Source: Spirochaetales bacterium (GTDB taxonomy: Bacteria > Spirochaetota > Spirochaetia > DSM-2461). Taken from it: a stretch of DNA of 64,000 nt. Position 1 is the first letter of the stretch, and every line of letters starts with the position of its first letter. Below, piece after piece: positions 1 through 64,000 of this stretch. Location: contig JAFGXR010000033.1 of the NCBI GenBank assembly GCA_016936555.1, positions 1 to 64,000 on the forward strand, read 5' to 3'. The notes below the pieces were generated by a model. The model worked only from the letters and a program-made list of their open reading frames with translations. It had not been told where the DNA came from and searched no databases. Made by a program: the position numbers and the translations under genes.

Positions 1-4
1 TGGT

Positions 5-77
5 TCGGAATGGCAGGATTCGAACCTGCGATCCCCTGGTCCCAAACCAGGTGCCCTAGCCTCTGGGCCACATTCCG
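5..77 (-). tRNA. tRNA-Pro (anticodon UGG)
   Basis: The minus strand folds as a complete cloverleaf. The acceptor arm is CGGAATG paired with CATTCCG, the anticodon stem CCTGG/CCAGG encloses the loop TTTGGGA (anticodon TGG, proline), and the T arm is GCAGG-TTCGAAT-CCTGC. After the acceptor strand the 3' end reads A-ACCA, so there is one extra A between the discriminator and the CCA; the functional CCA is therefore either made by processing or added by nucleotidyltransferase. It lies just beyond the 3' end of pyrD on the same strand. Confidence 0.93.
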
Positions 78-136
78 TCAACGAAAAATGAGTATATCTT
101 TTAACCGGGAACCGGTCAATAGACATGGGAAAATCA

Positions 137-1039
137 TTATAGAAAACCGTGGAAATCTATAATTTTTTCAAATCCGTTTTCGTTCATATAGGCGCTGATT
201 CCCCCGGAGACTTTCAGAGGCAGCTGTGGATCGACAAATAATCCGGTTCCGACCTGAACCGCCGAGGCACCTGCCAGGAGATACTGGATCGCGTCATCGG
301 CACACATAATCCCACCCAGTCCTATGACGGGTATGGATACGGCACGTGAAACCGTATAAGTCGCGGCGACTCCCACGGGCCTTACAGCCGGTCCGGATAA
401 ACCGGCGATTCCTGCGGGTATAACGGATTTTCTCTTTCTGGTGTCGATGACCATTCCCCTGACCGTATTGATGCACGAAACCGCATCGGCGCCGCCCGCT
501 TCCGCTGCTTTCGCTATGACCGAGATATCGGTGACATTGGGAGTCAGTTTCAGGATAAGAGGTTTATCAGTCATTTTCCTCAGAGATGCAGTCAGTGTTT
601 CCACCTGACGGGGATCGGTTCCGAAAGCAAGCCCGCCGTGTTTCACATTGGGACAGGATATATTGATTTCATAGCCGTCGATACAGGAAAGCGAATCGGT
701 TTTTTCGAGAACCTTTCTGTAGTCATCCTCTGTCGAGCCGCTTACATTCAGTATGACGGAAGTCTTCAAAGTCTCAAGAAACGGGACCTTTTCCGACATA
801 AACCTGTCTACACCTGGATTTGCAAGGCCTATGGAATTGAGAATTCCCGACGGTGTTTCCACAAGTCTCGGCACAGCGTTGCCGGGTCTGGGTTCCGGGG
901 TAAGCGCTTTGGTGTAAATCGCGCCCAATTGAGACAGATCTATCAGTTCTCCGTATTCCTCTCCGAAACCGAAAGTCCCCGAAGCCGTCCCCACGGGATT
1001 TGACATGGTAAGAGAACCGATTTTAACAGTCAGGTCCAT
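137..1039 (-). CDS. pyrD: dihydroorotate dehydrogenase, class 1B catalytic subunit
   Basis: PyrD oxidises dihydroorotate to orotate in pyrimidine synthesis and, in class 1B, passes electrons through PyrK to NAD. The 300-residue TIM-barrel protein has the usual family length. Visible motifs are the N-terminal NPVGTASGTFGFG, the active-site loop NISCPNVKHGG with the class 1 catalytic Cys129, KLTPNVTDI, GGLSGPAVRP and the FMN phosphate region GLGGI...GASAVQVGTG. The ATG overlaps the end of pyrK by 10 bp, indicating translational coupling, as expected for a PyrD/PyrK heterotetramer. It is cytosolic. Identification is secure. Confidence 0.97.
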   Translation of the reverse strand: MDLTVKIGSLTMSNPVGTASGTFGFGEEYGELIDLSQLGAIYTKALTPEPRPGNAVPRLVETPSGILNSIGLANPGVDRFMSEKVPFLETLKTSVILNVSGSTEDDYRKVLEKTDSLSCIDGYEINISCPNVKHGGLAFGTDPRQVETLTASLRKMTDKPLILKLTPNVTDISVIAKAAEAGGADAVSCINTVRGMVIDTRKRKSVIPAGIAGLSGPAVRPVGVAATYTVSRAVSIPVIGLGGIMCADDAIQYLLAGASAVQVGTGLFVDPQLPLKVSGGISAYMNENGFEKIIDFHGFL

Positions 1040-1815
1040 TTTATCTCTCCTCCCGCAAAAACGGGACCGTCCTTGCAGACCCGGGCGTACTGTTTCTCTC
1101 CCCTGGTTTCACAGGTACATCCCATGCAGGCTCCCACTCCGCAGGCCATCATCTGTTCCAGAGACACATAGGAGCTTTTTCCCGTTTCATCGGCAAAAAG
1201 CTGACACCCTTTCAGCATGGGCTCGGGCCCGCAGCTGTAAATCACAGAATTGCTGTCCAGTCCGGGATTGCTGCGCATATAGTCTACGACAGTCCCTTTA
1301 AATCCGGCTGAGCCGTCGTCTGTACAGATGACTGTGTTGATTGAGTTATCCAGAACGGAATAGGGCACGAGATCTCTTGTCCGGCAGCCGATTATCAGAA
1401 GTGGGTTTTTACCGTTATTTTTCAGTTCGTCGGCCAGATAAAGCATTGGACCGGTTCCGATGCCTCCCGCAACGACAATATGATTTTCTTTTGATTCATC
1501 CTCTTCACTTACGATCCGGGAGAAACTGTTCCCCAGAGGGCCGAGTATGTCTATGTCATCACCGGGTTTCATGACGCTCAGCAATTCCGTTCCTTTCCCC
1601 CGTTTCTGAAAAATAATAGAAGCAGTGCTGGTACTGGCGTCGAAAGATGAGATAGCAAAAGGACGACGCAGTAGCGGGGAGGTCGAATTGCCGATCTTTA
1701 TAGTCAGGAATTGACCGGCCCGGGGTACAGTGTCGATGAGCCATTGGAAATCCAGTCTGTAATAACCTTCGGCTACTGATTGCAGATCAGATATTTGAGA
1801 AATAAACTGTTTCAA
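1030..1815 (-). CDS. pyrK: dihydroorotate dehydrogenase electron-transfer subunit PyrK
   Basis: This is the iron-sulfur flavoprotein partner that lets class 1B PyrD use NAD. The 261 residues show a ferredoxin-reductase layout: an FAD-binding RRPFAIS motif near residue 51, an NAD-binding GGIGTGPM stretch near residue 117, and a C-terminal 2Fe-2S cysteine cluster at Cys225, Cys230, Cys233 and Cys247, spaced as in PyrK. It sits between the upstream metalloregulator gene (5 bp away) and pyrD (10 bp overlap), so the three genes probably form one transcript. Confidence 0.95.
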   Translation of the reverse strand: MKQFISQISDLQSVAEGYYRLDFQWLIDTVPRAGQFLTIKIGNSTSPLLRRPFAISSFDASTSTASIIFQKRGKGTELLSVMKPGDDIDILGPLGNSFSRIVSEEDESKENHIVVAGGIGTGPMLYLADELKNNGKNPLLIIGCRTRDLVPYSVLDNSINTVICTDDGSAGFKGTVVDYMRSNPGLDSNSVIYSCGPEPMLKGCQLFADETGKSSYVSLEQMMACGVGACMGCTCETRGEKQYARVCKDGPVFAGGEIKWT

Positions 1816-1820
1816 TTTTC

Positions 1821-2261
1821 TTACTCCGAAACGATATCCTGCCAGGACGATCGTGACAGTTTTCCCGATTCAAGTTCAGACAGAATATAATCTGTCAGGT
1901 TTTGTATTTTCAACGCCGTGCTCTGGCTGATGGCGTGTTCGATTTTACAACCTTCCTCTTCTGCCTGCTCTTCATCCATAAACAGGACGGACTTCAGAAA
2001 GGTTGTGAGTATATCGTGTTTTTTTCTGATTGATCTGGCAATTTTCAGCCCTTCTTTTGAAAGATTAATAAAAGAATTCCGTTCGTATTCGACAAGTCCT
2101 TTGCTTCTGAGGTTTTTCAAAGCTCCGGTTACTGAAGGCATCTGAACCGATAAGAAATCAGCAATATCCTTGACTCTGGCCACTCTGTTTTTTTCTTCAA
2201 GAAAGAGAATTGCTTCCAGGTAGTCTTCAAGACTTGTGGTTAGTTTTTCGCTTTTTTTCAT
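1821..2261 (-). CDS. DtxR/MntR-family metal-dependent transcriptional regulator
   Basis: This 146-residue protein has the DtxR/MntR layout: a winged helix (residues 8-70, with MPSVTGALKNLRSKGLVEY as recognition region) followed by a helical metal-binding and dimerisation domain. Conserved candidate ligands are the acidic pair in LEDYLE near the N-terminus, RKKHD near residue 80, and the E..EH motif of GCKIEHAIS near residue 110. It lacks the C-terminal SH3 domain of DtxR and so matches the short MntR form. In the family it represses metal-uptake genes when Mn or Fe is bound. The target cannot be told here; it lies 5 bp upstream of pyrK and seems to share its transcript. Confidence 0.88.
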   Translation of the reverse strand: MKKSEKLTTSLEDYLEAILFLEEKNRVARVKDIADFLSVQMPSVTGALKNLRSKGLVEYERNSFINLSKEGLKIARSIRKKHDILTTFLKSVLFMDEEQAEEEGCKIEHAISQSTALKIQNLTDYILSELESGKLSRSSWQDIVSE

Positions 2262-2318
2262 AATATTTAAAAAATAGCAGAATTATCAATAATGCACAAC
2301 TAAAGAACAAACTTTGTT

Positions 2319-2825
2319 TCAGCTAATTGATGGTTTCTTTGTAACGCTTCTTTTTACCTCCCACATCTTCTCCCAGCTCATATTAAACCACCAGTCATCA
2401 GGTGTAGATGTGCTTATCCTGTAGCACCCGAGGCTGTACTTGGTGATGGAACTGAAATCCCTGTGCGGAAATTCTGATTCGGCTGTCGTCCCTTCAGTTT
2501 TAAGATCTCCAAGGTAGAGAGATCCGGGGAAAAAAAATGAATCGAAACTCTCGTCAAAATCGGAATGGAAAGTCAGCTCTTCTCTAAAACTTAAAATGAG
2601 GGAGCTGTTCACTTTTCTCAGCGTGGAGGGTGTCAACTGATCCGGATACAGATCGGCGATTTTTTTCCGTTCCGGCCGTACAGGCAGATCTCTGCTTAAG
2701 GACAGCGCTATGACTGTCAAGGGCAGAGGAATCAAAATTTTACTGCGGAAAAGAAGTGATTTGTATTTTTTTATTTCCCCGGTTACCTGCGGGGCCGGAT
2801 TAAGTGTTGTCAGAAAAAATATCAT
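2319..2825 (-). CDS. hypothetical protein, possibly membrane-anchored
   Basis: I do not recognise this 168-residue protein. It has a basic N-terminal stretch followed by a hydrophobic segment (ILIPLPLTVIALSL, residues 31-44) that could be a signal anchor, then a polar domain rich in Ser, Asp and Phe, ending in a Trp-rich stretch (DDWWFNMSWEKMW). No catalytic motif is visible. It is flanked by the metalloregulator gene (downstream, same strand) and the divergent gene at 2897. The first ATG is assumed as start, without a strong ribosome-binding site. The alternative is that this roughly 600 bp stretch holds no gene. Confidence 0.5.
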   Translation of the reverse strand: MIFFLTTLNPAPQVTGEIKKYKSLLFRSKILIPLPLTVIALSLSRDLPVRPERKKIADLYPDQLTPSTLRKVNSSLILSFREELTFHSDFDESFDSFFFPGSLYLGDLKTEGTTAESEFPHRDFSSITKYSLGCYRISTSTPDDWWFNMSWEKMWEVKRSVTKKPSIS

Positions 2826-2896
2826 TCAATTTTCCGCCGATTAAGGGTATTATTAAGAAAATATACGAAGATGATTATTTGTAAAAGGGGCAGCAC

Positions 2897-3667
2897 TTGA
2901 AATACAAGGTTAAAGGCGTTACAGATGAACTGGTAAATAGACTATCCTCGTGGAGTAATGTCGAAGTCATTACGTGTACTGATGCGGCGACCATAGATAT
3001 CTACGATCCTTATTTTTCCATAACAATTGATGTTTATTACCGTGGCGGAACCATTCCTTCCAGACTGGAAAGAGAAGAGCTCTTTTCTGATTCTCTCTAT
3101 TTTGAATCCTCGACAGTTACCGATAAAGACCGTTTTATGATGGAGGATTTTCCCGTTAGGATTGAATATAAAAAAATGGAGCGAATCGATAAACTCATTA
3201 GTGATCTCGATAATCCCGATGCTCTTTACAGAGAGAGGGGTACCTATATCTTTCACAGAATTGAGGAGGGGATTCTTCTCTTTGAAAGAAGTACATGGCT
3301 GTCTGACATCAGAAAAAAACTGGAGAAAATGCCGGACCGCTTCTGGGAAATCTTCCGTGAAGTTTCTCAAAGCAGGATGGAACACTATCTGAGTGATATT
3401 GGAGCGGCGGTTTTTCAGAAAGACAATCTTTTTTATAAGATTTCCATAGCTGGATTTCTCGACTCCGCCTGTTGTACTCTTTTTGCGATTAACCGGAAAT
3501 TCGAACCTTCGGCAAAAAGATTCCGCGAACTGATCGGTAAACTTCCTGTACTTCCCGCCGGTTTTATGGCAAACTTCGATGTGCTTCTCAGAATTGATGA
3601 CAATTTCACCACGGAGAGAAACAGGGAGGTGGCAGAATTACTGGCAAAAGGAATAATAGGGTTATAA
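2897..3667 (+). CDS. putative nucleotidyltransferase-related protein (DUF4037-like)
   Basis: This 256-residue cytosolic protein starts at TTG behind the Shine-Dalgarno AAAAGGGG. The C-terminal half, with CCTLFAINRKFEPSAKRF near residues 194-211, resembles the DUF4037 helical domain that accompanies minimal nucleotidyltransferase folds. The N-terminal half (residues 20-100) carries alternating strands and acidic pairs such as TIDIYD and ITIDVYY, as expected for the metal-binding half, but I cannot show a clean GS-x-D-x-D motif. The substrate is unknown. The gene overlaps the start of the exported protein that follows, so the two are probably translated together. Confidence 0.6.
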   Translation: MKYKVKGVTDELVNRLSSWSNVEVITCTDAATIDIYDPYFSITIDVYYRGGTIPSRLEREELFSDSLYFESSTVTDKDRFMMEDFPVRIEYKKMERIDKLISDLDNPDALYRERGTYIFHRIEEGILLFERSTWLSDIRKKLEKMPDRFWEIFREVSQSRMEHYLSDIGAAVFQKDNLFYKISIAGFLDSACCTLFAINRKFEPSAKRFRELIGKLPVLPAGFMANFDVLLRIDDNFTTERNREVAELLAKGIIGL

Positions 3668-5172
3668 AAGCAGTATTTGCTTCAGCTTTTTTTCTCTCGG
3701 CGCTGCAGCTCCCGGCTTTGGAACTGAATTACTACAATCTTTACAATGTCCGGACCGGGGTTCTCAAGTGGCCCTCATCGTACAAACCGTTGAATTCAGA
3801 TGGGAAATATATTCTCGCTGAACCAGTAAGTCTCAGCGCCGGTTCATATGTATATTTTGATTTATCAACCAATGCCAGTTCCCGGTTGGAGCTTGGTGGT
3901 GCATGGTTTGATATACCGGCGACCGATGAAATGACCCGGTATATAATTTTTATTGATCAGGATACTGTCCTGAGGGATTTTTCCTTCCAGTCCCGCAATC
4001 CTGAAATCAATTTGACTGATTTATCCGCTGTTGGAGAATATCCCGAATCATCCTTTCTTTCTGTTGTATTCAACGGGAAGGTGACGTCGGTTCGAACCGG
4101 AACCGATTCATTTCCGCTTTTCCTGAATTTCGAATCGGATTCGACAGAGAACGTTGAAAACATCGAGTTGATTCTAGGATATGATGAAAAAACCGAGAAT
4201 TTTGGAATCAGGACCAGAACAGGTGATAATCCCTATTGGCTTTATCAGGATGAAAGTGATCTTGTTCCCGGAGAGGTTTCTGTCTCCGTTGAAAATTCCG
4301 TGCTATCGAAAATAGAACGGTCGCTCGTTTTTTCCGAAGATGCGGCTCTCCCCATAGATCTCGAAAGTCTCCTGTACAGAAATCCTGCGCTCTGGCGGCA
4401 GAAAGGATATGAAATCTATAATTGGAATGATTTTCCGGGAATGCTGATTATCGATACGGCTGATTACAGTATACAGTCGGATTTTTTTAAGAGGATGGCT
4501 TTCTTTACGGAGAAAAAGATCTCTGCGGGAGAACTCCTTTCTGATGCCGAATTGAAACCTCTCCACGGCTGGAACGCTCATGACTACAGAGCTGCCGACC
4601 TGGCGCGTTTTTTCAATGAAGCGGCAAAAGAAAACTTTCCTCTCAATGATCGAGAACATGAGTTGAGGAGAATTCTAATCGCCAACGATGTTTTAAAGGA
4701 AACATCGGGTCGGGTAAGACCATCGAAGGGAGGCATTCTTTCGATTTCCAGGGAATCGAGTGATAATTTACGATATCTTTTTCTCACCCATGAGTGCTAT
4801 CACGGAGTTTTCTTTTTTTCTGATGAATATGTTTCATCGGTTACCGGGATCTGGCAGTCTCTTGCCGAAGAAGAACGGAATTTCTGGCGCTCTTTTCTGG
4901 ATATGTATGGATATAATGTTTCCGATGAATATCTCCTGATAAATGAGTTCCAGGCTTATCTGATGCAGCAGAAGACAGAATTGGCCGATGCCTACTTCAG
5001 GGGAAAAATTAACTGGATGCTGGGAATCAGGCCCGATCTGGTTGGGGAAATGCGGAGCCTGCTGGCAAATTACGGCGATACATTTACAAAAAGTGCGAAT
5101 TTAGTTGAAAATTCTGCATTTTCGCTAACAGGTATAAAAGCCGGAGACCTTGTCCTTAAAAGGAAAAAATAG
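3637..5172 (+). CDS. putative exported HExxH zinc metallopeptidase
   Basis: The frame encodes a mature part of about 480 residues with the zinc motif HECYH at 4789-4803 and a candidate third ligand in NEFQAYL (Glu codon at 4945), a gluzincin-like spacing. In frame upstream of the TTG at 3718 there is a basic N-terminus and a hydrophobic core ending in LQLPA, that is, a signal peptide, so 3718 is not the true start. No ATG, GTG or TTG lies between the in-frame stop at 3595 and 3718. The only well-placed candidate is ATT at 3637, seven bases after GGGAGG (3624-3629), inside the preceding gene. The first 250 residues look like beta-rich accessory domains. The substrate is unknown; a periplasmic or surface location is inferred. 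Confidence 0.68.
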   Translation: MTGKRNNRVIKAVFASAFFLSALQLPALELNYYNLYNVRTGVLKWPSSYKPLNSDGKYILAEPVSLSAGSYVYFDLSTNASSRLELGGAWFDIPATDEMTRYIIFIDQDTVLRDFSFQSRNPEINLTDLSAVGEYPESSFLSVVFNGKVTSVRTGTDSFPLFLNFESDSTENVENIELILGYDEKTENFGIRTRTGDNPYWLYQDESDLVPGEVSVSVENSVLSKIERSLVFSEDAALPIDLESLLYRNPALWRQKGYEIYNWNDFPGMLIIDTADYSIQSDFFKRMAFFTEKKISAGELLSDAELKPLHGWNAHDYRAADLARFFNEAAKENFPLNDREHELRRILIANDVLKETSGRVRPSKGGILSISRESSDNLRYLFLTHECYHGVFFFSDEYVSSVTGIWQSLAEEERNFWRSFLDMYGYNVSDEYLLINEFQAYLMQQKTELADAYFRGKINWMLGIRPDLVGEMRSLLANYGDTFTKSANLVENSAFSLTGIKAGDLVLKRKK

Positions 5173-5210
5173 TATAAATAACAAATGGGCTGAATGTTTC
5201 AGAATCTGTC

Positions 5211-5239
5211 TTTACACTATTGTGTATATCTGATATTTT
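5211..5239 (+). promoter_or_regulatory. possible sigma70 promoter for rpmB
   Basis: TTTACA (5211-5216) and TATTTT (5234-5239) are separated by 17 bp, giving a predicted start about 35 bases upstream of the rpmB start codon. The match is only moderate. Confidence 0.35.
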
Positions 5240-5279
5240 TCAGCTACTTGTTTAGTAATTATTGCAAGGTAGGATACAT

Positions 5280-5507
5280 ATGTCTCGAAAATGTGAAATT
5301 TGTGGAAAAGGAACTGTTGCCGGAAACAGTGTACCCAGAAAGGGTCTTCCCAAAAAGAAAGGCGGAGCCGGACAGCACATTGGTGTTAAAAGCAAAAGAA
5401 CTTTTAAACCCAATATTGTAAAAATATCCGCTCTGTTCGGTGGTAACAAAAAAACTGTTAAAGTTTGCACCAGCTGTCTTAAAGCCGGTAAAGTAGAAAA
5501 AGCTTAA
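5280..5507 (+). CDS. rpmB: 50S ribosomal protein L28
   Basis: L28 is a small protein of the large ribosomal subunit. The 75-residue product begins MSRKCEICGKGTVAGN and contains the L28 core VPRKGLPKKKGG and KSKRTFKPNI. It is the zinc-binding C+ form: CEIC near the N-terminus and CTSC near the C-terminus form a probable zinc knuckle. The ATG at 5280 is chosen because AAGGTAGGA lies just upstream; a TTG 18 bases earlier is in frame but would place that site inside the gene. Its stop overlaps the convergent metallohydrolase stop by 4 bp. Confidence 0.95.
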   Translation: MSRKCEICGKGTVAGNSVPRKGLPKKKGGAGQHIGVKSKRTFKPNIVKISALFGGNKKTVKVCTSCLKAGKVEKA

Positions 5508-6286
5508 GCAGTAAATACGGGGGGAAGAAGATCTATCTTCAGACCGTCATAGGCGGTGAATACGCCCCCCGGTAATTCATTTTCAAGCTGATCATGATCA
5601 AGATCATGACAGAGATGAGTGAGATAAGCCCTTCCGGGGCTTATTTTTTTTATAACTTCAAGAGCCTGTTCAATATTGTAATGGGTAGGGTGGGGTTTGT
5701 ATCGAAGCGCCCCGATGATCAGAACATCCAGATTTTTCAACAATGCCAGACTTTCATCAGGTATATCGCTGCAATCTGTCAGATAGGCCGCCTTATTGTT
5801 GAATCTGTATCCGTAGATATCTAGTTTTCCATGTTTCAGGGGAATTGGTTTGATTTCCAGCGAACCGATTGAAACCGCTTCTCCTCTCAATGCATGAGGT
5901 TCGACTCTGGGCTTTCCCCCGCCTTTCTGAAGTGTGGAATTGAAAATATAGGGGAAACGTTTTTTTATTTCTTCAATATCCTTTCCGGAACCGTATAGGG
6001 GGATCTCTCTGTCTCTGCTGAGCGATCTAATATCGTCCAGTCCGTGGAGATGGTCTGCATGGCTGTGGGTATAAAAAATGGCATCAAGTTTCATCACGTT
6101 TTCCCTGATGGCCTGCAACCTGAATTCCGTAGCCGTATCGATCAGTATATCCGTACCGTTTTCACGGACCAGGATCGAGGCTCTCGATCTTTTATTCTTA
6201 ATATTCTCGGAAAGGCAGACGGGGCAGGCGCACCCGACAACCGGCACTCCGTGAGATGTTCCCGACCCCATAATCGTAATTGTCAT
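5504..6286 (-). CDS. MBL-fold metallohydrolase, PhnP-like phosphodiesterase
   Basis: This 260-residue metallo-beta-lactamase-fold protein carries the signature THSHADHLHGLDD (residues 72-84) for a binuclear metal centre, an N-terminal GSGTSHGVPVVGC followed by CPVC, and later LTDCSD and THLCHD ligand motifs. The Cys-rich opening loop with SHGVPVVGC is typical of the PhnP / cyclic phosphodiesterase branch. In Escherichia coli PhnP opens cyclic ribose phosphates in phosphonate breakdown, but no phn genes are present here, so the substrate is uncertain. It is cytosolic. It converges on rpmB, with the two stop codons overlapping. Confidence 0.85.
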   Translation of the reverse strand: MTITIMGSGTSHGVPVVGCACPVCLSENIKNKRSRASILVRENGTDILIDTATEFRLQAIRENVMKLDAIFYTHSHADHLHGLDDIRSLSRDREIPLYGSGKDIEEIKKRFPYIFNSTLQKGGGKPRVEPHALRGEAVSIGSLEIKPIPLKHGKLDIYGYRFNNKAAYLTDCSDIPDESLALLKNLDVLIIGALRYKPHPTHYNIEQALEVIKKISPGRAYLTHLCHDLDHDQLENELPGGVFTAYDGLKIDLLPPVFTA

Positions 6287-6412
6287 AGGATAGAAGAATA
6301 TTCATTTTAAAAACTTTGTCCAGACTATTTACTTCTCGAAATTTCCATATTACATTTTAAAATACATATTGTGAAAAACCGGTTCATCAGTCATCTGTAA
6401 AGAGAGATTCAA

Positions 6413-6649
6413 TTGACAGTAGAAGATCTATTAAGGGAAAAAATCGGAGATGGACTCGTCAGAAAAGGAGCTATGAAGAAAAGCTCTGTCCACCAGGTTC
6501 TGATTGTTCAGGCTTGTGGAGATAAAAGATGTTTCGGCGAGATCGCTACAGCATTGAGACTCGTTGATGAGGAAGATGTACATAGATATATGAACTTCAA
6601 ATATGCCGCCCGCTGCTCAGGATTCAATAAAAAAAGAATACTATCCTAA
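6413..6649 (+). CDS. small MshEN/T2SSE_N-like domain protein
   Basis: This 78-residue protein starts at TTG (6413) behind an AAGAGAGA Shine-Dalgarno. Its pattern (IGDGLVRKGAMKKSSVHQVL, later CFGEIATALRLVDEEDVHRYM) resembles the N-terminal domain of type II secretion ATPases, in which a G-x-x-L-v-x-x-G turn and two short helices are repeated and which binds cyclic-di-GMP in some MshE proteins. Here the domain stands alone with no ATPase. It precedes lpdA by 57 bp on the same strand. Function is unknown; a cyclic-di-GMP or protein-binding adaptor role is only a suggestion. Confidence 0.6.
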   Translation: MTVEDLLREKIGDGLVRKGAMKKSSVHQVLIVQACGDKRCFGEIATALRLVDEEDVHRYMNFKYAARCSGFNKKRILS

Positions 6650-6706
6650 TTAATTTGTACTCTCTTCTTTACCGTGTTATTTTAAAACGGTTTGAGGAGG
6701 ATTCTA

Positions 6707-8086
6707 ATGAGTGACCCGACTTATGATCTCATTATCATCGGCAGCGGACCCGGTGGATATGTGGGCGCGATAAGAGCGAGCCAGCTGGGACTGAAAACAT
6801 GTGTCATAGAAAAAGATAAAGCCGGTGGTGTCTGCCTGAATGTAGGGTGCATACCGACAAAAGCTCTTGTCGAAAGAGCGGAAATATTCAGCAGTCTTTC
6901 CGAGTTGAGGAGCATGGGCGTTAAGGCCGATAAAAGTGAGCTCAATTATGCTAAAGTGCAGAAGAAAGCCGCTACGGCCTCTGCGCGGCTTTCAAAAGGC
7001 GTCAGTTATCTTCTGGAAAAAAATAAAGTTGATTATATAGAGGGAGCTGCCGTCAAAGTCGGTCCTTCAAAGGTAACTCTGGATAAGGGAACCGAAATTG
7101 CAGGAAAACATATCCTCATTGCCACAGGCTCTTCTCCCAAAAACATTCCGGGCTTTGAAACTGACGAGGATAGAGTTCTTTCTTCGACAGGTATGCTGTC
7201 CATGACGGAGCTGCCGGAGTCATTGATCATTCTTGGAAGCGGAGCGATCGGTATAGAGTTCGCCTATATTATGAATTCTTTCGGAGTCAAGGTGACGGTC
7301 GTGGAGCTTCTCCCCCGGATTCTTCCTCTTGAGGATTTCGAAATTGCCGGAGAGATCGAAGCGTCCCTTTCCCGGCAGGGCATCAAATTCATTAAGGGCG
7401 TTGCGGCGAGAAAGCTTGAAAAAAGAGAAAATTCCATAGACGTGGTGCTCTCCGATGAAGTCAATACAATTCTTTCAGCTGAAAAGGTACTGGTCGCAAT
7501 CGGGCGCAAAGCCAATACCGATGCATTGGATTTTTCTCAGACAAAAATCTCTATCGATAATAGAGGTTTCATCGAAACCGGAGATTATTATGAAACCGGC
7601 GAAAAGAATATTTATGCCATAGGCGATATTCTCCCATCCCCCCAATTGGCCCATGTGGCATCTAGGGAAGCGGAAATAGCCGTTGAGCATATTGCCGGCA
7701 AAGAAACTGCGAAGAAAATCGATGCTTCAGAGATTCCCTCAGCCGTTTACTGTGAGCCTCAGGCAGCTTCATTCGGAATGAAAACCACTCCTGATGAGAA
7801 TGAGAATATAACAATCAGCCGGTTCCCCTTTTCAGCAAACGGCAAGGCTAAAGCGACGGGTCATGGTGAGGGGCTGGTCAAAATTGTCAGTGATGAAAAC
7901 GGACTGATATTAGGTGCTCATATTGCCGGCCGAAATGCTTCGGAAATGATTCATGAGCTCCTACTAGCCAAAAAAGAGGGGATAACTCTGGAAAAGCTGG
8001 CTGAGATGATACACGTCCATCCTTCATTATCTGAATCGATTATGGAAGCTTCGAAAGAATTTCTTGACGGGGCTATTCATATCTGA
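6707..8086 (+). CDS. lpdA: dihydrolipoamide dehydrogenase
   Basis: This is the E3 flavoenzyme that reoxidises dihydrolipoyl groups with NAD in 2-oxoacid dehydrogenase complexes or the glycine cleavage system. The 459-residue protein has the FAD motif GSGPGGY near residue 13, the redox disulfide GGVCLNVGCIPTK (Cys43/Cys48), the NAD-binding GSGAIGIEFA near residue 175, the second FAD motif IYAIGD, and the C-terminal base HVHPSLSE (His438). The ATG at 6707 follows GAGGAGG with ideal spacing, so the in-frame TTG 15 bases upstream is rejected. No E1/E2 genes lie nearby. Its last 60 bp overlap the convergent recQ coding end. Confidence 0.93.
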   Translation: MSDPTYDLIIIGSGPGGYVGAIRASQLGLKTCVIEKDKAGGVCLNVGCIPTKALVERAEIFSSLSELRSMGVKADKSELNYAKVQKKAATASARLSKGVSYLLEKNKVDYIEGAAVKVGPSKVTLDKGTEIAGKHILIATGSSPKNIPGFETDEDRVLSSTGMLSMTELPESLIILGSGAIGIEFAYIMNSFGVKVTVVELLPRILPLEDFEIAGEIEASLSRQGIKFIKGVAARKLEKRENSIDVVLSDEVNTILSAEKVLVAIGRKANTDALDFSQTKISIDNRGFIETGDYYETGEKNIYAIGDILPSPQLAHVASREAEIAVEHIAGKETAKKIDASEIPSAVYCEPQAASFGMKTTPDENENITISRFPFSANGKAKATGHGEGLVKIVSDENGLILGAHIAGRNASEMIHELLLAKKEGITLEKLAEMIHVHPSLSESIMEASKEFLDGAIHI

Positions 8087-9625
8087 TTTTATTGTCGTAA
8101 GCCGGTGTTTTCCCATTCCTTTCGACGGGAGGCGGAGAACACCGCAATACAGCATGGAATCGATCAATTCTTCGATCATTTCCGTATCCCAGCGGGAGAA
8201 TAATCCGAATCCCGCAAGACCGGGAAATAACCTGTCGATCAGATGGGGAGTTTTATATCCTTTCAGAAAAAAAATAAATTCCTTTCTGGTAAATCGCCCT
8301 CTGTTTTTTAAAATAATGCTTCTGACTTGTTTTTCATAATTTTCTGATTCTATGGAATTTTCACAGATATCACAGCCGCTGCATATTTCAGGAGCCGAAT
8401 CCAGCTTCGACAACAGGAATTCTCTCCTGCAGACAGATTTGTTTTCTCCATAATTGAGCATGGCTGTGAATCTTTGTCTCGAAAGTTCATTTCCGATCTT
8501 ATCAAGCCGCTCTTCCGATTGTCTGTTGTAGATCAGAAGGGCCTCGGCCGGCGAGCGGTCTCTGCCGGCCCGACCGGACTCCTGGAGATAGGATTCAACC
8601 GTTGAAGGAGGTTCCAGATGAATAACCGATCGGATATTGCTTTTATCCACGCCCATGCCGTAAGCGGTCGTCGCAACCAATATGCCGTCATCAGAGTGGA
8701 AAAACCATTTTTCGATATTTTCCTTTTCCTCCTTTTCAAGACCGGCATGGTAAAAGTAAATGCTTTTAAAGCCTGTTATTCTTTTCAGCATTCTGGCCGT
8801 CAGCACTGTCGAGGTTCTCGAGGATGTGAATATTATCAGAGGCTTTTCCATTTCACGAACTTTTTTCAGAAGAGTGAAAGTCGGGTTGGCGCTTTCTATA
8901 ACCCGGTAACGTATATTGGTTCTGTCCGGATTGCCGAATATGATATTGGGTTCGGTACATTCAAAAATCACTTCCCTGATTCTACTCAGAATATGGGGGG
9001 AAGCCGTAGCTGTAAATGCGGTTATTATATCGACATTCAGATATTTAATAATCCGGTTTAATTCAAGATAAGCCGGCCTGAAGGTGTCGCCCCATTCCGA
9101 TACGGTATGAGCCTCATCTATGACGAGATGGCTGATGTTTATTCCTTCCAGAGCTTTGAGAATAGTGCTGTTCTGAAGAGTTTCAGGATTGGTCAGAATC
9201 ATCCTGATTCCACCGTTCCGGCACTTTCTGAATATGTCCTCTTTCTCTTCCGGGGATTGTCCTCCTCTGAGGATGGCGCCGGGTAATCCAGCCGCTTCAA
9301 TTCTTCTCAATTGGTCGCCAAGCAGTGACAGGAGTGGGAAAATGACAAGAGTTATGCCGTCCAGAAGGAAAGCAGGCAGCATAAAACAGAGGCTTTTTCC
9401 AGCACCGGTCGGAAGAAGTACGATCTGCCGGGGAGACAATTCGCCAATTAACTCTCTGTCCACTTCAAAACCATCTATTCCCGCTGATCTGAGAATATTG
9501 GCAATAACCAGTCTCTGGAAAGGAAATACATAGTTTATTGAGAAATGCTTCTGCGCCGATTCATTGATAGGGTCCTGTATTATATCCATAATATATTTAC
9601 AGATAAAAAAAAAGCGGTGATTCAA
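8027..9625 (-). CDS. recQ: RecQ-family ATP-dependent DNA helicase
   Basis: RecQ helicases unwind DNA 3' to 5' in recombination and repair. The protein shows Walker A PTGAGKS, DEAH in VIDEAHTVSEWGD, TAFTATASP, the motif GMGVDKSNIRSVIHLEPP, QESGRAGRDR, and the zinc-binding cysteines of CRREFLLSKL...CSGCDIC. The C-terminal 100 residues look like a winged-helix RQC region; no HRDC domain is present. Compared with typical RecQ there is an insertion of roughly 15 residues between the Q motif and Walker A, and PTGAGKS replaces PTGGGKS. Start is uncertain: TTG at 9625 or ATG at 9589. It follows the nitroreductase gene by 10 bp. Confidence 0.9.
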   Translation of the reverse strand: MNHRFFFICKYIMDIIQDPINESAQKHFSINYVFPFQRLVIANILRSAGIDGFEVDRELIGELSPRQIVLLPTGAGKSLCFMLPAFLLDGITLVIFPLLSLLGDQLRRIEAAGLPGAILRGGQSPEEKEDIFRKCRNGGIRMILTNPETLQNSTILKALEGINISHLVIDEAHTVSEWGDTFRPAYLELNRIIKYLNVDIITAFTATASPHILSRIREVIFECTEPNIIFGNPDRTNIRYRVIESANPTFTLLKKVREMEKPLIIFTSSRTSTVLTARMLKRITGFKSIYFYHAGLEKEEKENIEKWFFHSDDGILVATTAYGMGVDKSNIRSVIHLEPPSTVESYLQESGRAGRDRSPAEALLIYNRQSEERLDKIGNELSRQRFTAMLNYGENKSVCRREFLLSKLDSAPEICSGCDICENSIESENYEKQVRSIILKNRGRFTRKEFIFFLKGYKTPHLIDRLFPGLAGFGLFSRWDTEMIEELIDSMLYCGVLRLPSKGMGKHRLTTIKSDMNSPVKKFFRSFHNRFR

Positions 9626-9635
9626 ATGCTGAAAA

Positions 9636-10478
9636 TCAGAGGAAATTTATAAATTCTTTCTCCCTGGGGACGGACCTTTTATAGCTGTAGAGAGGATAAC
9701 CGGCTGTAAAAGTCTCATAGACTTTTTTTCGCCGAGGAAGACCTATGTATTTTCTGGCCTTTGCGCAACTGGCGAAACCCAGTACAAGAAAACCGTTAAA
9801 ACAGGTTCCCAACCCCTGCGATTCCGCCAGAAACATAGCGGATGTCGCCCAGATCAAAGCGTCCTGCCCCGGTGTGGAAGCCCTCCTGTCACTGTGAAAA
9901 ATCATAAGTAAGGGCGCTTTGTGGGTAAGTATGTCTTTTCCGGCAAAATACTTCGGGATCAGTCTCTTGTAGGAAAATATTTTCGCACTCTTGTCTCTAC
10001 CCAGAAACAGTCTGAGAAAGGGGTAAGTCAGAGGATTAAGAAGAAATTTAGTCAATAATCTGAAATGCCTCATTATAATATGAGAAAGCTCAATGATCTT
10101 ATCCCTATCGTCAATTATTGTAATACCGGTCAGGCGGGAGTTTGTCCCCGTAGGAGAGTGTATCACCGTCCCGATAATTCTCTCGAGAAGCTCTCTGGAA
10201 ACCGGTTTGTCTTTGTAATGCCGCACGCTTCTTCTCATGGTCATCAATAATTCGAGCTGACCGGAAAAACCAACTCTATCACCTTGGTCCTCTATGGGAA
10301 TCTGGTCCGTTATTTTTACCGCTCCGACAGGACATATGGCATAACAGTGGCCGCAGAAAATGCATTTCTTTTCAATCAGCTCTATTTTTTCTTTAATTAT
10401 GGCTCTGGCAGTACAATCTGCAGCGCATAGTCCACAGCCTGTACAGAGTTCTTTGTCGATATAGGGAAGGGAAATCAT
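9636..10478 (-). CDS. nitroreductase-family protein with N-terminal 2x[4Fe-4S] ferredoxin domain
   Basis: Residues 1-60 hold two ferredoxin-type clusters (CTGCGLCAADC and CIFCGHCYAICP); residues 75-280 form an FMN-dependent nitroreductase domain starting at TMRRSVRHYKDKPV, with SPTGTNSR as a probable FMN phosphate loop. Such fusions are common in anaerobes and are thought to pass electrons from low-potential donors to FMN; physiological substrates are mostly unknown. It is cytosolic. The gene is upstream of recQ on the same strand and diverges from the response regulator at 10578. Confidence 0.88.
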   Translation of the reverse strand: MISLPYIDKELCTGCGLCAADCTARAIIKEKIELIEKKCIFCGHCYAICPVGAVKITDQIPIEDQGDRVGFSGQLELLMTMRRSVRHYKDKPVSRELLERIIGTVIHSPTGTNSRLTGITIIDDRDKIIELSHIIMRHFRLLTKFLLNPLTYPFLRLFLGRDKSAKIFSYKRLIPKYFAGKDILTHKAPLLMIFHSDRRASTPGQDALIWATSAMFLAESQGLGTCFNGFLVLGFASCAKARKYIGLPRRKKVYETFTAGYPLYSYKRSVPREKEFINFL

Positions 10479-10539
10479 AGCTCTACTGTAACATTATTTA
10501 AGGTCTTTAAAAAGAGATGCGCCAAACCGAGCCATAATC

Positions 10540-10568
10540 TTGTTGAAAAGCCGTGACTTTTATTTTAT
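10540..10568 (+). promoter_or_regulatory. possible promoter giving a near-leaderless response-regulator mRNA
   Basis: TTGTTG (10540-10545), 17 bp, then TTTTAT (10563-10568) place the transcription start at about 10575, three bases before the ATG at 10578. No Shine-Dalgarno precedes that ATG (TATTTTATTGTTTAATT), which fits leaderless initiation. The -10 match is 4 of 6. Confidence 0.35.
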
Positions 10569-10577
10569 TGTTTAATT

Positions 10578-11174
10578 ATGGTAGAGAATCGCAGTTCACT
10601 CATTCTTATCGTTGATGATAATGTTTCAAATCTTCAGGTCCTCGGAGCTGTCCTGTCTGGAAAAGGGTATGAGATAGCTGTAGCTGCCGATGCCGGTGAA
10701 GCCCTCGATTTTTTGAGTTCCGATGTACCGGATCTGATTCTTCTCGATATAATGATGCCCGGTACAGACGGATTTGAATTATGCCGGATTATCAAGCAGA
10801 TGGAAAAACTCGCCGAAGTTCCCGTTTTATTCCTTACCGCTTTAACCGATCCGGACAGTATCGTTAAGGGGTTTGATTCCGGTGCTGTCGATTACATCTC
10901 AAAGCCTTTTAATAATGCAGAACTTCTGGCAAGGATAAAAACCCATCTCGGTCTGAAAAGAGCGAGAGAAGAGCTGAAGATTCTAAGAGGAACGCTTCCC
11001 ATCTGTGTCCGTTGCCGTAAAATCAAAGATGAGGACGGCTACTGGCAGCTGGTGGAAGAGTATATTGAATCCCATACTGAACTGCTCTTTTCACACGGCC
11101 TATGCGACAGTTGTTCCAAAGAGCTGTACGGCAAATATGACTGGTATGAAGATGAGGGGAATAAAAAATCCTAG
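10578..11174 (+). CDS. response regulator with C-terminal cysteine-pair domain
   Basis: Residues 5-120 form a receiver domain (acidic VDDN near residue 12, phospho-acceptor Asp57 in LLDIMMPG, FLTAL, and the Lys of SKPF). The last 60 residues carry CVRCRKIKDEDGYW and later HGLCDSC, a known C-terminal module of some receiver proteins with two CxxC pairs, probably zinc-binding or redox-sensitive. There is no DNA-binding output. No cognate kinase lies nearby. The stop overlaps the convergent ROK gene by 4 bp. Confidence 0.88.
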   Translation: MVENRSSLILIVDDNVSNLQVLGAVLSGKGYEIAVAADAGEALDFLSSDVPDLILLDIMMPGTDGFELCRIIKQMEKLAEVPVLFLTALTDPDSIVKGFDSGAVDYISKPFNNAELLARIKTHLGLKRAREELKILRGTLPICVRCRKIKDEDGYWQLVEEYIESHTELLFSHGLCDSCSKELYGKYDWYEDEGNKKS

Positions 11175-12220
11175 ACTGAGTAGAAACGATCCAGGCACAT
11201 AATCCCGGCTCCGTAAGCTACATCCCGGTCTTTCATTCCGGAAAACCTGTACCGGCAGTTCGCCGGGCCATCATAAGCCCAGTTCAAATCCGCATAGCGG
11301 GCAAAAAGCTCGAGAAGCTCTTCTCCGTAATCGTGAAAATCACCTCCGAGAACAAGATCATTGATGTTGAAAGTATTGATGATCATCGCCATGTTTGACG
11401 CGAGTTCTTCGAGCATATCAATTCTGTTTTCCGCAAGAAACTGTTCCGTTTCCTTTTTTTTCACGAATACGCTCCGGAACTCTCCGGCTGAAAAATTCAT
11501 ACCGTGAAGAACTCTCCCGTTAATCAGGATACCGGCCCCGACACCGCTTCCTCTTATTTCCTCATCGATTTTGATTTTCCTGTCCAGAGTTCCCGACAAA
11601 TACAGCATATTCGTCCTGCTGCTGTTTTCCTTCGAGAGGTATTCGCTCCAGCATCCGCAATTAGCATCATTTTCGAGCAGAACTGTCAACCCTGTCTTCT
11701 CCCTGAGACAGGCTCCCAGATTAAAAGGCTCAACGACGCTAAGGGGATAGGACTTCTCTATTATGCCTTCTTCATGATCGACAATGCCCGGCAGACCTAT
11801 GCCGATTGAGAATACAGGTTCGGTTTGGATGAGCTGATTGATAAGGCTGATCAGGGATTCTATGGCGCCGTCAAAGCTGACCTGTTCATACTTCTTCGAA
11901 TATTCTCCTTTTATACGGCCCTTCAGATCCAGAGCCAGGACAAAGCACTCATAGGTCCGGAGTTCCACACCGAGTATGATTCCCGATTCGCCGACAATAG
12001 ACAGCCCGACGGGTCTTCTGCCTCCCTGAGGTCCGGGGTCTCCCATTTCCGAGGTCTTTATGATTTTTTCTTTCAGAAGCTTATTGGTGATTTTCGTTAT
12101 AGTCGATTTATCGAGATCCAGCCGGTTTGCTATTTCTATTCTGCTGATACCATCATGTTTCCATATCGATCTCAGTACTTTCCGGCTGTTCGCATTCAAA
12201 GCAGTTATTTTGTCATACAC
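11171..12220 (-). CDS. ROK-family transcriptional repressor (NagC/XylR type)
   Basis: This 349-residue protein has an N-terminal winged helix (residues 15-65, with LDKSTITKITNKLLKE as recognition helix) and a ROK sugar-kinase-like domain with NDANCGCWSEYL and GSGVGAGILINGRVLHG. The zinc-cysteine cluster and EIGH motif of ROK kinases are replaced by GEFRSVFVK, so it is a regulator, not a kinase. It is divergent from the cellobiose phosphorylase gene, whose promoter region carries a palindrome at the expected operator place. Inferred role: repression of cbp, relieved by cellobiose or a derivative. Confidence 0.88.
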   Translation of the reverse strand: MYDKITALNANSRKVLRSIWKHDGISRIEIANRLDLDKSTITKITNKLLKEKIIKTSEMGDPGPQGGRRPVGLSIVGESGIILGVELRTYECFVLALDLKGRIKGEYSKKYEQVSFDGAIESLISLINQLIQTEPVFSIGIGLPGIVDHEEGIIEKSYPLSVVEPFNLGACLREKTGLTVLLENDANCGCWSEYLSKENSSRTNMLYLSGTLDRKIKIDEEIRGSGVGAGILINGRVLHGMNFSAGEFRSVFVKKKETEQFLAENRIDMLEELASNMAMIINTFNINDLVLGGDFHDYGEELLELFARYADLNWAYDGPANCRYRFSGMKDRDVAYGAGIMCLDRFYSV

Positions 12221-12280
12221 GGAAAAACCTTAACACAGCGGATGCAAAAAACCAATATCAAAAAAGAGTAGACTTTTCTC

Positions 12281-12309
12281 TTGACCAATGAAAAGAGTTA
12301 AGTGATAAT
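12281..12309 (+). promoter_or_regulatory. sigma70 promoter of the cellobiose phosphorylase gene
   Basis: TTGACC (12281-12286), a 17 bp spacer and GATAAT (12304-12309) match the consensus at 5/6 and 5/6. The predicted start, about 12316, immediately precedes the palindrome at 12317 and leaves a leader of about 65 bases with GGGAGG ahead of the ATG at 12383. Confidence 0.7.
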
Positions 12310-12316
12310 CAATCAA

Positions 12317-12339
12317 GTTGGTTGACAAAATCTACCAAC
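12317..12339. promoter_or_regulatory. putative ROK-repressor operator
   Basis: GTTGGTTGA (12317-12325) and TCTACCAAC (12331-12339) form a 23 bp imperfect palindrome with one mismatch per arm and a 5-base centre. It covers about +1 to +23 of the predicted promoter, where bound repressor would block initiation. The adjacent divergent ROK regulator is the natural candidate to bind it. Confidence 0.6.
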
Positions 12340-12382
12340 CGCAGCCCTGGCTGCCATAAGATAATAAAATCGGGAGGAACCG

Positions 12383-14821
12383 ATGAAATACGGTTATTTT
12401 GATGATGACAACCGGGAGTATGTCATAACGAATCCTCAGACACCTTATCCCTGGATCAACTATCTGGGAAATGAGGATTATTTCGGTCTTATATCCAATA
12501 CTTCGGGGGGATATACTTTCTATAAAGACGCAAAGTTCAGAAGGCTTACCCGATACCGCTATAACAATGTTCCCGTGGATACGGGAGGGCGGTATTTTTA
12601 TATCAATGATGGGGGAGATGTCTGGTCTCCCGGTTGGAAGCCTGTTCAGAGGGAGCTCGATTCCTACGAATGCCGTCATGGGATGAGTTATACAAAAATT
12701 ACCGGGAAGGTGAATGACCTTGAAGCGGAAACTCTTTTTTTCATACCCCGTGGATTTCGTGGAGAAATCCAGAAAGTCACCCTGAGAAATACGGGCGGGA
12801 AAGCCAAAAAGGTCAAATTATTCTCATTCCTCGAGTGGTGTCTCTGGAATGCTGAAGATGATATGAACAACCTTCAGAGAAACTACTCTACCGGGGAAGT
12901 TGAAGTAGAGGATTCGGTCATCTACCATAAGACGGAATTTAAGGAGAGGCGGGATCATTACGCCTTCTACTCAGTCAACAGGCCCGTAAACGGCTTCGAT
13001 ACGGACAGAGACAGTTTTATCGGTCTATATAATGGTTTCGACAATCCCCGGAATGTCCTGAAAGGGGAGGCCTCCGATTCCATAGCCCACGGCTGGTCTC
13101 CCGTTGCTTCCCACTATATTGAAATTGACCTGGAGCCCGGAGAGGTTCAGACGGCCGTTTTCATGCTGGGCTATGTGGAAGTTGAAAAGGATAAGAAATG
13201 GGAGTCCAAAGGCATCATCAATAAGCAGCCTGCAAAGGAGATGATCAGTCTCTACGATACGGACGAGAAAGTGGATGAGGCCTTCCGTGATCTCCATGAT
13301 TTCTGGGACAGGCTTCTGGCATCCTATAGAGTGGATAGCCATGACGGGAATCTCAACCGCATGGTGAATATATGGAACCAGTATCAGTGCATGGTGACGT
13401 TCAATATGTCCAGAAGCGCATCTTTCTTTGAAACGGGTATAGGCCGGGGAATGGGATTCCGCGATTCCAATCAGGATCTGATCGGGTTTGTTCACCAGGT
13501 TCCGGAAAGAGCCAGAGAGAGAATACTCGATATCGCCGCGACCCAGTTTGAAGACGGATCAGCCTATCATCAGTATCAGCCTCTGACGAAAAGAGGAAAC
13601 GATGCCATCGGCGGGAATTTCAATGACGATCCATTATGGCTGATACTGTCCACTGTGTCCTATATCAAGGAAACGGGGGATTTTACTATACTGGATGAGA
13701 TTGTTCCCTTCGATAATGACCATTCAAAGGCAAAGCCCCATTTTGAGCATCTCAAAGCCTCTTTCTATCATGTCGTGAATAATCTCGGCCCCCACGGTCT
13801 TCCCCTGATCGGGAGGGCGGACTGGAACGACTGTCTCAACCTCAATTGCTTTTCCGAAGATCCCAATGAATCTTTTCAGACGACAAATAATAAAATGGGA
13901 AGAACAGCCGAATCGCTGATGATAGCCGGGCTTTTTGTACTCTACGGGAAAGACTTTGTCGAACTGTGCAGGGTTCTCGGTAAAGAAGAGGAAGCCGCTT
14001 CCGCGGAAAAACATATTGATGCGATGATCGAAGCCGTAAAAAAAGATGGCTGGGATGGCGATTGGTTTCTCAGAGCTTACGATTATTACGGCAGGAAAGT
14101 GGGAAGCGATGAGAATGAAGAAGGGAAAATATTTATTGAATCACAGGGGTTCTGTACCATGGCCGGCATAGGTGCGGAAGAAGGCCTATGCGAGAAGGCT
14201 CTCGATTCCGTCAAAGAGCGGCTGGACAGCCCCTATGGAATCGTTCTGAATAATCCTGCTTTTACGAAGTATTATATTGAATATGGCGAGATTTCCACCT
14301 ATCCCGCAGGTTACAAGGAGAATGCCGGAATTTTCTGTCACAATAACCCCTGGATCATGATCGGTGAAACAAAAATCGGGAGAGGGGACAGAGCATTCGA
14401 ATACTACAGTAAAATCGCTCCGGCCTATCTGGAAGATATTTCGGAACTCCATAAAATGGAGCCCTATGTGTACTGCCAGATGATAGCCGGAAAGGATGCT
14501 TTTAAGCCGGGTGAAGGTAAAAACTCATGGCTGACCGGAACGGCTGCCTGGAACTATTACGCGATAACCCAGTATATTCTGGGAGTCCGGCCTGAATATA
14601 ACGGATTATTAATCGATCCCTGTATACCAACAGGATGGAACGGGTATAAAATAAACAGGATTTTCCGTGGTGATACATATGAGATCTCCATAGAAAATCC
14701 CGATTCCGTGAGTCGCGGCGTCTCCCGCATGATTGTTGACGGCAAAGACGTGGAGGGAAATGTCATTCCCGTTTCCGGAGATGGAAAGGTTCATTCTGTT
14801 CAGGTGATTATGGGGAAATAA
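12383..14821 (+). CDS. cbp: cellobiose phosphorylase (GH94)
   Basis: The enzyme splits cellobiose with phosphate into glucose 1-phosphate and glucose, saving ATP in cellulose-derived sugar use. The 812 residues match the GH94 family in length. The N-terminus ([17 protein letters not shown], then TPWINYLG-like [15 protein letters not shown]) is characteristic of cellobiose rather than cellodextrin or chitobiose phosphorylases. The active-site stretch [11 protein letters not shown] is at residues 478-488, with general acid Asp483 by comparison with characterised enzymes. No signal peptide, so it is cytosolic. Start ATG follows GGGAGG. It is monocistronic between a promoter/operator and a strong terminator; no sugar transporter is nearby. 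Confidence 0.93.
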
Positions 14822-14842
14822 TTTCTCCTTTTTTATGATTTT

Positions 14843-14881
14843 CCGGAACTGTCAATGTTATTGGCAGTTCCGGTTTTTTTT
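14843..14881 (+). terminator. intrinsic terminator after cellobiose phosphorylase
   Basis: CCGGAACTG (14843-14851) pairs with CAGTTCCGG (14865-14873); the stem extends inward by four more pairs including one G-U, leaving a 5-base loop. Eight T follow. Confidence 0.92.
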
Positions 14882-14909
14882 AAATACTGTTCTTTTTCAT
14901 AAGAATCTG

Positions 14910-14939
14910 TTGAAAAATATCCCGATTTTAGTTGATTAT
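14910..14939 (+). promoter_or_regulatory. possible metF promoter
   Basis: TTGAAA (14910-14915), 18 bp, GATTAT (14934-14939). This is a moderate match in an AT-rich leader. No SAM or other methionine riboswitch fold was recognised between 14882 and 15044. Confidence 0.3.
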
Positions 14940-15044
14940 AGACAAACTGATATACTTCCAAATAAAATATCATTGATTCTGTGTGTAAAATTGTATTCCA
15001 GTTGTAGGTTTGTTGAAATAACTTCTGGTTAATAAGGAGAAAAT

Positions 15045-15929
15045 ATGCTTGTTAAAGATATCCTGGAAAAACAGAAACTGACAGTCAGTTTTGAGTTCTT
15101 TCCACCCAAAAACGAATCCGGTTGGGATGAACTCTTCTCATCCATATCCAAGCTTATGCCTCTCAAACCCTCCTATGTCAGCGTAACCTACGGCGCCGGA
15201 GGTTCAACAAGAGATAAAACCCACGACCTGGTAACAAAACTCCACAATGAAACAGATCTTTGTATCGTCGCTCATCTCACATGTGTGAACTCGACCGGTG
15301 AAGAAGTAAAGAGCATTATCGAGCGCTACAACAGTGAAGGAATTTTCAACATACTCGCTCTCAGAGGGGATCTTCCCCCGGGAACTTCAGAATTCAATAA
15401 AGACGGAAAGGGATTTACTCATGCGGCTGATCTTATCTCCTATATCAAAGAAATAAGCCCGCAGACAGGTATCGGTGTCGCCGGCTTTCCCGAAGGACAT
15501 CCTCAAATGCCCAACAGATTGAAGGAGATTGACTATCTTAAAACCAAAATTGATGCCGGGGCGGACTATATCGTTACACAAATGTTTTTCGATAACCGGG
15601 ATTTCTATGATTTCAAGGAGAGATGTCAACTCGCCGGTATTCATGTTCCCATTATTGCCGGGATCATGCCCATCACCTCACGAACCGGAATGAACAGGAT
15701 GGCTGAGCTGGCTGCCGGTGCCCGTTTTCCCGCGCCGCTGCTGAAAGCGATATCCCGTGCAGAGGATGAGTTTGTCAGAAGAGTCGGAGTCCAGTGGGCT
15801 ACCGAGCAAATCAGGGATCTCATAGACAATGATGTAGACGGCATACATCTTTATACGCTGAACCGATCGAGATCAACCATCAGAATCTGCGAATCGCTGG
15901 GAATTACAAGTTACGATAAACTCTATTGA
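15045..15929 (+). CDS. metF: 5,10-methylenetetrahydrofolate reductase
   Basis: MetF reduces methylene-THF to 5-methyl-THF, the methyl donor for methionine synthase; a metH gene is present 40 kb downstream. The 294-residue protein has the family layout: SFEFFPPKN near the N-terminus with the catalytic Glu, SVTYGAGGSTRD, LRGD near residue 107, GVAGFPEGHP, and QMFFDN. An AAGGAG site precedes the ATG. It is preceded by the cbp terminator and so has its own promoter. Its last 26 bp overlap the convergent membrane-protein gene. Confidence 0.96.
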   Translation: MLVKDILEKQKLTVSFEFFPPKNESGWDELFSSISKLMPLKPSYVSVTYGAGGSTRDKTHDLVTKLHNETDLCIVAHLTCVNSTGEEVKSIIERYNSEGIFNILALRGDLPPGTSEFNKDGKGFTHAADLISYIKEISPQTGIGVAGFPEGHPQMPNRLKEIDYLKTKIDAGADYIVTQMFFDNRDFYDFKERCQLAGIHVPIIAGIMPITSRTGMNRMAELAAGARFPAPLLKAISRAEDEFVRRVGVQWATEQIRDLIDNDVDGIHLYTLNRSRSTIRICESLGITSYDKLY

Positions 15930-16320
15930 TCGGAATACCTTTTTCTTCGAGGTAAGTACACAATTTTATCATATCTTTTTTTCTCAGCCGGATATCGAGG
16001 GGTTCGTATCCTTTCGTTTCAATGATTATTTTTCGCGGAGATGACAGTCGGACTTCTTTTATGGAGCTCAGCAGATGAATTTCCGGTTTGTATTTATAGA
16101 GCAGGTAAACAAAAAGGTTCTCGTCGGAAATCTTGAGAAAAGGCCGCCTGTTACTGACCAGAATCATTGCTATTATCAGGATCAGTCCGACAATAAAAAT
16201 AATGAGTTCTCCCGTGCTGTGGCGGTTTAATAGAGGTCTCAGCGCCGGGATGAAAGGAATTATCAGAAAATAAGCCAGGAATCTGGATAAAAAATTCTTT
16301 TTGATAATCCGTTCGCTCAT
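15904..16320 (-). CDS. small membrane protein with PH-like domain
   Basis: This 138-residue protein has two closely spaced hydrophobic segments (residues 11-28 and 37-55) followed by a cytosolic domain of about 80 residues rich in beta strands (LKISDENLFVYLL, IKEVRLSSPRKIIIETKGY), a pattern seen in bacterial PH-like membrane proteins. I do not recognise a specific family. It lies 11 bp downstream of the M29 aminopeptidase gene on the same strand, so it may be the last gene of that operon. Confidence 0.7.
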   Translation of the reverse strand: MSERIIKKNFLSRFLAYFLIIPFIPALRPLLNRHSTGELIIFIVGLILIIAMILVSNRRPFLKISDENLFVYLLYKYKPEIHLLSSIKEVRLSSPRKIIIETKGYEPLDIRLRKKDMIKLCTYLEEKGIPINRVYRNL

Positions 16321-16331
16321 TATTTGGTCAC

Positions 16332-17450
16332 TTATATGAGGTTTTCCGGATTTAGCGATTCGAGCCCGGGAATAACAAATCTGCCGTTTTTTCTAATCAG
16401 AACGTCATCGAACCAGATTTCTCCGCCACCGTACTCTTCCGTCTGAATGCAGACAAGATCCCAGTGAATGGATGACCGGTTTCCGTTCGGGGCCTCGTCA
16501 TAACAGTTTCCCGGAGTAAAATGAAAACTCCCCATGATCTTTTCATCGAAAAGAGTATTCTTCATCGGTTTGACGATATAGGGATTGACACCTATTGCGA
16601 ACTCTCCGATGTATCTTGCGCCTTCATCTGTATCGAAAACTTTATTGATTCTATCTGTATCATTCGCTTCGGCTTTGATTATTTTTCCCTCTTTGAATGT
16701 CAGGACGATATTTTCAAAAGTATATCCCTGGTATATGGCCGGTGTGTTATAGGTCAAAACTCCGTTCACCGAATTGCGGACCGGAGCACTGTACACTTCA
16801 CCGTCGGGAATATTGCGGTCTCCGTCGCATTTTACCGAAGGTATATCCTTTATGGAAAAAGTCAAATCGGTACCTTTCCCGGTTATCCTCACTCTATCGG
16901 TCCTATTCATAAGTTCCGATAATCCGTCCATGGCTTTGGACATTCTGGCGTAATCGAGGTTACATACCTTAAAGTAGAAATCTTCGAAGGCCTCCAGACT
17001 TGTATTGGCCTGCTGAGCCATGGAGTTCGTGGGATAGCGCATGACAGTCCAGCGCGTATTGGGAATTCTTTCTTCAAAATGGACTGGTTTATAATATCTT
17101 TCCATATAGAGTCCCATTTTGTCACCGGGCACGTCGCTTGTCTCAGTACTGTTCTCAACCGAACCGATTCCGAGAAAAGCATCCATGTCCTTCATTCTGT
17201 ATCTGTCGAAGCGGGCCATCTCTTCGAGCTGTTCTGTCGAAGCATTCATGATCAGCGTCCTGTTGAGCCTGTCGTTTTCAACATTGACAAAGGGAAGTGC
17301 TCCAACCTTGTACACTTCTTTTATAACCTGATTGACAAGAGGCTCCGCATCGGGGCCGTTCACGTTTATAAGGATTTTCTCCCCTTTTTTCAGTTTCAGG
17401 GAATAATTGACGAGGTTTTGAGCGAGTTTTTCTATTCTGGGATCAGTCAT
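16332..17450 (-). CDS. aminopeptidase, M29 family
   Basis: This 372-residue metallopeptidase of the thermophilic aminopeptidase (AmpS/T) family removes N-terminal residues from peptides using two metal ions. Family motifs: DGEVYSAPV (Glu ligand, near residue 220), YIGEFAIGVN (Glu, near 285), GSFHFTPG (His), and SSIHWDLVC (His and Asp). No signal peptide, hence cytosolic. The start overlaps the end of folC by 8 bp, so translation is probably coupled. Confidence 0.9.
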   Translation of the reverse strand: MTDPRIEKLAQNLVNYSLKLKKGEKILINVNGPDAEPLVNQVIKEVYKVGALPFVNVENDRLNRTLIMNASTEQLEEMARFDRYRMKDMDAFLGIGSVENSTETSDVPGDKMGLYMERYYKPVHFEERIPNTRWTVMRYPTNSMAQQANTSLEAFEDFYFKVCNLDYARMSKAMDGLSELMNRTDRVRITGKGTDLTFSIKDIPSVKCDGDRNIPDGEVYSAPVRNSVNGVLTYNTPAIYQGYTFENIVLTFKEGKIIKAEANDTDRINKVFDTDEGARYIGEFAIGVNPYIVKPMKNTLFDEKIMGSFHFTPGNCYDEAPNGNRSSIHWDLVCIQTEEYGGGEIWFDDVLIRKNGRFVIPGLESLNPENLI

Positions 17451-18774
17451 TGTTTTTATCCTTCTTCTTTAAAATCTTCCGGATTTCCGCAATCATATAA
17501 AAAGACCCTGTTACGAGAACAGGAATTTTTCCTCCGGATAGTTCACGGGCTTTCTTTTCAGCTTCCGCGGGATCTTCTATAAGGTAACAATTCCCGTTGA
17601 AATTTTCAAATAAATTGTACAGTTCCTGGGGCCGGCTTTTCTTGAATGTGCCGGGACGGCTTACAATAACCGCTTCGAAAGCCCCCGCTAGTACCTCAGC
17701 CATGGCTTTCGCGTCCTTACCTTCAACAGATCCGAAAATGAGTATTCCTCTCTCTCTGAAAATTTTGCCGAAAGTATCCAGAGCCATGGATACAGAGCGT
17801 TTCGTATGAGCCCCGTCCAGCATGAACCGGGGATTGTTTCCAACGACTTCCATCCTCCCGGGGAGGAAGGCTTCCGAAATGGCTCTGTTTATCAGATTAT
17901 CGGTCAGTTCCGGAAGAATTGTATGGATCCCCGATATGGCCAGAGCGCAATTCTGAATCTGATGATCACCGGCCATCAGTAATTCCGATAAATTAAAGCG
18001 TCCGCTTTTCCATTTAATGTACATTTTCGACCGGGGATAATTGGTTTCTGATCTGGCCTCTTCAATCAGATCGGGAAGATATTGAAAGGGGGCATCTTCC
18101 TCCTGTGATTTTTGTCTGAATACCTGAAGTACCTCACGGGGCTGTCTCGAAGAAAAGACCGGGCGGTGTCTCTTGATTATTCCCGCTTTTTCGCCGGCGA
18201 TTTTCTCTAAAGTATCACCGAGCAGGTCTGTATGTTCCAGTTCGATCGGAGTCAGAAACACCGCTTCCGGATCGACTAGGTTTGTAGCGTCCAGCCTTCC
18301 TCCCAGACCCGTTTCAAGAACGGTCCACTGGCAGCCGGTTTCTCTGAAAACCAGAAAAGCCAGCAGGGTGAGTAGCTCAAAAGTTGTGGGTTCACTCCCT
18401 CCGGGGAGAGAAAGATACTCATCTCCTTCGATCAACTCCCTGATCCGGTTCATATTCTCGACATATACAGGCTCGGGAGCAAACTCTCCGTCCACAGTGA
18501 TTCTCTCTCTGTAATCGCTGATATGGGGTGATGAATACATACCTGTTTTATATCCGGCTTCTCTTAGAATTGAAGCCGTAAATGCGGCGGTTGAACCTTT
18601 ACCCTTGGACCCGGCGATATGAATTACCTTCGCAGAATGATGCGGATTGGAGAAGCACTCGAGCAGAAGCTTCATTCTGTCGAGACGGTAGCCCCTTTTG
18701 GTAAGATCCGGTGCCTTCTCAAAATTCGTAAAGGCTTCCATCCACAGGAAGCCCTCAGCGCTGTTACTGAACAT
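17443..18774 (-). CDS. folC: folylpolyglutamate synthase / dihydrofolate synthase
   Basis: FolC adds glutamate to folates (and often to dihydropteroate) using ATP. Features include the P-loop HIAGSKGKGSTAAF near residue 52, MYSSPHISDYRERI, LETGLGGRLDATN and LDGAHTKRS in the Mur-ligase-like C-terminal domain. Length (about 440) is normal. Start is uncertain: ATG 18774 overlaps hisD by 11 bp; ATG 18741 has GAGGG ten bases upstream and leaves a 22 bp gap. Whether it also has dihydrofolate synthase activity cannot be told by eye. Confidence 0.93.
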   Translation of the reverse strand: MFSNSAEGFLWMEAFTNFEKAPDLTKRGYRLDRMKLLLECFSNPHHSAKVIHIAGSKGKGSTAAFTASILREAGYKTGMYSSPHISDYRERITVDGEFAPEPVYVENMNRIRELIEGDEYLSLPGGSEPTTFELLTLLAFLVFRETGCQWTVLETGLGGRLDATNLVDPEAVFLTPIELEHTDLLGDTLEKIAGEKAGIIKRHRPVFSSRQPREVLQVFRQKSQEEDAPFQYLPDLIEEARSETNYPRSKMYIKWKSGRFNLSELLMAGDHQIQNCALAISGIHTILPELTDNLINRAISEAFLPGRMEVVGNNPRFMLDGAHTKRSVSMALDTFGKIFRERGILIFGSVEGKDAKAMAEVLAGAFEAVIVSRPGTFKKSRPQELYNLFENFNGNCYLIEDPAEAEKKARELSGGKIPVLVTGSFYMIAEIRKILKKKDKNND

Positions 18775-20074
18775 TCTTGTCTCTTAATTTCAGAGCATTG
18801 GCATGAGCGGCAAAGCCCTCATATTCCGCCAGAGCTATAACATGGGGTGCAAGATCGTCATATCCTTTTTCCGTAGTGTAAACAATGGAACTGTACTTGA
18901 TAAAATCCCTGGCCGATAGAGCGGACCAGGTTCTGGCTTTGCCGCCGGTGGGCAGAACCGCATTGGCTCCTATGGCGTAGTTGGCGTTTGAAAAAGGTGT
19001 ATTGTCTCCGAGAAGAATCTCTCCTGCATTTTCAATGAGCTGAACCGTGTCCCAGGGATCTTCGGTTACGATCTGAAGATGCTCCGGTGCATAGAGATTG
19101 ACGACAGCGGCTCCTTCTTCGATGGAATCCACCAGAATGATGCCTCCGAAACCAGCAAAGACATCTTCGACGAATCCCTTTCTCTGTGCGGGAAGAGCCG
19201 CTGTTAATTCAGTCAGATGTTCCATGCATTTCCGGGCAAGAGACTCGGAATCTGTCACGAGAATAGCCGAGGAATCCGAACCGTGCTCTGCTTCGGTCAT
19301 CAGGTCGAGAGCCGTTTTATAGGGGTCGGCAGTCCCGTCGGCCAGAACGGCAGAATCGGATGGTCCCGCAGGCAGTCCCGGATCCACAATCCCTGAAAGA
19401 AGGCGTTTGGCGGCGCTGACATATTTGCTCCCCGGTCCAGTAATTTTAACAACCGGTTTTATCGATTCTGTTCCGTAAGTCAAAGCCGCAATGGCCTGGG
19501 CACCTCCTGTCTTGTAAACTTCGTCAATACCGCATTTTCTGGCGGCATAGAGACAGGCCGGATCAACTTTTCCGTCACCGTCCGGGGGAGTCACGACGCA
19601 GATCCGTTTAACTCCGGCGGCGACGGCGGGTATGGCCTGCATATAAAGCATCGACGGGAAGCTGCCCCGTCCCCTCGGTACGTATAATCCGGCGGATTCT
19701 ATGGCTATGGCTTTTTCTCCGGCATAAATGCCTTTGCGGATTTCAACCATTTTCATACCCTCGGGAATCTGGGCTCTGTGAAACTTCAATACATTTTCTA
19801 TGGAATAATCGATTGCTGACTTCACTTCACCGGATAGGAATGATTCGGCTTCGAGAAATTCTTCTTGTGAAACTCTCAAGCCGTATTCATCCGGCCTGAC
19901 GCCGTCGAAATCGCGATTATATCGATAAAGAGCGGCATCCCCCTGATTCTTTACATCTTCGATTATTTTTGAAACTGTATCCAAGACATCATTTATAACA
20001 AGTTCCGAACGTTTGAATATGGTATTCCGATCCTCTTCCAGCATATCGGACCATTTTTTGTAGTTAATAGTCAT
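18764..20074 (-). CDS. hisD: histidinol dehydrogenase family protein (HisD-like)
   Basis: The 436-residue protein matches HisD over its whole length: AGLYVPRGRGSFPSMLYM, GGAQAIAAL, KITGPGSKYV, AEHGSDS, YAPEHL (catalytic Glu-His pair), and AHANALKLR. Compared with E. coli HisD recalled from memory, the zinc ligand Gln259 is Glu (TEAEHG), Asp360 is Asn (NANYAIG), substrate-binding His367 is Ala (NAVLPT) and GPSE is GPSD, while His262 and His419 are kept. No other his gene is in the window. It could be true HisD from a divergent branch, or a dehydrogenase for another amino alcohol or polyol. It is 16 bp downstream of the FHA gene and overlaps folC. Confidence 0.85.
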   Translation of the reverse strand: MTINYKKWSDMLEEDRNTIFKRSELVINDVLDTVSKIIEDVKNQGDAALYRYNRDFDGVRPDEYGLRVSQEEFLEAESFLSGEVKSAIDYSIENVLKFHRAQIPEGMKMVEIRKGIYAGEKAIAIESAGLYVPRGRGSFPSMLYMQAIPAVAAGVKRICVVTPPDGDGKVDPACLYAARKCGIDEVYKTGGAQAIAALTYGTESIKPVVKITGPGSKYVSAAKRLLSGIVDPGLPAGPSDSAVLADGTADPYKTALDLMTEAEHGSDSSAILVTDSESLARKCMEHLTELTAALPAQRKGFVEDVFAGFGGIILVDSIEEGAAVVNLYAPEHLQIVTEDPWDTVQLIENAGEILLGDNTPFSNANYAIGANAVLPTGGKARTWSALSARDFIKYSSIVYTTEKGYDDLAPHVIALAEYEGFAAHANALKLRDKNVQ

Positions 20075-20090
20075 TTATTCCCCGTTTCTA

Positions 20091-20474
20091 TCAGTTTAAC
20101 GTTATTTCGATTTTTGAGCCCAGACGGATTATATCATTGGGCGAGAGTTTTATATATTTCCCTTTGGGAACCTTGATGTCGTTCACAAAAGTACCGTTGC
20201 GGCTGTTCAGATCTTTAATATAGAAGTCGGTTTTGATCTGCTGTATCTCCGTATGTTCTCTGGAAACGAGCATGTCATCGATGACGACATCGCAATTCGA
20301 AGCACGGCCGATGGTAATCCGTGAGGTCAGGCTGATTCTTTTTCCGTTAAAGACCAGACAGCGACTTTCTTTCTTTTTAACTTTTTCGAGCCTCTTTCCT
20401 ATAGGGCTCTCAGTCATAATGGTTTCATCCATAAACAGATAATACTCCGGATTTAAGGAATCTTCCATATCCAT
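20091..20474 (-). CDS. FHA-domain protein
   Basis: Residues 50-125 form a forkhead-associated domain with the core IGRASNCDVV, SREHTEI and NSRNGTFVND, which in the family binds phosphothreonine peptides. The N-terminal 45 residues contain no other domain, but its Thr residues (MDETIMTESP) could be phospho-acceptors, as in FHA proteins that bind themselves. There is no Shine-Dalgarno before either ATG (20474 or 20468). It is the first gene of the leftward hisD-folC group and divergent from the phosphorelay genes. A Ser/Thr kinase is not seen in the window. Confidence 0.85.
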   Translation of the reverse strand: MDMEDSLNPEYYLFMDETIMTESPIGKRLEKVKKKESRCLVFNGKRISLTSRITIGRASNCDVVIDDMLVSREHTEIQQIKTDFYIKDLNSRNGTFVNDIKVPKGKYIKLSPNDIIRLGSKIEITLN

Positions 20475-20533
20475 AATAAAACTTTTAATTGTTTTGTCAG
20501 TGTATTAAAATTCGTAAAGCAGAGGGATCAGGT

Positions 20534-20902
20534 ATGGATGAGGAAACATTAATTGATCAGCAGCTCGTTTATAATATTACTGATGGAAGCCGTGAACTGT
20601 TTGATCAGATGATGGAGCTTTTTGAAGAGATCTCGCCGGAGCAGATTACCAGGATCTTCGATTCATATGGGTCGGGAGATTACCAATCTCTCAGGGCGGC
20701 CGCCCATGATGTAAAAAGTTCCGCATCGAGTATCGGAGCAGTAATTTTATATGAAAGCGCTCTCAAGCTCGAACAATCGGCGAAAATGAAACTTGAATTG
20801 AAAGAAATCTTGCCTATGATTAAAGATGTGGAAGAAAAAGTAAAAGAAACCATATCCTATTATCGAGATGGCAAAATAAGTTTCGGAAACGGAAGCGTAT
20901 GA
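20534..20902 (+). CDS. Hpt-domain phosphotransfer protein
   Basis: This 122-residue, all-helical protein has the Hpt signature AAHDVKSSASSIGA with phospho-accepting His58. An ATG at 20534 with AGAGGG upstream is preferred to an in-frame TTG 45 bases earlier. Hpt proteins relay phosphoryl groups between receiver domains. The stop overlaps the next start as ATGA, so it is co-translated with the CheY-like receiver that follows, a likely partner. Confidence 0.9.
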   Translation: MDEETLIDQQLVYNITDGSRELFDQMMELFEEISPEQITRIFDSYGSGDYQSLRAAAHDVKSSASSIGAVILYESALKLEQSAKMKLELKEILPMIKDVEEKVKETISYYRDGKISFGNGSV

Positions 20903-21288
20903 AAATAAAACGCATTCTTATACTGGAAGATGATGCTTTTCAAAGACGATTCCTGCAGCTCTTTCTGGAAGCGGCCGGCTTTACCGTCGAATACGGAATA
21001 GATGGACGGGAAGGGTTGAGGAAACTTAAGGATTCCGACCCCTTTGACCTGATAATGAGTGATTTGAAAATGCCGGAAATGGACGGAATTGAGTTTCTGA
21101 CCGCATTGAGGAAGAACAGAAATTTCGATTCCATACCTTTCGTCATGATCAGCAAGGTGGACAATAAAGTCATCAAAAAGAAAGCAGAGGAACTCGGTGC
21201 TTTTCATTTTATGGACAAGCCCTTTACAAATGAAAAAATTATGAAACTACTTACAGCTCTGGAGCAGAAAAACGATGATAACAGCTGA
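20899..21288 (+). CDS. CheY-like single-domain response regulator
   Basis: The 129 residues form a complete receiver: acidic pair in LEDD, phospho-acceptor Asp55 in MSDLKMPEMDG, Ser in MISK, and Lys in DKPF. No output domain. It overlaps the Hpt gene by 4 bp and the Hpt-receiver gene by 14 bp. It probably acts as an intermediate in a phosphorelay or binds a target protein directly. Confidence 0.93.
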   Translation: MKIKRILILEDDAFQRRFLQLFLEAAGFTVEYGIDGREGLRKLKDSDPFDLIMSDLKMPEMDGIEFLTALRKNRNFDSIPFVMISKVDNKVIKKKAEELGAFHFMDKPFTNEKIMKLLTALEQKNDDNS

Positions 21289-22384
21289 AAGAAAAAAACT
21301 GGAGGAACAGCTCAGCACTCTTGAAAAAGATCTGGACGTTCTCGGCAGAAAGCTCAATGATCAGGAAAGTACAGCCGAAAGCATAAGCGCAACTTACGGA
21401 CGGGTACACAACCTGAAAAGCAGTCTCTATCTCATGGACCTGAATGAAAGCCTCAAGCTCGTCTATATGCTGGAACAGCACTTCGAGAAAATGAGAACAG
21501 GAGAAATCTCACTAAGTGACAAAGCTCTTTTTGCGTTTTCCGGTGCCATCAGATGGATCAAATGCGATCTCGGAATCATTGAGGATGAGAAGGAGAATAG
21601 AGAGGTTCTAATCGGAAAGCTGAGAGATCTACTCTCAAATGAATCAGATGTAAACTCGAGAATGCAGTCATTCAATCTCTCTTCCGACGAAAAGGCGCTT
21701 CTGCGCGATGCCAGAAACAGCAATCTGAATATCTTCCTTGCGGAATATTCTTTGGATCCATCCATAAGCAGAGAAGGCTACAATGAGCTTCCCATTTTTG
21801 AAAAAATAAACGAAATAGGGATTATTGCCCTGAAAACACCGGAATACGTCAACCTGAAAGTTCTCCGGACCGATGACAAAGTCCCTTTGAAAATTGTTTT
21901 CGTAACGGACAGAAAACAAAAGGAACTTAAGGATCCGCTTCTAAAAAATTCGCAGCCTTTTGATGAAGATCTCTATCTCACGCAGAGGGATTACAAAATC
22001 CTCATAATAGAAGATAATCCGGTTGCTCAACTTCTTCAGAAATCGATCATGCGTTCTTTCGGTATCTGCGATGCGGTTGATAATGGAGAAGCCGGAATTG
22101 AGTTGTTCAAACTGGCACTAAAAGAAAAGTCGCCATACCACATCATTCTGCTCGATCTGGTTATGCCCGGTATCGGGGGAGCGGAAGTTCTGAAAAAAAT
22201 CAGAGAAATTGAAGGTAGTCTCAATGTGCGGGGATTGGAGCGTTCCAGAGTCATAGTCTCAACAACCACGACGGAAAGCGCTACGCTGATGGATTTATTT
22301 CGAGCCGAGGCTGATGCCTATATTTTCAAACCACTTACGAAAGAAAAAATAACCAAGGAAATGAGAAATCTTAAGCTGATTTGA
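21275..22384 (+). CDS. Hpt-receiver hybrid protein
   Basis: The 369 residues read as a coiled N-terminus (1-35), an Hpt-like helical domain with RVHNLKSSLYLMDL (His45), a linker of about 110 residues with some beta content (residues 130-235), and a C-terminal receiver with IIEDN, phospho-acceptor Asp294 in LLDLVMPG, TTT and Lys in FKPL. There is no HATPase, so it cannot autophosphorylate. It may shuttle phosphate internally between His45 and Asp294. It is the last gene of the 20534-22384 set. Confidence 0.83.
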   Translation: MITAERKKLEEQLSTLEKDLDVLGRKLNDQESTAESISATYGRVHNLKSSLYLMDLNESLKLVYMLEQHFEKMRTGEISLSDKALFAFSGAIRWIKCDLGIIEDEKENREVLIGKLRDLLSNESDVNSRMQSFNLSSDEKALLRDARNSNLNIFLAEYSLDPSISREGYNELPIFEKINEIGIIALKTPEYVNLKVLRTDDKVPLKIVFVTDRKQKELKDPLLKNSQPFDEDLYLTQRDYKILIIEDNPVAQLLQKSIMRSFGICDAVDNGEAGIELFKLALKEKSPYHIILLDLVMPGIGGAEVLKKIREIEGSLNVRGLERSRVIVSTTTTESATLMDLFRAEADAYIFKPLTKEKITKEMRNLKLI

Positions 22385-22462
22385 AAATCCTGTATTAAAT
22401 ACGGCTTGTTAATAAGCCGATATTAAAGTAAATTTATATGAAATGACTTAAAGGCGGACATT

Positions 22463-22900
22463 TTGAAAGCTAATGCAGATTTTCCCAATATAAATTCAAA
22501 GCAGCCTGAAGGCCTGAACTCCATGGGTCAGCCTTACAAGGTTCTGATTATCGATGATTCGATGTTTGTCCAGAAGCAGATCGGACAGATTTTAACATCG
22601 GAAGGATTTGAAGTTGTCGGTACTGCCAATGACGGGCTCGAAGGGCTTGAGATGTATAAATCGCTTCATCCCGAAGTTGATCTGGTAACTATGGATATTA
22701 CCATGCCCAGACTTGATGGGGTCTCGGCGCTATCCAAAATCATGGAATTTGATAAAGATGCCAAAGTGATAATGATCAGTGCATTGGGTAAAGAGGATCT
22801 TGTTAAGGACGCTTTAATAAAAGGGGCCAAAAACTATATCGTGAAGCCGCTGAACAGAGTAAAAGTTCTCGAGAGAATTAAAGCTGTTCTGGATAAGTAA
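22463..22900 (+). CDS. CheY-like response regulator
   Basis: This 145-residue protein has a 23-residue polar N-terminal extension followed by a receiver domain: IIDDSMFV, phospho-acceptor Asp78 in TMDITMPRLDG, Ser in MISALG, Lys in VKPL. Resemblance to chemotaxis CheY is strong (DDSMFVQKQ, TANDG). Start is TTG at 22463 with AAGGCGG just upstream. It is followed by a strong terminator and faces cheW. Confidence 0.9.
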   Translation: MKANADFPNINSKQPEGLNSMGQPYKVLIIDDSMFVQKQIGQILTSEGFEVVGTANDGLEGLEMYKSLHPEVDLVTMDITMPRLDGVSALSKIMEFDKDAKVIMISALGKEDLVKDALIKGAKNYIVKPLNRVKVLERIKAVLDK

Positions 22901-22914
22901 TGATGACCCTGCTG

Positions 22915-22945
22915 AAAAAAACCCGCTTGCAAGCGGGTTTTTTTT
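22915..22945. terminator. bidirectional intrinsic terminator between cheY-like gene and cheW
   Basis: CCCGCT (22922-22927) and AGCGGG (22932-22937) enclose TGCA, flanked by at least six A on the left and eight T on the right. The hairpin therefore has a U-tract for transcripts from both sides, suiting the convergent genes. Confidence 0.92.
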
Positions 22946-22961
22946 ATATATTTTTATACTG

Positions 22962-23456
22962 TCACCGTGCAGGAGAAGGAAGTGCCATAGTTTTTAAATT
23001 GGTAGAACTTTCAGAAAAGAGATAATCTGTATCAAGTATGATAAGAAAAAGATTATTGAGCTTTCCGATTCCGCTTATGAGCTCTCTGTTAAGCCGGGTT
23101 CCTATTTTGGGCGCCGGATCGATATTTTCCTCTTTCAATGTGACGACCTGGTCAACCATATCTGTGACGATTCCCAGAACGTTTGTTTCATTGTCTATGA
23201 ATAATTCCAGAATGATAATGTTATATGCCTCATGATCCAGTTTTTCCATAGGAGGGAGGTTCAGTTTTGTCCTCAAATCGACAATAGGCCTTATGCTTCC
23301 CCTTACATTGATGACACCTAAAAGATAATCCGCAGTTCTGGGGACCCTTGTTATTTTTTCTATTTCAAGAACTTCCAGGACGTGTTCAATGGGAATGGCA
23401 AATGAATCATCGCCCAGTGTGAATGTCAGATATTGTCCGCTATGTAAAGACTCCAT
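22962..23456 (-). CDS. cheW: chemotaxis coupling protein CheW
   Basis: CheW links chemoreceptors to the CheA kinase at the inner membrane. The 164 residues show the CheW fold: YLTFTLGDDSFAIPIEHVLEVLE, RVPRTADYLLGVINVRGSI, PIVDLRTKL, and LGIVTDMVDQVV. AGAGGTGAAAC precedes the ATG. No cheA, receptor or cheR/B gene lies in the window, so this is an orphan or dispersed copy. Confidence 0.94.
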   Translation of the reverse strand: MESLHSGQYLTFTLGDDSFAIPIEHVLEVLEIEKITRVPRTADYLLGVINVRGSIRPIVDLRTKLNLPPMEKLDHEAYNIIILELFIDNETNVLGIVTDMVDQVVTLKEENIDPAPKIGTRLNRELISGIGKLNNLFLIILDTDYLFSESSTNLKTMALPSPAR

Positions 23457-23516
23457 GTTTCACCTCTCACTTATAATAATTATAGGCTCCCGAATTTGAT
23501 TATTCAAATCTCTTTA

Positions 23517-25718
23517 TCAAATCCATGGAATACTATTGGTTACGACAAGGCTTTTGTGCAGTTCGAAACTTCTATCGCTTATATTGAATTGATAGGGGAA
23601 ATCGCTGTAATTAACAAGGATATTGATTTGAGGAGATGCAAACCGGGATATTATAAAATTGAGATTCAGGGGAAGCTCCGGATTGACGCCTATATGAAAT
23701 TCTATCCTTTTGCCGTCTGCTGAGGATTGAGAGGGAAAGTTGGAATCAAATATGATTAATGGGTTATCAGATAATAGTTCAATGATAATTTGGTCCGGTG
23801 ATCCTTTGGCCTCGATTATGTAGTTCAGGTTCATTCTGTCGAGAAATGTCGATCTGCTCTGTGAAACTTCCAGCAGGTCGCTTATCATCGGAGCGGTTAT
23901 CTCTGCTTCCCGACCTACATTGTTCAGTCTGAGGTCTTTTCCATCGAGCTGAAGAGTCAGATTGCCGACCGGTGCCGGACTCTTCAGGCTCAGTGTCCGG
24001 CTCGCATCTCCTACATTTATTTTCTCATTCAGATATAAGGGCTGTTTTGTTTCTTCATCAAAGGTCGGAAGAATTATAATCCGGTATAGCAGAATCAGTG
24101 ATACAGTTCCTGTGATAAATAGTGAATAGAAATTCCTGTAACTCTTTCTATGTCTGTGAAATCTGTGGATATAATGATTCAAGCTGGAATTGAGCATTAG
24201 GACGGGCATAATGATGACTGTAAAAAAAATATTGCCGGTTACTCTCGATGTCAGTAAAAAACGAGCGATGTTGAAGTATGGGTAATTGAAAATACTCAAT
24301 CCGACAAGAGCGATTGGAAGAGAGGACAGGATGAGAAATATTCTTTTCAGAATCTTGTTGCGGCTCATCATAAAAAAAGAAATAAAAACCAGGTTCCATA
24401 AAAAGAAGAATGAGAATGAAACATTGAAAAGCATAACCGTGATCAGGCTGATTATCAAAGATAGAAAAGCGGTATAGGTGTAAAAGTGATGAGAAGGGGA
24501 TAGTGCAATGCCTTTAACAACGAAGAGAAAACCCGAGTAGAGAAAGAAAGAGAGAAAGAGTTTAAAAGCTAGAAACAACAGGGGTAATCTCATCCAGAAA
24601 TCGGGATAGTCGCGCATTCCCGACAGTTCTTCAATAATCAGAGTCGATAGGAACAGAAATAAAAAAGCCAGGAAAAACAGTAAGGGAAGCGTCCATAAAT
24701 GATTTCTGAAACGCTTCAGGTTCAGATGGAGGTTCCTTGATTTTATAAGAAGAATGAGCATGAGTGCAGCTGTAAGTAAAGTAAAAAAGACAATGGCTTC
24801 TTTTTCACCGAAGGAAATCAGTCTATCCCCTGCTTTTGCAATGAGATAGTGCCGGTCCCACTCGTCCGGAAAGCCTTCCGAATAATTGAGAATTAAAGTA
24901 AGTATCGATTCAATAAACTCATTTATCCATTGTTCATCGGTTTTATTCTGATCCGGATCCATCCGGCTTTGAAGCAGAACCATGGGAATTTCTGCAGTAT
25001 GGTATGTTTCAATTACTTCAGGCGGTTTTTCAAATCCGGACTGATAGACAAGTGTTTCGATATTTTCATTTGTGAATGATAGCTTCCTGCTTAGAAAATA
25101 GCGGGCGAGGCTTTCGACCAGCCAACGGGGAGACTGATCGGCTCCTGAGCTTTTTCGGATTATAATTCTGTCTCCCGGTGCTGAAAGGTCGAGATAAACC
25201 GCTGCGCATTGATCCGGTACGAAATTTTCGATTACAATATTTGAACCGATAGGATAGGGGCTTTCGGTCCCTCTCTCCGCACCCAGAAAGAGAAAGTCCA
25301 CAGAGAGACCGGGCGTGTACCTGGAGAAAATCCTTAATAGTTGAAGAGCTGCTGCAATGTTAATAGATCCGCTTCTAATAGAATTCTGATTGTTCCGGTT
25401 ATTAAGCGGAACTATGATCATAAGTGTATCATCTCTCCGGCCTGTTACTGAAACTCTGTACCCTTTTGAGAAGGAGTGGTATTTATCGGATCGGCTGTAA
25501 TCGAGAATATCAAAATGGACCTGATTCTGATCGAACTGGTCTTCGAGGTATTGAAAAAGGAGATTTTCATTTTGTGAGTTTTCCTTTCTGGGGAATAGCG
25601 GTCTTAAATCCTCCATTATTTTCAGGACCTGTTTTCCGTATTGGAATGAATCATCGCCGGTTAGTGGAAAAGAGAGAAAAATCACTAGCTGTAGAATAAT
25701 CAGTGTGGTTTTGCGCAT
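23517..25718 (-). CDS. membrane protein with degenerate M28-peptidase-like domain
   Basis: The 733-residue protein has a signal peptide (residues 1-21), an exported domain (25-300) resembling M28 aminopeptidases, about nine hydrophobic helices (310-560) and a beta-rich C-terminal exported domain (590-733). The architecture recalls ER-type Fxna/ERMP1 M28 membrane proteins. The strand VDFLFLGAERGTESPYPIGS aligns with the family's FLFFxGEExGLxGS, YLDLSA with the later Asp, and ETYHTAEIP with the final His. The first-metal H-x-D and GADDN motifs are missing and EE is ER, so it is probably catalytically dead. It may bind peptides or assist envelope assembly; function is unknown. Confidence 0.7.
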   Translation of the reverse strand: MRKTTLIILQLVIFLSFPLTGDDSFQYGKQVLKIMEDLRPLFPRKENSQNENLLFQYLEDQFDQNQVHFDILDYSRSDKYHSFSKGYRVSVTGRRDDTLMIIVPLNNRNNQNSIRSGSINIAAALQLLRIFSRYTPGLSVDFLFLGAERGTESPYPIGSNIVIENFVPDQCAAVYLDLSAPGDRIIIRKSSGADQSPRWLVESLARYFLSRKLSFTNENIETLVYQSGFEKPPEVIETYHTAEIPMVLLQSRMDPDQNKTDEQWINEFIESILTLILNYSEGFPDEWDRHYLIAKAGDRLISFGEKEAIVFFTLLTAALMLILLIKSRNLHLNLKRFRNHLWTLPLLFFLAFLFLFLSTLIIEELSGMRDYPDFWMRLPLLFLAFKLFLSFFLYSGFLFVVKGIALSPSHHFYTYTAFLSLIISLITVMLFNVSFSFFFLWNLVFISFFMMSRNKILKRIFLILSSLPIALVGLSIFNYPYFNIARFLLTSRVTGNIFFTVIIMPVLMLNSSLNHYIHRFHRHRKSYRNFYSLFITGTVSLILLYRIIILPTFDEETKQPLYLNEKINVGDASRTLSLKSPAPVGNLTLQLDGKDLRLNNVGREAEITAPMISDLLEVSQSRSTFLDRMNLNYIIEAKGSPDQIIIELLSDNPLIIFDSNFPSQSSADGKRIEFHIGVNPELPLNLNFIISRFASPQINILVNYSDFPYQFNISDRSFELHKSLVVTNSIPWI

Positions 25719-25891
25719 CTGGGTTAAGAATAGTTTTAAAAACAGTGGCGCGTCAATTATTATAGAAGTTAATGGGGACAGCTGCCGAAAAATAATCTGA
25801 CGGCAGAAATATACCGGAAAAAAAACACTGATGAATCATTGTTGCATGATATGCCCTGATTGGAATACAATCAGATGAAAGGAGCCGTTGA

Positions 25892-27058
25892 ATTAGCTGG
25901 ATGTGTGCGAAAAATAAAAACCCGAAACTGGATCTTCCCATTAAGCTTATATTTACTCAGAAAGGTATAAACTTTTTTATCCGCAATAACAAAAAACTCA
26001 ATAAATTCGTCATGGCTGATGATACTATCCAGTACGGCGTATCTTTTTCCGAAGTTGCCCCCCCCGCGGTTCAGCACATGATGCTCCTGGGTTATATTGA
26101 ACGTATAGAGATAGAAAGAGTTGAGTTCACTTCAAAGCGATCGGAACTGGTCGATCTGACAAAGATCCTCGTGTATGGCAACTTCTACAGGCAGTTTGAT
26201 GAGGAAGTGTCGGATGCCATTCTCCATTCGAGCCTCGTCAAAACATGGAACCGGAATAATCCTTCCAATATCATTGATGAAAAAACCGTAGTAAACGAAT
26301 CGTATATTGAAAATCTTCTTCAGAGTGGTGATGTCAAAAAGCAGATACTCAAAGAGATCGCCAGTTCCATAGCTTTGAATATTAAAAGAGATGATAAACT
26401 TCTCAATGAGGAAAAAAGAATAAAGCTTTTTCTTATTGAGAGGTTTGTAGACGGTATACGTCCGGTCTGCTGGTTCGTTCTCCACCGCTTCCGCAATGAA
26501 AACAGTTACGATGATGTAATTAAAGATATATCAGCTATTCTAGAGCTCTATCTCGACCGGTCAACAATAGGAGAATATTTATCCATGGTTATCATGGAGC
26601 TTCTCACGTCCGGAGAAAACAGTAATCTGAAAGCTTATGTCAATGATGTTTACAAGGGACAGATCAGTCAGCAGAAGCTGATGTTCGATCCGGAAACGAG
26701 AAAGCAGCTCTTTTCCGAAATGGAAAGAAAAAAACTGTTTCTCTCTCTCGGTTGGGCGATCGGCAATCCCAATTCTACATCCATAGGCACTTCAAACCGG
26801 CTGAAAATCCTCATTTACAGCAAGGGTCAGGTCTTTGATAACATGAAGGACATGATCGACGAAAGCAATACGCAGCAGAAAGGAAAAAACATTAGCGATT
26901 TTTATGATCAGGTCGGGGGAATGACAACCGAACTCGGCTTGAATTACATCAATTATCTCGATGATGCCTGTAAAAAAGTAGGAATACGATTCAAGCCTCT
27001 GGTTTACCAGATCAGGAATAACAGCAATTCTGTAATCTGTCTCGATTTTCATTTTTAA
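25892..27058 (+). CDS. conserved hypothetical protein, possible remote HATPase-like C-terminus
   Basis: About 385-388 residues, soluble, not recognised. Residues 65-200 are helical and charged. The C-terminal half has features loosely like a histidine-kinase-type ATPase: VIMELLTSG near residue 228, then GLNYINYLDDACKKVG near residue 350 and a final beta strand, but the canonical N, G1 and G2 boxes are not clear. Start: ATG at 25901 lies 16 bases from GGAG (25881-25884); ATT at 25892 lies 7 bases after it and is the better-spaced codon. Upstream in this frame is a stop at 25889. It is a single gene between the divergent M28-like gene and serC. Confidence 0.6.
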   Translation: MSWMCAKNKNPKLDLPIKLIFTQKGINFFIRNNKKLNKFVMADDTIQYGVSFSEVAPPAVQHMMLLGYIERIEIERVEFTSKRSELVDLTKILVYGNFYRQFDEEVSDAILHSSLVKTWNRNNPSNIIDEKTVVNESYIENLLQSGDVKKQILKEIASSIALNIKRDDKLLNEEKRIKLFLIERFVDGIRPVCWFVLHRFRNENSYDDVIKDISAILELYLDRSTIGEYLSMVIMELLTSGENSNLKAYVNDVYKGQISQQKLMFDPETRKQLFSEMERKKLFLSLGWAIGNPNSTSIGTSNRLKILIYSKGQVFDNMKDMIDESNTQQKGKNISDFYDQVGGMTTELGLNYINYLDDACKKVGIRFKPLVYQIRNNSNSVICLDFHF

Positions 27059-27297
27059 TTTTTTTTGAATACAGACCCTTTTTTCTTTTTGTTTTATTTT
27101 TTTCATGCTATTGTATGATAATACGACAAAACGATGGAGTTGAAATATTTTTTTGATAAAAAATATAAAATTGCATTTTTTAATCGGTGCTACTGAAAAA
27201 AATGTTCATACTTGCTAATATTTATGTACGGTTGGACTCAGCGGGGTTATTATCGCTGTATCAAGCGTAAAAAAGGATTCTAATTACGGAGAAAAAA

Positions 27298-28380
27298 ATG
27301 AGCAGAGCAACAAACTTTTTTGCAGGTCCGTCAGTACTTCCCGTGGAAGTCTTTCAGGAAATTGCCGATGAAATGGTCGACTACAAGGGAACGGGAATGT
27401 CTCTTATTGAAACCAGCCACAGATCCAAAACCTATGACGAAATACATAATGGCGCTGTGGAGATGATGAAAGAGATTTTTTCGATTCCCGACAATTACAA
27501 AGTGCTGTTTCTCGGCGGCGGAGCCACTCTTCAGTTTTCCATGGTTCCTTTGAACTTTCTTGGAGAAGGGAAGACAGCTGATTACACATTAACCGGGACC
27601 TGGTCCAAGAAGGCCGCAGAAGATGCCCGCAAAGTCGGTAAGGTGAATGCTGTATTCGATGGAAAAGACAAGGGATATACAACCCTGACTGATGCCTCGA
27701 AACTGAAGCCCAGTGAAGGTGCAAGTTATTTCCATATGACATCAAATGAGACTATCGGCGGTATACAGTGGAAGAACTGGCCTGATACAGGCAATGTTCC
27801 TTTAATCTGCGATATGTCCAGTGATATCCTCAGCCGTCCCGTACCTGTTGAGAAGTTCGGAATGATCTATGCCGGTGCTCAGAAAAATCTCGGCCCTTCG
27901 GGGGCAACTGTTGTTATTATCCGCGATGATCTTGTTGAAAAATGTCCGGATTCTCTTACGGCTTATCTGAGCTACAAGACTCATGCCGATAATAATTCTC
28001 TGTACAATACACCACCCGTATTTCCCATTTACGCAATCAATCTCGTTCTCAAGAGAATGAAGGAAAATGGCGGTCTTGAAGGAATGGTAGCCCATAACAG
28101 AAAGAAAGCCGAACTTCTTTATAGTGCCATCGACAGTAGCAACGGGTACTACAGATCTCCAGTTGATGAAACATACAGATCGGAAATGAATGTGGTTTTC
28201 AGGCTTCCCAGTGAGGATCTTGAAAAGAAATTCATCGAAGAAGCCACAGCTGAGCGCATGTTCGGTCTTAAAGGCCATAGAAGTGTCGGCGGTTGCCGCG
28301 CATCGATTTACAATTCAATGACAATCGAAGGAGTTGAGAAACTGACTTCTTTTATGAAGGATTTTGCATCAAAGAATTAA
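27298..28380 (+). CDS. serC: phosphoserine aminotransferase
   Basis: SerC makes 3-phosphoserine from 3-phosphohydroxypyruvate and glutamate (serine synthesis; in some bacteria also PLP synthesis). The 360 residues begin with the family motif NFFAGPSVLP and contain ETSHRSK, LGGGATLQF, TSNETIGGIQ and the PLP lysine in GAQKNLGPSG (Lys196). GGAG precedes the ATG. The 239 bp upstream contain an AT-rich stretch but no promoter I can defend. It is followed by the DUF1015 gene that often accompanies serine-synthesis genes. Confidence 0.95.
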   Translation: MSRATNFFAGPSVLPVEVFQEIADEMVDYKGTGMSLIETSHRSKTYDEIHNGAVEMMKEIFSIPDNYKVLFLGGGATLQFSMVPLNFLGEGKTADYTLTGTWSKKAAEDARKVGKVNAVFDGKDKGYTTLTDASKLKPSEGASYFHMTSNETIGGIQWKNWPDTGNVPLICDMSSDILSRPVPVEKFGMIYAGAQKNLGPSGATVVIIRDDLVEKCPDSLTAYLSYKTHADNNSLYNTPPVFPIYAINLVLKRMKENGGLEGMVAHNRKKAELLYSAIDSSNGYYRSPVDETYRSEMNVVFRLPSEDLEKKFIEEATAERMFGLKGHRSVGGCRASIYNSMTIEGVEKLTSFMKDFASKN

Positions 28381-28413
28381 GTTTCCATGCCTTTTGATTT
28401 AAAAAAAAACCAG

Positions 28414-28435
28414 GGGGCTCTCTCCGGAGAGTCCC
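28414..28435. other. intergenic hairpin between serC and DUF1015 gene
   Basis: GGGGCTCTC and GAGAGTCCC pair around TCCG (one G-U). On the plus strand it is not followed by a T-run, so it is not a standard terminator for serC; it may act as a processing or mRNA-stability element between the two genes. Confidence 0.5.
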
Positions 28436-28451
28436 GCTTGGAGAATTTAAA

Positions 28452-29738
28452 ATGAATAGTTTAAAAAACAGATTTGAAAAAATGGGAATACATATTCCCG
28501 AAATACTGCTACCCGCAGCTGCGGAAATGGAAAAATGGGCAGTCGTGGCCTGTGATCAGTATTCCTCAGAAAAAAATTACTGGGAAAAAACGGCTGAACT
28601 TGTCGGAAATGAACCTTCGACTCTCAATCTGATTCTTCCTGAATGTTATCTCGAAGATAGTGATAAACAGGAAAGAGTCGTTAGAATCAACTCCATGATG
28701 AACCGGTATCTGGATGAAGGTATCTTTCGTAAACTGGATCGTGGTTTTGTGATTGTTGACCGAAGCACTCCCTATGTCAAATCCCGGCAGGGGATGATTC
28801 TTTCAGTGGATCTTGAGAAATACAGTTTCTCAAAAGATTCGAAAAGTTTGATAAGACCAACGGAAGGCACGGTGCTCGACCGCCTTCCTCCCAGAATTGA
28901 AATAAGGAAGAATGCTCCCCTGGATCTTCCCCATATTCTGCTTCTGATAAATGATTCTGAAAAATCGATAATTGAAAAAGCCTTTGAAGAAGGCGATTCC
29001 TTTGAGACTGTCTACGATTTCGATCTGATGCAGGGTGGCGGTCATGTCCGCGGAAAACTGATCAGCAATGAGAGTTCCCTCGAAAGAATCTGCAGTGCAT
29101 TTGAAAGGCTCTATGAAAAAAGCGATATGCTATTTGCCGTAGGCGATGGGAATCATTCTCTGGCTACTGCCAAGGAAATCTGGGAAGAACTTAAAAAAGA
29201 CGGTGCTCCCGAAGATCATCCTGCCCGGTATGCCCTGGTGGAAGTGGAAAATATTTTTAATGATGGTATTATATTTGAACCTATACACCGGGTTCTCTTT
29301 AATATCGACCGGAAGGATTTCTTTGATTCCATGAAAAAAGAAATGGATTGTCATATTGAATGGCTTGATTCCGAAGTTGCCATGAAAGAGAAAGTCAGGG
29401 AAGTTTCTGAGGATCATCGTATCGGATTTGCCCATGCGGAAGGGTACGGCTATATCTCCATAAAAGAACCTGAGATAAAACTCACTTACGAAGTAATTCA
29501 GAAATTCATTGACAGTTACCGGGAAAGCCACAGAGACGTCAATATTGATTATATTCATGGGGGAAAGGCTCTTGTCGATCTTTCCTTCAGGAAAGGTAAT
29601 CTCGGCCTGTACCTCAATGCCATCAGGAAATCTGATTTTTTCCCGATGATTGTCGCCGGAGGAGCTCTGCCCCGGAAGACATTCTCTATCGGGGAAGCGG
29701 AAGAAAAAAGGTATTATATAGAGTCCAGGAGCCTGTAG
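28452..29738 (+). CDS. DUF1015-family protein
   Basis: The 428-residue cytosolic protein carries the DUF1015 hallmark VGDGNHSLATAK near residue 231, plus WAVVACDQYSSE near residue 30 and DYIHGG-like NIDYIHGGKAL near residue 363. The family is widespread beside serA/serC; its biochemical role is not established, although its nucleic-acid-free active-site-like GDGNHS loop suggests an enzyme. GGAG lies 8 bases before the ATG. It is in a probable operon with serC and followed by a terminator. Confidence 0.88.
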   Translation: MNSLKNRFEKMGIHIPEILLPAAAEMEKWAVVACDQYSSEKNYWEKTAELVGNEPSTLNLILPECYLEDSDKQERVVRINSMMNRYLDEGIFRKLDRGFVIVDRSTPYVKSRQGMILSVDLEKYSFSKDSKSLIRPTEGTVLDRLPPRIEIRKNAPLDLPHILLLINDSEKSIIEKAFEEGDSFETVYDFDLMQGGGHVRGKLISNESSLERICSAFERLYEKSDMLFAVGDGNHSLATAKEIWEELKKDGAPEDHPARYALVEVENIFNDGIIFEPIHRVLFNIDRKDFFDSMKKEMDCHIEWLDSEVAMKEKVREVSEDHRIGFAHAEGYGYISIKEPEIKLTYEVIQKFIDSYRESHRDVNIDYIHGGKALVDLSFRKGNLGLYLNAIRKSDFFPMIVAGGALPRKTFSIGEAEEKRYYIESRSL

Positions 29739-29753
29739 CCCTGAGCTTCTTCA

Positions 29754-29780
29754 TAGGGATGCCCTGAAGCATCCCTTTTT
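29754..29780 (+). terminator. intrinsic terminator of the serC-DUF1015 operon
   Basis: AGGGATGC (29754-29761) pairs with GCATCCCT (29768-29775) around a 6-base loop, followed by a T-run to 29780. It ends at the stop of the convergent M48 gene. Confidence 0.9.
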
Positions 29781-31030
29781 TACTTTATGCACTCCAGTGC
29801 AGAAATCCGCTCGGACAAGACAGGATGGCTGTAATGAAATGCGCTGTACAGTCCATTAGGGGTCAGATTGGATAGATTCTCCTTTCCAAGATTGATCAAA
29901 GCCTGTATCAACGGTTGGCTGTTTCCAAGAGTTTCGGCTGCATATTTATCGGCTTCATATTCATCTTTTCTCGACAGGCGGGAGAATAATGGCTTGATAA
30001 AAAACGAAAAAGGTCCTGTGACAAAAGAAAGGATAACTAGAAGCGCCGCTATAGAAGTCCCGTTGAAGCCGAATGCTTTGTACAAGGGTTCATAATCGAG
30101 GATAAGAGATAAACCGTAAAAAAGAAAAAATGCCGAAATCAGGGAAAAAACCAATCTTTTCAGTATATGTTTTTTCTTGAAATGGCCGATTTCGTGGGCC
30201 AGAACTGCTTCCAGCTCCTCGATACTTAACTGATTGATCAGTGTGTCAAACAGGACAATCCGTCTTCCTTTCCCGAAGCCTGTAAAATAGGCATTCGAAT
30301 GGGCGGATCTTCGGCTTCCGTCCATAAGGAAAATTCCTCCAGCCTTAAAAGAAGTCTTTTCCGCGAGGGCCCTTAGTCTGTTTTTCAATTCTCCATCCTC
30401 TAATGGTGTGAAATTGTTAAATACCGGTGCTATGACAAGAGGATAGATCAGCGAGATGAGGAGCTGGAAACCGGTAAAAAAGAGATAGGCATAAACCCAC
30501 CACAGGCTTCCAGCCTTATCGATAAAAAAGAACAGTCCCAGCAGCAGCGGGATAAAAAGTATCACCGAGAGAATCGTGCTTTTCAGGAGATCGGTAACAA
30601 ATAAACGGAAGGTCATTTTATTAAAGCCGAATTCCTCTTCAATTATAAATTGGGAATAAAGTGCAAAGGGAAGAGATATCAGTGATGAAAGAGCGGAAAG
30701 CATCAAAAGATAGAATATGCCTTCCCAGTAGGGATGCCAGTTCAGAGAGGAAATTATCTCCAGTATCCGAGGCGTGATCCCGGTTAAAATGACCGAAGCC
30801 GTAACAACAGCCATTACCGTGCCGGTCAGAAGCGAAAATTTTCCCTGCCGTTGAGTATAGGAAACTGTCTTCTCGTATTGCTTGACGCTGAGTATCCCGG
30901 AGATAAAGCGAGGCACGCTGTTTCTGTTGATCAGAGAACTGTTGAGATTCATGATTATCAGCACAGTTGAGACCAGGAATTCAGCACTGAACATCAGGAA
31001 AAAGATTAAGAGAATTGCCGATTGATTCAT
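29780..31030 (-). CDS. M48 (Ste24/CAAX-type) membrane metalloprotease
   Basis: This 416-residue integral membrane protease has about seven hydrophobic helices, the zinc motif HEIGHFKKKH (residues 279-288) and the third ligand in DEYEADKYAAETLG near residue 355. NAYFTGFGKGRRIVLFDTL is the conserved strand before the active site. Ste24-type proteins cut peptides in or near the membrane; bacterial members work in envelope protein quality control. It has its own transcript between terminators and converges on the DUF1015 gene. Confidence 0.93.
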   Translation of the reverse strand: MNQSAILLIFFLMFSAEFLVSTVLIIMNLNSSLINRNSVPRFISGILSVKQYEKTVSYTQRQGKFSLLTGTVMAVVTASVILTGITPRILEIISSLNWHPYWEGIFYLLMLSALSSLISLPFALYSQFIIEEEFGFNKMTFRLFVTDLLKSTILSVILFIPLLLGLFFFIDKAGSLWWVYAYLFFTGFQLLISLIYPLVIAPVFNNFTPLEDGELKNRLRALAEKTSFKAGGIFLMDGSRRSAHSNAYFTGFGKGRRIVLFDTLINQLSIEELEAVLAHEIGHFKKKHILKRLVFSLISAFFLFYGLSLILDYEPLYKAFGFNGTSIAALLVILSFVTGPFSFFIKPLFSRLSRKDEYEADKYAAETLGNSQPLIQALINLGKENLSNLTPNGLYSAFHYSHPVLSERISALECIK

Positions 31031-31044
31031 TGTATTACCTTGAT

Positions 31045-31072
31045 AAAAAAAATACCCTGCATGGGAGCAGGG
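31045..31072 (-). terminator. intrinsic terminator of the zinc-ribbon gene
   Basis: On the minus strand CCCTGC and GCAGGG (31067-31072 and 31055-31060) pair around six bases, then TA and eight T (plus-strand A at 31045-31052). Confidence 0.88.
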
Positions 31073-31092
31073 CTATTTTGGATAAAACCGGA

Positions 31093-31287
31093 TTAGAGAG
31101 CTGCGATTGCTTCTTTCATTTTTCCATTTGCAACAGCGGCATTGCACTGTTTGCAGATTTTGACTTTTTTCCCGTCAAAATCTTTTTCGTATCCGACTTT
31201 AATGGCAGTTCTTTTACAGAGCGGACAGTCACCTCTTCCGTTTCTTACCTGATCTCTGATTCCTGCACCTCTATGGGCTTTAGACAT
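31093..31287 (-). CDS. small zinc-ribbon protein
   Basis: This 64-residue basic protein starts MSKAHRGAGIRDQV and has two CxxC pairs (CPLC near residue 20 and CKQC near residue 44), spaced like a zinc ribbon. It resembles short conserved spirochaete proteins of unknown role; the basic character and size suggest RNA or ribosome binding. ATG 31287 follows GGAG by 6 bases; a start 12 bases earlier is rejected because that site would lie within it. The 13 bases GATACATATGTCT around the start are identical to those at rpmB. Confidence 0.82.
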   Translation of the reverse strand: MSKAHRGAGIRDQVRNGRGDCPLCKRTAIKVGYEKDFDGKKVKICKQCNAAVANGKMKEAIAAL

Positions 31288-31466
31288 ATGTATCTCCAAA
31301 TAATAGTTTACAGAATTGAGAAAAATATATCCTTCAGACGGGAAAAAGTCAATGGAAAGGTCAAATGTTTATCAATGAGGTAAGGCGAGCTTCTCATAAA
31401 TGTCAATAATGTTTATAGTTACTGCCGTTGTAAAGTGTAAAGTTGTAATAGATCCAAGGATAAAAT

Positions 31467-33173
31467 ATGGAAGAAAAACTGAAATTTGATGATCTGGGCC
31501 TTTCCGAAAGCACATTGGAAGGAATCAGGAAAAAAGGATTCGAGGAACCGTCTCCGATACAGGCTAAAACGATTCCCCATTTGCTAAATGGAAATAAAAA
31601 TATTATCGGACAGGCTCAGACCGGAACGGGTAAAACCGCTGCTTTCGGTCTTCCTCTGATTGATAAATTAACACCTGATGCGGGCCGCGTTCAGGCTCTG
31701 ATCCTGGCTCCGACCAGAGAGCTGGCGGTTCAGGTCTGTGAAGAGATCAACTCTCTGAAAGGAAAGAAGAATCTGCAGATAGTACCGATCTATGGCGGCC
31801 AGTCCTATGGTGAGCAGTTCCGACGTTTGAAAAGAGGTGTTGATATCATTGTCGGCACTCCCGGAAGAATCCAGGATCATATAGATAAAGGAAGTCTCAA
31901 CCTCTCGCGGCTTGACTGGCTGATTCTCGATGAAGCCGACGAAATGCTGAATATGGGGTTTGTTGAAGATATTGAGAGGATTCTCGAGAGCGTTAACGAA
32001 ACCAAAAGGATGGTTCTGTTTTCAGCGACGATGCCTCCACCTATATTGAATATAGCCGGCAAATACATGGGGGACTATGAAGTCCTGGCCGTGAAGAAAG
32101 AACAGCTTACGACCAATCTGACAGAACAGATTTACTACGAGCTGGCCGAGCGTGATAAGTTCGAGGCTCTTTGCCGTATCGTTGATATTGAGGACGATTT
32201 TTACGGAATCGTCTTCTGCCGCACAAAGATCAGAACCGATGAAGTCGTTGAAAGACTGGTGAACCGGGGTTATGCCGCGGCGGCTCTCCACGGGGATATT
32301 TCCCAGAACATGAGAGAGCGGATTCTTTCCCAGTTCAAGGAAAAACGGATAAACATTCTCGTGGCAACCGATGTGGCTGCCAGGGGGATAGATGTCACCA
32401 ATCTGACTCATGTCATCAATTATTCTCTTCCCCAGGATCCCGAATCCTATGTTCACAGAATCGGCCGGACCGGCCGCGCCGGCCAGGAAGGCACGGCGAT
32501 CACTTTTGTGACCCATTCCGAATACAGGCTTCTTGTCAGAATCAAGCGTATGGCCAATACGACTATAACTAAAAAGACAATTCCCGATGTAAAAGATGTC
32601 ATAGATATAAAGCGGGAGAGGATCATCAGCGACCTGACTGAAACAATTCAGGGCAATCTCGATAAATCGAATGAGCATTATGATTTGATGGCCAGAACCC
32701 TTCTCGAACAGGCAGATCCGGAACAGGTCGTATCGTCTCTGCTTAAATATTCCTTTAAACAGGATCTCGATGAATCCCGGTACAAAGAAATCAAGACGAT
32801 CAAAATGAACAAAGACGGGAACAGGACCAGACTCTTTGTAGCCAAAGGCCGGAAAGATGATATGAGTGCCCGTGATGTCGTCTCTTTGATTAAAACAAAA
32901 ACGGGAATACCCGATTCCAGAATTGATGATGTTCAGGTCTTCGAGATGTTTTCTTTTATTACTGTCGGTTTTGAAGATGCGGAGCATATCATTGATGTCT
33001 TTAAAAAAGAGGGCAGGGGACATCGCCCCATGGTCGAGAAAGCCAAACCTTCGGAAGGAGGAGACCGTCAGAGCTTTCAGAACGGCCGGCCTCACCGTGA
33101 TTCATACAAACAGGGATCTCATTTCAATCATTCACAGAGAAAGAGCCGGAAATACAAGTATTCCAAAAAATAA
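31467..33173 (+). CDS. deaD: DEAD-box RNA helicase (DeaD/CsdA type)
   Basis: The 568-residue protein has a Q motif (FEEPSPIQAKTIP), Walker A AQTGTGKT, PTRELA, DEAD in LILDEADEMLNMGF, SAT, and HRIGRTGRAG, then a C-terminal DbpA-type RNA-binding domain (residues 455-525, SARDVVSLIKTKTGIPDSRI) and a basic tail rich in Arg, His and Lys. It remodels RNA in ribosome assembly or decay, often at low temperature. Start ATG follows AAGGA. The stop codon abuts the stop of the convergent alkyltransferase-like gene with no spacer. Confidence 0.95.
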   Translation: MEEKLKFDDLGLSESTLEGIRKKGFEEPSPIQAKTIPHLLNGNKNIIGQAQTGTGKTAAFGLPLIDKLTPDAGRVQALILAPTRELAVQVCEEINSLKGKKNLQIVPIYGGQSYGEQFRRLKRGVDIIVGTPGRIQDHIDKGSLNLSRLDWLILDEADEMLNMGFVEDIERILESVNETKRMVLFSATMPPPILNIAGKYMGDYEVLAVKKEQLTTNLTEQIYYELAERDKFEALCRIVDIEDDFYGIVFCRTKIRTDEVVERLVNRGYAAAALHGDISQNMRERILSQFKEKRINILVATDVAARGIDVTNLTHVINYSLPQDPESYVHRIGRTGRAGQEGTAITFVTHSEYRLLVRIKRMANTTITKKTIPDVKDVIDIKRERIISDLTETIQGNLDKSNEHYDLMARTLLEQADPEQVVSSLLKYSFKQDLDESRYKEIKTIKMNKDGNRTRLFVAKGRKDDMSARDVVSLIKTKTGIPDSRIDDVQVFEMFSFITVGFEDAEHIIDVFKKEGRGHRPMVEKAKPSEGGDRQSFQNGRPHRDSYKQGSHFNHSQRKSRKYKYSKK

Positions 33174-33479
33174 TCAGTCTGCACCGTTCCAGAAATATTC
33201 TTTCGGAACGGTGCCCTTAATCCCGAAAATAATCCCTTCCTTCTCCAGCAGATCCCTTTGCAGATTCCCTCCATCGTGATCTGGAAGGGATATCCCGCCT
33301 CTGCCGTTTAAAACACGGTGCCAGGGCAGATCGAATTTGCTGCTGCTGCGCAGAATCCAGGAAACCTGACGCGCTCCTCTGTGATTACCGGCCATCGCGG
33401 CGATCTGTCCGTAAGCCATCACTTTCCCTTCGGGGATGGAAGATATTATTCTGATAACTGCCTGCGTGAAGTCTGTCAT
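33174..33479 (-). CDS. alkyltransferase-like protein (ATL, MGMT homologue)
   Basis: The 101-residue protein has the MGMT DNA-binding fold (IPEGKVMAYGQIAAMAG, residues 15-31) and the active-site region PWHRVLNGRGG, in which Trp replaces the methyl-accepting Cys of PCHR. In ATL proteins this change abolishes methyl transfer; they bind O6-alkylguanine and hand it to nucleotide excision repair. ATG 33479 is chosen because homology begins at MTDFTQAV; upstream frame is low-complexity and basic. Confidence 0.9.
   Translation of the reverse strand: MTDFTQAVIRIISSIPEGKVMAYGQIAAMAGNHRGARQVSWILRSSSKFDLPWHRVLNGRGGISLPDHDGGNLQRDLLEKEGIIFGIKGTVPKEYFWNGAD
33181..33214 (+). other. 10 bp perfect inverted repeat at the deaD 3' end
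   Basis: GCACCGTTCC (33181-33190) pairs with GGAACGGTGC (33205-33214) around 14 bases. It starts 8 bases after the deaD stop but lies inside the 3' coding end of the convergent ATL gene. No T-run follows on the plus strand. Confidence 0.6.
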
Positions 33480-33540
33480 GTATTTATAATTAATAAAGGG
33501 CTGCCCTGTACAAAGCAACCCTTTTCTCTGATTCAGAAGA

Positions 33541-33879
33541 CTATTTCTTTTTCTTCTTCTTTTTTTCCTTATCCATGGTCGGGATTCTTTTCGTTGCTGA
33601 CATTGCAATGGCGTATCGAATCTTCTGGAAAGGGTTTTTTGTGGATTTCTTCATGATCTCCAGACCCGCGACATTCAGTTTAATGATAACTTCCTTCAGA
33701 GCAGGTCTCAGTTTCTGGAATTCTTTTGAACCCGGAGCATTGCCAGAAGTGATGAACTCATTCAACTTCAGAAGATCCTTCTGGGTCAGCCTCTTCTTGT
33801 ACGCTCTCAGAATTTTTTCCTGCGATTTCTGAATTTCCTTCTGTATTTCCATGCTGGGCATTTTGGGTGGTTTGGCCAT
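33541..33879 (-). CDS. small basic hypothetical protein with poly-lysine tail
   Basis: This 112-residue helical protein begins MAKPPKMPSMEIQ and ends in an uninterrupted run of lysines. The middle (LTQKDLLKLNEFITSGNAPGS) has no motif I recognise. Pro/Met-rich start and charged helices suggest a cytosolic nucleic-acid or ribosome-binding protein, but this is speculation. It has a plausible TTACGATG context and lies 61 bp upstream of the ATL gene on the same strand. Confidence 0.7.
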   Translation of the reverse strand: MAKPPKMPSMEIQKEIQKSQEKILRAYKKRLTQKDLLKLNEFITSGNAPGSKEFQKLRPALKEVIIKLNVAGLEIMKKSTKNPFQKIRYAIAMSATKRIPTMDKEKKKKKKK

Positions 33880-33992
33880 CGTAATAATCCTTCGTAATGC
33901 TTAATCAGTCTGTAATTTACAATTAAGTTAAGCCGCGGTCAAGTGACGATCCTGAAAAGGCGGCTAATTGTCTCTTAACTTTTACATCAATC

Positions 33993-34022
33993 TTGAACAG
34001 AATGGTTTACCGGTCTTATTAT
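33993..34022 (+). promoter_or_regulatory. possible promoter of the mla operon
   Basis: TTGAAC (33993-33998), 18 bp, TATTAT (34017-34022). The predicted start is at about 34029, which is the first base of the most likely ATG of mlaE, giving a leaderless message. No Shine-Dalgarno lies upstream. Confidence 0.4.
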
Positions 34023-34028
34023 AATAGT

Positions 34029-34805
34029 ATGATAAAAGCAGCGGGCAGAATGGTCATCTCCTATGTAAAAAGCATCTCCTATATGTCCGGGTATTTTTTC
34101 TATCTGACCAGAAAGACCTTGAAATTCCTTTTGTCGGGGAAGCAGGATAAAAAAGTTCTGATATTGCAGCTCCTTTTTACCGGCGTGGAAGCTCTTCCGA
34201 TTATCTCTCTGATCTCACTTGGAATCGGAGGTGTTATAATCGTCCAGGGGGTCGCCATTCTACCCCAGTTCGGCCAGGGTGAAATGGTATATGATATTCT
34301 GGTCCTGATTATCGTCCGGGAGCTCGGGCCTGTTCTCACGGCGCTGATTCTGGCGGCCAGGTCCGGTACGGCAATCACTACGGAACTGGGGAATATGATT
34401 GTATCCCATGAAATCGAAGCCTATGAATCGGTGGGTATCGATCCCGTGTCCTATCTCGCTGTGCCCCGTCTGCTCGGTCTCGTCGCATCCATGATTCTGC
34501 TCAACGTTTATTTTGACATATTCGGATTATTCGGATCTTTTGTCGTTACGTCGATGATGAACCCCATCCCTCTCAAGGAATATCTGGAAAATCTGCTCCA
34601 GGTATTAACGGCCTGGGATCTCTTTATTTCCTTTCTGAAGAGTTTTGTCTTCGGCTATATTATTGCCGTGGTATCCACATATCATGGTTTCAGGGTTAAT
34701 CACGCCATTACGGAAGTTCCTGTTGCGGCGATTAAGTCAATCGGGAACTGTTTCTCTTACATTATTATCGCCGATGCGATCATAACTGTCATATCCAGAT
34801 TATAG
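34029..34805 (+). CDS. mlaE: MlaE-family ABC transporter permease
   Basis: MlaE is the inner-membrane permease of a phospholipid (Mla) transporter that moves lipids between inner and outer membranes. The 258 residues have five to six membrane helices and the family motifs FIxxEALPIISLISLG-like GVEALPIISL, LIIVRELGPVLTALILAARSG, ELGNMIVSHEIEAYESVGIDP and YLAVPRLLG. Alternative in-frame starts are TTG 33993 and ATG 34002, neither with a Shine-Dalgarno. It heads the mlaE-F-D operon. Confidence 0.92.
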   Translation: MIKAAGRMVISYVKSISYMSGYFFYLTRKTLKFLLSGKQDKKVLILQLLFTGVEALPIISLISLGIGGVIIVQGVAILPQFGQGEMVYDILVLIIVRELGPVLTALILAARSGTAITTELGNMIVSHEIEAYESVGIDPVSYLAVPRLLGLVASMILLNVYFDIFGLFGSFVVTSMMNPIPLKEYLENLLQVLTAWDLFISFLKSFVFGYIIAVVSTYHGFRVNHAITEVPVAAIKSIGNCFSYIIIADAIITVISRL

Positions 34806-34814
34806 GAGTGAAAG

Positions 34815-35555
34815 CTGGAATCTTTAGAAACGAAAAACCTGACTTTACAATTCGAAGACGCTACGGTCCTCGATCATATCAGCCTGGCCGTCGAGCCGGG
34901 ATCCTCAACGGTTATTCTGGGACGTTCCGGAAGCGGGAAAACAACTCTTCTCAAGTCCATGGCCGGTTTAATACGCATAGATGACGGAGAAGTGCTCTTC
35001 AACGGTGAAAACATTGCCGGGATGAGTGAAGAGGAGTTCTTTCTGATGCAGGCCCAGTCGGGTTTCGTCTTCCAGGACGCTGCTCTGTGGGCCAATAAGA
35101 CACTCTATGATAATCTCGCCATTCCTCTCCGGATTCTCAGGCCGGGGATGAGTGCCGAAGACATAGACAGAAGAATCGGGAATGCCGTTGAAATGCTCGG
35201 GGTCCATAAGAGCCTCTTGATCCGTCCTTCCGCCATATCTTCCGGGGAAAGAAAATTATTCTCATTTCTGAGGGCTCTCATGACCGATCCGGACATCCTG
35301 TTTCTCGATGAACCGGCCAGTTCACTCGACAGGAAAAGCAGCGACCGCATCAAAAATCTGATTATAGAACTGAACAATCAGAAAAAAACCATAATAACAG
35401 TGACAAACGATTTTACGCTGGCCAGGACGATCGCGGATAAGGCGATCATTCTGGATCGAGGCAGGTTGCTGAGGCAGGGGCTTTTCAGAGATATCCTAAA
35501 AGAACATAATGAAGATATCGATGATATTATTGATGAATTGAAAGGGGCTGACTGA
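34815..35555 (+). CDS. mlaF: Mla-type ABC transporter ATP-binding protein
   Basis: The ATPase powers MlaE. Walker A GRSGSGKT is at residues 36-43, the Q-loop in GFVFQDAALWANKT, and Walker B ILFLDEPASSLD. The signature loop reads SSGER instead of LSGGQ. The first ATG in this frame (34959) lies after Walker A and cannot be the start; the only start-like codon upstream is CTG at 34815, six bases after AGGAG (34804-34808), preceded by an in-frame stop at 34809. This gives 246 residues, normal for the family. It begins 9 bp after mlaE. Confidence 0.9.
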   Translation: MESLETKNLTLQFEDATVLDHISLAVEPGSSTVILGRSGSGKTTLLKSMAGLIRIDDGEVLFNGENIAGMSEEEFFLMQAQSGFVFQDAALWANKTLYDNLAIPLRILRPGMSAEDIDRRIGNAVEMLGVHKSLLIRPSAISSGERKLFSFLRALMTDPDILFLDEPASSLDRKSSDRIKNLIIELNNQKKTIITVTNDFTLARTIADKAIILDRGRLLRQGLFRDILKEHNEDIDDIIDELKGAD

Positions 35556-35558
35556 AAG

Positions 35559-36605
35559 TTGAAATTCAAATTCCGTTTTGCGGAGCAGATCGTCGGAGTA
35601 TTCGTACTTATTTCTCTTATCCTCGTTTGCATGGCGCTTATCCTCATCGGAATCAATAAAAGATGGCTCCGGGAAGACTTATATTATCTCAGCAGTTTTC
35701 CTTCTGCTACGGGTTTGAGAACCGGGATGTCTATCACACTGAGAGGTTTCAAAATCGGAGAGCTGCAGTCCATTGAGCTGGGCGAGGACAATATGATCGG
35801 TGTCTCCTTTGTCGTTTACGAAGAATATATTAATCGTGTCGTTAAAAATTCAGTTATTGAGCTTCAGGCAAACCCTCTGGGGCTGGGGGCCCAGATCGTT
35901 TTTTATCCCGGAATTGAAAAGGGTAATCCCCTGCAGGAAGGTTCTTTTATCTACTCCACTGCCGTTCCCGAAGGGCGGAGACTCATCAAGGACGGACTTG
36001 TTGATAAAGACAGTTCCGGAGATATTATCGTTAAGATCCTCAATGATGCCGATGAAATGGTCCTGTCTCTGAACAGTCTTCTGATTACGCTGGACGAAAC
36101 CTTGCTGGGATATAATCCGGGACCTGTCGGTCAAATTCTCGATGGTCTGGGAGATGTTATGCCCGGAATCTCGGGAGTCCTTGGGGATGTTCAGAATAGA
36201 ACCCTTCCGGGTGTTGAAGCCGTTCTGGCTGATCTGAAGAAGATTTCCATGTCAATGGTTCTGTTAGCCCGGGAACTGGAAACCGTCGAGGGGCTGGTTC
36301 CGAAAATTCTCGACCCGGAAGGTTCTATCGCCACATTTCTCAATGATGATAATCAGTTGTTTAATCAGGTCTACGGAATTCTCGATGAACTTCAGAAAAG
36401 TATGGGACAGGTCCGGGAATTGATGACATATCTGAACGGATTGAGCCCGGAAATCTCCTCTCTCGTAGAGGGGACCGGCGCTACGATAGATGAAGCGGAA
36501 AAAGTTCTTCAGGGATTGAAGAACAATCCGCTTCTCAGGGGAGGCATAGAAGAAGAGTCTCCCCAGGACTCGGTTGCGGCTCCAATAAGGGATGGTGAAT
36601 TCTAA
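35559..36605 (+). CDS. mlaD: MlaD-like MCE-domain protein
   Basis: The 348-residue protein has one N-terminal membrane helix (VGVFVLISLILVCMALILI, residues 12-30) and a periplasmic MCE domain (residues 45-130, with SATGLRTGMSITLRGFKIG) that in MlaD forms a hexameric lipid tunnel, followed by a helical C-terminal region (150-340). The C-terminal part is longer than in E. coli MlaD (183 residues) and resembles MCE proteins with a coiled extension. Start is TTG at 35559, three bases after the mlaF stop. Confidence 0.9.
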   Translation: MKFKFRFAEQIVGVFVLISLILVCMALILIGINKRWLREDLYYLSSFPSATGLRTGMSITLRGFKIGELQSIELGEDNMIGVSFVVYEEYINRVVKNSVIELQANPLGLGAQIVFYPGIEKGNPLQEGSFIYSTAVPEGRRLIKDGLVDKDSSGDIIVKILNDADEMVLSLNSLLITLDETLLGYNPGPVGQILDGLGDVMPGISGVLGDVQNRTLPGVEAVLADLKKISMSMVLLARELETVEGLVPKILDPEGSIATFLNDDNQLFNQVYGILDELQKSMGQVRELMTYLNGLSPEISSLVEGTGATIDEAEKVLQGLKNNPLLRGGIEEESPQDSVAAPIRDGEF

Positions 36606-37477
36606 TGGTTCGTAAGAGGCTTTTCATTTCAATTCCTTTTTTGATTCTATCTTTCATATTGTCCGGTTGTTCAACTCTGCCCGGGAAGAAAGAAACGAAA
36701 AATGTCGAAATAAGGAACAAAGCGGCCGAGTATCTTAAGAATGGTAACGCTCAGTTCAATATGGGGCGTTACGGCCGAGCTCTCGAGCTTTTCGAAATGG
36801 CTGAGCAGCTGAACGCTTCTCTCGATTACGAAGAAGGGCTTGTTGCCGTCTATAATTCGATAGGACAGACTCTGCTTATGGCCGGGCGTTTCGATGATGC
36901 TCTGGATATTCTGAATAGCGCTATGGCAATTTCTGTCAGGCTTGATATAAACCTGCTTATTATGAAGACTTCCGGCAACCTGGCGGATTATTATATAAAA
37001 GTCGGCAATCTGGCGGAAGCTGAAAGAATTCTCAGAGATGTACTGCCGTCTCCGCAATCGGTTGATTCCGCGGAAAGCGCTCTTGCCGCCCACAAGTTCA
37101 GTCTCCTGATGAGAAAACAGGGTAATTTGAATGAAGCCCTGACATATCTGGAAAGCAGTATTAAATACAATGAAAAAAACAAACTCTATAAAGCTCTGGG
37201 TACTGATTACTATTTGATGGCTTCTATTTATTCATTAAAAAAAGAATATGATCAGGCTGTTTTCTTTGGTGAAGAAGCCCTGCGTTATGATAAAATGGTT
37301 GAGTTCGCACAGGGTATTGCTGCCGATCTGGAAGCTCTATCCATAATTTATAAGAAAGCAGGTCGTGAACCGGAAGCGGAAATCTTTGCCCGGAGATATG
37401 AGAAAGCAAAGACAGCTATTATAATATTAAATAAAATAGAAGAAGATCAGGTTGAAGAATCTTCATCGGGTGAATAG
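36605..37477 (+). CDS. TPR-repeat lipoprotein
   Basis: The 290-residue protein has a lipoprotein signal peptide with lipobox LSGC (acylated Cys22) and then at least five TPR-like helix pairs (for example GRYGRALELFEMAEQLN, GRFDDALDILNSAMAIS, GNLAEAERILRDVLP, GNLNEALTYLESSIKYN). Start and stop overlap as TAATG with mlaD, so it is tightly coupled to the lipid transporter and may be a scaffold for it at the periplasmic face of a membrane. This is inferred from context only. Confidence 0.88.
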   Translation: MVRKRLFISIPFLILSFILSGCSTLPGKKETKNVEIRNKAAEYLKNGNAQFNMGRYGRALELFEMAEQLNASLDYEEGLVAVYNSIGQTLLMAGRFDDALDILNSAMAISVRLDINLLIMKTSGNLADYYIKVGNLAEAERILRDVLPSPQSVDSAESALAAHKFSLLMRKQGNLNEALTYLESSIKYNEKNKLYKALGTDYYLMASIYSLKKEYDQAVFFGEEALRYDKMVEFAQGIAADLEALSIIYKKAGREPEAEIFARRYEKAKTAIIILNKIEEDQVEESSSGE

Positions 37478-37485
37478 GATATATT

Positions 37486-38523
37486 ATGCTTAGATCAATT
37501 CGCAATATACTTCTGGTTTTTCTTTTTATATTGGCTTTTTATCTACTCAAGATTTTATCCTCACTTCTGCTTCCGCTGGTTTTCGCAATGCTAGTGGTCA
37601 TAATGTATCAGCCCCTGATGCTTTTCCTGAGAAAATACAGATTTCCGACTGCCGTTATCGTACCGATCATAGCGACTCTGACAATTCTTATCATTCTTTT
37701 TATCGTTAATATCTTTATTGGAACAATTGGCAATTTCGCTTCCCAATCGAATTTTCTGGCTTCCCAGTTTATCAAGAAAATGGAATCCATAATCCTCAGA
37801 GTCGAGATATTAACAAATAACAGGTTAAATCTCGATAATATTACAGAATACCTGCTCAGTTTTTTCAACAGCGGGAGCGTTACGAAAGCGGTCAGCTCAG
37901 TCGCTTCGGGATTGGGAAATTTCGGACGGTCATTTTTTATGTTTTCTCTTTACTTTGTTATCCTGCTTTCCAGTATGACGAACTATGAGGAATACATCCG
38001 TTATGTTGTAAAAGACAACAGACAACTTATGAAAGAGATACAAGGACTACAGAGATCGGTCTCCACCTATATGACAATTAAAATCATCGTCAGCGCCTCG
38101 ACTGGGCTGATAGCCGGAGCGGTCTGTATGCTTTTCGGGTTGAAATTCGCTCTGATATTCGGGTTTCTGACCTTTCTGCTGAATTTCATCCCTTCCATAG
38201 GTTCTATCATTGCCACAATTCCGCCAGTCCTGATGGCTATCATTCAGTTCGATACCTTTCATCGAGCCATAGCTATTCTGGTACTACTATTTGTAATTCA
38301 AATGACTATCGGCAACTTTCTGGAACCTAAGATAATGGGAGACAGACTTTTACTCAATACGGTTACCGTTATATTCGGTCTGGTTTTCTGGGGGATTATA
38401 TGGGGGATTCCCGGCATGCTTCTCTCTGTTCCCCTGATGGTTATACTGAAGCTGATTCTCGGCTATTCCGATTCTCTGAGCGTCATGGCCAGAATTATGG
38501 GTTCTCATCGGAAAACAAGTTAA
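37486..38523 (+). CDS. AI-2E family transporter (PerM-like)
   Basis: The 345-residue membrane protein has about eight hydrophobic helices: two near the N-terminus, one near residue 60, and a C-terminal block with FGLKFALIFGFLTFLLNFIP, SIGSIIATIPPVL and the conserved LEPKIMGDRL. Family members export varied small molecules; the AI-2 name comes from TqsA and the substrate here is unknown. It starts 9 bp after the TPR lipoprotein and is the last gene of the mla operon. Confidence 0.9.
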   Translation: MLRSIRNILLVFLFILAFYLLKILSSLLLPLVFAMLVVIMYQPLMLFLRKYRFPTAVIVPIIATLTILIILFIVNIFIGTIGNFASQSNFLASQFIKKMESIILRVEILTNNRLNLDNITEYLLSFFNSGSVTKAVSSVASGLGNFGRSFFMFSLYFVILLSSMTNYEEYIRYVVKDNRQLMKEIQGLQRSVSTYMTIKIIVSASTGLIAGAVCMLFGLKFALIFGFLTFLLNFIPSIGSIIATIPPVLMAIIQFDTFHRAIAILVLLFVIQMTIGNFLEPKIMGDRLLLNTVTVIFGLVFWGIIWGIPGMLLSVPLMVILKLILGYSDSLSVMARIMGSHRKTS

Positions 38524-38525
38524 TT

Positions 38526-38554
38526 TTGCGAAATTCGAAAAGCTCATTTATACT
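38526..38554 (+). promoter_or_regulatory. promoter giving a leaderless PAS-protein mRNA
   Basis: TTGCGA (38526-38531), 17 bp, TATACT (38549-38554). Six bases (GTATTT) separate the -10 from the ATG at 38561, so transcription should begin at or next to the A of the start codon. There is no Shine-Dalgarno. Confidence 0.55.
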
Positions 38555-38560
38555 GTATTT

Positions 38561-39424
38561 ATGGAAAATGAGTTTGATTCGGAACTATTGAGTAAGCTTA
38601 AAAATAAAGGTGTAAGTACGAATTTTGTCGAACACCTCCTGAGTTCTCTTTTTAATACTTTTCCGGATCATATTTACATAAAAGACAGGAACTCGCGCTT
38701 TCTCCTTATAAATGAATCTCTCACCAGACTTTTCAGACTCGATTCTCCCGGAGAAGCAGTCGGTAAAAGTGATTATGATTTTTTTACGGAAGAACATGCC
38801 GGCCGAACATACCGCGATGAGCAGGAAATTATGGATTGCGGCAGAGGTATGATGAATTATATCGAAGAGGAAACCTGGGAGGATGGGTCGATAACCTGGG
38901 TCGCTTCCACAAAAGTGCCTTTTCGAGATGAAAACGGACAGATCATCGGGATCTTCGGAATTTCAAGAGATATCACAGCGCGTCGTCACGCTGAAATTGA
39001 TAAGATTAACAGAGCGAGGGAACTCGATTGCTTTATCAGTATTTCCCAGATCGCAAAGAGCAAGGATTTGAGTTTCGAGGGGCATATAAAGCAGATTGCC
39101 TGTATTATCCCCGAATCTCTGGGGCATGCTCATATCAGTGCCGTTAGAATTGTTGTGGGAAATAAAGCTTTCAAAAGCAGGAATTTCCAGGAATCGGAGA
39201 ATAAAATTGTTTTCCGTATTAAAGACGGTCATACAAAATTGGGTGTTATGGAAGTGTTCCTCGATTCGGTGAATGTGAATCTGGGGATAACAACAGAACA
39301 GGTCCTCAGCCTAATCGCTGACAGATTAAACGAAATCATTCAGAAAAGATGGATTGAAAAAGATTTGCGGAAATGGGAACACATTCTTAAAGATGCCGAA
39401 GACCATATGGATCTCTACCCCTGA
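38561..39424 (+). CDS. PAS-domain sensor protein without recognised output
   Basis: Residues 20-145 form a PAS/PAC domain (FPDHIYIKDRNSRFLLINE, GKSDYDFFTEEHA, TKVPFRDENGQIIGIFGISRDIT). Residues 150-270 look like a degenerate GAF-type sensor fold (ELDCFISISQIAK, then LGVMEVFLDSVN and ITTEQVLSLIADRLNEII). No kinase, GGDEF or HTH domain follows. Such proteins may be partner sensors for another regulator. The gene has its own promoter and ends in a hairpin shared with the convergent ppiC-type gene. Confidence 0.82.
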   Translation: MENEFDSELLSKLKNKGVSTNFVEHLLSSLFNTFPDHIYIKDRNSRFLLINESLTRLFRLDSPGEAVGKSDYDFFTEEHAGRTYRDEQEIMDCGRGMMNYIEEETWEDGSITWVASTKVPFRDENGQIIGIFGISRDITARRHAEIDKINRARELDCFISISQIAKSKDLSFEGHIKQIACIIPESLGHAHISAVRIVVGNKAFKSRNFQESENKIVFRIKDGHTKLGVMEVFLDSVNVNLGITTEQVLSLIADRLNEIIQKRWIEKDLRKWEHILKDAEDHMDLYP

Positions 39425-39438
39425 TCGAGGGGTAGAGA
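39412..39438. terminator. hairpin spanning the PAS-gene stop codon
   Basis: TCTCTACCCCT (39412-39422) pairs perfectly with AGGGGTAGAGA (39428-39438) around GATCG. The TGA stop (39422-39424) lies in the hairpin. Neither side has a T-run, so it may block exonucleases or act as a factor-assisted terminator for both convergent genes. Confidence 0.6.
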
Positions 39439-39445
39439 CCGGAGT

Positions 39446-40450
39446 TTAAACTTCTTCTATTGCAGTTTTTGCCTTTTCTCCGGGAATGCGGATTTTTGCA
39501 CTGTTTTTCAGACCTTCAAGAAAGTCTGTCAGATTTGTCTGATTTTTATCCTGAATAAGAAAACTGTCGATTGAATCCTTAACATCCTCGAGAGGGACTT
39601 TCGATTCGGGATATCTCTCATGGACTTTAATCAGGTGATAACCGAACTGAGTCTCAACAATACCGCTGATTTTCCCTTCCGGCAGAGCGAAGGCAACGGT
39701 TTCAAAGGCGCTGACCATCTGTCCTCTTGTAAATTCTCCCAGATCTCCGCCCGTCGGACCGCTTGGCCCTTCCGATTCTCTCATTGCTGTTTCAGCGAAA
39801 TCCGCACCATTTTCCAGTTCTGTCTGAATCCGCTCGATTTTTGCCTTGGCAAGCTTTTTCTTTTCATCGTCATCTCCCGCTTCCAGTGAAACCAGGATAT
39901 GGCTTGCATGAATCCTCTCCGGCTCGGTGAAATAAGCGGGATTCTCGTTGTAAAAAGACAGAATTTCCTCGTCGGATACGGATGTTTCCTCAGGGACTCT
40001 CTCTTCAATCAGTTTTTGAATCTTCATATCCTGAGAAATGATTTCCCTGAATGATTCGGGATTGAATCCCTGTTCTCCCAACGCGTCATTGAAAGCATCG
40101 ATTGTATCGAACTGGGATTGAAACGATGAGATCTTTTCATCAATTTCGACGTCTGTTATTTCGATCCCGGCTGATTCCTGAATGAGAACTTCTCTCGTCA
40201 CCAGGTTATCGATGACCGAGCTCCGCACCTGTTCAAGCTGAGCAGGTTGGAGAGCCATTCCCTGTGCTTCATACTGTGCTGCGCTTTTTGATACCTCTTC
40301 GGCTACTTTTTCCTCTGTGATTTTCACTCCGTTGACGACTGCGGCGACACCTCTGTCTCTCAGCAGAAAATAGGATGTCACTCCTCCGGCAGCTGCAAGG
40401 ACGGCAACTGCCGCAATGATTATGACGGCTTTATTTGTCATTTTCGGCAT
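39446..40450 (-). CDS. PpiC/SurA-type peptidyl-prolyl isomerase
   Basis: The 334-residue protein has an N-terminal membrane anchor (residues 6-29), a SurA_N-like helical chaperone domain (35-165) and a parvulin domain (175-290) with HASHILVSL, GGDLGEFTRGQMV, FALPEGKIS and QFGYHLIKVHE. It should act in the periplasm, folding outer-membrane or secreted proteins, as PrsA/SurA/PpiD do. It is the downstream partner of the cytidylyltransferase-like gene (22 bp gap). Confidence 0.92.
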   Translation of the reverse strand: MPKMTNKAVIIIAAVAVLAAAGGVTSYFLLRDRGVAAVVNGVKITEEKVAEEVSKSAAQYEAQGMALQPAQLEQVRSSVIDNLVTREVLIQESAGIEITDVEIDEKISSFQSQFDTIDAFNDALGEQGFNPESFREIISQDMKIQKLIEERVPEETSVSDEEILSFYNENPAYFTEPERIHASHILVSLEAGDDDEKKKLAKAKIERIQTELENGADFAETAMRESEGPSGPTGGDLGEFTRGQMVSAFETVAFALPEGKISGIVETQFGYHLIKVHERYPESKVPLEDVKDSIDSFLIQDKNQTNLTDFLEGLKNSAKIRIPGEKAKTAIEEV

Positions 40451-40472
40451 TAATTAAAAATCTCCCGTGTAA

Positions 40473-40886
40473 TTAGTAATGGATTTTGTTCCTGAGTGTT
40501 GAACTGTACCGGTCCCGTTTATATGGTTCGATCGTAACGATTTTTATATCTCTCTTGTTTTCCCGCATCCAATCTGTAAAGGATCCGGCCAGTCTATGCT
40601 GATCATGCCCGAAACAGACAATCTGCGGGTTGATTTTTTCAACAACTTCGAAGGTACCTGTAATTTCATCAGACAGATAGGCTTCATCGACAAGACCGCT
40701 GTCCAGTATCTGTGAAATCCTATCGCTTTCACTGTGAACAGGTTTTCTCTTTTTTGTTCTGATGACGAATTCATCTCTCGCAATGACCGCTATGAGACGA
40801 TCGCCTTCCGATGACGCCTTCTGGAGAAAATATCTGTGCCCCGGGTGGATAACATCAAATGTTCCGAAGACAAGAACGGTTTTCAT
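40473..40886 (-). CDS. cytidylyltransferase-family nucleotidyltransferase (TagD/RibL-like)
   Basis: The 137-residue protein has the HxGH motif in GTFDVIHPGHRYFLQ (residues 8-22), KKRKPVHSESDR and the C-terminal RYSSTLRN, equal to the ISTTxxI motif of the superfamily. Its size fits glycerol-3-phosphate cytidylyltransferase or archaeal-type FAD synthetase RibL; INPQIVCFGHDQH is closer to the RibL-like group. The substrate is undecided. GGAG precedes the ATG. It is divergent from proA. Confidence 0.85.
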   Translation of the reverse strand: MKTVLVFGTFDVIHPGHRYFLQKASSEGDRLIAVIARDEFVIRTKKRKPVHSESDRISQILDSGLVDEAYLSDEITGTFEVVEKINPQIVCFGHDQHRLAGSFTDWMRENKRDIKIVTIEPYKRDRYSSTLRNKIHY

Positions 40887-41036
40887 TCACACTCCTAAAC
40901 TATTCAAAGAAATTAACCAATTTCTGATTTATTGTACAGGAAAAAAAGAAAAGTGACGACCTCTGTTCAACAATCTACTTTTTTGCTATTATTCTTCAAC
41001 CGTTCTGTATCTATGGATCGTTACAGGAGAATGTCA

Positions 41037-42278
41037 ATGAAAAGTTTGCTGGAACAGTGTAAAAGCCTGAAAAAAGCCTCGGCCGGCCTGGCCGTTATGG
41101 AAACAAGGGCAAAAAACGAAGCTCTGCTTTGCGTCGCCAGGGCACTTAAACGCAACGGTAAGACAATTCTTATGGCAAATGAAGCGGATGTCAAGGCAGC
41201 GGAAGAGAGTGGTATGAAAAGCAGTCTTGTCGACCGTCTCCGTCTCACCGAAGCAAGAATTGATGATATGATAGAGGGAATCGAAAAAGTTGTTTCCCTG
41301 AAAGATCCTGTCTGGAACAGCAGGGATGTCTGGACCCTGGAGAACGGTATAACCGTTTCGAAAATGTCCGTTCCCCTCGGCGTCATCAGCATCATATACG
41401 AATCGAGACCGAACGTGACGATCGACGCCTTTACACTGGCACTAAAAAGCGGCAATGCCATTCTTCTGCGGGGTAGTTCGACAGCAATTAATTCGAACAA
41501 AGCGCTTGTTGACACAGTTAAGCAGGGATTGTCGGAAAGTTCAGTTTCTCCCGATATAATCGAGCTCGTGGAAGATACCGACAGGTCTCTCGTTGGGGAA
41601 TTGCTCAATATGACCGATTATCTCGATCTGGTCATTCCCAGGGGAGGCGCCGGATTGATAAAATTCGTAACAGAAAATTCCAGAGTCCCGACAATTGAAA
41701 CCGGAGTCGGTAACTGCCATGTCTTCGTTGACGAAACAGCCGATCTTGAAAAAGCGGTCGCCATAGTCGAAAATGCCAAGATCCAGAGACCCGGTGTCTG
41801 CAACGCCTGTGAAACTCTTCTGGTCCACAGTTCTGTCGCTTCACAGTTTCTGCCGGAACTAAAGGAGAGGATCGGGGATAGAGTCGAATTGAGGGGATGT
41901 GAGAGAACCGCTGCTGTTATTGATGTTGTTCCCGCTGTTGAGCTTGACTGGGAGACGGAATATCTCGATTATATACTGGCTGTCAGAATCGTCGATGACT
42001 GTGATGAGGCCATCGAACATGTCAACAGGTATGGTACGAAACATTCCGAGGCGATCATTACAAACGATCTGGCCAACAGCAGAAAATTTCAGAGACATAT
42101 CGATGCCGCGGCTGTCTATGTCAATGCGTCGACTCGCTTTACCGATGGCGGGGCTATGGGTTTCGGCGCCGAAATGGGCATCAGCACGCAGAAAATACAC
42201 GCCAGAGGTCCTATGGGATTAAATGAACTGGTAACTATAAAATATGTAATGAACGGCGACGGTCAGACCCGGGAGTAA
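41037..42278 (+). CDS. proA: glutamate-5-semialdehyde dehydrogenase
   Basis: ProA reduces glutamyl-5-phosphate to the semialdehyde in proline synthesis. The 413-residue aldehyde-dehydrogenase fold protein shows LPLGVI-type VPLGVISIIYESRPNVT, IPRGGAGLI, the catalytic cysteine in RPGVCNACETLL (Cys255) and the C-terminal FGAEMGISTQKIHARGPMG. ATG 41037 is preferred over ATG 41031 because ACAGGAGA ends right before the latter. It is followed by proB after 2 bp, the reverse of the common proB-proA order. Confidence 0.95.
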   Translation: MKSLLEQCKSLKKASAGLAVMETRAKNEALLCVARALKRNGKTILMANEADVKAAEESGMKSSLVDRLRLTEARIDDMIEGIEKVVSLKDPVWNSRDVWTLENGITVSKMSVPLGVISIIYESRPNVTIDAFTLALKSGNAILLRGSSTAINSNKALVDTVKQGLSESSVSPDIIELVEDTDRSLVGELLNMTDYLDLVIPRGGAGLIKFVTENSRVPTIETGVGNCHVFVDETADLEKAVAIVENAKIQRPGVCNACETLLVHSSVASQFLPELKERIGDRVELRGCERTAAVIDVVPAVELDWETEYLDYILAVRIVDDCDEAIEHVNRYGTKHSEAIITNDLANSRKFQRHIDAAAVYVNASTRFTDGGAMGFGAEMGISTQKIHARGPMGLNELVTIKYVMNGDGQTRE

Positions 42279-42280
42279 TC

Positions 42281-43069
42281 ATGATATCGGAAACAATACT
42301 GAACAGTAAGAAAATCGTAATAAAAATCGGATCCAACACCCTTTCCGATGATGAGGGAATGCTCAACAGAAGTTTCTTCAAAGATTTTACTTCCCAGGTA
42401 AAACGGCTTACCGATATGGGGAAACAGATTATCGTTGTTTCGTCCGGTGCCCGTATCGCCGGAGTTTCGACACTGGGGAAATGGAAGCGAAAAGAAGATC
42501 TTCATTACAAACAGGCTCTCTGTGCCATCGGACAGGTCGAACTGATGGATTCTTTCCGCCGCTCTTTCAAGGAAGAGGATCTGCTCATAGGGCAGATCCT
42601 TGTGACTAAAGATGACCTGAGCGACCCCGGAAGAACCGTGTATATCAGAAATACTCTTTTTACCCTTATAGATGAAGGTGTGATTCCCATAATTAACGAG
42701 AATGACAGCGTCAGTGTCGACGAAATCAAAATCGGTGATAATGATAACCTGGCAGCGCTTGTCGCCAATCTCTGGAATGCCGATCTGCTTATTCTCTTGA
42801 GCGATATTGACGGCGTGTACGACAAGAACCCCAAGGAGCATCCTGACGCGGTGATCCAGGAGGAAATCGCTGATATTGCCAGGTTGAGAAGAGAGATCTC
42901 CTTCGGAAGCAGCGGCAGTTTCGGTACCGGGGGAATCCGGACAAAAATTGAAGCCGCTGAGAAAGTCACTCAATACGGGATCCCCATGATTCTTGCTTGC
43001 GGAAAACACGAAAACATAATAAGCAGTCTCATTGATAAAAAGGAAAAGGCTTCGCTTTTTCTTCCCTGA
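42281..43069 (+). CDS. proB: glutamate 5-kinase, PUA-less form
   Basis: ProB phosphorylates glutamate to glutamyl-5-phosphate and is the proline-inhibited first step. The 262 residues comprise only the amino-acid-kinase domain (VIKIGSNTL, VVSSGARIAG, NENDSVSV, DNDNLAALVA, LLSDIDGVY, GTGGIRTKIEAA). The C-terminal PUA domain of E. coli ProB (about 100 residues) is absent, as in several other bacteria. It is in an operon with proA. Confidence 0.95.
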   Translation: MISETILNSKKIVIKIGSNTLSDDEGMLNRSFFKDFTSQVKRLTDMGKQIIVVSSGARIAGVSTLGKWKRKEDLHYKQALCAIGQVELMDSFRRSFKEEDLLIGQILVTKDDLSDPGRTVYIRNTLFTLIDEGVIPIINENDSVSVDEIKIGDNDNLAALVANLWNADLLILLSDIDGVYDKNPKEHPDAVIQEEIADIARLRREISFGSSGSFGTGGIRTKIEAAEKVTQYGIPMILACGKHENIISSLIDKKEKASLFLP

Positions 43070-43085
43070 CAGGAACAGTTGCCTC

Positions 43086-43116
43086 ACTTTCTTTTGTTTC
43101 ATTTATAAAAGAAAGT
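43086..43116 (+). other. AT-rich hairpin just upstream of a Shine-Dalgarno
   Basis: ACTTTCTTTT (43086-43095) pairs with AAAAGAAAGT (43107-43116) around 11 bases. The stem ends two bases before GGAGG (43118-43122) of the DUF2807 gene, so it could influence its translation or terminate proAB weakly. Confidence 0.45.
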
Positions 43117-43128
43117 TGGAGGTCCTTT

Positions 43129-43869
43129 ATGGGAAAACTGATTGCAGCTCTCGTTCCGGCGGTATTACTATTGACCGGGTGTTTTATTTATTTCGAAGGA
43201 ATAACCGGATCCGGAGAAATTATAACAGATTCTTTTTATTGCGATAATTTTTACGCTGTAGAAGCCGGAGATGCCGCCGAAGTGAATATTTCCTACGGCA
43301 GCGATTATAGAGTCACTGTCCTCAGTGATGATAATCTGATGCCCTATGTTGATATATACAATGATGGCTATACCCTGCATGTCCGTCTTGTCGACGGGTA
43401 TTCCTGCCTGAGTGGCACTTTTACTACAAATATAACAATGCCCGTTCTGTATTCTGTCAAAGCCGTAGAATCCAGTGATATACAGATTTCCGGATTCACT
43501 CTTGACCGTGAACTGAATCTTCATTGCACAGAGTCTTCGATGATGAATGTGTATCTTACTGATGCTCTCACGCTGAATATTACAGCCGATGAGGCTTCCT
43601 ATGTCGAAGTCCAGTCCGTATACCCCGTGGAACGCCTTTATCTTAACAGCTACTGCGGATCCTCCGTCAAACTGGAGAACATGCTTTGCCTCTATGGAGA
43701 AATCCATCTCAGCGATGCGTCTTCCGTCAGGATCAATATGGCCACACTTGTCAACGAAGCCTGTGGCCTGATCGGGCAGGTAAGCGGATGTTCCGTTCTC
43801 TATTACCGCGGTCCTTCTGTACCCGGGCCGATTCTGTTTACCGAGGCATCTTCTCTTGTTTACTACTGA
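43129..43869 (+). CDS. DUF2807-type lipoprotein
   Basis: The 246-residue protein has a lipoprotein signal with lipobox LLTGC (Cys18) and then repeated short beta strands as in DUF2807 'auto-transporter adhesin head' (GIN) domains: GSGEIITDSFYCDNFYAVE, VNISYGSDYRVTVLSDDNL, VKAVESSDIQISGF, DASSVRIN. DUF2807 proteins form beta-helical surface or periplasmic domains of unclear function. GGAGG precedes the ATG. It may be co-transcribed with proAB. Confidence 0.85.
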   Translation: MGKLIAALVPAVLLLTGCFIYFEGITGSGEIITDSFYCDNFYAVEAGDAAEVNISYGSDYRVTVLSDDNLMPYVDIYNDGYTLHVRLVDGYSCLSGTFTTNITMPVLYSVKAVESSDIQISGFTLDRELNLHCTESSMMNVYLTDALTLNITADEASYVEVQSVYPVERLYLNSYCGSSVKLENMLCLYGEIHLSDASSVRINMATLVNEACGLIGQVSGCSVLYYRGPSVPGPILFTEASSLVYY

Positions 43870-43958
43870 CAGGTTGGGCTTTTGTCTGACAAAATTGAGA
43901 ATTTTTGAACATTTTTTTCACAAAAGTCTGATAAACTGATAAAAATCCAATGAAAAAC

Positions 43959-43987
43959 TTGACGGGTCACTTAACCTGATTCATGAT
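43959..43987 (+). promoter_or_regulatory. probable promoter of the 5'-nucleotidase gene
   Basis: TTGACG (43959-43964), 17 bp, CATGAT (43982-43987). The predicted start, about 43994, lies upstream of AAGGAGG (44001-44007). The ATG at 43983 falls inside the -10, which supports TTG 44013 as the true start codon. Confidence 0.45.
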
Positions 43988-44012
43988 TATTAGGAATCTA
44001 AAGGAGGATATC

Positions 44013-45617
44013 TTGAATATCAAAAAGTTTTTAACGGTTTTTATCATTGCAGCTGTAATGATGGCTGTCGGTTGTGCTTCCGGTCCGATCGCGCCGAAAG
44101 ATGAAGAACAGCACCTGGTTATTCTCAACACGAATGACCATCACGGGCATCCCGTGGCGTTTTTTGACTATCCCGCTTCCGACCAGGGGGGGATCCCGGC
44201 CAGAGCAACTTTTATTGAAAAAGTAAAAATGGAGAATCCCAATGTTCTGGTTGTTGACGCCGGAGATATCAATACCGGGCGTCCCGAATCTAATTTCTTC
44301 AAAGCAGAAGCGGATATTATCGGCTACAATATGGCCGGTTATGATCTTCTCACTATGGGAAATCATGAGTTCGATAACGATTTTGCTACAATGCAGGAAC
44401 AGATCGCTCTATCCGAGTTCCCCTGGCTCTGTGCTAACGTAGTAAATGAAGACGGAAGTTATATTGAAAATGTTCAGCCATATGTCATTAAAGAATATCC
44501 CACTTTCAAAGTGGCTGTTCTAGGTCTTATGAGCAAATACACTGCTGAAACAGGAAATCCCGAGTTCATTAAGGGATATGCTTTCCGCGATGAAGTTGAA
44601 GTTGCCAAAGAACTTGTTCCCAAGCTTCAGAAGAAGGCTGACATCGTCATAGCTGTCGTTCATATGGGTATCTATGACGAAACAAAAGGCTCCATGCTTC
44701 TGGCAAAGGAAGTTCCCGGAATCGCAATGATTGTCGATGGGCATACTCATACGAAAACTGAAGAACCGGTTTGGGTTACCAATGCAGAAACAGGAAATGA
44801 TGTCGCTATTGTTTCCTCCAAGCACTGGGGACTGTACATGGGTAAAACTGATCTTACTTTCATGAATGGAGAAGTCACCGGAATCGATTTTGAGCTTGCC
44901 CCCATCAATGTCAGAACGAGAGTGAAAGATGCGGACGGCAACAGTACTTATCCGACTGTCGGTGAAGAGTTAGAGAAGAATCAGGAAATACTGGCTGTTC
45001 TTCAGACTTATGTCGATAAGGTTGATGCTGTTCTCAGCGAAGTCATTGGAAACGCTACTGATGTCTTCCCCAATGACAATACCAGAAAAATGGAAACTGC
45101 TATTGGTGATATCGTAACGGATTCCCAGAAATGGTTTATCGAGAACCAGGGTATGGAATGTGATTTCGCTTTCCAGAACGGTGGTGGAATCCGTGCTACA
45201 CTCGGTTCCGGTGAAATCCAGAAACAGACTGTTTATGAAGTTCTTCCCTTTGATAACTCTATCGCACTTATTGAATTGAAAGGTTCTGATGTAACAGCTC
45301 TATTCGAAAAAGCGGCAACTAACATCGGTGCCGGAGCTATGGCGCAGGTATCGAAAGAAGTAAAAGTCGTCTTTGATTCTGCATCAAAGACACTCGTGGA
45401 ACTTGCTATTGACGGCATGCCCGTAGATCCTGATAAAGTATACAAAATCGCCCTTAACTCCTACCTCGCGGCTGGTGGTGACGGCTATGATGTATTCAAA
45501 AATCAGCTTTCCTACTACGACACCTCACTGATGCAGAGAGATGCTTTTATCGATTATGTCATTCATCTGGGCGGAACAATTTCCCCCATGACTGACGGAC
45601 GTATTACAATCAAATAA
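44013..45617 (+). CDS. 5'-nucleotidase / metallophosphoesterase lipoprotein
   Basis: The 534-residue protein begins with a lipoprotein signal (lipobox AVGC, Cys21). The metallophosphatase domain (residues 35-290) has NTNDHHGH, DAGDINTG, MGNHEFD, VHMGIYDE and VDGHTHT; the C-terminal 5'-nucleotidase domain (320-530) has FQNGGGIRA and the substrate stack near GGDGYDVF. Family enzymes remove phosphate from nucleotides or UDP-sugars outside the cytoplasm so that nucleosides can be taken up. It follows its own promoter and ends in a terminator, next to the purine cluster. Confidence 0.93.
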   Translation: MNIKKFLTVFIIAAVMMAVGCASGPIAPKDEEQHLVILNTNDHHGHPVAFFDYPASDQGGIPARATFIEKVKMENPNVLVVDAGDINTGRPESNFFKAEADIIGYNMAGYDLLTMGNHEFDNDFATMQEQIALSEFPWLCANVVNEDGSYIENVQPYVIKEYPTFKVAVLGLMSKYTAETGNPEFIKGYAFRDEVEVAKELVPKLQKKADIVIAVVHMGIYDETKGSMLLAKEVPGIAMIVDGHTHTKTEEPVWVTNAETGNDVAIVSSKHWGLYMGKTDLTFMNGEVTGIDFELAPINVRTRVKDADGNSTYPTVGEELEKNQEILAVLQTYVDKVDAVLSEVIGNATDVFPNDNTRKMETAIGDIVTDSQKWFIENQGMECDFAFQNGGGIRATLGSGEIQKQTVYEVLPFDNSIALIELKGSDVTALFEKAATNIGAGAMAQVSKEVKVVFDSASKTLVELAIDGMPVDPDKVYKIALNSYLAAGGDGYDVFKNQLSYYDTSLMQRDAFIDYVIHLGGTISPMTDGRITIK

Positions 45618-45644
45618 GAGCAGAAAGTCTGATATTCTGTGTTT

Positions 45645-45678
45645 AAAGGGGCTGCCTTCCGGGGCAGTCCTTTTTTTT
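45645..45678 (+). terminator. intrinsic terminator after the 5'-nucleotidase gene
   Basis: GGGGCTGCC (45648-45656) pairs with GGCAGTCC(T) (45663-45671), extended by A-T pairs, around a 6-base loop; a run of eight T follows. Confidence 0.9.
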
Positions 45679-45697
45679 GAAAATGACGGATATCGAG

Positions 45698-45726
45698 TTG
45701 AATATATATTTTTTCTGTGGTAATTT
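45698..45726 (+). promoter_or_regulatory. possible promoter of the pur operon
   Basis: TTGAAT (45698-45703), 17 bp, TAATTT (45721-45726), predicted start about 45733, eleven bases before the riboswitch P1 stem. The -10 is a weak match, but its position is right for transcribing the whole aptamer. Confidence 0.35.
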
Positions 45727-45743
45727 GACGGCGAAAATCAATA

Positions 45744-45807
45744 GCTCGTATAATCTTCCGATCGGGGAAGAGTTTCTACAAACCACCGTAAATGGTTTAC
45801 TATGGGC
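45744..45807 (+). ncRNA. purine riboswitch aptamer, guanine type
   Basis: P1 is GCTCGTA (45744-45750) with TATGGGC (45801-45807), including two G-U pairs. J1/2 reads TAAT after GTA, giving the conserved TATAAT. P2 is CTTCC/GGAAG (45755-45759 and 45766-45770). J2/3 is AGTTTCTAC, nearly invariant in the class. P3 is AAACCA/TGGTTT closing the loop CCGTAAA. J3/1 is ACTATG, with C at the ligand-pairing position (74 in xpt numbering), so guanine or hypoxanthine is the expected ligand, not adenine. It lies about 130 bases upstream of purL. Confidence 0.9.
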
Positions 45808-45858
45808 GGAAGCATTTTTTCTCGGTAAATCCTTTCCGTAAGATCCTTACGAGAGAGT

Positions 45859-45909
45859 CCGGTATTAATCTTTCCGCAAATCAGTGGGAATATGACCGGG
45901 CTTTTTTTT
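45859..45909 (+). terminator. riboswitch expression-platform terminator (putative)
   Basis: CCGGT (45859-45863) pairs with ACCGG (45895-45899), with an inner TTCC/GGGA helix, followed by eight T (45902-45909) and only then the purL Shine-Dalgarno GGGAGG. A separate hairpin CGTAAG-ATC-CTTACG lies between aptamer and terminator and could be part of the switching region. Folding alternatives were judged by eye only. Confidence 0.5.
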
Positions 45910-45934
45910 ATTATAACCGGGAGGAAAATCCTGC

Positions 45935-48900
45935 ATGGATCGTAGACGGATTTACGTCAGAAAGAAAGAGGGCTTCAATCTGGAAGCCGGAGAGCTTAAG
46001 AAGGATCTGAGGGATTCCCTCCGTATCAACGCCCTGGAAAATATCACCATTTACAATATCTACGAGATATCCGGGCTCAGTGAAGGCCAGTTCAGCGAAG
46101 GACTGGCCGGTATTTTTTATGAGGAGCCGGTTGATGAGATCTTTTATGAGGCTCCTTCTCTCGATGCCGCTTATTTTGCAGTGGAATATCTTCCCGGACA
46201 GTTTGATAACCGCGCCGATTCGGCGGAACAGTGTCTTCATCTGAAGTTCGGAGAGTGGAAAGGTTCTGTCAAAACAGGAAAGCTTCTGGTTTTCGAGGGG
46301 ATTGATCCATCTGAACTGGATAAGATTAAATCCTATTATATCAATGATCTGGAAATGAGAGAAAAAGATCTCTCAGTTCTTCAGGGACTTGAAGAAGGGG
46401 AGAGCCCGGACCGGATCCCATCCTTCGAAGGATTTATAACGGCAGATGATGATGAAATCCCGGCCCTCCATGCCTCGCTCGGTCTGGCTATGACATCTGC
46501 CGACCTTAAGCACTGCCGCGACTATTTCCGCGACGAGGAGAAACGCAATCCCACGGAAACGGAATTGCGTGTACTCGACAGCTACTGGTCGGACCATTGC
46601 CGCCACACTACCTTTGAGACGGAAATAAAGAATATTGATTATGGATCCGGAGACATAAAAACTCTGCTGGAGAGTAGCTTTCAGGATTATCTGAACTGCC
46701 GGAAAAAAACCGGACGGGAGGATAAACCTGTCTCTCTTATGGATCTGGCAACCATTTCCATGCGGGAAATGTACGCTTCCGGTGAACTTCCCGATCTGGA
46801 TAAATCGGAAGAGATAAATGCCTGCAGCATTAAAGTCCCTGTCAGAACGGAGAGCGGGGTAGAGGACTGGCTGGTTATGTTCAAGAACGAGACCCATAAC
46901 CATCCAACGGAAATTGAGCCTTTCGGGGGGGCTTCGACCTGTATCGGCGGCGCCATAAGGGATCCTCTTTCTGGTCGCTCTTATGTCTACCAGGCCATGA
47001 GGGTTACGGGAAGCGCCGACCCGACCGTTCATATCGATGAAACGATCGAGGGCAAGCTGCCGCAGAAAAAAATTACGACCGGTGCCGCCCACGGTTACAG
47101 TTCATACGGAAACCAGATCGGCCTCGCCACGTCCTATGTCCGCGAAATATATGATGAGGGCTACAAGGCCAAAAGAATGGAAGTCGGGGCTGTCGTCGGG
47201 GCTGCTCCGGCGGAAAACGTCGTCCGGGAAATTCCCGTTGCAGGCGATGTCGTCATTCTTCTGGGAGGAAAAACGGGACGGGACGGAATAGGCGGGGCGA
47301 CGGGATCATCGAAAGAACACACAACAGAATCCCTCGATGCCTGTTCGGCGGAAGTCCAGAAGGGAAATGCTCCCGAAGAAAGGAAGATTCAGCGTCTCTT
47401 CCGCAAGAAAAAAGTGACATCCCTTATCAGACGATGTAATGACTTCGGTGCAGGAGGGGTTTCGGTCGCCATCGGCGAATTGAGCCGCGGACTGAAAATC
47501 GATCTCGATAAAGTTCCTGTAAAATACTCCGGTCTGAACGGTACAGAGCTGGCGATTTCCGAATCCCAGGAGAGGATGGCCGTTGTCGTTCATGAAAAAG
47601 ATGCGGAACTTTTTATTGCTTATGCCGATGAGGAAAACCTTCAGGCTGTCAAAGTTGCTGTCATTACAGATAACGAGAGGCTGGTCATGACCTGGAAAGG
47701 GCAGACCATAGTTGATCTCAGCAGAAATTTCCTGGATACAAACGGCGTGAGAAATTCGGTCGATCTGGCTGTCGCGCCTCTCTCCGACAACAACCCCTTT
47801 ACAGTTGAAGTGGATGGCTCGACTCTGGGGGAGAAGTTTACAAATAATCTGACTTCTTTAAACAACAGTTCCCAGAACGGACTTTCCGGTATGTTCGATT
47901 CGACGATCGGAAGCGGAACGGTACTTCTTCCCTATGGCGGAAAGTATCAGAATACGGAAAACGAATGTTCTATTCACAAAATCCCCGTGGGAATCGAAGG
48001 CAGTTCGACCTGCAGCGCCCTCTCTCAGGGATATAATCCGGCCATTTCCCGGTGGAGCCCTTTCCATGGAGCGGCGTGGGCCATCGTGGAATCTCTGACC
48101 AGGCTGGCGGCCTCCGGTGCTGATCCGTTGAAGGCGCGCCTGTCCCTTCAGGAGTACTTCAGGAAACCCGGTACGGACAAGGAAGCATGGGGCGAGCCCT
48201 TTGCCGCTCTTCTCGGCGCTTACCATGTTCAGAATAAACTGAGAATTCCCGCCATCGGCGGTAAAGACAGTATGTCGGGGACTTTTCATGAACTCACCGT
48301 CCCCCCGACATTGATCTCCTTCGCTCTGGCTACGATGGAATCGCAGATGGTTATTTCCTCGGATTTTAAACGGAGCGGAAGTTCAGTCTATCTTCTGGAG
48401 CTTCCGGCGGAAAAAAACGGAATGCCCGATTTGGACAGGTTAAAGGTTAACTTTGAGCTATTCAGGAAACTGGCAGGGAAGGGAATCGTATTCTCTGCCG
48501 CCACTGTGAGACAGGGCGGTATGGCGGAAACTGTAGCTCGAATGTGTTTTGGTAATCAAACCGGATTCTGTTTTACTGATTCTTCAATTGAAAAGTCCAT
48601 GTTCAATCTCTCCTACGGTTCCATTCTGTTTGAAACATCACAGATTCTCGATTTTGAGGAAACCAGGCTGGTCGGGAAAACCGTCGGCGGATCAAGAATT
48701 TCCTTTACCGACGGAACATCTGTAGAAATTGATGACCTTGTTGAGGCGTGGCGGAAGCCTCTCGATAAAGTATTTCCCCATTTTCACAAAGAGGATTCAG
48801 AGGAAAACACTCTGGAAAAAAGAGATTCTGTTCTGACGGTGAATCGGAGGAGTTCCGCATCAAAAAGTGCCGAACCGAAAGTCCTTATCCCTGTATTTCC

Positions 48901-49666
48901 CGGGACCAACTGCGAGTTTGACAGTTCCAACGCTTTTTTCAAGGCCGGGGCACAGGTTGTGACTCCGGTGTTCAGAAATGCCGACTCCAAAGCGATCGGA
49001 GAGTCTCTGGCGGAACTTAAAAATCAGATAGATACAGCCCAGATTCTCTTTCTCGCCGGCGGATTCTCTGCCGCCGATGAGCCCGACGGATCGGGAAAAT
49101 TCATAACGTCCATCCTCCAGAATCCGATTATCAGCGATGCAGTTATGTCCCTTCTTGACAGGGACGGATTAATACTGGGTATCTGTAATGGTTTTCAGGC
49201 CCTTATAAAAAGCGGGCTTCTGCCATTCGGTCAGATCGGAGCTCAGACGGCGGATTCGGCAACATTGTTCAGAAATAAAATCAACCGCCATGTTTCCAAA
49301 GTCGTTACGACGAGAACGGCTTCGGTCAATTCGCCCTGGCTCGCCGGAATCAACAGGGGTGATCTTCACAGCATTCCCGTCTCCCATGGCGAGGGCAGAT
49401 TTATGGCAAAACCGGAAATTATCGAAAAACTCTTCGATAGGGGGCAGGTGGCTTTTCAGTATTCCGATTTTGAAGGCAATCCCACAATGGATCCCCGGTT
49501 TAATCCCAACGGCTCGGTTGCGGCTATCGAGGGGATTATATCTCCCGACGGAAGAATCCTGGGTAAAATGGGGCATTCGGAAAGAACCGGCAGAGATGTG
49601 TTGAAGAATATAAGCGGCAACAGAGATCAGAGAATCTTTGAAAGCGGCGTGAAATATTTCAGTTAG
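45935..49666 (+). CDS. purL: phosphoribosylformylglycinamidine synthase, single-chain
   Basis: PurL converts FGAR to FGAM with glutamine and ATP. The 1243-residue form carries an N-terminal PurS-like region (1-150), the linker and two AIRS-type synthetase halves (SYWSDHCRHTTF near residue 209, NETHNHPTEIEPFGGA near 320) and a C-terminal class I glutaminase from about residue 980, with nucleophile Cys1084 in GICNGFQ and His1151 in SHGEGRF. The N-terminus (RRIYVRKKEGFN) resembles the clostridial single-chain type more than the proteobacterial one. It is the first gene behind the purine riboswitch. Confidence 0.95.
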   Translation: MDRRRIYVRKKEGFNLEAGELKKDLRDSLRINALENITIYNIYEISGLSEGQFSEGLAGIFYEEPVDEIFYEAPSLDAAYFAVEYLPGQFDNRADSAEQCLHLKFGEWKGSVKTGKLLVFEGIDPSELDKIKSYYINDLEMREKDLSVLQGLEEGESPDRIPSFEGFITADDDEIPALHASLGLAMTSADLKHCRDYFRDEEKRNPTETELRVLDSYWSDHCRHTTFETEIKNIDYGSGDIKTLLESSFQDYLNCRKKTGREDKPVSLMDLATISMREMYASGELPDLDKSEEINACSIKVPVRTESGVEDWLVMFKNETHNHPTEIEPFGGASTCIGGAIRDPLSGRSYVYQAMRVTGSADPTVHIDETIEGKLPQKKITTGAAHGYSSYGNQIGLATSYVREIYDEGYKAKRMEVGAVVGAAPAENVVREIPVAGDVVILLGGKTGRDGIGGATGSSKEHTTESLDACSAEVQKGNAPEERKIQRLFRKKKVTSLIRRCNDFGAGGVSVAIGELSRGLKIDLDKVPVKYSGLNGTELAISESQERMAVVVHEKDAELFIAYADEENLQAVKVAVITDNERLVMTWKGQTIVDLSRNFLDTNGVRNSVDLAVAPLSDNNPFTVEVDGSTLGEKFTNNLTSLNNSSQNGLSGMFDSTIGSGTVLLPYGGKYQNTENECSIHKIPVGIEGSSTCSALSQGYNPAISRWSPFHGAAWAIVESLTRLAASGADPLKARLSLQEYFRKPGTDKEAWGEPFAALLGAYHVQNKLRIPAIGGKDSMSGTFHELTVPPTLISFALATMESQMVISSDFKRSGSSVYLLELPAEKNGMPDLDRLKVNFELFRKLAGKGIVFSAATVRQGGMAETVARMCFGNQTGFCFTDSSIEKSMFNLSYGSILFETSQILDFEETRLVGKTVGGSRISFTDGTSVEIDDLVEAWRKPLDKVFPHFHKEDSEENTLEKRDSVLTVNRRSSASKSAEPKVLIPVFPGTNCEFDSSNAFFKAGAQVVTPVFRNADSKAIGESLAELKNQIDTAQILFLAGGFSAADEPDGSGKFITSILQNPIISDAVMSLLDRDGLILGICNGFQALIKSGLLPFGQIGAQTADSATLFRNKINRHVSKVVTTRTASVNSPWLAGINRGDLHSIPVSHGEGRFMAKPEIIEKLFDRGQVAFQYSDFEGNPTMDPRFNPNGSVAAIEGIISPDGRILGKMGHSERTGRDVLKNISGNRDQRIFESGVKYFS

Positions 49667-49681
49667 AAAAAAGGGGTAATA

Positions 49682-50161
49682 ATGAAAGCGGCTATTATTT
49701 TCGGCAGCAAGTCCGATACGGACAAAATGAGTGGAGCGGCAAAATGCTTCAAAGAATTCGGTGTGGAATACGAGGCATATGTTCTATCCGCCCACAGAGT
49801 TCCCGAAAGGCTGGTGGAAGTTCTCAGAGATCTTGAAGAGAGGGGATGCGAAGCCATTGTGGCCGGAGCGGGACTGGCAGCTCACCTGCCGGGGGTTATC
49901 GCATCCAAGACGACACTCCCCGTTATCGGAGTTCCCCTCGAAGCGGCCCTTGACGGCATGGATGCTCTGCTTTCGATCGTTCAGATGCCCAAATCCATCC
50001 CTGTTGCCACTGTGGGAATCAATAACTCCTATAACGGAGCTATGGTCGCCGTTCAGATCCTGGCGGTTAAATATCCTGAGATAAAAGAGAAACTGATAAA
50101 TTTCAGAAAAGAGATGAAGGAAAATTTTCTTAAAGACAACGGGGAGGTTGTAGAACTGTGA
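49682..50161 (+). CDS. purE: N5-CAIR mutase / AIR carboxylase PurE (class I-like)
   Basis: PurE makes CAIR. The 159 residues contain [20 protein letters not shown] (active-site His) and [17 protein letters not shown], with [16 protein letters not shown]. The SAHR and AAHLPG motifs match class I, not the treponemal class II enzyme with SAHK and a changed glycine-rich loop. Class I enzymes in bacteria usually need PurK, but no purK lies in this cluster. It follows purL by 15 bp and overlaps purC by 4 bp. Confidence 0.94.
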
Positions 50162-50862
50162 GCGCTGTAATGTACGAAGGAAAAGCCAAGCAGGTTTTTC
50201 AGACAGAGAACGAAAATGAGGTTCTGATCCGCTACAAGGATGACGCGACGGCTTTTAACGGTGAAAAAAAAGGACAGATAGTCGGAAAAGGCGAAATCAA
50301 CAACAGCATTACATCCATCCTGTTCACTCTGCTTGAAGAAAAAGGGATCAAAACACATTTTCTCAAGAAAATAAATGAGAGAGATCAGCTCTGCCGTTCC
50401 GTGGAAATCGTCATGGTCGAAGTCATCGTCCGGAATATCATTGCCGGCAGTATGGCGAAGAGAGTGGGAATCGAAGAGGGAACAGTCCCTCCCAATACAA
50501 TATTTGAAATCTGCTACAAAAACGATGATTTCGGCGATCCTCTGATCAACGATCACCACGCCGTGGCCATGGGTCTGGCAACTTACGAAGAGTTAAACAA
50601 AATATATGAAATGACAGCTGAGATCAATGATATCATGAAAGCCTTTTTTGATGATCTGGGCATCACTCTCGTCGATTTCAAACTCGAGTTCGGCAGAACG
50701 AAAGATGGTGAGATTATCCTGGCTGATGAAATCAGCCCCGATACATGCCGTCTCTGGGACAAAAAGACCGGAGAAAAACTCGATAAGGATCGCTTCAGAA
50801 GAGATCTCGGAAACATCGAAGATGCCTATAAAGAGATTCTCAGCAGACTGGGGGGAAAATGA
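50158..50862 (+). CDS. purC: SAICAR synthetase
   Basis: PurC joins aspartate to CAIR using ATP. The 234 residues show [41 protein letters not shown], and the C-terminal [20 protein letters not shown] with DTCRLWD. Start is GTG in the overlap GTGA with purE. The stop overlaps purF by 4 bp (ATGA). Confidence 0.96.
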
Positions 50863-52241
50863 ACCACAGAGAGCTTCCCGACAAGATGGAAGAGGAGTGC
50901 GGCGTATTCGGAATCTATTCTCCCGACAATGACCAGATAGGGAGTCTCACCTATCTGGGATTGCTCGCGCTTCAGCACAGAGGCCAGGAGAGCGCCGGAA
51001 TCTCGGTCGTGCAGGGTGATACAATTACCGGTCACAAGGATATGGGGCTTGCTGCCTGGGTTTTCAAAGATTACGATCCGGCTTCTCTGACCGGTTCCGT
51101 ATCGGTCGGCCATGTCCGCTATTCCACTTCCGGAGACAGCTGCGTGGAAAATGCCCAGCCTCTGGAAGCTCATTGTAAACTCGGTTCGCTGGTTATCGCC
51201 CATAACGGGAATCTGATCAATGCCGATATCATCCGCTCTCTTCTCGAGGACGGGGGAGTTCTCTTTCAGACCAGCAGCGATTCGGAAGTTCTTATGAGCA
51301 TGATTGCCCGCGGAGCGTCAAAGGGTTTTGAAAAAGCCGTAGTCGATGCCATCAGCGCCGTGAAAGGTTCTTATGCATTGATTATCTCGCTTGACAATAA
51401 ACTCATCGGAGTCCGTGACCCTTACGGGATCAGACCCCTTTGTATCGGCAGGTCGGGGGACAACAGCTGGTTTCTCGCATCGGAATCCTGCGCTCTTGAT
51501 GCCGTCGATGCGGAATTCGTCCGCGATGTGGAGCCCGGTGAAATAGTCGTTATCGATGAGACAGGCTTGAATTCCATCGCCCATGATAAGAACAACAATC
51601 TGACGACCTGCGTCTTCGAGTATATCTACTTCGCCCGGCCCGATTCTGTCATCGACGGGATCGATGTTTATGATTTGCGGTCCAAATGCGGAGAAGCTCT
51701 TTACAAGGAATATCCCGTTGATGCCGATGTTGTCGTCGGCGTGCCCGATTCCGGTATTCCCGCCGCTCTCGGTTATTCCCACGCATCGGGGATCCCCTAT
51801 GTTCAGGGCTTTATTAAAAACCGCTATGTGGGGCGGACTTTTATCTCTCCGACCCAGGAGATCCGGGAAAAAGCCGTCTCGCTGAAACTCAATGCGGTGC
51901 GGAGTCTCGTGAAGGATAAAAAAGTTCTTCTTATCGATGATTCCATCGTCAGGGGGACGACCAGCCGCCGCATGGTGAGAAAACTGCGCCAGGCCGGAGC
52001 GAAAGAAGTGCATATCGGCATCGTCTCTCCTCCCGTTTCGGATCCCTGCTATTTCGGTATCGATACGCCGAACCGGGAAGATCTCATAGCCAATAAAATG
52101 ACCAATGCTGAAATCTGCCAGTCCATCGGTGCGGACAGCCTTCAATATCTGAGCCTCGACGGTTTACTGACGGCGCTCGGGCGTAAAGACGGTTTCTGCC
52201 TGGGATGCCTGAACGGGATTTATCCCATTTCTACAAGATAA
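50859..52241 (+). CDS. purF: amidophosphoribosyltransferase
   Basis: PurF makes phosphoribosylamine from PRPP and glutamine, the committed purine step. A 13-residue propeptide precedes the nucleophile Cys14 ([10 protein letters not shown]), as in the processed Bacillus-type enzymes. The phosphoribosyltransferase domain has [13 protein letters not shown]. Cysteines near residues 240 and in [11 protein letters not shown] at the C-terminus are placed like the 4Fe-4S ligands of Bacillus PurF. It overlaps purC by 4 bp. Confidence 0.96.
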
Positions 52242-52251
52242 GAGAGGATGT

Positions 52252-53244
52252 ATGATTACCTATAAAGAGAGCGGAGTCGATAAGGAAGAGGGCTACAGAG
52301 CCGTAGAGCTGATAAAGGAATCGGTCAGGAAAACCCAGGGGCCGGAAGTCCTTAACAGGCTGGGCGGTTTCGGTTCCCTCTATGAACTGGGCAAATATGA
52401 TAATCCCGTTCTGGTTTCCGGTACAGACGGCGTCGGAACCAAACTGGCCGTCGCTCTTGAAAAAAAAGTGTACCATACGGTGGGTATCGACTGTTTTGCC
52501 ATGTGCGCCAACGATATCCTCTGTCACGGCGCCCGGCCGCTTTTCTTTCTCGACTACATAGCCTGTGGCAAGCTGGAAGCCGAAGTCTCATCACAGATCG
52601 TCAAGGGCATTACCGATGCCTGCCTGGAATCGGGAACGGCTCTTGTCGGCGGAGAAACCGCCGAAATGCCCGGATTCTACAGGGACGGCGATTACGATGT
52701 GGCCGGTTTCTGTGTCGGGGTTGCTGAAAAAAGCAAACTGGCAGGACCCGAAAAGGCTGTGGAAGGCGATGCGGTGATCGGCATCGCTTCTTCCGGAGTG
52801 CACAGCAACGGCTTCAGCCTGATCAGGAAACTGGTCAAAGATCTCGACGAGGAGTTTAACGGCGAGCCGGTCTGGAAAGAACTTATCAAACCGACGAGGC
52901 TTTATATCAAGCCGGTTCTCTCGCTTCTCGAGAAATACGAAATTCATTCCATGGCCCATATAACAGGCGGCGGACTGAGGGAAAATGCGCCCCGTGCCGT
53001 AGCGGAAGATCTCGGGATTGAAATTGACCGCTCGAAAATTGCCATACCGGAAATATTCCGTTTTCTCGAAAAGAAGGGCGTTCCCCATGAAGATATGTGG
53101 GATACGTTCAACATGGGAATCGGTTTTCTGCTGGTTGTACCGGAAAAAGAGGTCGTTGGAATACTTTCCGATCTTACTGAACAGTCTATGAAAGCGTCTG
53201 TCGTCGGTAAAGTTGTCAAAGGAGAGAGGTTTTGCTTCGTGTAG
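52252..53244 (+). CDS. purM: phosphoribosylaminoimidazole synthetase (AIR synthase)
   Basis: PurM closes the imidazole ring of FGAM with ATP. The 330 residues have SGTDGVGTKLAVA (residues 60-72), CFAMCANDILCHGARPLFFLDY, GGETAEMPGFY, ASSGVHSNGFSL and HITGGGLRENAPR. Length is standard. It starts 10 bp after purF and its end overlaps purN by 13 bp. Confidence 0.96.
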   Translation: MITYKESGVDKEEGYRAVELIKESVRKTQGPEVLNRLGGFGSLYELGKYDNPVLVSGTDGVGTKLAVALEKKVYHTVGIDCFAMCANDILCHGARPLFFLDYIACGKLEAEVSSQIVKGITDACLESGTALVGGETAEMPGFYRDGDYDVAGFCVGVAEKSKLAGPEKAVEGDAVIGIASSGVHSNGFSLIRKLVKDLDEEFNGEPVWKELIKPTRLYIKPVLSLLEKYEIHSMAHITGGGLRENAPRAVAEDLGIEIDRSKIAIPEIFRFLEKKGVPHEDMWDTFNMGIGFLLVVPEKEVVGILSDLTEQSMKASVVGKVVKGERFCFV

Positions 53245-53816
53245 CCGTACTCATATCCGGCGGCGGATCCAATCTTCAAAGTCTGATCGACTATTCCCGT
53301 TCAAACAGCGATGCGGGGTATGAGATAACTTCTGTCATTGCCGACCGTCCCGCAGGAGGGCTGGAAAAAGCGGAAAAGGCCGGGATTCCGGCGCATCTTC
53401 TCGACCGGAAAAAAGGAATGGAATCTCTGGCCGATGATATTCATAGACTCATCTACGGACAAGTCGATTATATCGTTCTGGCGGGATTTCTTTCGATTCT
53501 TGACAGTCTCTTTATTGAAAAATGGAACAAGCGCATTATTAACATTCACCCGGCGCTTCTCCCCGATTTCGGAGGCAGGGGAATGTACGGAATGAATGTT
53601 CACAGAGCCGTTCTGGCATCGGGCGCCAAAGAGTCGGGGTGTACGGTTCATTATGTCGACAACGGGATTGATACGGGAGAAATCATCAATCAGATGAGTC
53701 TTGAAATCGATCAGAACTGGAGTGCCGAACAATTGCAGAAAGAAGTGTTGAAACTGGAGCATATATTGCTTCCGCAAACTCTTCAGCTTCTCTGCGACAG
53801 AGGGAGTGAAACATGA
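53232..53816 (+). CDS. purN: phosphoribosylglycinamide formyltransferase
   Basis: PurN formylates GAR with 10-formyl-THF. The 194 residues show AVLISGGGSNLQSLID at the N-terminus, LAGFLSIL, the catalytic set NIHPALLPDFGGRGMYG and HYVDNGIDTGEII. Start is TTG at 53232 after GGAGAGAGG, inside the end of purM. It overlaps purD by 4 bp. It consumes folate one-carbon units and so links to folC and metF in the window. Confidence 0.95.
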   Translation: MLRVAVLISGGGSNLQSLIDYSRSNSDAGYEITSVIADRPAGGLEKAEKAGIPAHLLDRKKGMESLADDIHRLIYGQVDYIVLAGFLSILDSLFIEKWNKRIINIHPALLPDFGGRGMYGMNVHRAVLASGAKESGCTVHYVDNGIDTGEIINQMSLEIDQNWSAEQLQKEVLKLEHILLPQTLQLLCDRGSET

Positions 53817-55060
53817 AAATTCTGATAACAGGCGGCGGGGGACGGGAACATGCCCTGGCTGTAAAACTGGCGGAGAATCCTGCTGTAAAAACAATTTTCT
53901 GTGCCCCCGGTAACGGCGCGACGGCACTGATGGAAAAATGCCGGAACATTAAAGCGGGCTCTCCCGCTGAACTTGCTGATTTCGCTCTTGCTGAAGGAGT
54001 CGATTTAACTGTTCCCGGGGCCGAGGATCTTCTTGTCGCGGGAATCGCCGATATCTTCAAAGAGAAGAAAATGAAAGTTTTCGGACCTCATAAAGCGGCG
54101 GCCATGATGGAAGGCAGCAAGAGTTTCGCCAAGGACTTTATGAAAAAACACGGCATAAGAACGGCCGCTTATGAAACCTTCACCGATTCGGAAAAAGCTT
54201 TCGAGTATCTGAAAACAGCTCCTCTTCCCACAGTTGTAAAGGCGGACGGGCTTGCCGCCGGAAAAGGTGTCATTATCTGTCAGACCCGGGAAGAAGCTGT
54301 GAAAGCTGTTCAGGATATTATGGTGGACAACTGTTTCGGTGAAGCGGGCAGATCTGTCGTAATTGAAGAATTTCTGACCGGTGTTGAAGCTTCCATTCTC
54401 TCTGTTTTTGACGGAAGGGGGATTACCCCTTTTATTTCCGCCAAAGACCATAAAAAGATAGGTGAAGGCGAAAAGGGGCTCAATACGGGCGGGATGGGTG
54501 TTATCGCTCCCAATCCCTTTGTAACCGATGAAGTCTTCCGGGATTTCAGAGAAAACATTATGGTCCCGACTGCTGCAGGATTGATTTCTGAAAATCTGAT
54601 CTTTCCGGGCATAATCTTCTTCGGGCTGATGATTAACGAAAAAGGGGTCTATCTCCTGGAGTACAATCTCCGCATGGGAGATCCCGAAACTCAGGCTGTT
54701 CTGCCTCTTTTAAAAACGGATCTGCTGGAAATCATTGAAAAAGCCATGGGTCCGGGATTATCTGAAGAGGATCTGGAATGGAGCGGAAACTGTTCATGCG
54801 CTGTCGTTCTGGCCTCCGGCGGCTATCCCCTTGGATATGCAAAAGGTTATGAAATATCCGGCATCGATAAGGAGGATATTGTTTATATCAGCGGAGCTCA
54901 GCTCGATGGCGGCAAGCTTCTGACATCGGGAGGACGGGTTCTGACCGTTGTCGGTTTGGCTCCCGACGCTCAGAGCGCCAAAGGTGAAGCCTACGCGATA
55001 ATTGATAAAATCCACTTTACCGATCAATATTGTCGAAAAGATATTGGAACTATTCTGTAG
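53813..55060 (+). CDS. purD: phosphoribosylamine-glycine ligase
   Basis: PurD joins glycine to phosphoribosylamine using ATP. The 415 residues contain GGGGREHALAVKL, PGAEDLLVAGI, VKADGLAAGKGVIIC, TGGMGVIAPNP and YLLEYNLRMGDPETQAVLPLL. It is the last gene of the riboswitch-controlled operon, followed by a terminator. purH, purB and purK are not in the window. Confidence 0.96.
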   Translation: MKILITGGGGREHALAVKLAENPAVKTIFCAPGNGATALMEKCRNIKAGSPAELADFALAEGVDLTVPGAEDLLVAGIADIFKEKKMKVFGPHKAAAMMEGSKSFAKDFMKKHGIRTAAYETFTDSEKAFEYLKTAPLPTVVKADGLAAGKGVIICQTREEAVKAVQDIMVDNCFGEAGRSVVIEEFLTGVEASILSVFDGRGITPFISAKDHKKIGEGEKGLNTGGMGVIAPNPFVTDEVFRDFRENIMVPTAAGLISENLIFPGIIFFGLMINEKGVYLLEYNLRMGDPETQAVLPLLKTDLLEIIEKAMGPGLSEEDLEWSGNCSCAVVLASGGYPLGYAKGYEISGIDKEDIVYISGAQLDGGKLLTSGGRVLTVVGLAPDAQSAKGEAYAIIDKIHFTDQYCRKDIGTIL

Positions 55061-55083
55061 TTCCTGTAAAATACACATCAATT

Positions 55084-55113
55084 AAAAAAAGCTCCTTCAT
55101 CGGAGCTTTTTTT
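55084..55113 (+). terminator. intrinsic terminator of the pur operon
   Basis: GCTCC (55091-55095) and GGAGC (55102-55106) pair around six bases; seven A precede and seven T follow, extending the stem. Confidence 0.92.
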
Positions 55114-55154
55114 CTCTTCCGGTATGATAATTTACTGATATAAGGAGTTCAGTC

Positions 55155-57902
55155 ATGGATAGAAGCGCGAAAATCAGAGAATTGATGCAGGAGAAGATTC
55201 TCTTTCTCGACGGAGCCACCGGGACGATGCTTCAGTCCAAAAAGCTGAAGGAAGAGGATTTCCGGGGAGAGCGCTTTGCCTCCCATAAGACAAATCTTTT
55301 CGGCAACAATGATATACTAAATCTGACGAGACCCGATGTTATCACAGAGCTGCACCTTTCCTTTTTTCATGCCGGTGCGGATATTGTAGAAACGAATACT
55401 TTCAACGGGACAGCTCTGTCCCAGGCTGATTACGGAACTCAGGATGCTGTCTATGACATTAACTTCCATGGGGCGCAGATAGCCGTCCGGGCGCGCGATA
55501 CCTTTGAAAAAGAAAATCCCGGTTCTATAAAATTTGTCGCCGGATCTATCGGGCCCACATCCAAAACCCTTTCTCTTTCGCCTAAAGTGGAAGATCCGGC
55601 TTACCGCGCTGTCACCTATGATGAAGTGGAACAGGCTTTCATCACCCAGATAACCGGACTTGTTGACGGAGGAAGCGATCTGCTGCTGATCGAGACGGTA
55701 TTCGATACCCTCGTTTGTAAAGCTGCTATCAGCGCGGCGGAAAAAGTATTTGCCGATAAAGGGAAAAAACTCCCAATAATGATATCGGGAACCATCAGCG
55801 ACAGCAGCGGTAGAATTCTTTCCGGTCAGACTGCCGAAGCCTTCTGGTACTCCGTAGCCCATGCCAAACCGCTGACGATCGGATTGAACTGCGCACTCGG
55901 CGCGAAGGATATGGAGGATCACCTCAAGGTTCTTTCGCGAATTGCCGACTGCGGTGTCAGCACCCACCCCAATGCCGGGCTTCCCAATGAGCTGGGCGAG
56001 TACGATGACACACCTGAAGTCATGGCTTCCTATATAGAGCGTTTTGCCAAAGGCGGTTTGATCAATATTGTCGGCGGATGCTGCGGGTCGACTCCCGATC
56101 ATATAAGAGCTATCGTCAAAGCCGCTGAGGGTTTTGAACCGAGAAAAATCCAAAGAAAGAAGAAACAGTCCGTTTTCTGCGGCCTTGAGCCCTGCATCAT
56201 CGATGAGAATTCACTTTTCGTCAATGTGGGCGAACGGACCAATGTTACGGGATCCGCCGTATTCAAAAGACTTATTACCGGGGGAGATTACGAATCAGCC
56301 CTCGATGTCGCGCGAAAGCAAGTGGAAAACGGAGCCCAGATCATCGATATCAATCTCGATGAAGCTATGCTCGACTCTGTCAGTGAAATGAGAACTTTCC
56401 TCAATCTTCTGGCATCGGAACCGGACATCTCCAGAGTTCCCGTCATGATCGACTCCAGTAACTGGGAGGTCCTCCATCAGGGGCTCAAGTGCCTTCAGGG
56501 GAAGAGCATTGTCAACTCTATCAGTCTTAAAGAGGGAGAAGACGTATTTCTTGAACGGGCTCGCATTATACGAAGCTTCGGAGCGGCGACTGTGGTTATG
56601 GCATTCGATGAGAAAGGCCAGGCCGATTCCCTCGGGAGAAAAGTGGAAATCTGTAAAAGAGCCTATAAGCTCCTTGTGGAAAAGGCGGATTTCCCCCCGG
56701 AGGATATTATCTTCGATCCCAATATTTTTGCCATTGCGACAGGGATGAAAGAACACGACAACTACGCTGTCGATTTTATAGAAGCTGTCCGGCAGATAAA
56801 AAGAGAATGCCCCGGATCTCTTACAAGCGGCGGTCTGAGTAATGTCTCGTTCTCATTCCGGGGGAACAATCCCTTGCGTGAAGCCATTCACTCGGTGTTT
56901 CTTTTTCATGCCATAGAAGCGGGACTCGATATGGCCATCGTCAATGCGGGACAGCTGATCGTTTATGATGAAATCCCTGCCGATCTTCTTAAAATCGTTG
57001 AAGATGTCGTGCTCAACCGGGTTCCCGATGGGGCGGAAACACTTCTCGAGGCTGCCGGAGATTTCAAGGAGTCGGCGGGAAAAGAGGAGAATACACTGCA
57101 GTGGCGGTCGGAACCGGTCGAAGACAGACTGACCCACGCCCTCGTAAAAGGCATTACAGAATTCATTGAAGAGGATGTTGAGGAATGCCGGCTCGCTTCC
57201 GCCAACCCCATTGATGTCATAGAAGGGCCGCTGATGCGGGGCATGTCCCAGGTAGGCGATCTGTTCGGAAGCGGAAAGATGTTTCTTCCCCAGGTGGTGA
57301 AGAGCGCCCGGGTTATGAAGAAAGCTGTTTCCATCCTTCTCCCCTATATCGAACAGGAGAAGGAAAGCTCGCAGGGGTCGAGCCGCGGAAAAATCATTAT
57401 GGCCACGGTTAAGGGAGATGTTCACGATATCGGTAAAAATATCGTCGGCGTTGTTCTGCAGTGCAACAACTTCGAAGTCGTCGATCTCGGCGTCATGGTT
57501 CCCCAGCAGGATATTATCAAGGCGGCGATCGAGCATAAAGCCGATATCATCGGCGTCAGCGGTTTGATCACGCCCAGTCTCGAGGAGATGCGGGTGCTGG
57601 CCGAGGATCTCGATGAAGCGGGCATGGACATTCCGCTTATGGTAGGCGGAGCCGCGACATCGCCCATACATACGGCGGTGAAACTCACGACGTCCAGATC
57701 CGGAGGAGTTGTCATCCATTCGGGCGATGCGTCCGACGCCGTTTATACCGCGTCCATGCTCCGAAGTGACAAAGTCGAACAGTTCCTTCGGGAAAAGGCG
57801 GAATCGCAGGAACGGGAAAGAGAAAAACACAGAAACAAAAGCGGAGATCAAACCGCAAAAATGCTTTCGTTCAAAGAGGCGCGCAACAAAAGGATTCGCT
57901 GA
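55155..57902 (+). CDS. metH: cobalamin-dependent methionine synthase, without activation domain
   Basis: MetH moves the methyl group of 5-methyl-THF to homocysteine through cobalamin. The 915 residues hold the homocysteine domain (1-320; zinc ligands Cys246, Cys309, Cys310), the pterin domain (345-610; [11 protein letters not shown]), the Cap helices (640-730) and the B12 domain (735-890; DVHDIGKN with the cobalt-ligand His757). The roughly 300-residue reactivation domain of E. coli MetH is missing and is encoded by the next gene, which overlaps as TGATG. TAAGGAG precedes the ATG. Confidence 0.96.
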
Positions 57903-58804
57903 TGAAATTACCTGTAAAAACCGGATTAACCATATTGAAGGATCTTCCCCTGGAAGATGTGACCGAAATGATCGACTGGAAGATGTACCTGGTGACCTGG
58001 GACTTCAGAACGAATGAAGCCCGTGAGTCGAAAGAGGCGGAAGAACTGCTTCATGACAGCCGGGAACTTCTCGATCGGGTCGTCAGGGAAAACCTGCTTA
58101 CCATTGACGGTGCTGTCAGAATAGAAAAAGCCCGTACCGTTGATTATGATGATATTCAGATTTACGACGAAAAAAGCGGGGAGACAATTATGGAACTCCC
58201 CATGCTGCGCCGTCAGATCCCGAGAATGGGGCATTGTCCTTCACTTGCTGATTATATTGTTGCCGAGGGGGACGATCCTGCTGAACCGGGCATTGATGAT
58301 TATATGGGCTTTTTCGCCGTTACATCATCAAAAAAACTGGATGAAGCTCTTAAGTTGTTTCCTGAAGATGATCTCTACAGTCCGCTTCTCCTCAAATCCC
58401 TGGCCGATCGGCTGGCCGAAGCGGGTGCGGAATACATTCATTCCAGAGTCAGGCGGGAAATCTGGGGATATGAAAAGGGTCGGGAGCTCTCGGCAGATGA
58501 ATTGCTCAAAGAAGCCTATCAGGGCATTCGTCCGGCACCGGGATATCCCTGCTGCCCGGACCATACGGGTAAGCGGGATATTTTCGATCTTCTCGAAGCA
58601 GAGAAGAATCTGGGCATCGCTTTGACAGAGTCATATATGATGCAGCCGGCCGCTTCGGTTTGCGGATATATCTTCGCATCGGACAAGGCGAAATACTTCC
58701 CCGTAGGGAAAATAGGGGAGGATCAGCTCGAATCCTACGCCTCCCGGAAAGGAATGGATACCTCTGAAATCCGGCGCTGGCTTTCAGTCAATCTCAATGA
58801 TTGA
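57902..58804 (+). CDS. methionine synthase activation-domain protein (separate reactivation subunit)
   Basis: This 300-residue protein corresponds to the C-terminal AdoMet-binding reactivation domain of MetH, which remethylates oxidised cob(II)alamin. Signature motifs are GFFAVTSSKKLDE, AGAEYIHSRVRREIWGY and RPAPGYPCCPDHTGK, the last being the AdoMet-binding stretch (RxxxGYPxCPDH). The preceding residues 1-110 include a linker-like acidic part. The start overlaps metH by one base, so equimolar translation is likely. A comparable split is known in Thermotoga. Confidence 0.92.
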   Translation: MKLPVKTGLTILKDLPLEDVTEMIDWKMYLVTWDFRTNEARESKEAEELLHDSRELLDRVVRENLLTIDGAVRIEKARTVDYDDIQIYDEKSGETIMELPMLRRQIPRMGHCPSLADYIVAEGDDPAEPGIDDYMGFFAVTSSKKLDEALKLFPEDDLYSPLLLKSLADRLAEAGAEYIHSRVRREIWGYEKGRELSADELLKEAYQGIRPAPGYPCCPDHTGKRDIFDLLEAEKNLGIALTESYMMQPAASVCGYIFASDKAKYFPVGKIGEDQLESYASRKGMDTSEIRRWLSVNLND

Positions 58805-58880
58805 AATAGATATAGACTATGTATGACAATTGAGTTATCTTAAAGCAAACAAAAAAAATTACGCGGAAAAGGTGAAAGAT

Positions 58881-59786
58881 ATGAGTGAAAAACTATGGTC
58901 ACAGAGACAGAGTGCTCAGTGGAAAAAGAATGTGGGACTCGCCGAAATGCTCAAGGGCGGCGTCATCATGGATGTCGTCAATGCCGAACAGGCCATAATA
59001 GCTGAGAAGGCCGGTGCGGCGGCCGTTATGGCTCTCGAAAGAGTTCCCGCCGATATAAGAAAGGACGGCGGTGTAGCCCGTATGTCCGATCCCAAAATGA
59101 TCAGGGAAATTCAGGAAGCCGTCAGCATTCCCGTTATGGCGAAAGCCAGAATCGGTCATTTCGTCGAAGCGAAAATCCTCGAAGCTCTCGAGATCGATTT
59201 TATCGATGAAAGTGAAGTCCTCACTCCCGCCGATGACCAGTATCATATATACAAACATGACTTTCAGGTTCCCTTTGTCTGCGGCTGCCGCAACCTCGGC
59301 GAGGCTCTGAGAAGAATCGGAGAAGGCGCTGCCATGATCAGAACAAAAGGGGAAGCCGGAACGGGAGATGTCATCGAGGCGGTGCGCCATATGAGAACCC
59401 TTAAAGACGGTATCCGCAAAATTCAGAATATGCCCAATGAACAGCTTATGACGGAAGCCAGAGACCTTGGAGCACCATACGAACTTCTTCTCGAGATCAA
59501 GGAAACGGGAAAACTTCCCGTACCGAATTTCTCCGCCGGCGGAGTGGCCACTCCCGCCGATGCGGCTCTTATGATGCAGCTCGGTGCCGAATCGGTTTTC
59601 GTCGGTTCCGGAATCTTCAAATCCGATGATCCCGAAAAACGGGCCAAAGCAATCGTCGAAGCTGTAACTTACTACAACGACTATAAAAAACTGGCTGAAA
59701 TCTCCGAAGACCTCGGAGCCCCGATGGTGGGGATCAACTGCGATCATCTGATCGACAATGAGAAATTCGCCGGAAGAGGCTGGTAA
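58881..59786 (+). CDS. pdxS: pyridoxal 5'-phosphate synthase subunit PdxS
   Basis: PdxS builds PLP directly from ribose 5-phosphate, glyceraldehyde 3-phosphate and ammonia from PdxT. The 301-residue TIM barrel shows [28 protein letters not shown] (Schiff-base Lys88), [29 protein letters not shown] and [16 protein letters not shown] 58881, seven bases after AAAGGTG, is preferred to the TTG 51 bases upstream. pdxT follows directly. Confidence 0.96.
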
Positions 59787-60368
59787 TTGGACGATCTTGC
59801 AATAGGTGTTCTGACTCTTCAGGGCGGCTTTGACAAACACATGGAAGCCCTGAAAAAACTGGGCGTTAACCCGGTGAAGGTTCGCGAAGCCCGGGAGCTC
59901 GATGCCATTGACGGTCTGATCATTCCCGGAGGAGAGAGCACGACGATTATCCGTCTGCTCAAAAACTTCGGGATTTATGATCGGCTGAGAGAAAAAATTG
60001 AAAATGGTTTACCTGTATTCGGGACCTGTGCGGGAATGATTCTTCTTTCAAAAGGTATCGATTCCCATCCCGGACAGGAAACCCTGGACCTTATGGATTT
60101 CCGGGTTTCCCGCAATGATTACGGTCGTCAGATCGACAGCTTCGATGCCACACTGAAGATTGAAGGATTGGGCGATGAACCGGTCCCGGCCGTTTTTATC
60201 AGAGCGCCGAGAATTACGGAGATAGGTTCTTCCCTGGAAGTCCTTTCTCTCTATGATGGTTCTCCGGTTCTGGTCCGTCAGGGGACTATGCTCGCAGCCA
60301 GTTTTCATCCTGAGCTGACAGAAGACCTCAGAGTCCATAATCTGTTTCTATCTATGATAGTTCAATAA
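59787..60368 (+). CDS. pdxT: pyridoxal 5'-phosphate synthase glutaminase subunit PdxT
   Basis: PdxT releases ammonia from glutamine and channels it to PdxS. The 193 residues show GVLTLQGGFDKH, IPGGESTTI, nucleophile Cys81 in FGTCAGMI and the His174/Glu176 dyad in SFHPELTED. Start is TTG immediately after the pdxS stop. Length and motifs are standard for the family. Confidence 0.95.
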   Translation: MDDLAIGVLTLQGGFDKHMEALKKLGVNPVKVREARELDAIDGLIIPGGESTTIIRLLKNFGIYDRLREKIENGLPVFGTCAGMILLSKGIDSHPGQETLDLMDFRVSRNDYGRQIDSFDATLKIEGLGDEPVPAVFIRAPRITEIGSSLEVLSLYDGSPVLVRQGTMLAASFHPELTEDLRVHNLFLSMIVQ

Positions 60369-60409
60369 TCCGGGATCCGCTCATACGGCGGATCTCTCTT
60401 ATAAAAGGT

Positions 60410-61630
60410 ATGACTGTGAATGGGATAAAAGAGAGAAGAAGATATATTCCATGCCGGAAGAGAGATATTATCGATCTTCTGAAGACGGAAATAGATGATA
60501 AAGACTCCTTTTCCCGGTTCAGTGTCATTCTTGAAAGTATTTTGCACTTTCAGTTTCACAAAGATCTCGAGACGCTGAAAGATGTTTACTACCCGATAAA
60601 TCCCGATCTCACTTCAGTTGTGAAGAACGATTCCAATTCGATTAATCTTGCCAATCGTATCCTGATGGAAACATTGAGAAAGGTACTGGACAAAGCAAAT
60701 TACGATCCGGTAACAAGTGATCAGATAAAAGCCGCCTATGAAAATGCCGCAGCCCTGGGCTTTTCCCTTGAAATTGATATGGATGATTACGATTTCCTGG
60801 AAGTCTACGCCAGAGGAAGACGGAAGGACCTTATTACATCTAAAAAATGGTTCGGCCTTAAAAGAGTGGAAAGCGAGCATATCATTCTGGAGCGGGTTTT
60901 AATGGCGGTCCGGATGAAAGAGGGAGCGAAGTCGGAGATCCCCGAAGGGAAAACCATTATCAAGCTTTTTAAAGATGTTCCACTTGAAGATCTGGAAATC
61001 CTTTTTCCCAACTCGAAAGTGGTTATGAGTCTCAAAGACAAACTGATGCTGGCCGTTCCGGCCATTGCCGGGGGGGTGCCGCTTCTCATCAGCAAAGTCG
61101 TGCCGGCTCTGATTGTTATTTTTGCCGTTCTGGGGGCTTATCTCGGATATAGAGGAACGGTCGAAGAGGACCATTTAAAGCAGGCTGTCGCCGCCTTATC
61201 GGCGATGGGGGCTCTGGGCGGATATATCATCAAACAGTTCAGTAAGTATAAAACAAGAAAATTTCAGTTCCAGAAAGAGCTCAGCGATAATCTATATTTT
61301 CGGAACCTGGTCAATAACGCCGGAGTTTTCCACTCCCTGATCGATGCAGCTGAAGAAGAGGAAGTGAAAGAAGCCCTTCTCGCCTATACATTTTTATCCC
61401 GTTCCGATAAACCGCTCAGTGAAACTGAACTGGATTTCTCTATCGAGCAGTGGCTCGGGGACAAGCTGAACAGCGAAATTGATTTCGAATGTCCGGACGC
61501 CCTGTCGAAACTGGAAAAACTGGGTTTGCTCTTCAAAGATCAGCATGGCGGATTATCTGTCATTTCCTTCGAAGAAGCTCTGATCAGGCTCGATTACCAA
61601 TGGGATAACTACTTTAAATATAATCAATAA
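60410..61630 (+). CDS. DUF3754 (TMEM143-like) membrane protein
   Basis: The 406-residue protein opens with RRRYIPCRKRDIIDLL, has a central soluble domain (60-200) and two closely packed hydrophobic segments (residues 205-230 and 255-275), then a C-terminal region with NLVNNAGVFHSLIDAAEEEEVKEALLAY-type helices and a winged-helix-like end. This order matches the DUF3754/TMEM143 family, whose function is unknown. ATG 60410 is directly behind AAAGG; GTG 60416 is better spaced. It precedes the antiporter gene by 3 bp, so both are probably co-expressed. Confidence 0.78.
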   Translation: MTVNGIKERRRYIPCRKRDIIDLLKTEIDDKDSFSRFSVILESILHFQFHKDLETLKDVYYPINPDLTSVVKNDSNSINLANRILMETLRKVLDKANYDPVTSDQIKAAYENAAALGFSLEIDMDDYDFLEVYARGRRKDLITSKKWFGLKRVESEHIILERVLMAVRMKEGAKSEIPEGKTIIKLFKDVPLEDLEILFPNSKVVMSLKDKLMLAVPAIAGGVPLLISKVVPALIVIFAVLGAYLGYRGTVEEDHLKQAVAALSAMGALGGYIIKQFSKYKTRKFQFQKELSDNLYFRNLVNNAGVFHSLIDAAEEEEVKEALLAYTFLSRSDKPLSETELDFSIEQWLGDKLNSEIDFECPDALSKLEKLGLLFKDQHGGLSVISFEEALIRLDYQWDNYFKYNQ

Positions 61631-61645
61631 GACATGGGGTTTTCT

Positions 61646-63799
61646 ATGAAGAAATTTACATCGCTATTTCTGCTATCCGCTCTATTCTTTATTTCTCCGC
61701 TTGGTGCGGAAGCTGGTGAATCTGCGGAATTAACCCATGCCATGACCAATCTTGTATTTCAGCTCGGATTGATTATTTTTGCCGCCAGGCTCGGCGGAAA
61801 ACTCTTCAGGAAATTCAAGCTGCCGGTCGTTCTGGGGGAACTGGTTATCGGGATACTGATCGGCCCCTATATGCTGGGAGGGATCGCTCTTCCCGGATTT
61901 GCAGATGGTCTCTTTCCTCTTGCTGTGAATCAGTCCATTCCCGTATCCCAGGAACTCTACGGTTTCAGTACGATTGCATCCATCATTCTGCTTTTTATTG
62001 CCGGTCTGGAAACTGATCTTTCTCTTTTTCTCCGTTACAGCCTGAAAGGGTCCATAATCGGATTGGGCGGGATAATCCTTCCTTTTGTACTCGGCAGCTC
62101 TGTGGGCATGTTTTTTTTACAGAAGCCTTTTATGGATTCGCAGGTCCTGATGCTGGGGCTTATCGGCGTAGCCACTTCCGTCGGAATCTCAGCCCGAATA
62201 CTTTCCGAACAGAGAAAAATGGATTCCCCTGAAGGGGTTACGATACTGGCTGCCGCTGTTATAGATGATGTTGTCGGGATTATTCTCCTGGCGATAGTCC
62301 TGGGAATTATCACAATCATATCCGGAGGTGACAGCGGTTCTCTTCCCTGGGGGAAAATCGGTTTGATCGCCCTCAAAGCCATAGCTGTCTGGCTTGGCTT
62401 TACGGCGGCCGGACTTATCTTCGCCCGGAAGATCAGCAGGTTTCTCAAGTCCTTCCGCAGCGTGACGGTCTTTTCGATCTTATCGCTGGGGCTCGCTTTC
62501 ATTCTTTCCGGAATTTTTGAAAAGGCCGGTCTGGCTATGATTATCGGGGCTTATGTCATGGGGCTGACTTTATCGAAGACCGATATCAGTTTTGTGATCC
62601 AGGAACACCTTCATTCCCTCCATGAATTTTTCGTTCCCATTTTCTTTACAGTTATGGGAATGCTTGTAAATATAAACGCGCTTATGTCCCGGGAGGTCAT
62701 TCTCATCGGGCTGATTTATTCGGCTGCGGCGATCGGGGGAAAAATTATAGGCGGCGGAATTCCCTCTCTTTTTCTTCACTTCAACAGGACAGGAGCGCTG
62801 CGCATCGGATTGGGATTGGTCCCCAGGGGTGAGGTGGCGCTTATTATCGCCGGAATCGGTTTGTCAACAGGTTATCTCAGCGAGGAGATGTTCGGCGTTG
62901 CTGTGCTCATGGTCCTTATGACCGTTCTGACGGCTCCCCCCATGCTCGAAAAAGTGCTGAAAAAAGAGATGCGCGGGACGAGGGATGAGCTTGGGGACAG
63001 CAATCTCACTACGACTGTCTTTGATTACCCCTCTCAGGAAATGACAGACTTTCTCATTACGAAAATCCTGCTTGAAATGAAAGAGGAGGGGTTTTACATC
63101 CACTCTATGGAAGCGGGTGAGCGGATCTATCAGATGAGAAAAGATGAGATGTTTCTGACCATGACAGTTTCGGATCACTCTATTTCCATAACCTCTCAGG
63201 TTTCGGAAGTGGGGTTTGTAAAAACGCTTGTATATGAGTCATTGTTGAAACTTCATGAAACCGTTAACAAACTGAAGAATACTTCGAAACCGGAATCTCT
63301 TCAAAAAGATCTTTCTGAAGAAACAGAAGCAGCTGCTTTTGATCTTTTTAAATACATCGATTTGTCCAGTCTGTCGGTAAATCTGAAAAGCACCGATAAG
63401 GAAAGCGTTATCAACGAGTTGATTGATCTTCTGATGAAATCCGGAAGACTGAGAGATACAGAGGAATGCCGCAGGGCTGTTTTTGAAAGAGAATCTACGA
63501 TGAGCACGGGAATGCAGCACGGTATTGCGCTGCCCCATGGCAAGAGCAATGGCGTCGATTCATTATGTGCAGCAGTGGGTATCAGCAGAAAAGGAGTCGA
63601 TTTCAGTTCCATTGATGGCGAACCGAGCCATATTTTCATACTGATATTATCACCGAAAAATAATTCGGGACCTCATATACAGTTCCTATCATCGATCAGC
63701 GCCATACTGAATAATCCGGAAGCCAGAAATGCTCTTTCCCGTTCTGGAACAAAGAAAGAACTTATGTTCAATCTGAAAGCCTATTCGACCAGAAAATAA
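61646..63799 (+). CDS. CPA2 cation:proton antiporter fused to PTS EIIA-Ntr domain
   Basis: The protein (717 residues from ATG 61646, which follows GGGG; an ATG lies 12 bases upstream) starts with a signal-peptide-like segment, then a CPA2/KefB-type domain of about twelve helices (residues 25-430; LGELVIGILIGPYMLGG, RLGLVPRGEVALIIAG-like GLVPRGEVALIIAG). Residues 430-560 are a cytosolic linker. Residues 570-717 form a PTS EIIA (fructose/Ntr) domain with phospho-acceptor His in GIALPHGKS. The fusion suggests ion transport tuned by PTS phosphorylation state. Transported ion (Na or K) is unknown. Confidence 0.9.
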   Translation: MKKFTSLFLLSALFFISPLGAEAGESAELTHAMTNLVFQLGLIIFAARLGGKLFRKFKLPVVLGELVIGILIGPYMLGGIALPGFADGLFPLAVNQSIPVSQELYGFSTIASIILLFIAGLETDLSLFLRYSLKGSIIGLGGIILPFVLGSSVGMFFLQKPFMDSQVLMLGLIGVATSVGISARILSEQRKMDSPEGVTILAAAVIDDVVGIILLAIVLGIITIISGGDSGSLPWGKIGLIALKAIAVWLGFTAAGLIFARKISRFLKSFRSVTVFSILSLGLAFILSGIFEKAGLAMIIGAYVMGLTLSKTDISFVIQEHLHSLHEFFVPIFFTVMGMLVNINALMSREVILIGLIYSAAAIGGKIIGGGIPSLFLHFNRTGALRIGLGLVPRGEVALIIAGIGLSTGYLSEEMFGVAVLMVLMTVLTAPPMLEKVLKKEMRGTRDELGDSNLTTTVFDYPSQEMTDFLITKILLEMKEEGFYIHSMEAGERIYQMRKDEMFLTMTVSDHSISITSQVSEVGFVKTLVYESLLKLHETVNKLKNTSKPESLQKDLSEETEAAAFDLFKYIDLSSLSVNLKSTDKESVINELIDLLMKSGRLRDTEECRRAVFERESTMSTGMQHGIALPHGKSNGVDSLCAAVGISRKGVDFSSIDGEPSHIFILILSPKNNSGPHIQFLSSISAILNNPEARNALSRSGTKKELMFNLKAYSTRK

Positions 63800-64000
63800 T
63801 TAATCGGGAAATTTCCCGGCAATTTTATAGATGAAGGTAACAGATTCGATGAATTTCTTCTTCTCTTCCTTTGAAACAGCTGACAGTTTCCAGTTTATGC
63901 TTTCATTGATCTCAGCAATGGCTTCTTTATAGATTTTCATGCCCGTATCAGTCAGATGTATGCTGACTTTGCGCCGGTCATCGGTATGCCGTTCACAGAC
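63800..64000 (-). CDS. MarR-family transcriptional regulator (3' part)
   Basis: Reading leftward from the window edge, 66 residues are visible, ending in a TAA at 63800-63802. They contain the MarR wing DDRRKVSIHLTDTG and the C-terminal dimerisation helix (KEEKKKFIESVTFIYKIAG). The N-terminal half lies beyond the window. The stop abuts that of the antiporter gene with no gap. Confidence 0.8.
   Translation of the reverse strand, partial: VCERHTDDRRKVSIHLTDTGMKIYKEAIAEINESINWKLSAVSKEEKKKFIESVTFIYKIAGKFPD

Follow-up and report, generated by a model that had tools for sequence, protein, structure and literature searches.

A guanine riboswitch of family RF00167 ahead of a seven-gene purine operon in a spirochaete

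Known guanine riboswitches and the locus

Riboswitches of the guanine class bind guanine or hypoxanthine with nanomolar to micromolar affinity. A guanine-type member of family RF00167 precedes xpt-pbuX in Bacillus subtilis, and those features of its expression platform that are used for comparison here are established knowledge. The window (the whole 64,000-nucleotide stretch of DNA analysed) holds an element that shares with xpt-pbuX the three-helix junction with its segments J1/2, J2/3, and J3/1, the C at position 74, and the bases of the L2–L3 contact, as well as a P1 3' strand shared with a predicted antiterminator and a terminator ahead of a purine gene. It differs in its shorter P2 (6 bp, against 7) and L2 (6 nt, against 7), in where the antiterminator partner sits (the terminator's inner arm), in its spirochaete host, and in its first gene, purL. 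By analogy with Bacillus xpt, this layout predicts guanine-induced termination.

The three-stem scaffold is also common to the 2'-dG-I/II, xanthine-II, guanine-II, and adenine variants, whose defining changes in the junction or at position 74 are absent from the window. In Clostridium sp. UBA3947 (L104), the genes purL-E-C-F-M-N-D have the same arrangement, and purL is immediately preceded by a guanine riboswitch whose aptamer is the same as well. The position of the antiterminator partner corresponds as well: the P1-tail GGGUAAAUCC complements, by eye, GGAUUUACUC in the terminator loop. The P2-L2 of this leader, however, spans 21 nt, and the leader is otherwise unrelated to the window in sequence.

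Aptamer, promoter, and operon

A scan of the whole window against Rfam returned a single riboswitch match, to RF00167, at 45726–45822 of the forward strand with 59.3 bits and an E-value of 1e-7 (gathering score 37 bits; E-value computed over the whole window against 4227 families). RF00167 was the best-scoring model of its clan at this site, and the 4.7-Mb genome contains one copy. The first-pass annotation had proposed a guanine-type purine riboswitch here and had named a covariance-model search as the check; the significant match, with C74 present, bears it out. The features of the locus are collected in Table 1, with aptamer positions and contacts named in the xpt numbering.

Table 1. Coordinates of the riboswitch, its expression platform, and the purine operon
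Feature	Position	Strand	Remarks
Probable sigma-70-type promoter TTGAAT-N17-TAATTT	45698–45726	+	TTGAA(T/C)-N17-TAATTT kept in 4/4 genus genomes
Guanine aptamer core	45744–45807	+	RF00167 match, covariation in 18 Spirochaetota aptamers, pocket parse
P1	45744–45750/45801–45807	+	GCUCGUA/UAUGGGC, 7/7 standard pairs, two G-U
P2	45754–45759/45766–45771	+	UCUUCC/GGAAGA, 6 pairs
L2 GAUCGG	45760–45765	+	6 nt, one fewer than the consensus 7; position 35 or 36 absent
P3	45780–45785/45793–45798	+	AAACCA/UGGUUU, 6 standard pairs
L3 CCGUAAA (CCGTAAA in DNA)	45786–45792	+	Partner of L2
C74, purine-pairing position	45800	+	C = guanine type; RF00167 alignment, pocket parse
Switching strand GCGGAA	45806–45811	+	Its GC is the P1 end; all six pair with 45872–45877 when P1 is open
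Intrinsic terminator	45856–45909	+	Outer stem 45856–45863/45895–45902, inner stem, U-run 45902–45909; present in four genomes
UUCCGC	45872–45877	+	Terminator inner arm, or GCGGAA partner in the antiterminator
purL ribosome-binding site GGGAGGA	45919–45925	+	Outside the terminator
purL, FGAM synthase, long single-chain type	45935–49666	+	TIGR01857, 1746.8 bits, cut-off 1057; ATG at 45935
purE	49682–50161	+	TIGR01162
purC	50158–50862	+	TIGR00081
purF	50859–52241	+	TIGR01134
purM	52252–53244	+	TIGR00878
purN	53232–53816	+	TIGR00639
purD	53813–55060	+	TIGR00877

The pocket is the canonical guanine pocket, with U22, U47, and U51 at 45751, 45773, and 45777 and C74 at 45800. J1/2 is the UAA of TATAAT, J2/3 is GUUUCUAC, and J3/1 is the AC within ACTATG that brings C to position 74; AGTTTCTAC is present at 45771–45779. 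These motifs, together with P1, CCGTAAA, and the two G-U pairs in P1, were recovered as annotated at first pass. For P2, which that annotation had regarded as short, the 6-base loop proved right, and the stem has six pairs rather than the five it had counted. All L2–L3 contact bases are kept (A33, U34, G37, and G38; C60, C61, A65, and A66). In an L2 that is one base shorter, G37 and G38 could pair with C60 and C61 of L3. L2 comprises 6 nt in the window and in two other genomes of its genus (G401, G402), and 7 nt in the fourth (G403).

The aptamer helices are supported by covariation: when 18 distinct aptamers from Spirochaetota were aligned, changes on both sides were observed for 15 of the 17 pairs tested. 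Paired cells amounted to 92.8% compared to 70% after shuffling, with none of 500 shuffles as high, and a shift of the partner column by one lowered pairing to 39–46%. Membership of the class is given by the score above 37 bits, the three-helix junction, C74 with U22/U47/U51, and the purine-gene context; the changed J2/3 or J3/1, or U74, of the 2'-dG, xanthine-II, and adenine variant classes were not found.

A second promoter candidate, TTGACG-N18-TATAAT at 45725–45754, scored better than the conserved one in Table 1, but shares sequence with the aptamer. It was rejected because relatives do not keep its first hexamer. Downstream, all seven pur genes exceeded the curated NCBIfam cut-offs, in agreement with the seven-gene operon annotated before. 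Directly upstream of the riboswitch and on the same strand, a UshA-like 5'-nucleotidase gene (43983–45617) has a terminator-like stretch of its own, GGGGCTGCCTTCCGGGGCAGTCCTTTTTTTT, behind it; the gene is possibly a purine-salvage neighbour. On the 3' side of purD, the methionine synthase gene metH is split into a 915-aa protein (55155–57902) and a 300-aa reactivation domain (57902–58804), which are joined by the stop/start overlap TGATG. The break lies at the identical place in 4/4 genus genomes, and among the family's other genera in which a long match occurs, most have metH in one piece.

Terminator, antiterminator, and proposed switch

Across the genus, the four leaders can be aligned over promoter, aptamer, and purL start. 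Between the aptamer and the ribosome site they have diverged except for GCGGAA, which directly follows P1 and is invariant in 4/4 genomes. Its complement, UUCCG(U/C) or UCCGC, occurs at the same place of the terminator in all four, and so does a strong hairpin with 5–8 uninterrupted U; the downstream folds range from -30.2 to -35.1 kcal/mol. The terminator is conserved in place, while its stems fall into three lineages unrelated in sequence: AGUCCGGU/ACCGGGCU in the window (G000), to which the stem of G401 is close, AAGCCCGAAUAAC/GUUAUUCGGGCUU in G403, and AUCCCGAUUUUAU/AUAGAAUCGGGUU in G402. In the window, the hairpin (45856–45902) and eight T (45902–45909) ahead of the purL ribosome site confirm the possible terminator of the first-pass annotation.

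When the P1 3' strand together with GCGGAA was matched to downstream RNA, the strongest duplex fell within the inner 5' arm of the terminator in 4/4 genomes, namely GCGGAA:UUCCGC for G000 and G401, GGGCGGA:UCCGCUU for G403, and AUAAGCGGAA:UUCCGUUUAU for G402. The pairing is mutually exclusive with the terminator, and a terminator/antiterminator switch sharing the P1 3' strand is thus suggested by sequence complementarity kept in the four genomes. In G402, GGGC of P1 is changed to AAGC (UAUAAGC) and the 5' strand from GCUCGUA to GCUUGUA; the terminator arm UUCCGUUUAUA changed together with P1, which results in a 10-bp antiterminator. When the downstream region was shuffled, a duplex of this strength arose in only 2 of 1000 cases. 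For the other three genomes, 275, 146, and 215 of 1000 shuffles were as strong, and the strength is unexceptional.

Growing transcripts of the four leaders were folded. P1 was partly to mostly formed until the inner 5' arm of the terminator was made, and had a probability of 0–0.14 just before the 3' arm was made. Meanwhile GCGGAA was paired with the inner arm at 0.7–1.0, with the exception of the last A of the tail in G403; for the half-made transcript of the window, the GCGGAA-UUCCGC pairing probability was 0.87–0.96. After completion of the 3' arm, P1 regained 0.23–0.85. Over the critical stretch, 2–6 kcal/mol are needed to keep the aptamer closed, which is expected to be less than the energy that guanine binding would provide. 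Low P1 probabilities were also common when the inner terminator segment was shuffled (76/300 for G000, 153/300 for G401). A proof of the antiterminator based on energy was rejected, as the shuffles make strength alone weak evidence in three genomes. Because both strength and low P1 are common in shuffles, the antiterminator step rests on its recurrence and on the co-change in G402. An alternative pairing of the P1 5' strand, CUCGUA/UACGAG (45745–45750 with about 45849–45854), appeared in the predicted fold of G000; visual inspection allows a pairing of this type for G401 and G402, and not for G403.

We are highly confident that the window element belongs to the RF00167 class as a guanine (hypoxanthine/guanine) riboswitch and shuts down the purine operon by terminating transcription. 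Synthesis by RNA polymerase would begin near 45733, with the aptamer made first. With guanine bound, P1 would be closed, and its 3' strand and the tail GCGGAA would not be free; the terminator could then fold, and transcription would stop before purL. Without guanine, GCGGAA and part of the P1 3' strand would pair with UUCCGC once the inner 5' arm is made, the terminator would come too late, and purL-E-C-F-M-N-D would be transcribed. C74 and the canonical pocket point to guanine as the ligand. The topology of the leader and the genes behind it suggest in which direction control acts, and the kinetics of switching are likewise inferred. Guanine riboswitches commonly lower the expression of purine-synthesis genes (PMC9295807). 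The affinity could be lower than that of the textbook aptamer, P2 being one pair and L2 one base shorter.

Guanine riboswitches and their platforms in Spirochaetota

RF00167 was found in 47 of 393 Spirochaetota genomes and 19 of 168 genera, and its occurrence in the Brachyspira-containing group was confirmed by named Brachyspira records. The rarity outside Firmicutes and a few Proteobacteria that the first-pass annotation implied does not hold at these numbers, whereas its assignment to a spirochaete-like host is supported. The family of the window has the element in 15 of 26 genomes, including 4/4 of the genus, all of which keep the aptamer ahead of purL. The next gene is purL in every readable leader of the family (leaders of the sister genus g171 were recognised by the translated start). 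Elsewhere in the phylum, the aptamer precedes purE, NCS2-type permeases, and guanine-deaminase-like amidohydrolases, names that derive from N-termini only. No paper describing guanine riboswitches in Spirochaetota was found among open-licence papers. The class is established in the phylum, though little written about: guanine riboswitches are an established form of purine control in several spirochaete lineages and not a speciality of Firmicutes. Taken alone, the window element belongs to an ordinary, well-known class.

U22, U47, U51, and C74 were present in 48/48 distinct Spirochaetota aptamers parsed. Their P2-L2 comprises 18 nt (3 aptamers), 19 nt (24), 20 nt (2), 21 nt (10), or 22 nt (4), besides five large insertions, compared to 20–22 nt in 24 clostridial aptamers. 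From these sequences, the shorter P2-L2 appears to be a habit of Spirochaetota and not a sign of another ligand. This bears on the suspicion, raised at first pass, that the short P2 marks a variant class sensing 2'-deoxyguanosine, xanthine, or adenine. Such variants of the scaffold are known for all three ligands, and the 6-bp P2 and 6-nt L2 do fall short of the 7 and 7 of the Rfam consensus. The described variant classes, however, are distinguished by J2/3 and J3/1 or by position 74 (PMC9295807). In the window these are canonical, as in 48/48 Spirochaetota aptamers parsed; the loop bases A33, U34, G37, and G38 are retained, the pur operon is the usual gene context, and 27 of the 48 aptamers combine a P2-L2 of 18–19 nt with an unchanged pocket. 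A variant ligand class was rejected on these grounds and is highly improbable. We give little credence to a related view, in which the spirochaete riboswitches with short P2-L2 are a functional subtype with altered affinity or purine selectivity despite the canonical pocket, because a weakened L2–L3 contact would alter the fold. That the match is a decayed or chance sequence without function has next to no probability: its 59 bits are below the 75–93 of the best clostridial copies, but the E-value is 1e-7, covariation was reached by 0/500 shuffles, and four genomes preserve the pocket and the switching parts amid diverged surroundings.

In the sister genera g2 and g171 of the same family, as in the window, purL directly follows an aptamer whose pocket is canonical, but a terminator was not visible. 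Five g171 leaders (L132, L133, L135, L136, and L137) have the aptamer ahead of purL, without a visible terminator, and their ribosome site GGGGGAA lies inside a hairpin UUCUCCCG...CGGGGGAA, by which it is hidden. One g171 genome carries CCCA/UGGG in this hairpin, a compensatory change. The P1 tail UAUGGGCGAAU complements the 5' arm of the hairpin (duplexes of -9.2 to -14.2 kcal/mol), so g171 would pit the P1 tail against its off-hairpin's 5' arm in the same way, with translation instead of transcription as the output. The ribosome-site hairpin of G410 forms at equilibrium with or without P1 forced; given this indifference, the g171 platform, too, would depend on folding order. For the window itself, control mainly at translation start by a hidden ribosome site is favoured by the example of g171, where the P1 tail can also bind the hairpin's 5' arm, UUCUCCC. 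It is very unlikely, as the genus of the window has its ribosome site outside the hairpin, with 5–8 uninterrupted U after the hairpin in 4/4 genomes. With transcription termination as the preferred reading for the window, one aptamer and one gene occur with two expression platforms in the two genera, which offers a natural comparison for platform exchange.

A tree of PurL places the window not inside Clostridia but among other spirochaetes, including Brachyspira and riboswitch-bearing lineages, together with two Bacteroidales; at least seven label changes are needed. A single recent transfer of operon and riboswitch from Clostridium would match UBA3947, but was rejected in view of this grouping. 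Joint transfer has been suggested in general for riboswitch-bearing units (PMC2258182), and it is plausible that operon and riboswitch were transferred together at some time, in either direction. Within the family, G381 (L167) is without the riboswitch, and its PurL groups with Lachnospiraceae PurL rather than with that of the riboswitch-bearing members, probably as a gene replacement.

Two further groups were observed. In a Treponemataceae-like family (f3, L223–L235; genomes G365, G268, G464, G460, G200, G456, G544, G386, G519, G523, and G338), guanine aptamers with canonical pocket stand ahead of purE and carry an extra L2 hairpin at positions 34–36, with a P2-L2 of 40–64 nt in 11 of 12 parsed genomes. 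CGACGG occurs just before P1 and, in most leaders, the complementary GCCGCCG shortly before the ribosome site, possibly as an outer or competing helix. The inserted loop of seven contains CUCCUCA, complementary to a ribosome site. The element appears to be a structurally variant guanine riboswitch. In family f15, genus g178 (L236–L241), guanine riboswitches are followed by very strong terminators AGCCGUCAUC...GAUGACGGCUUUUUU; for the single leader that was computed, the loop of the terminator is complementary to the P1 tail. Among leaders displayed as far as the start codon, the gene that follows resembles purE.
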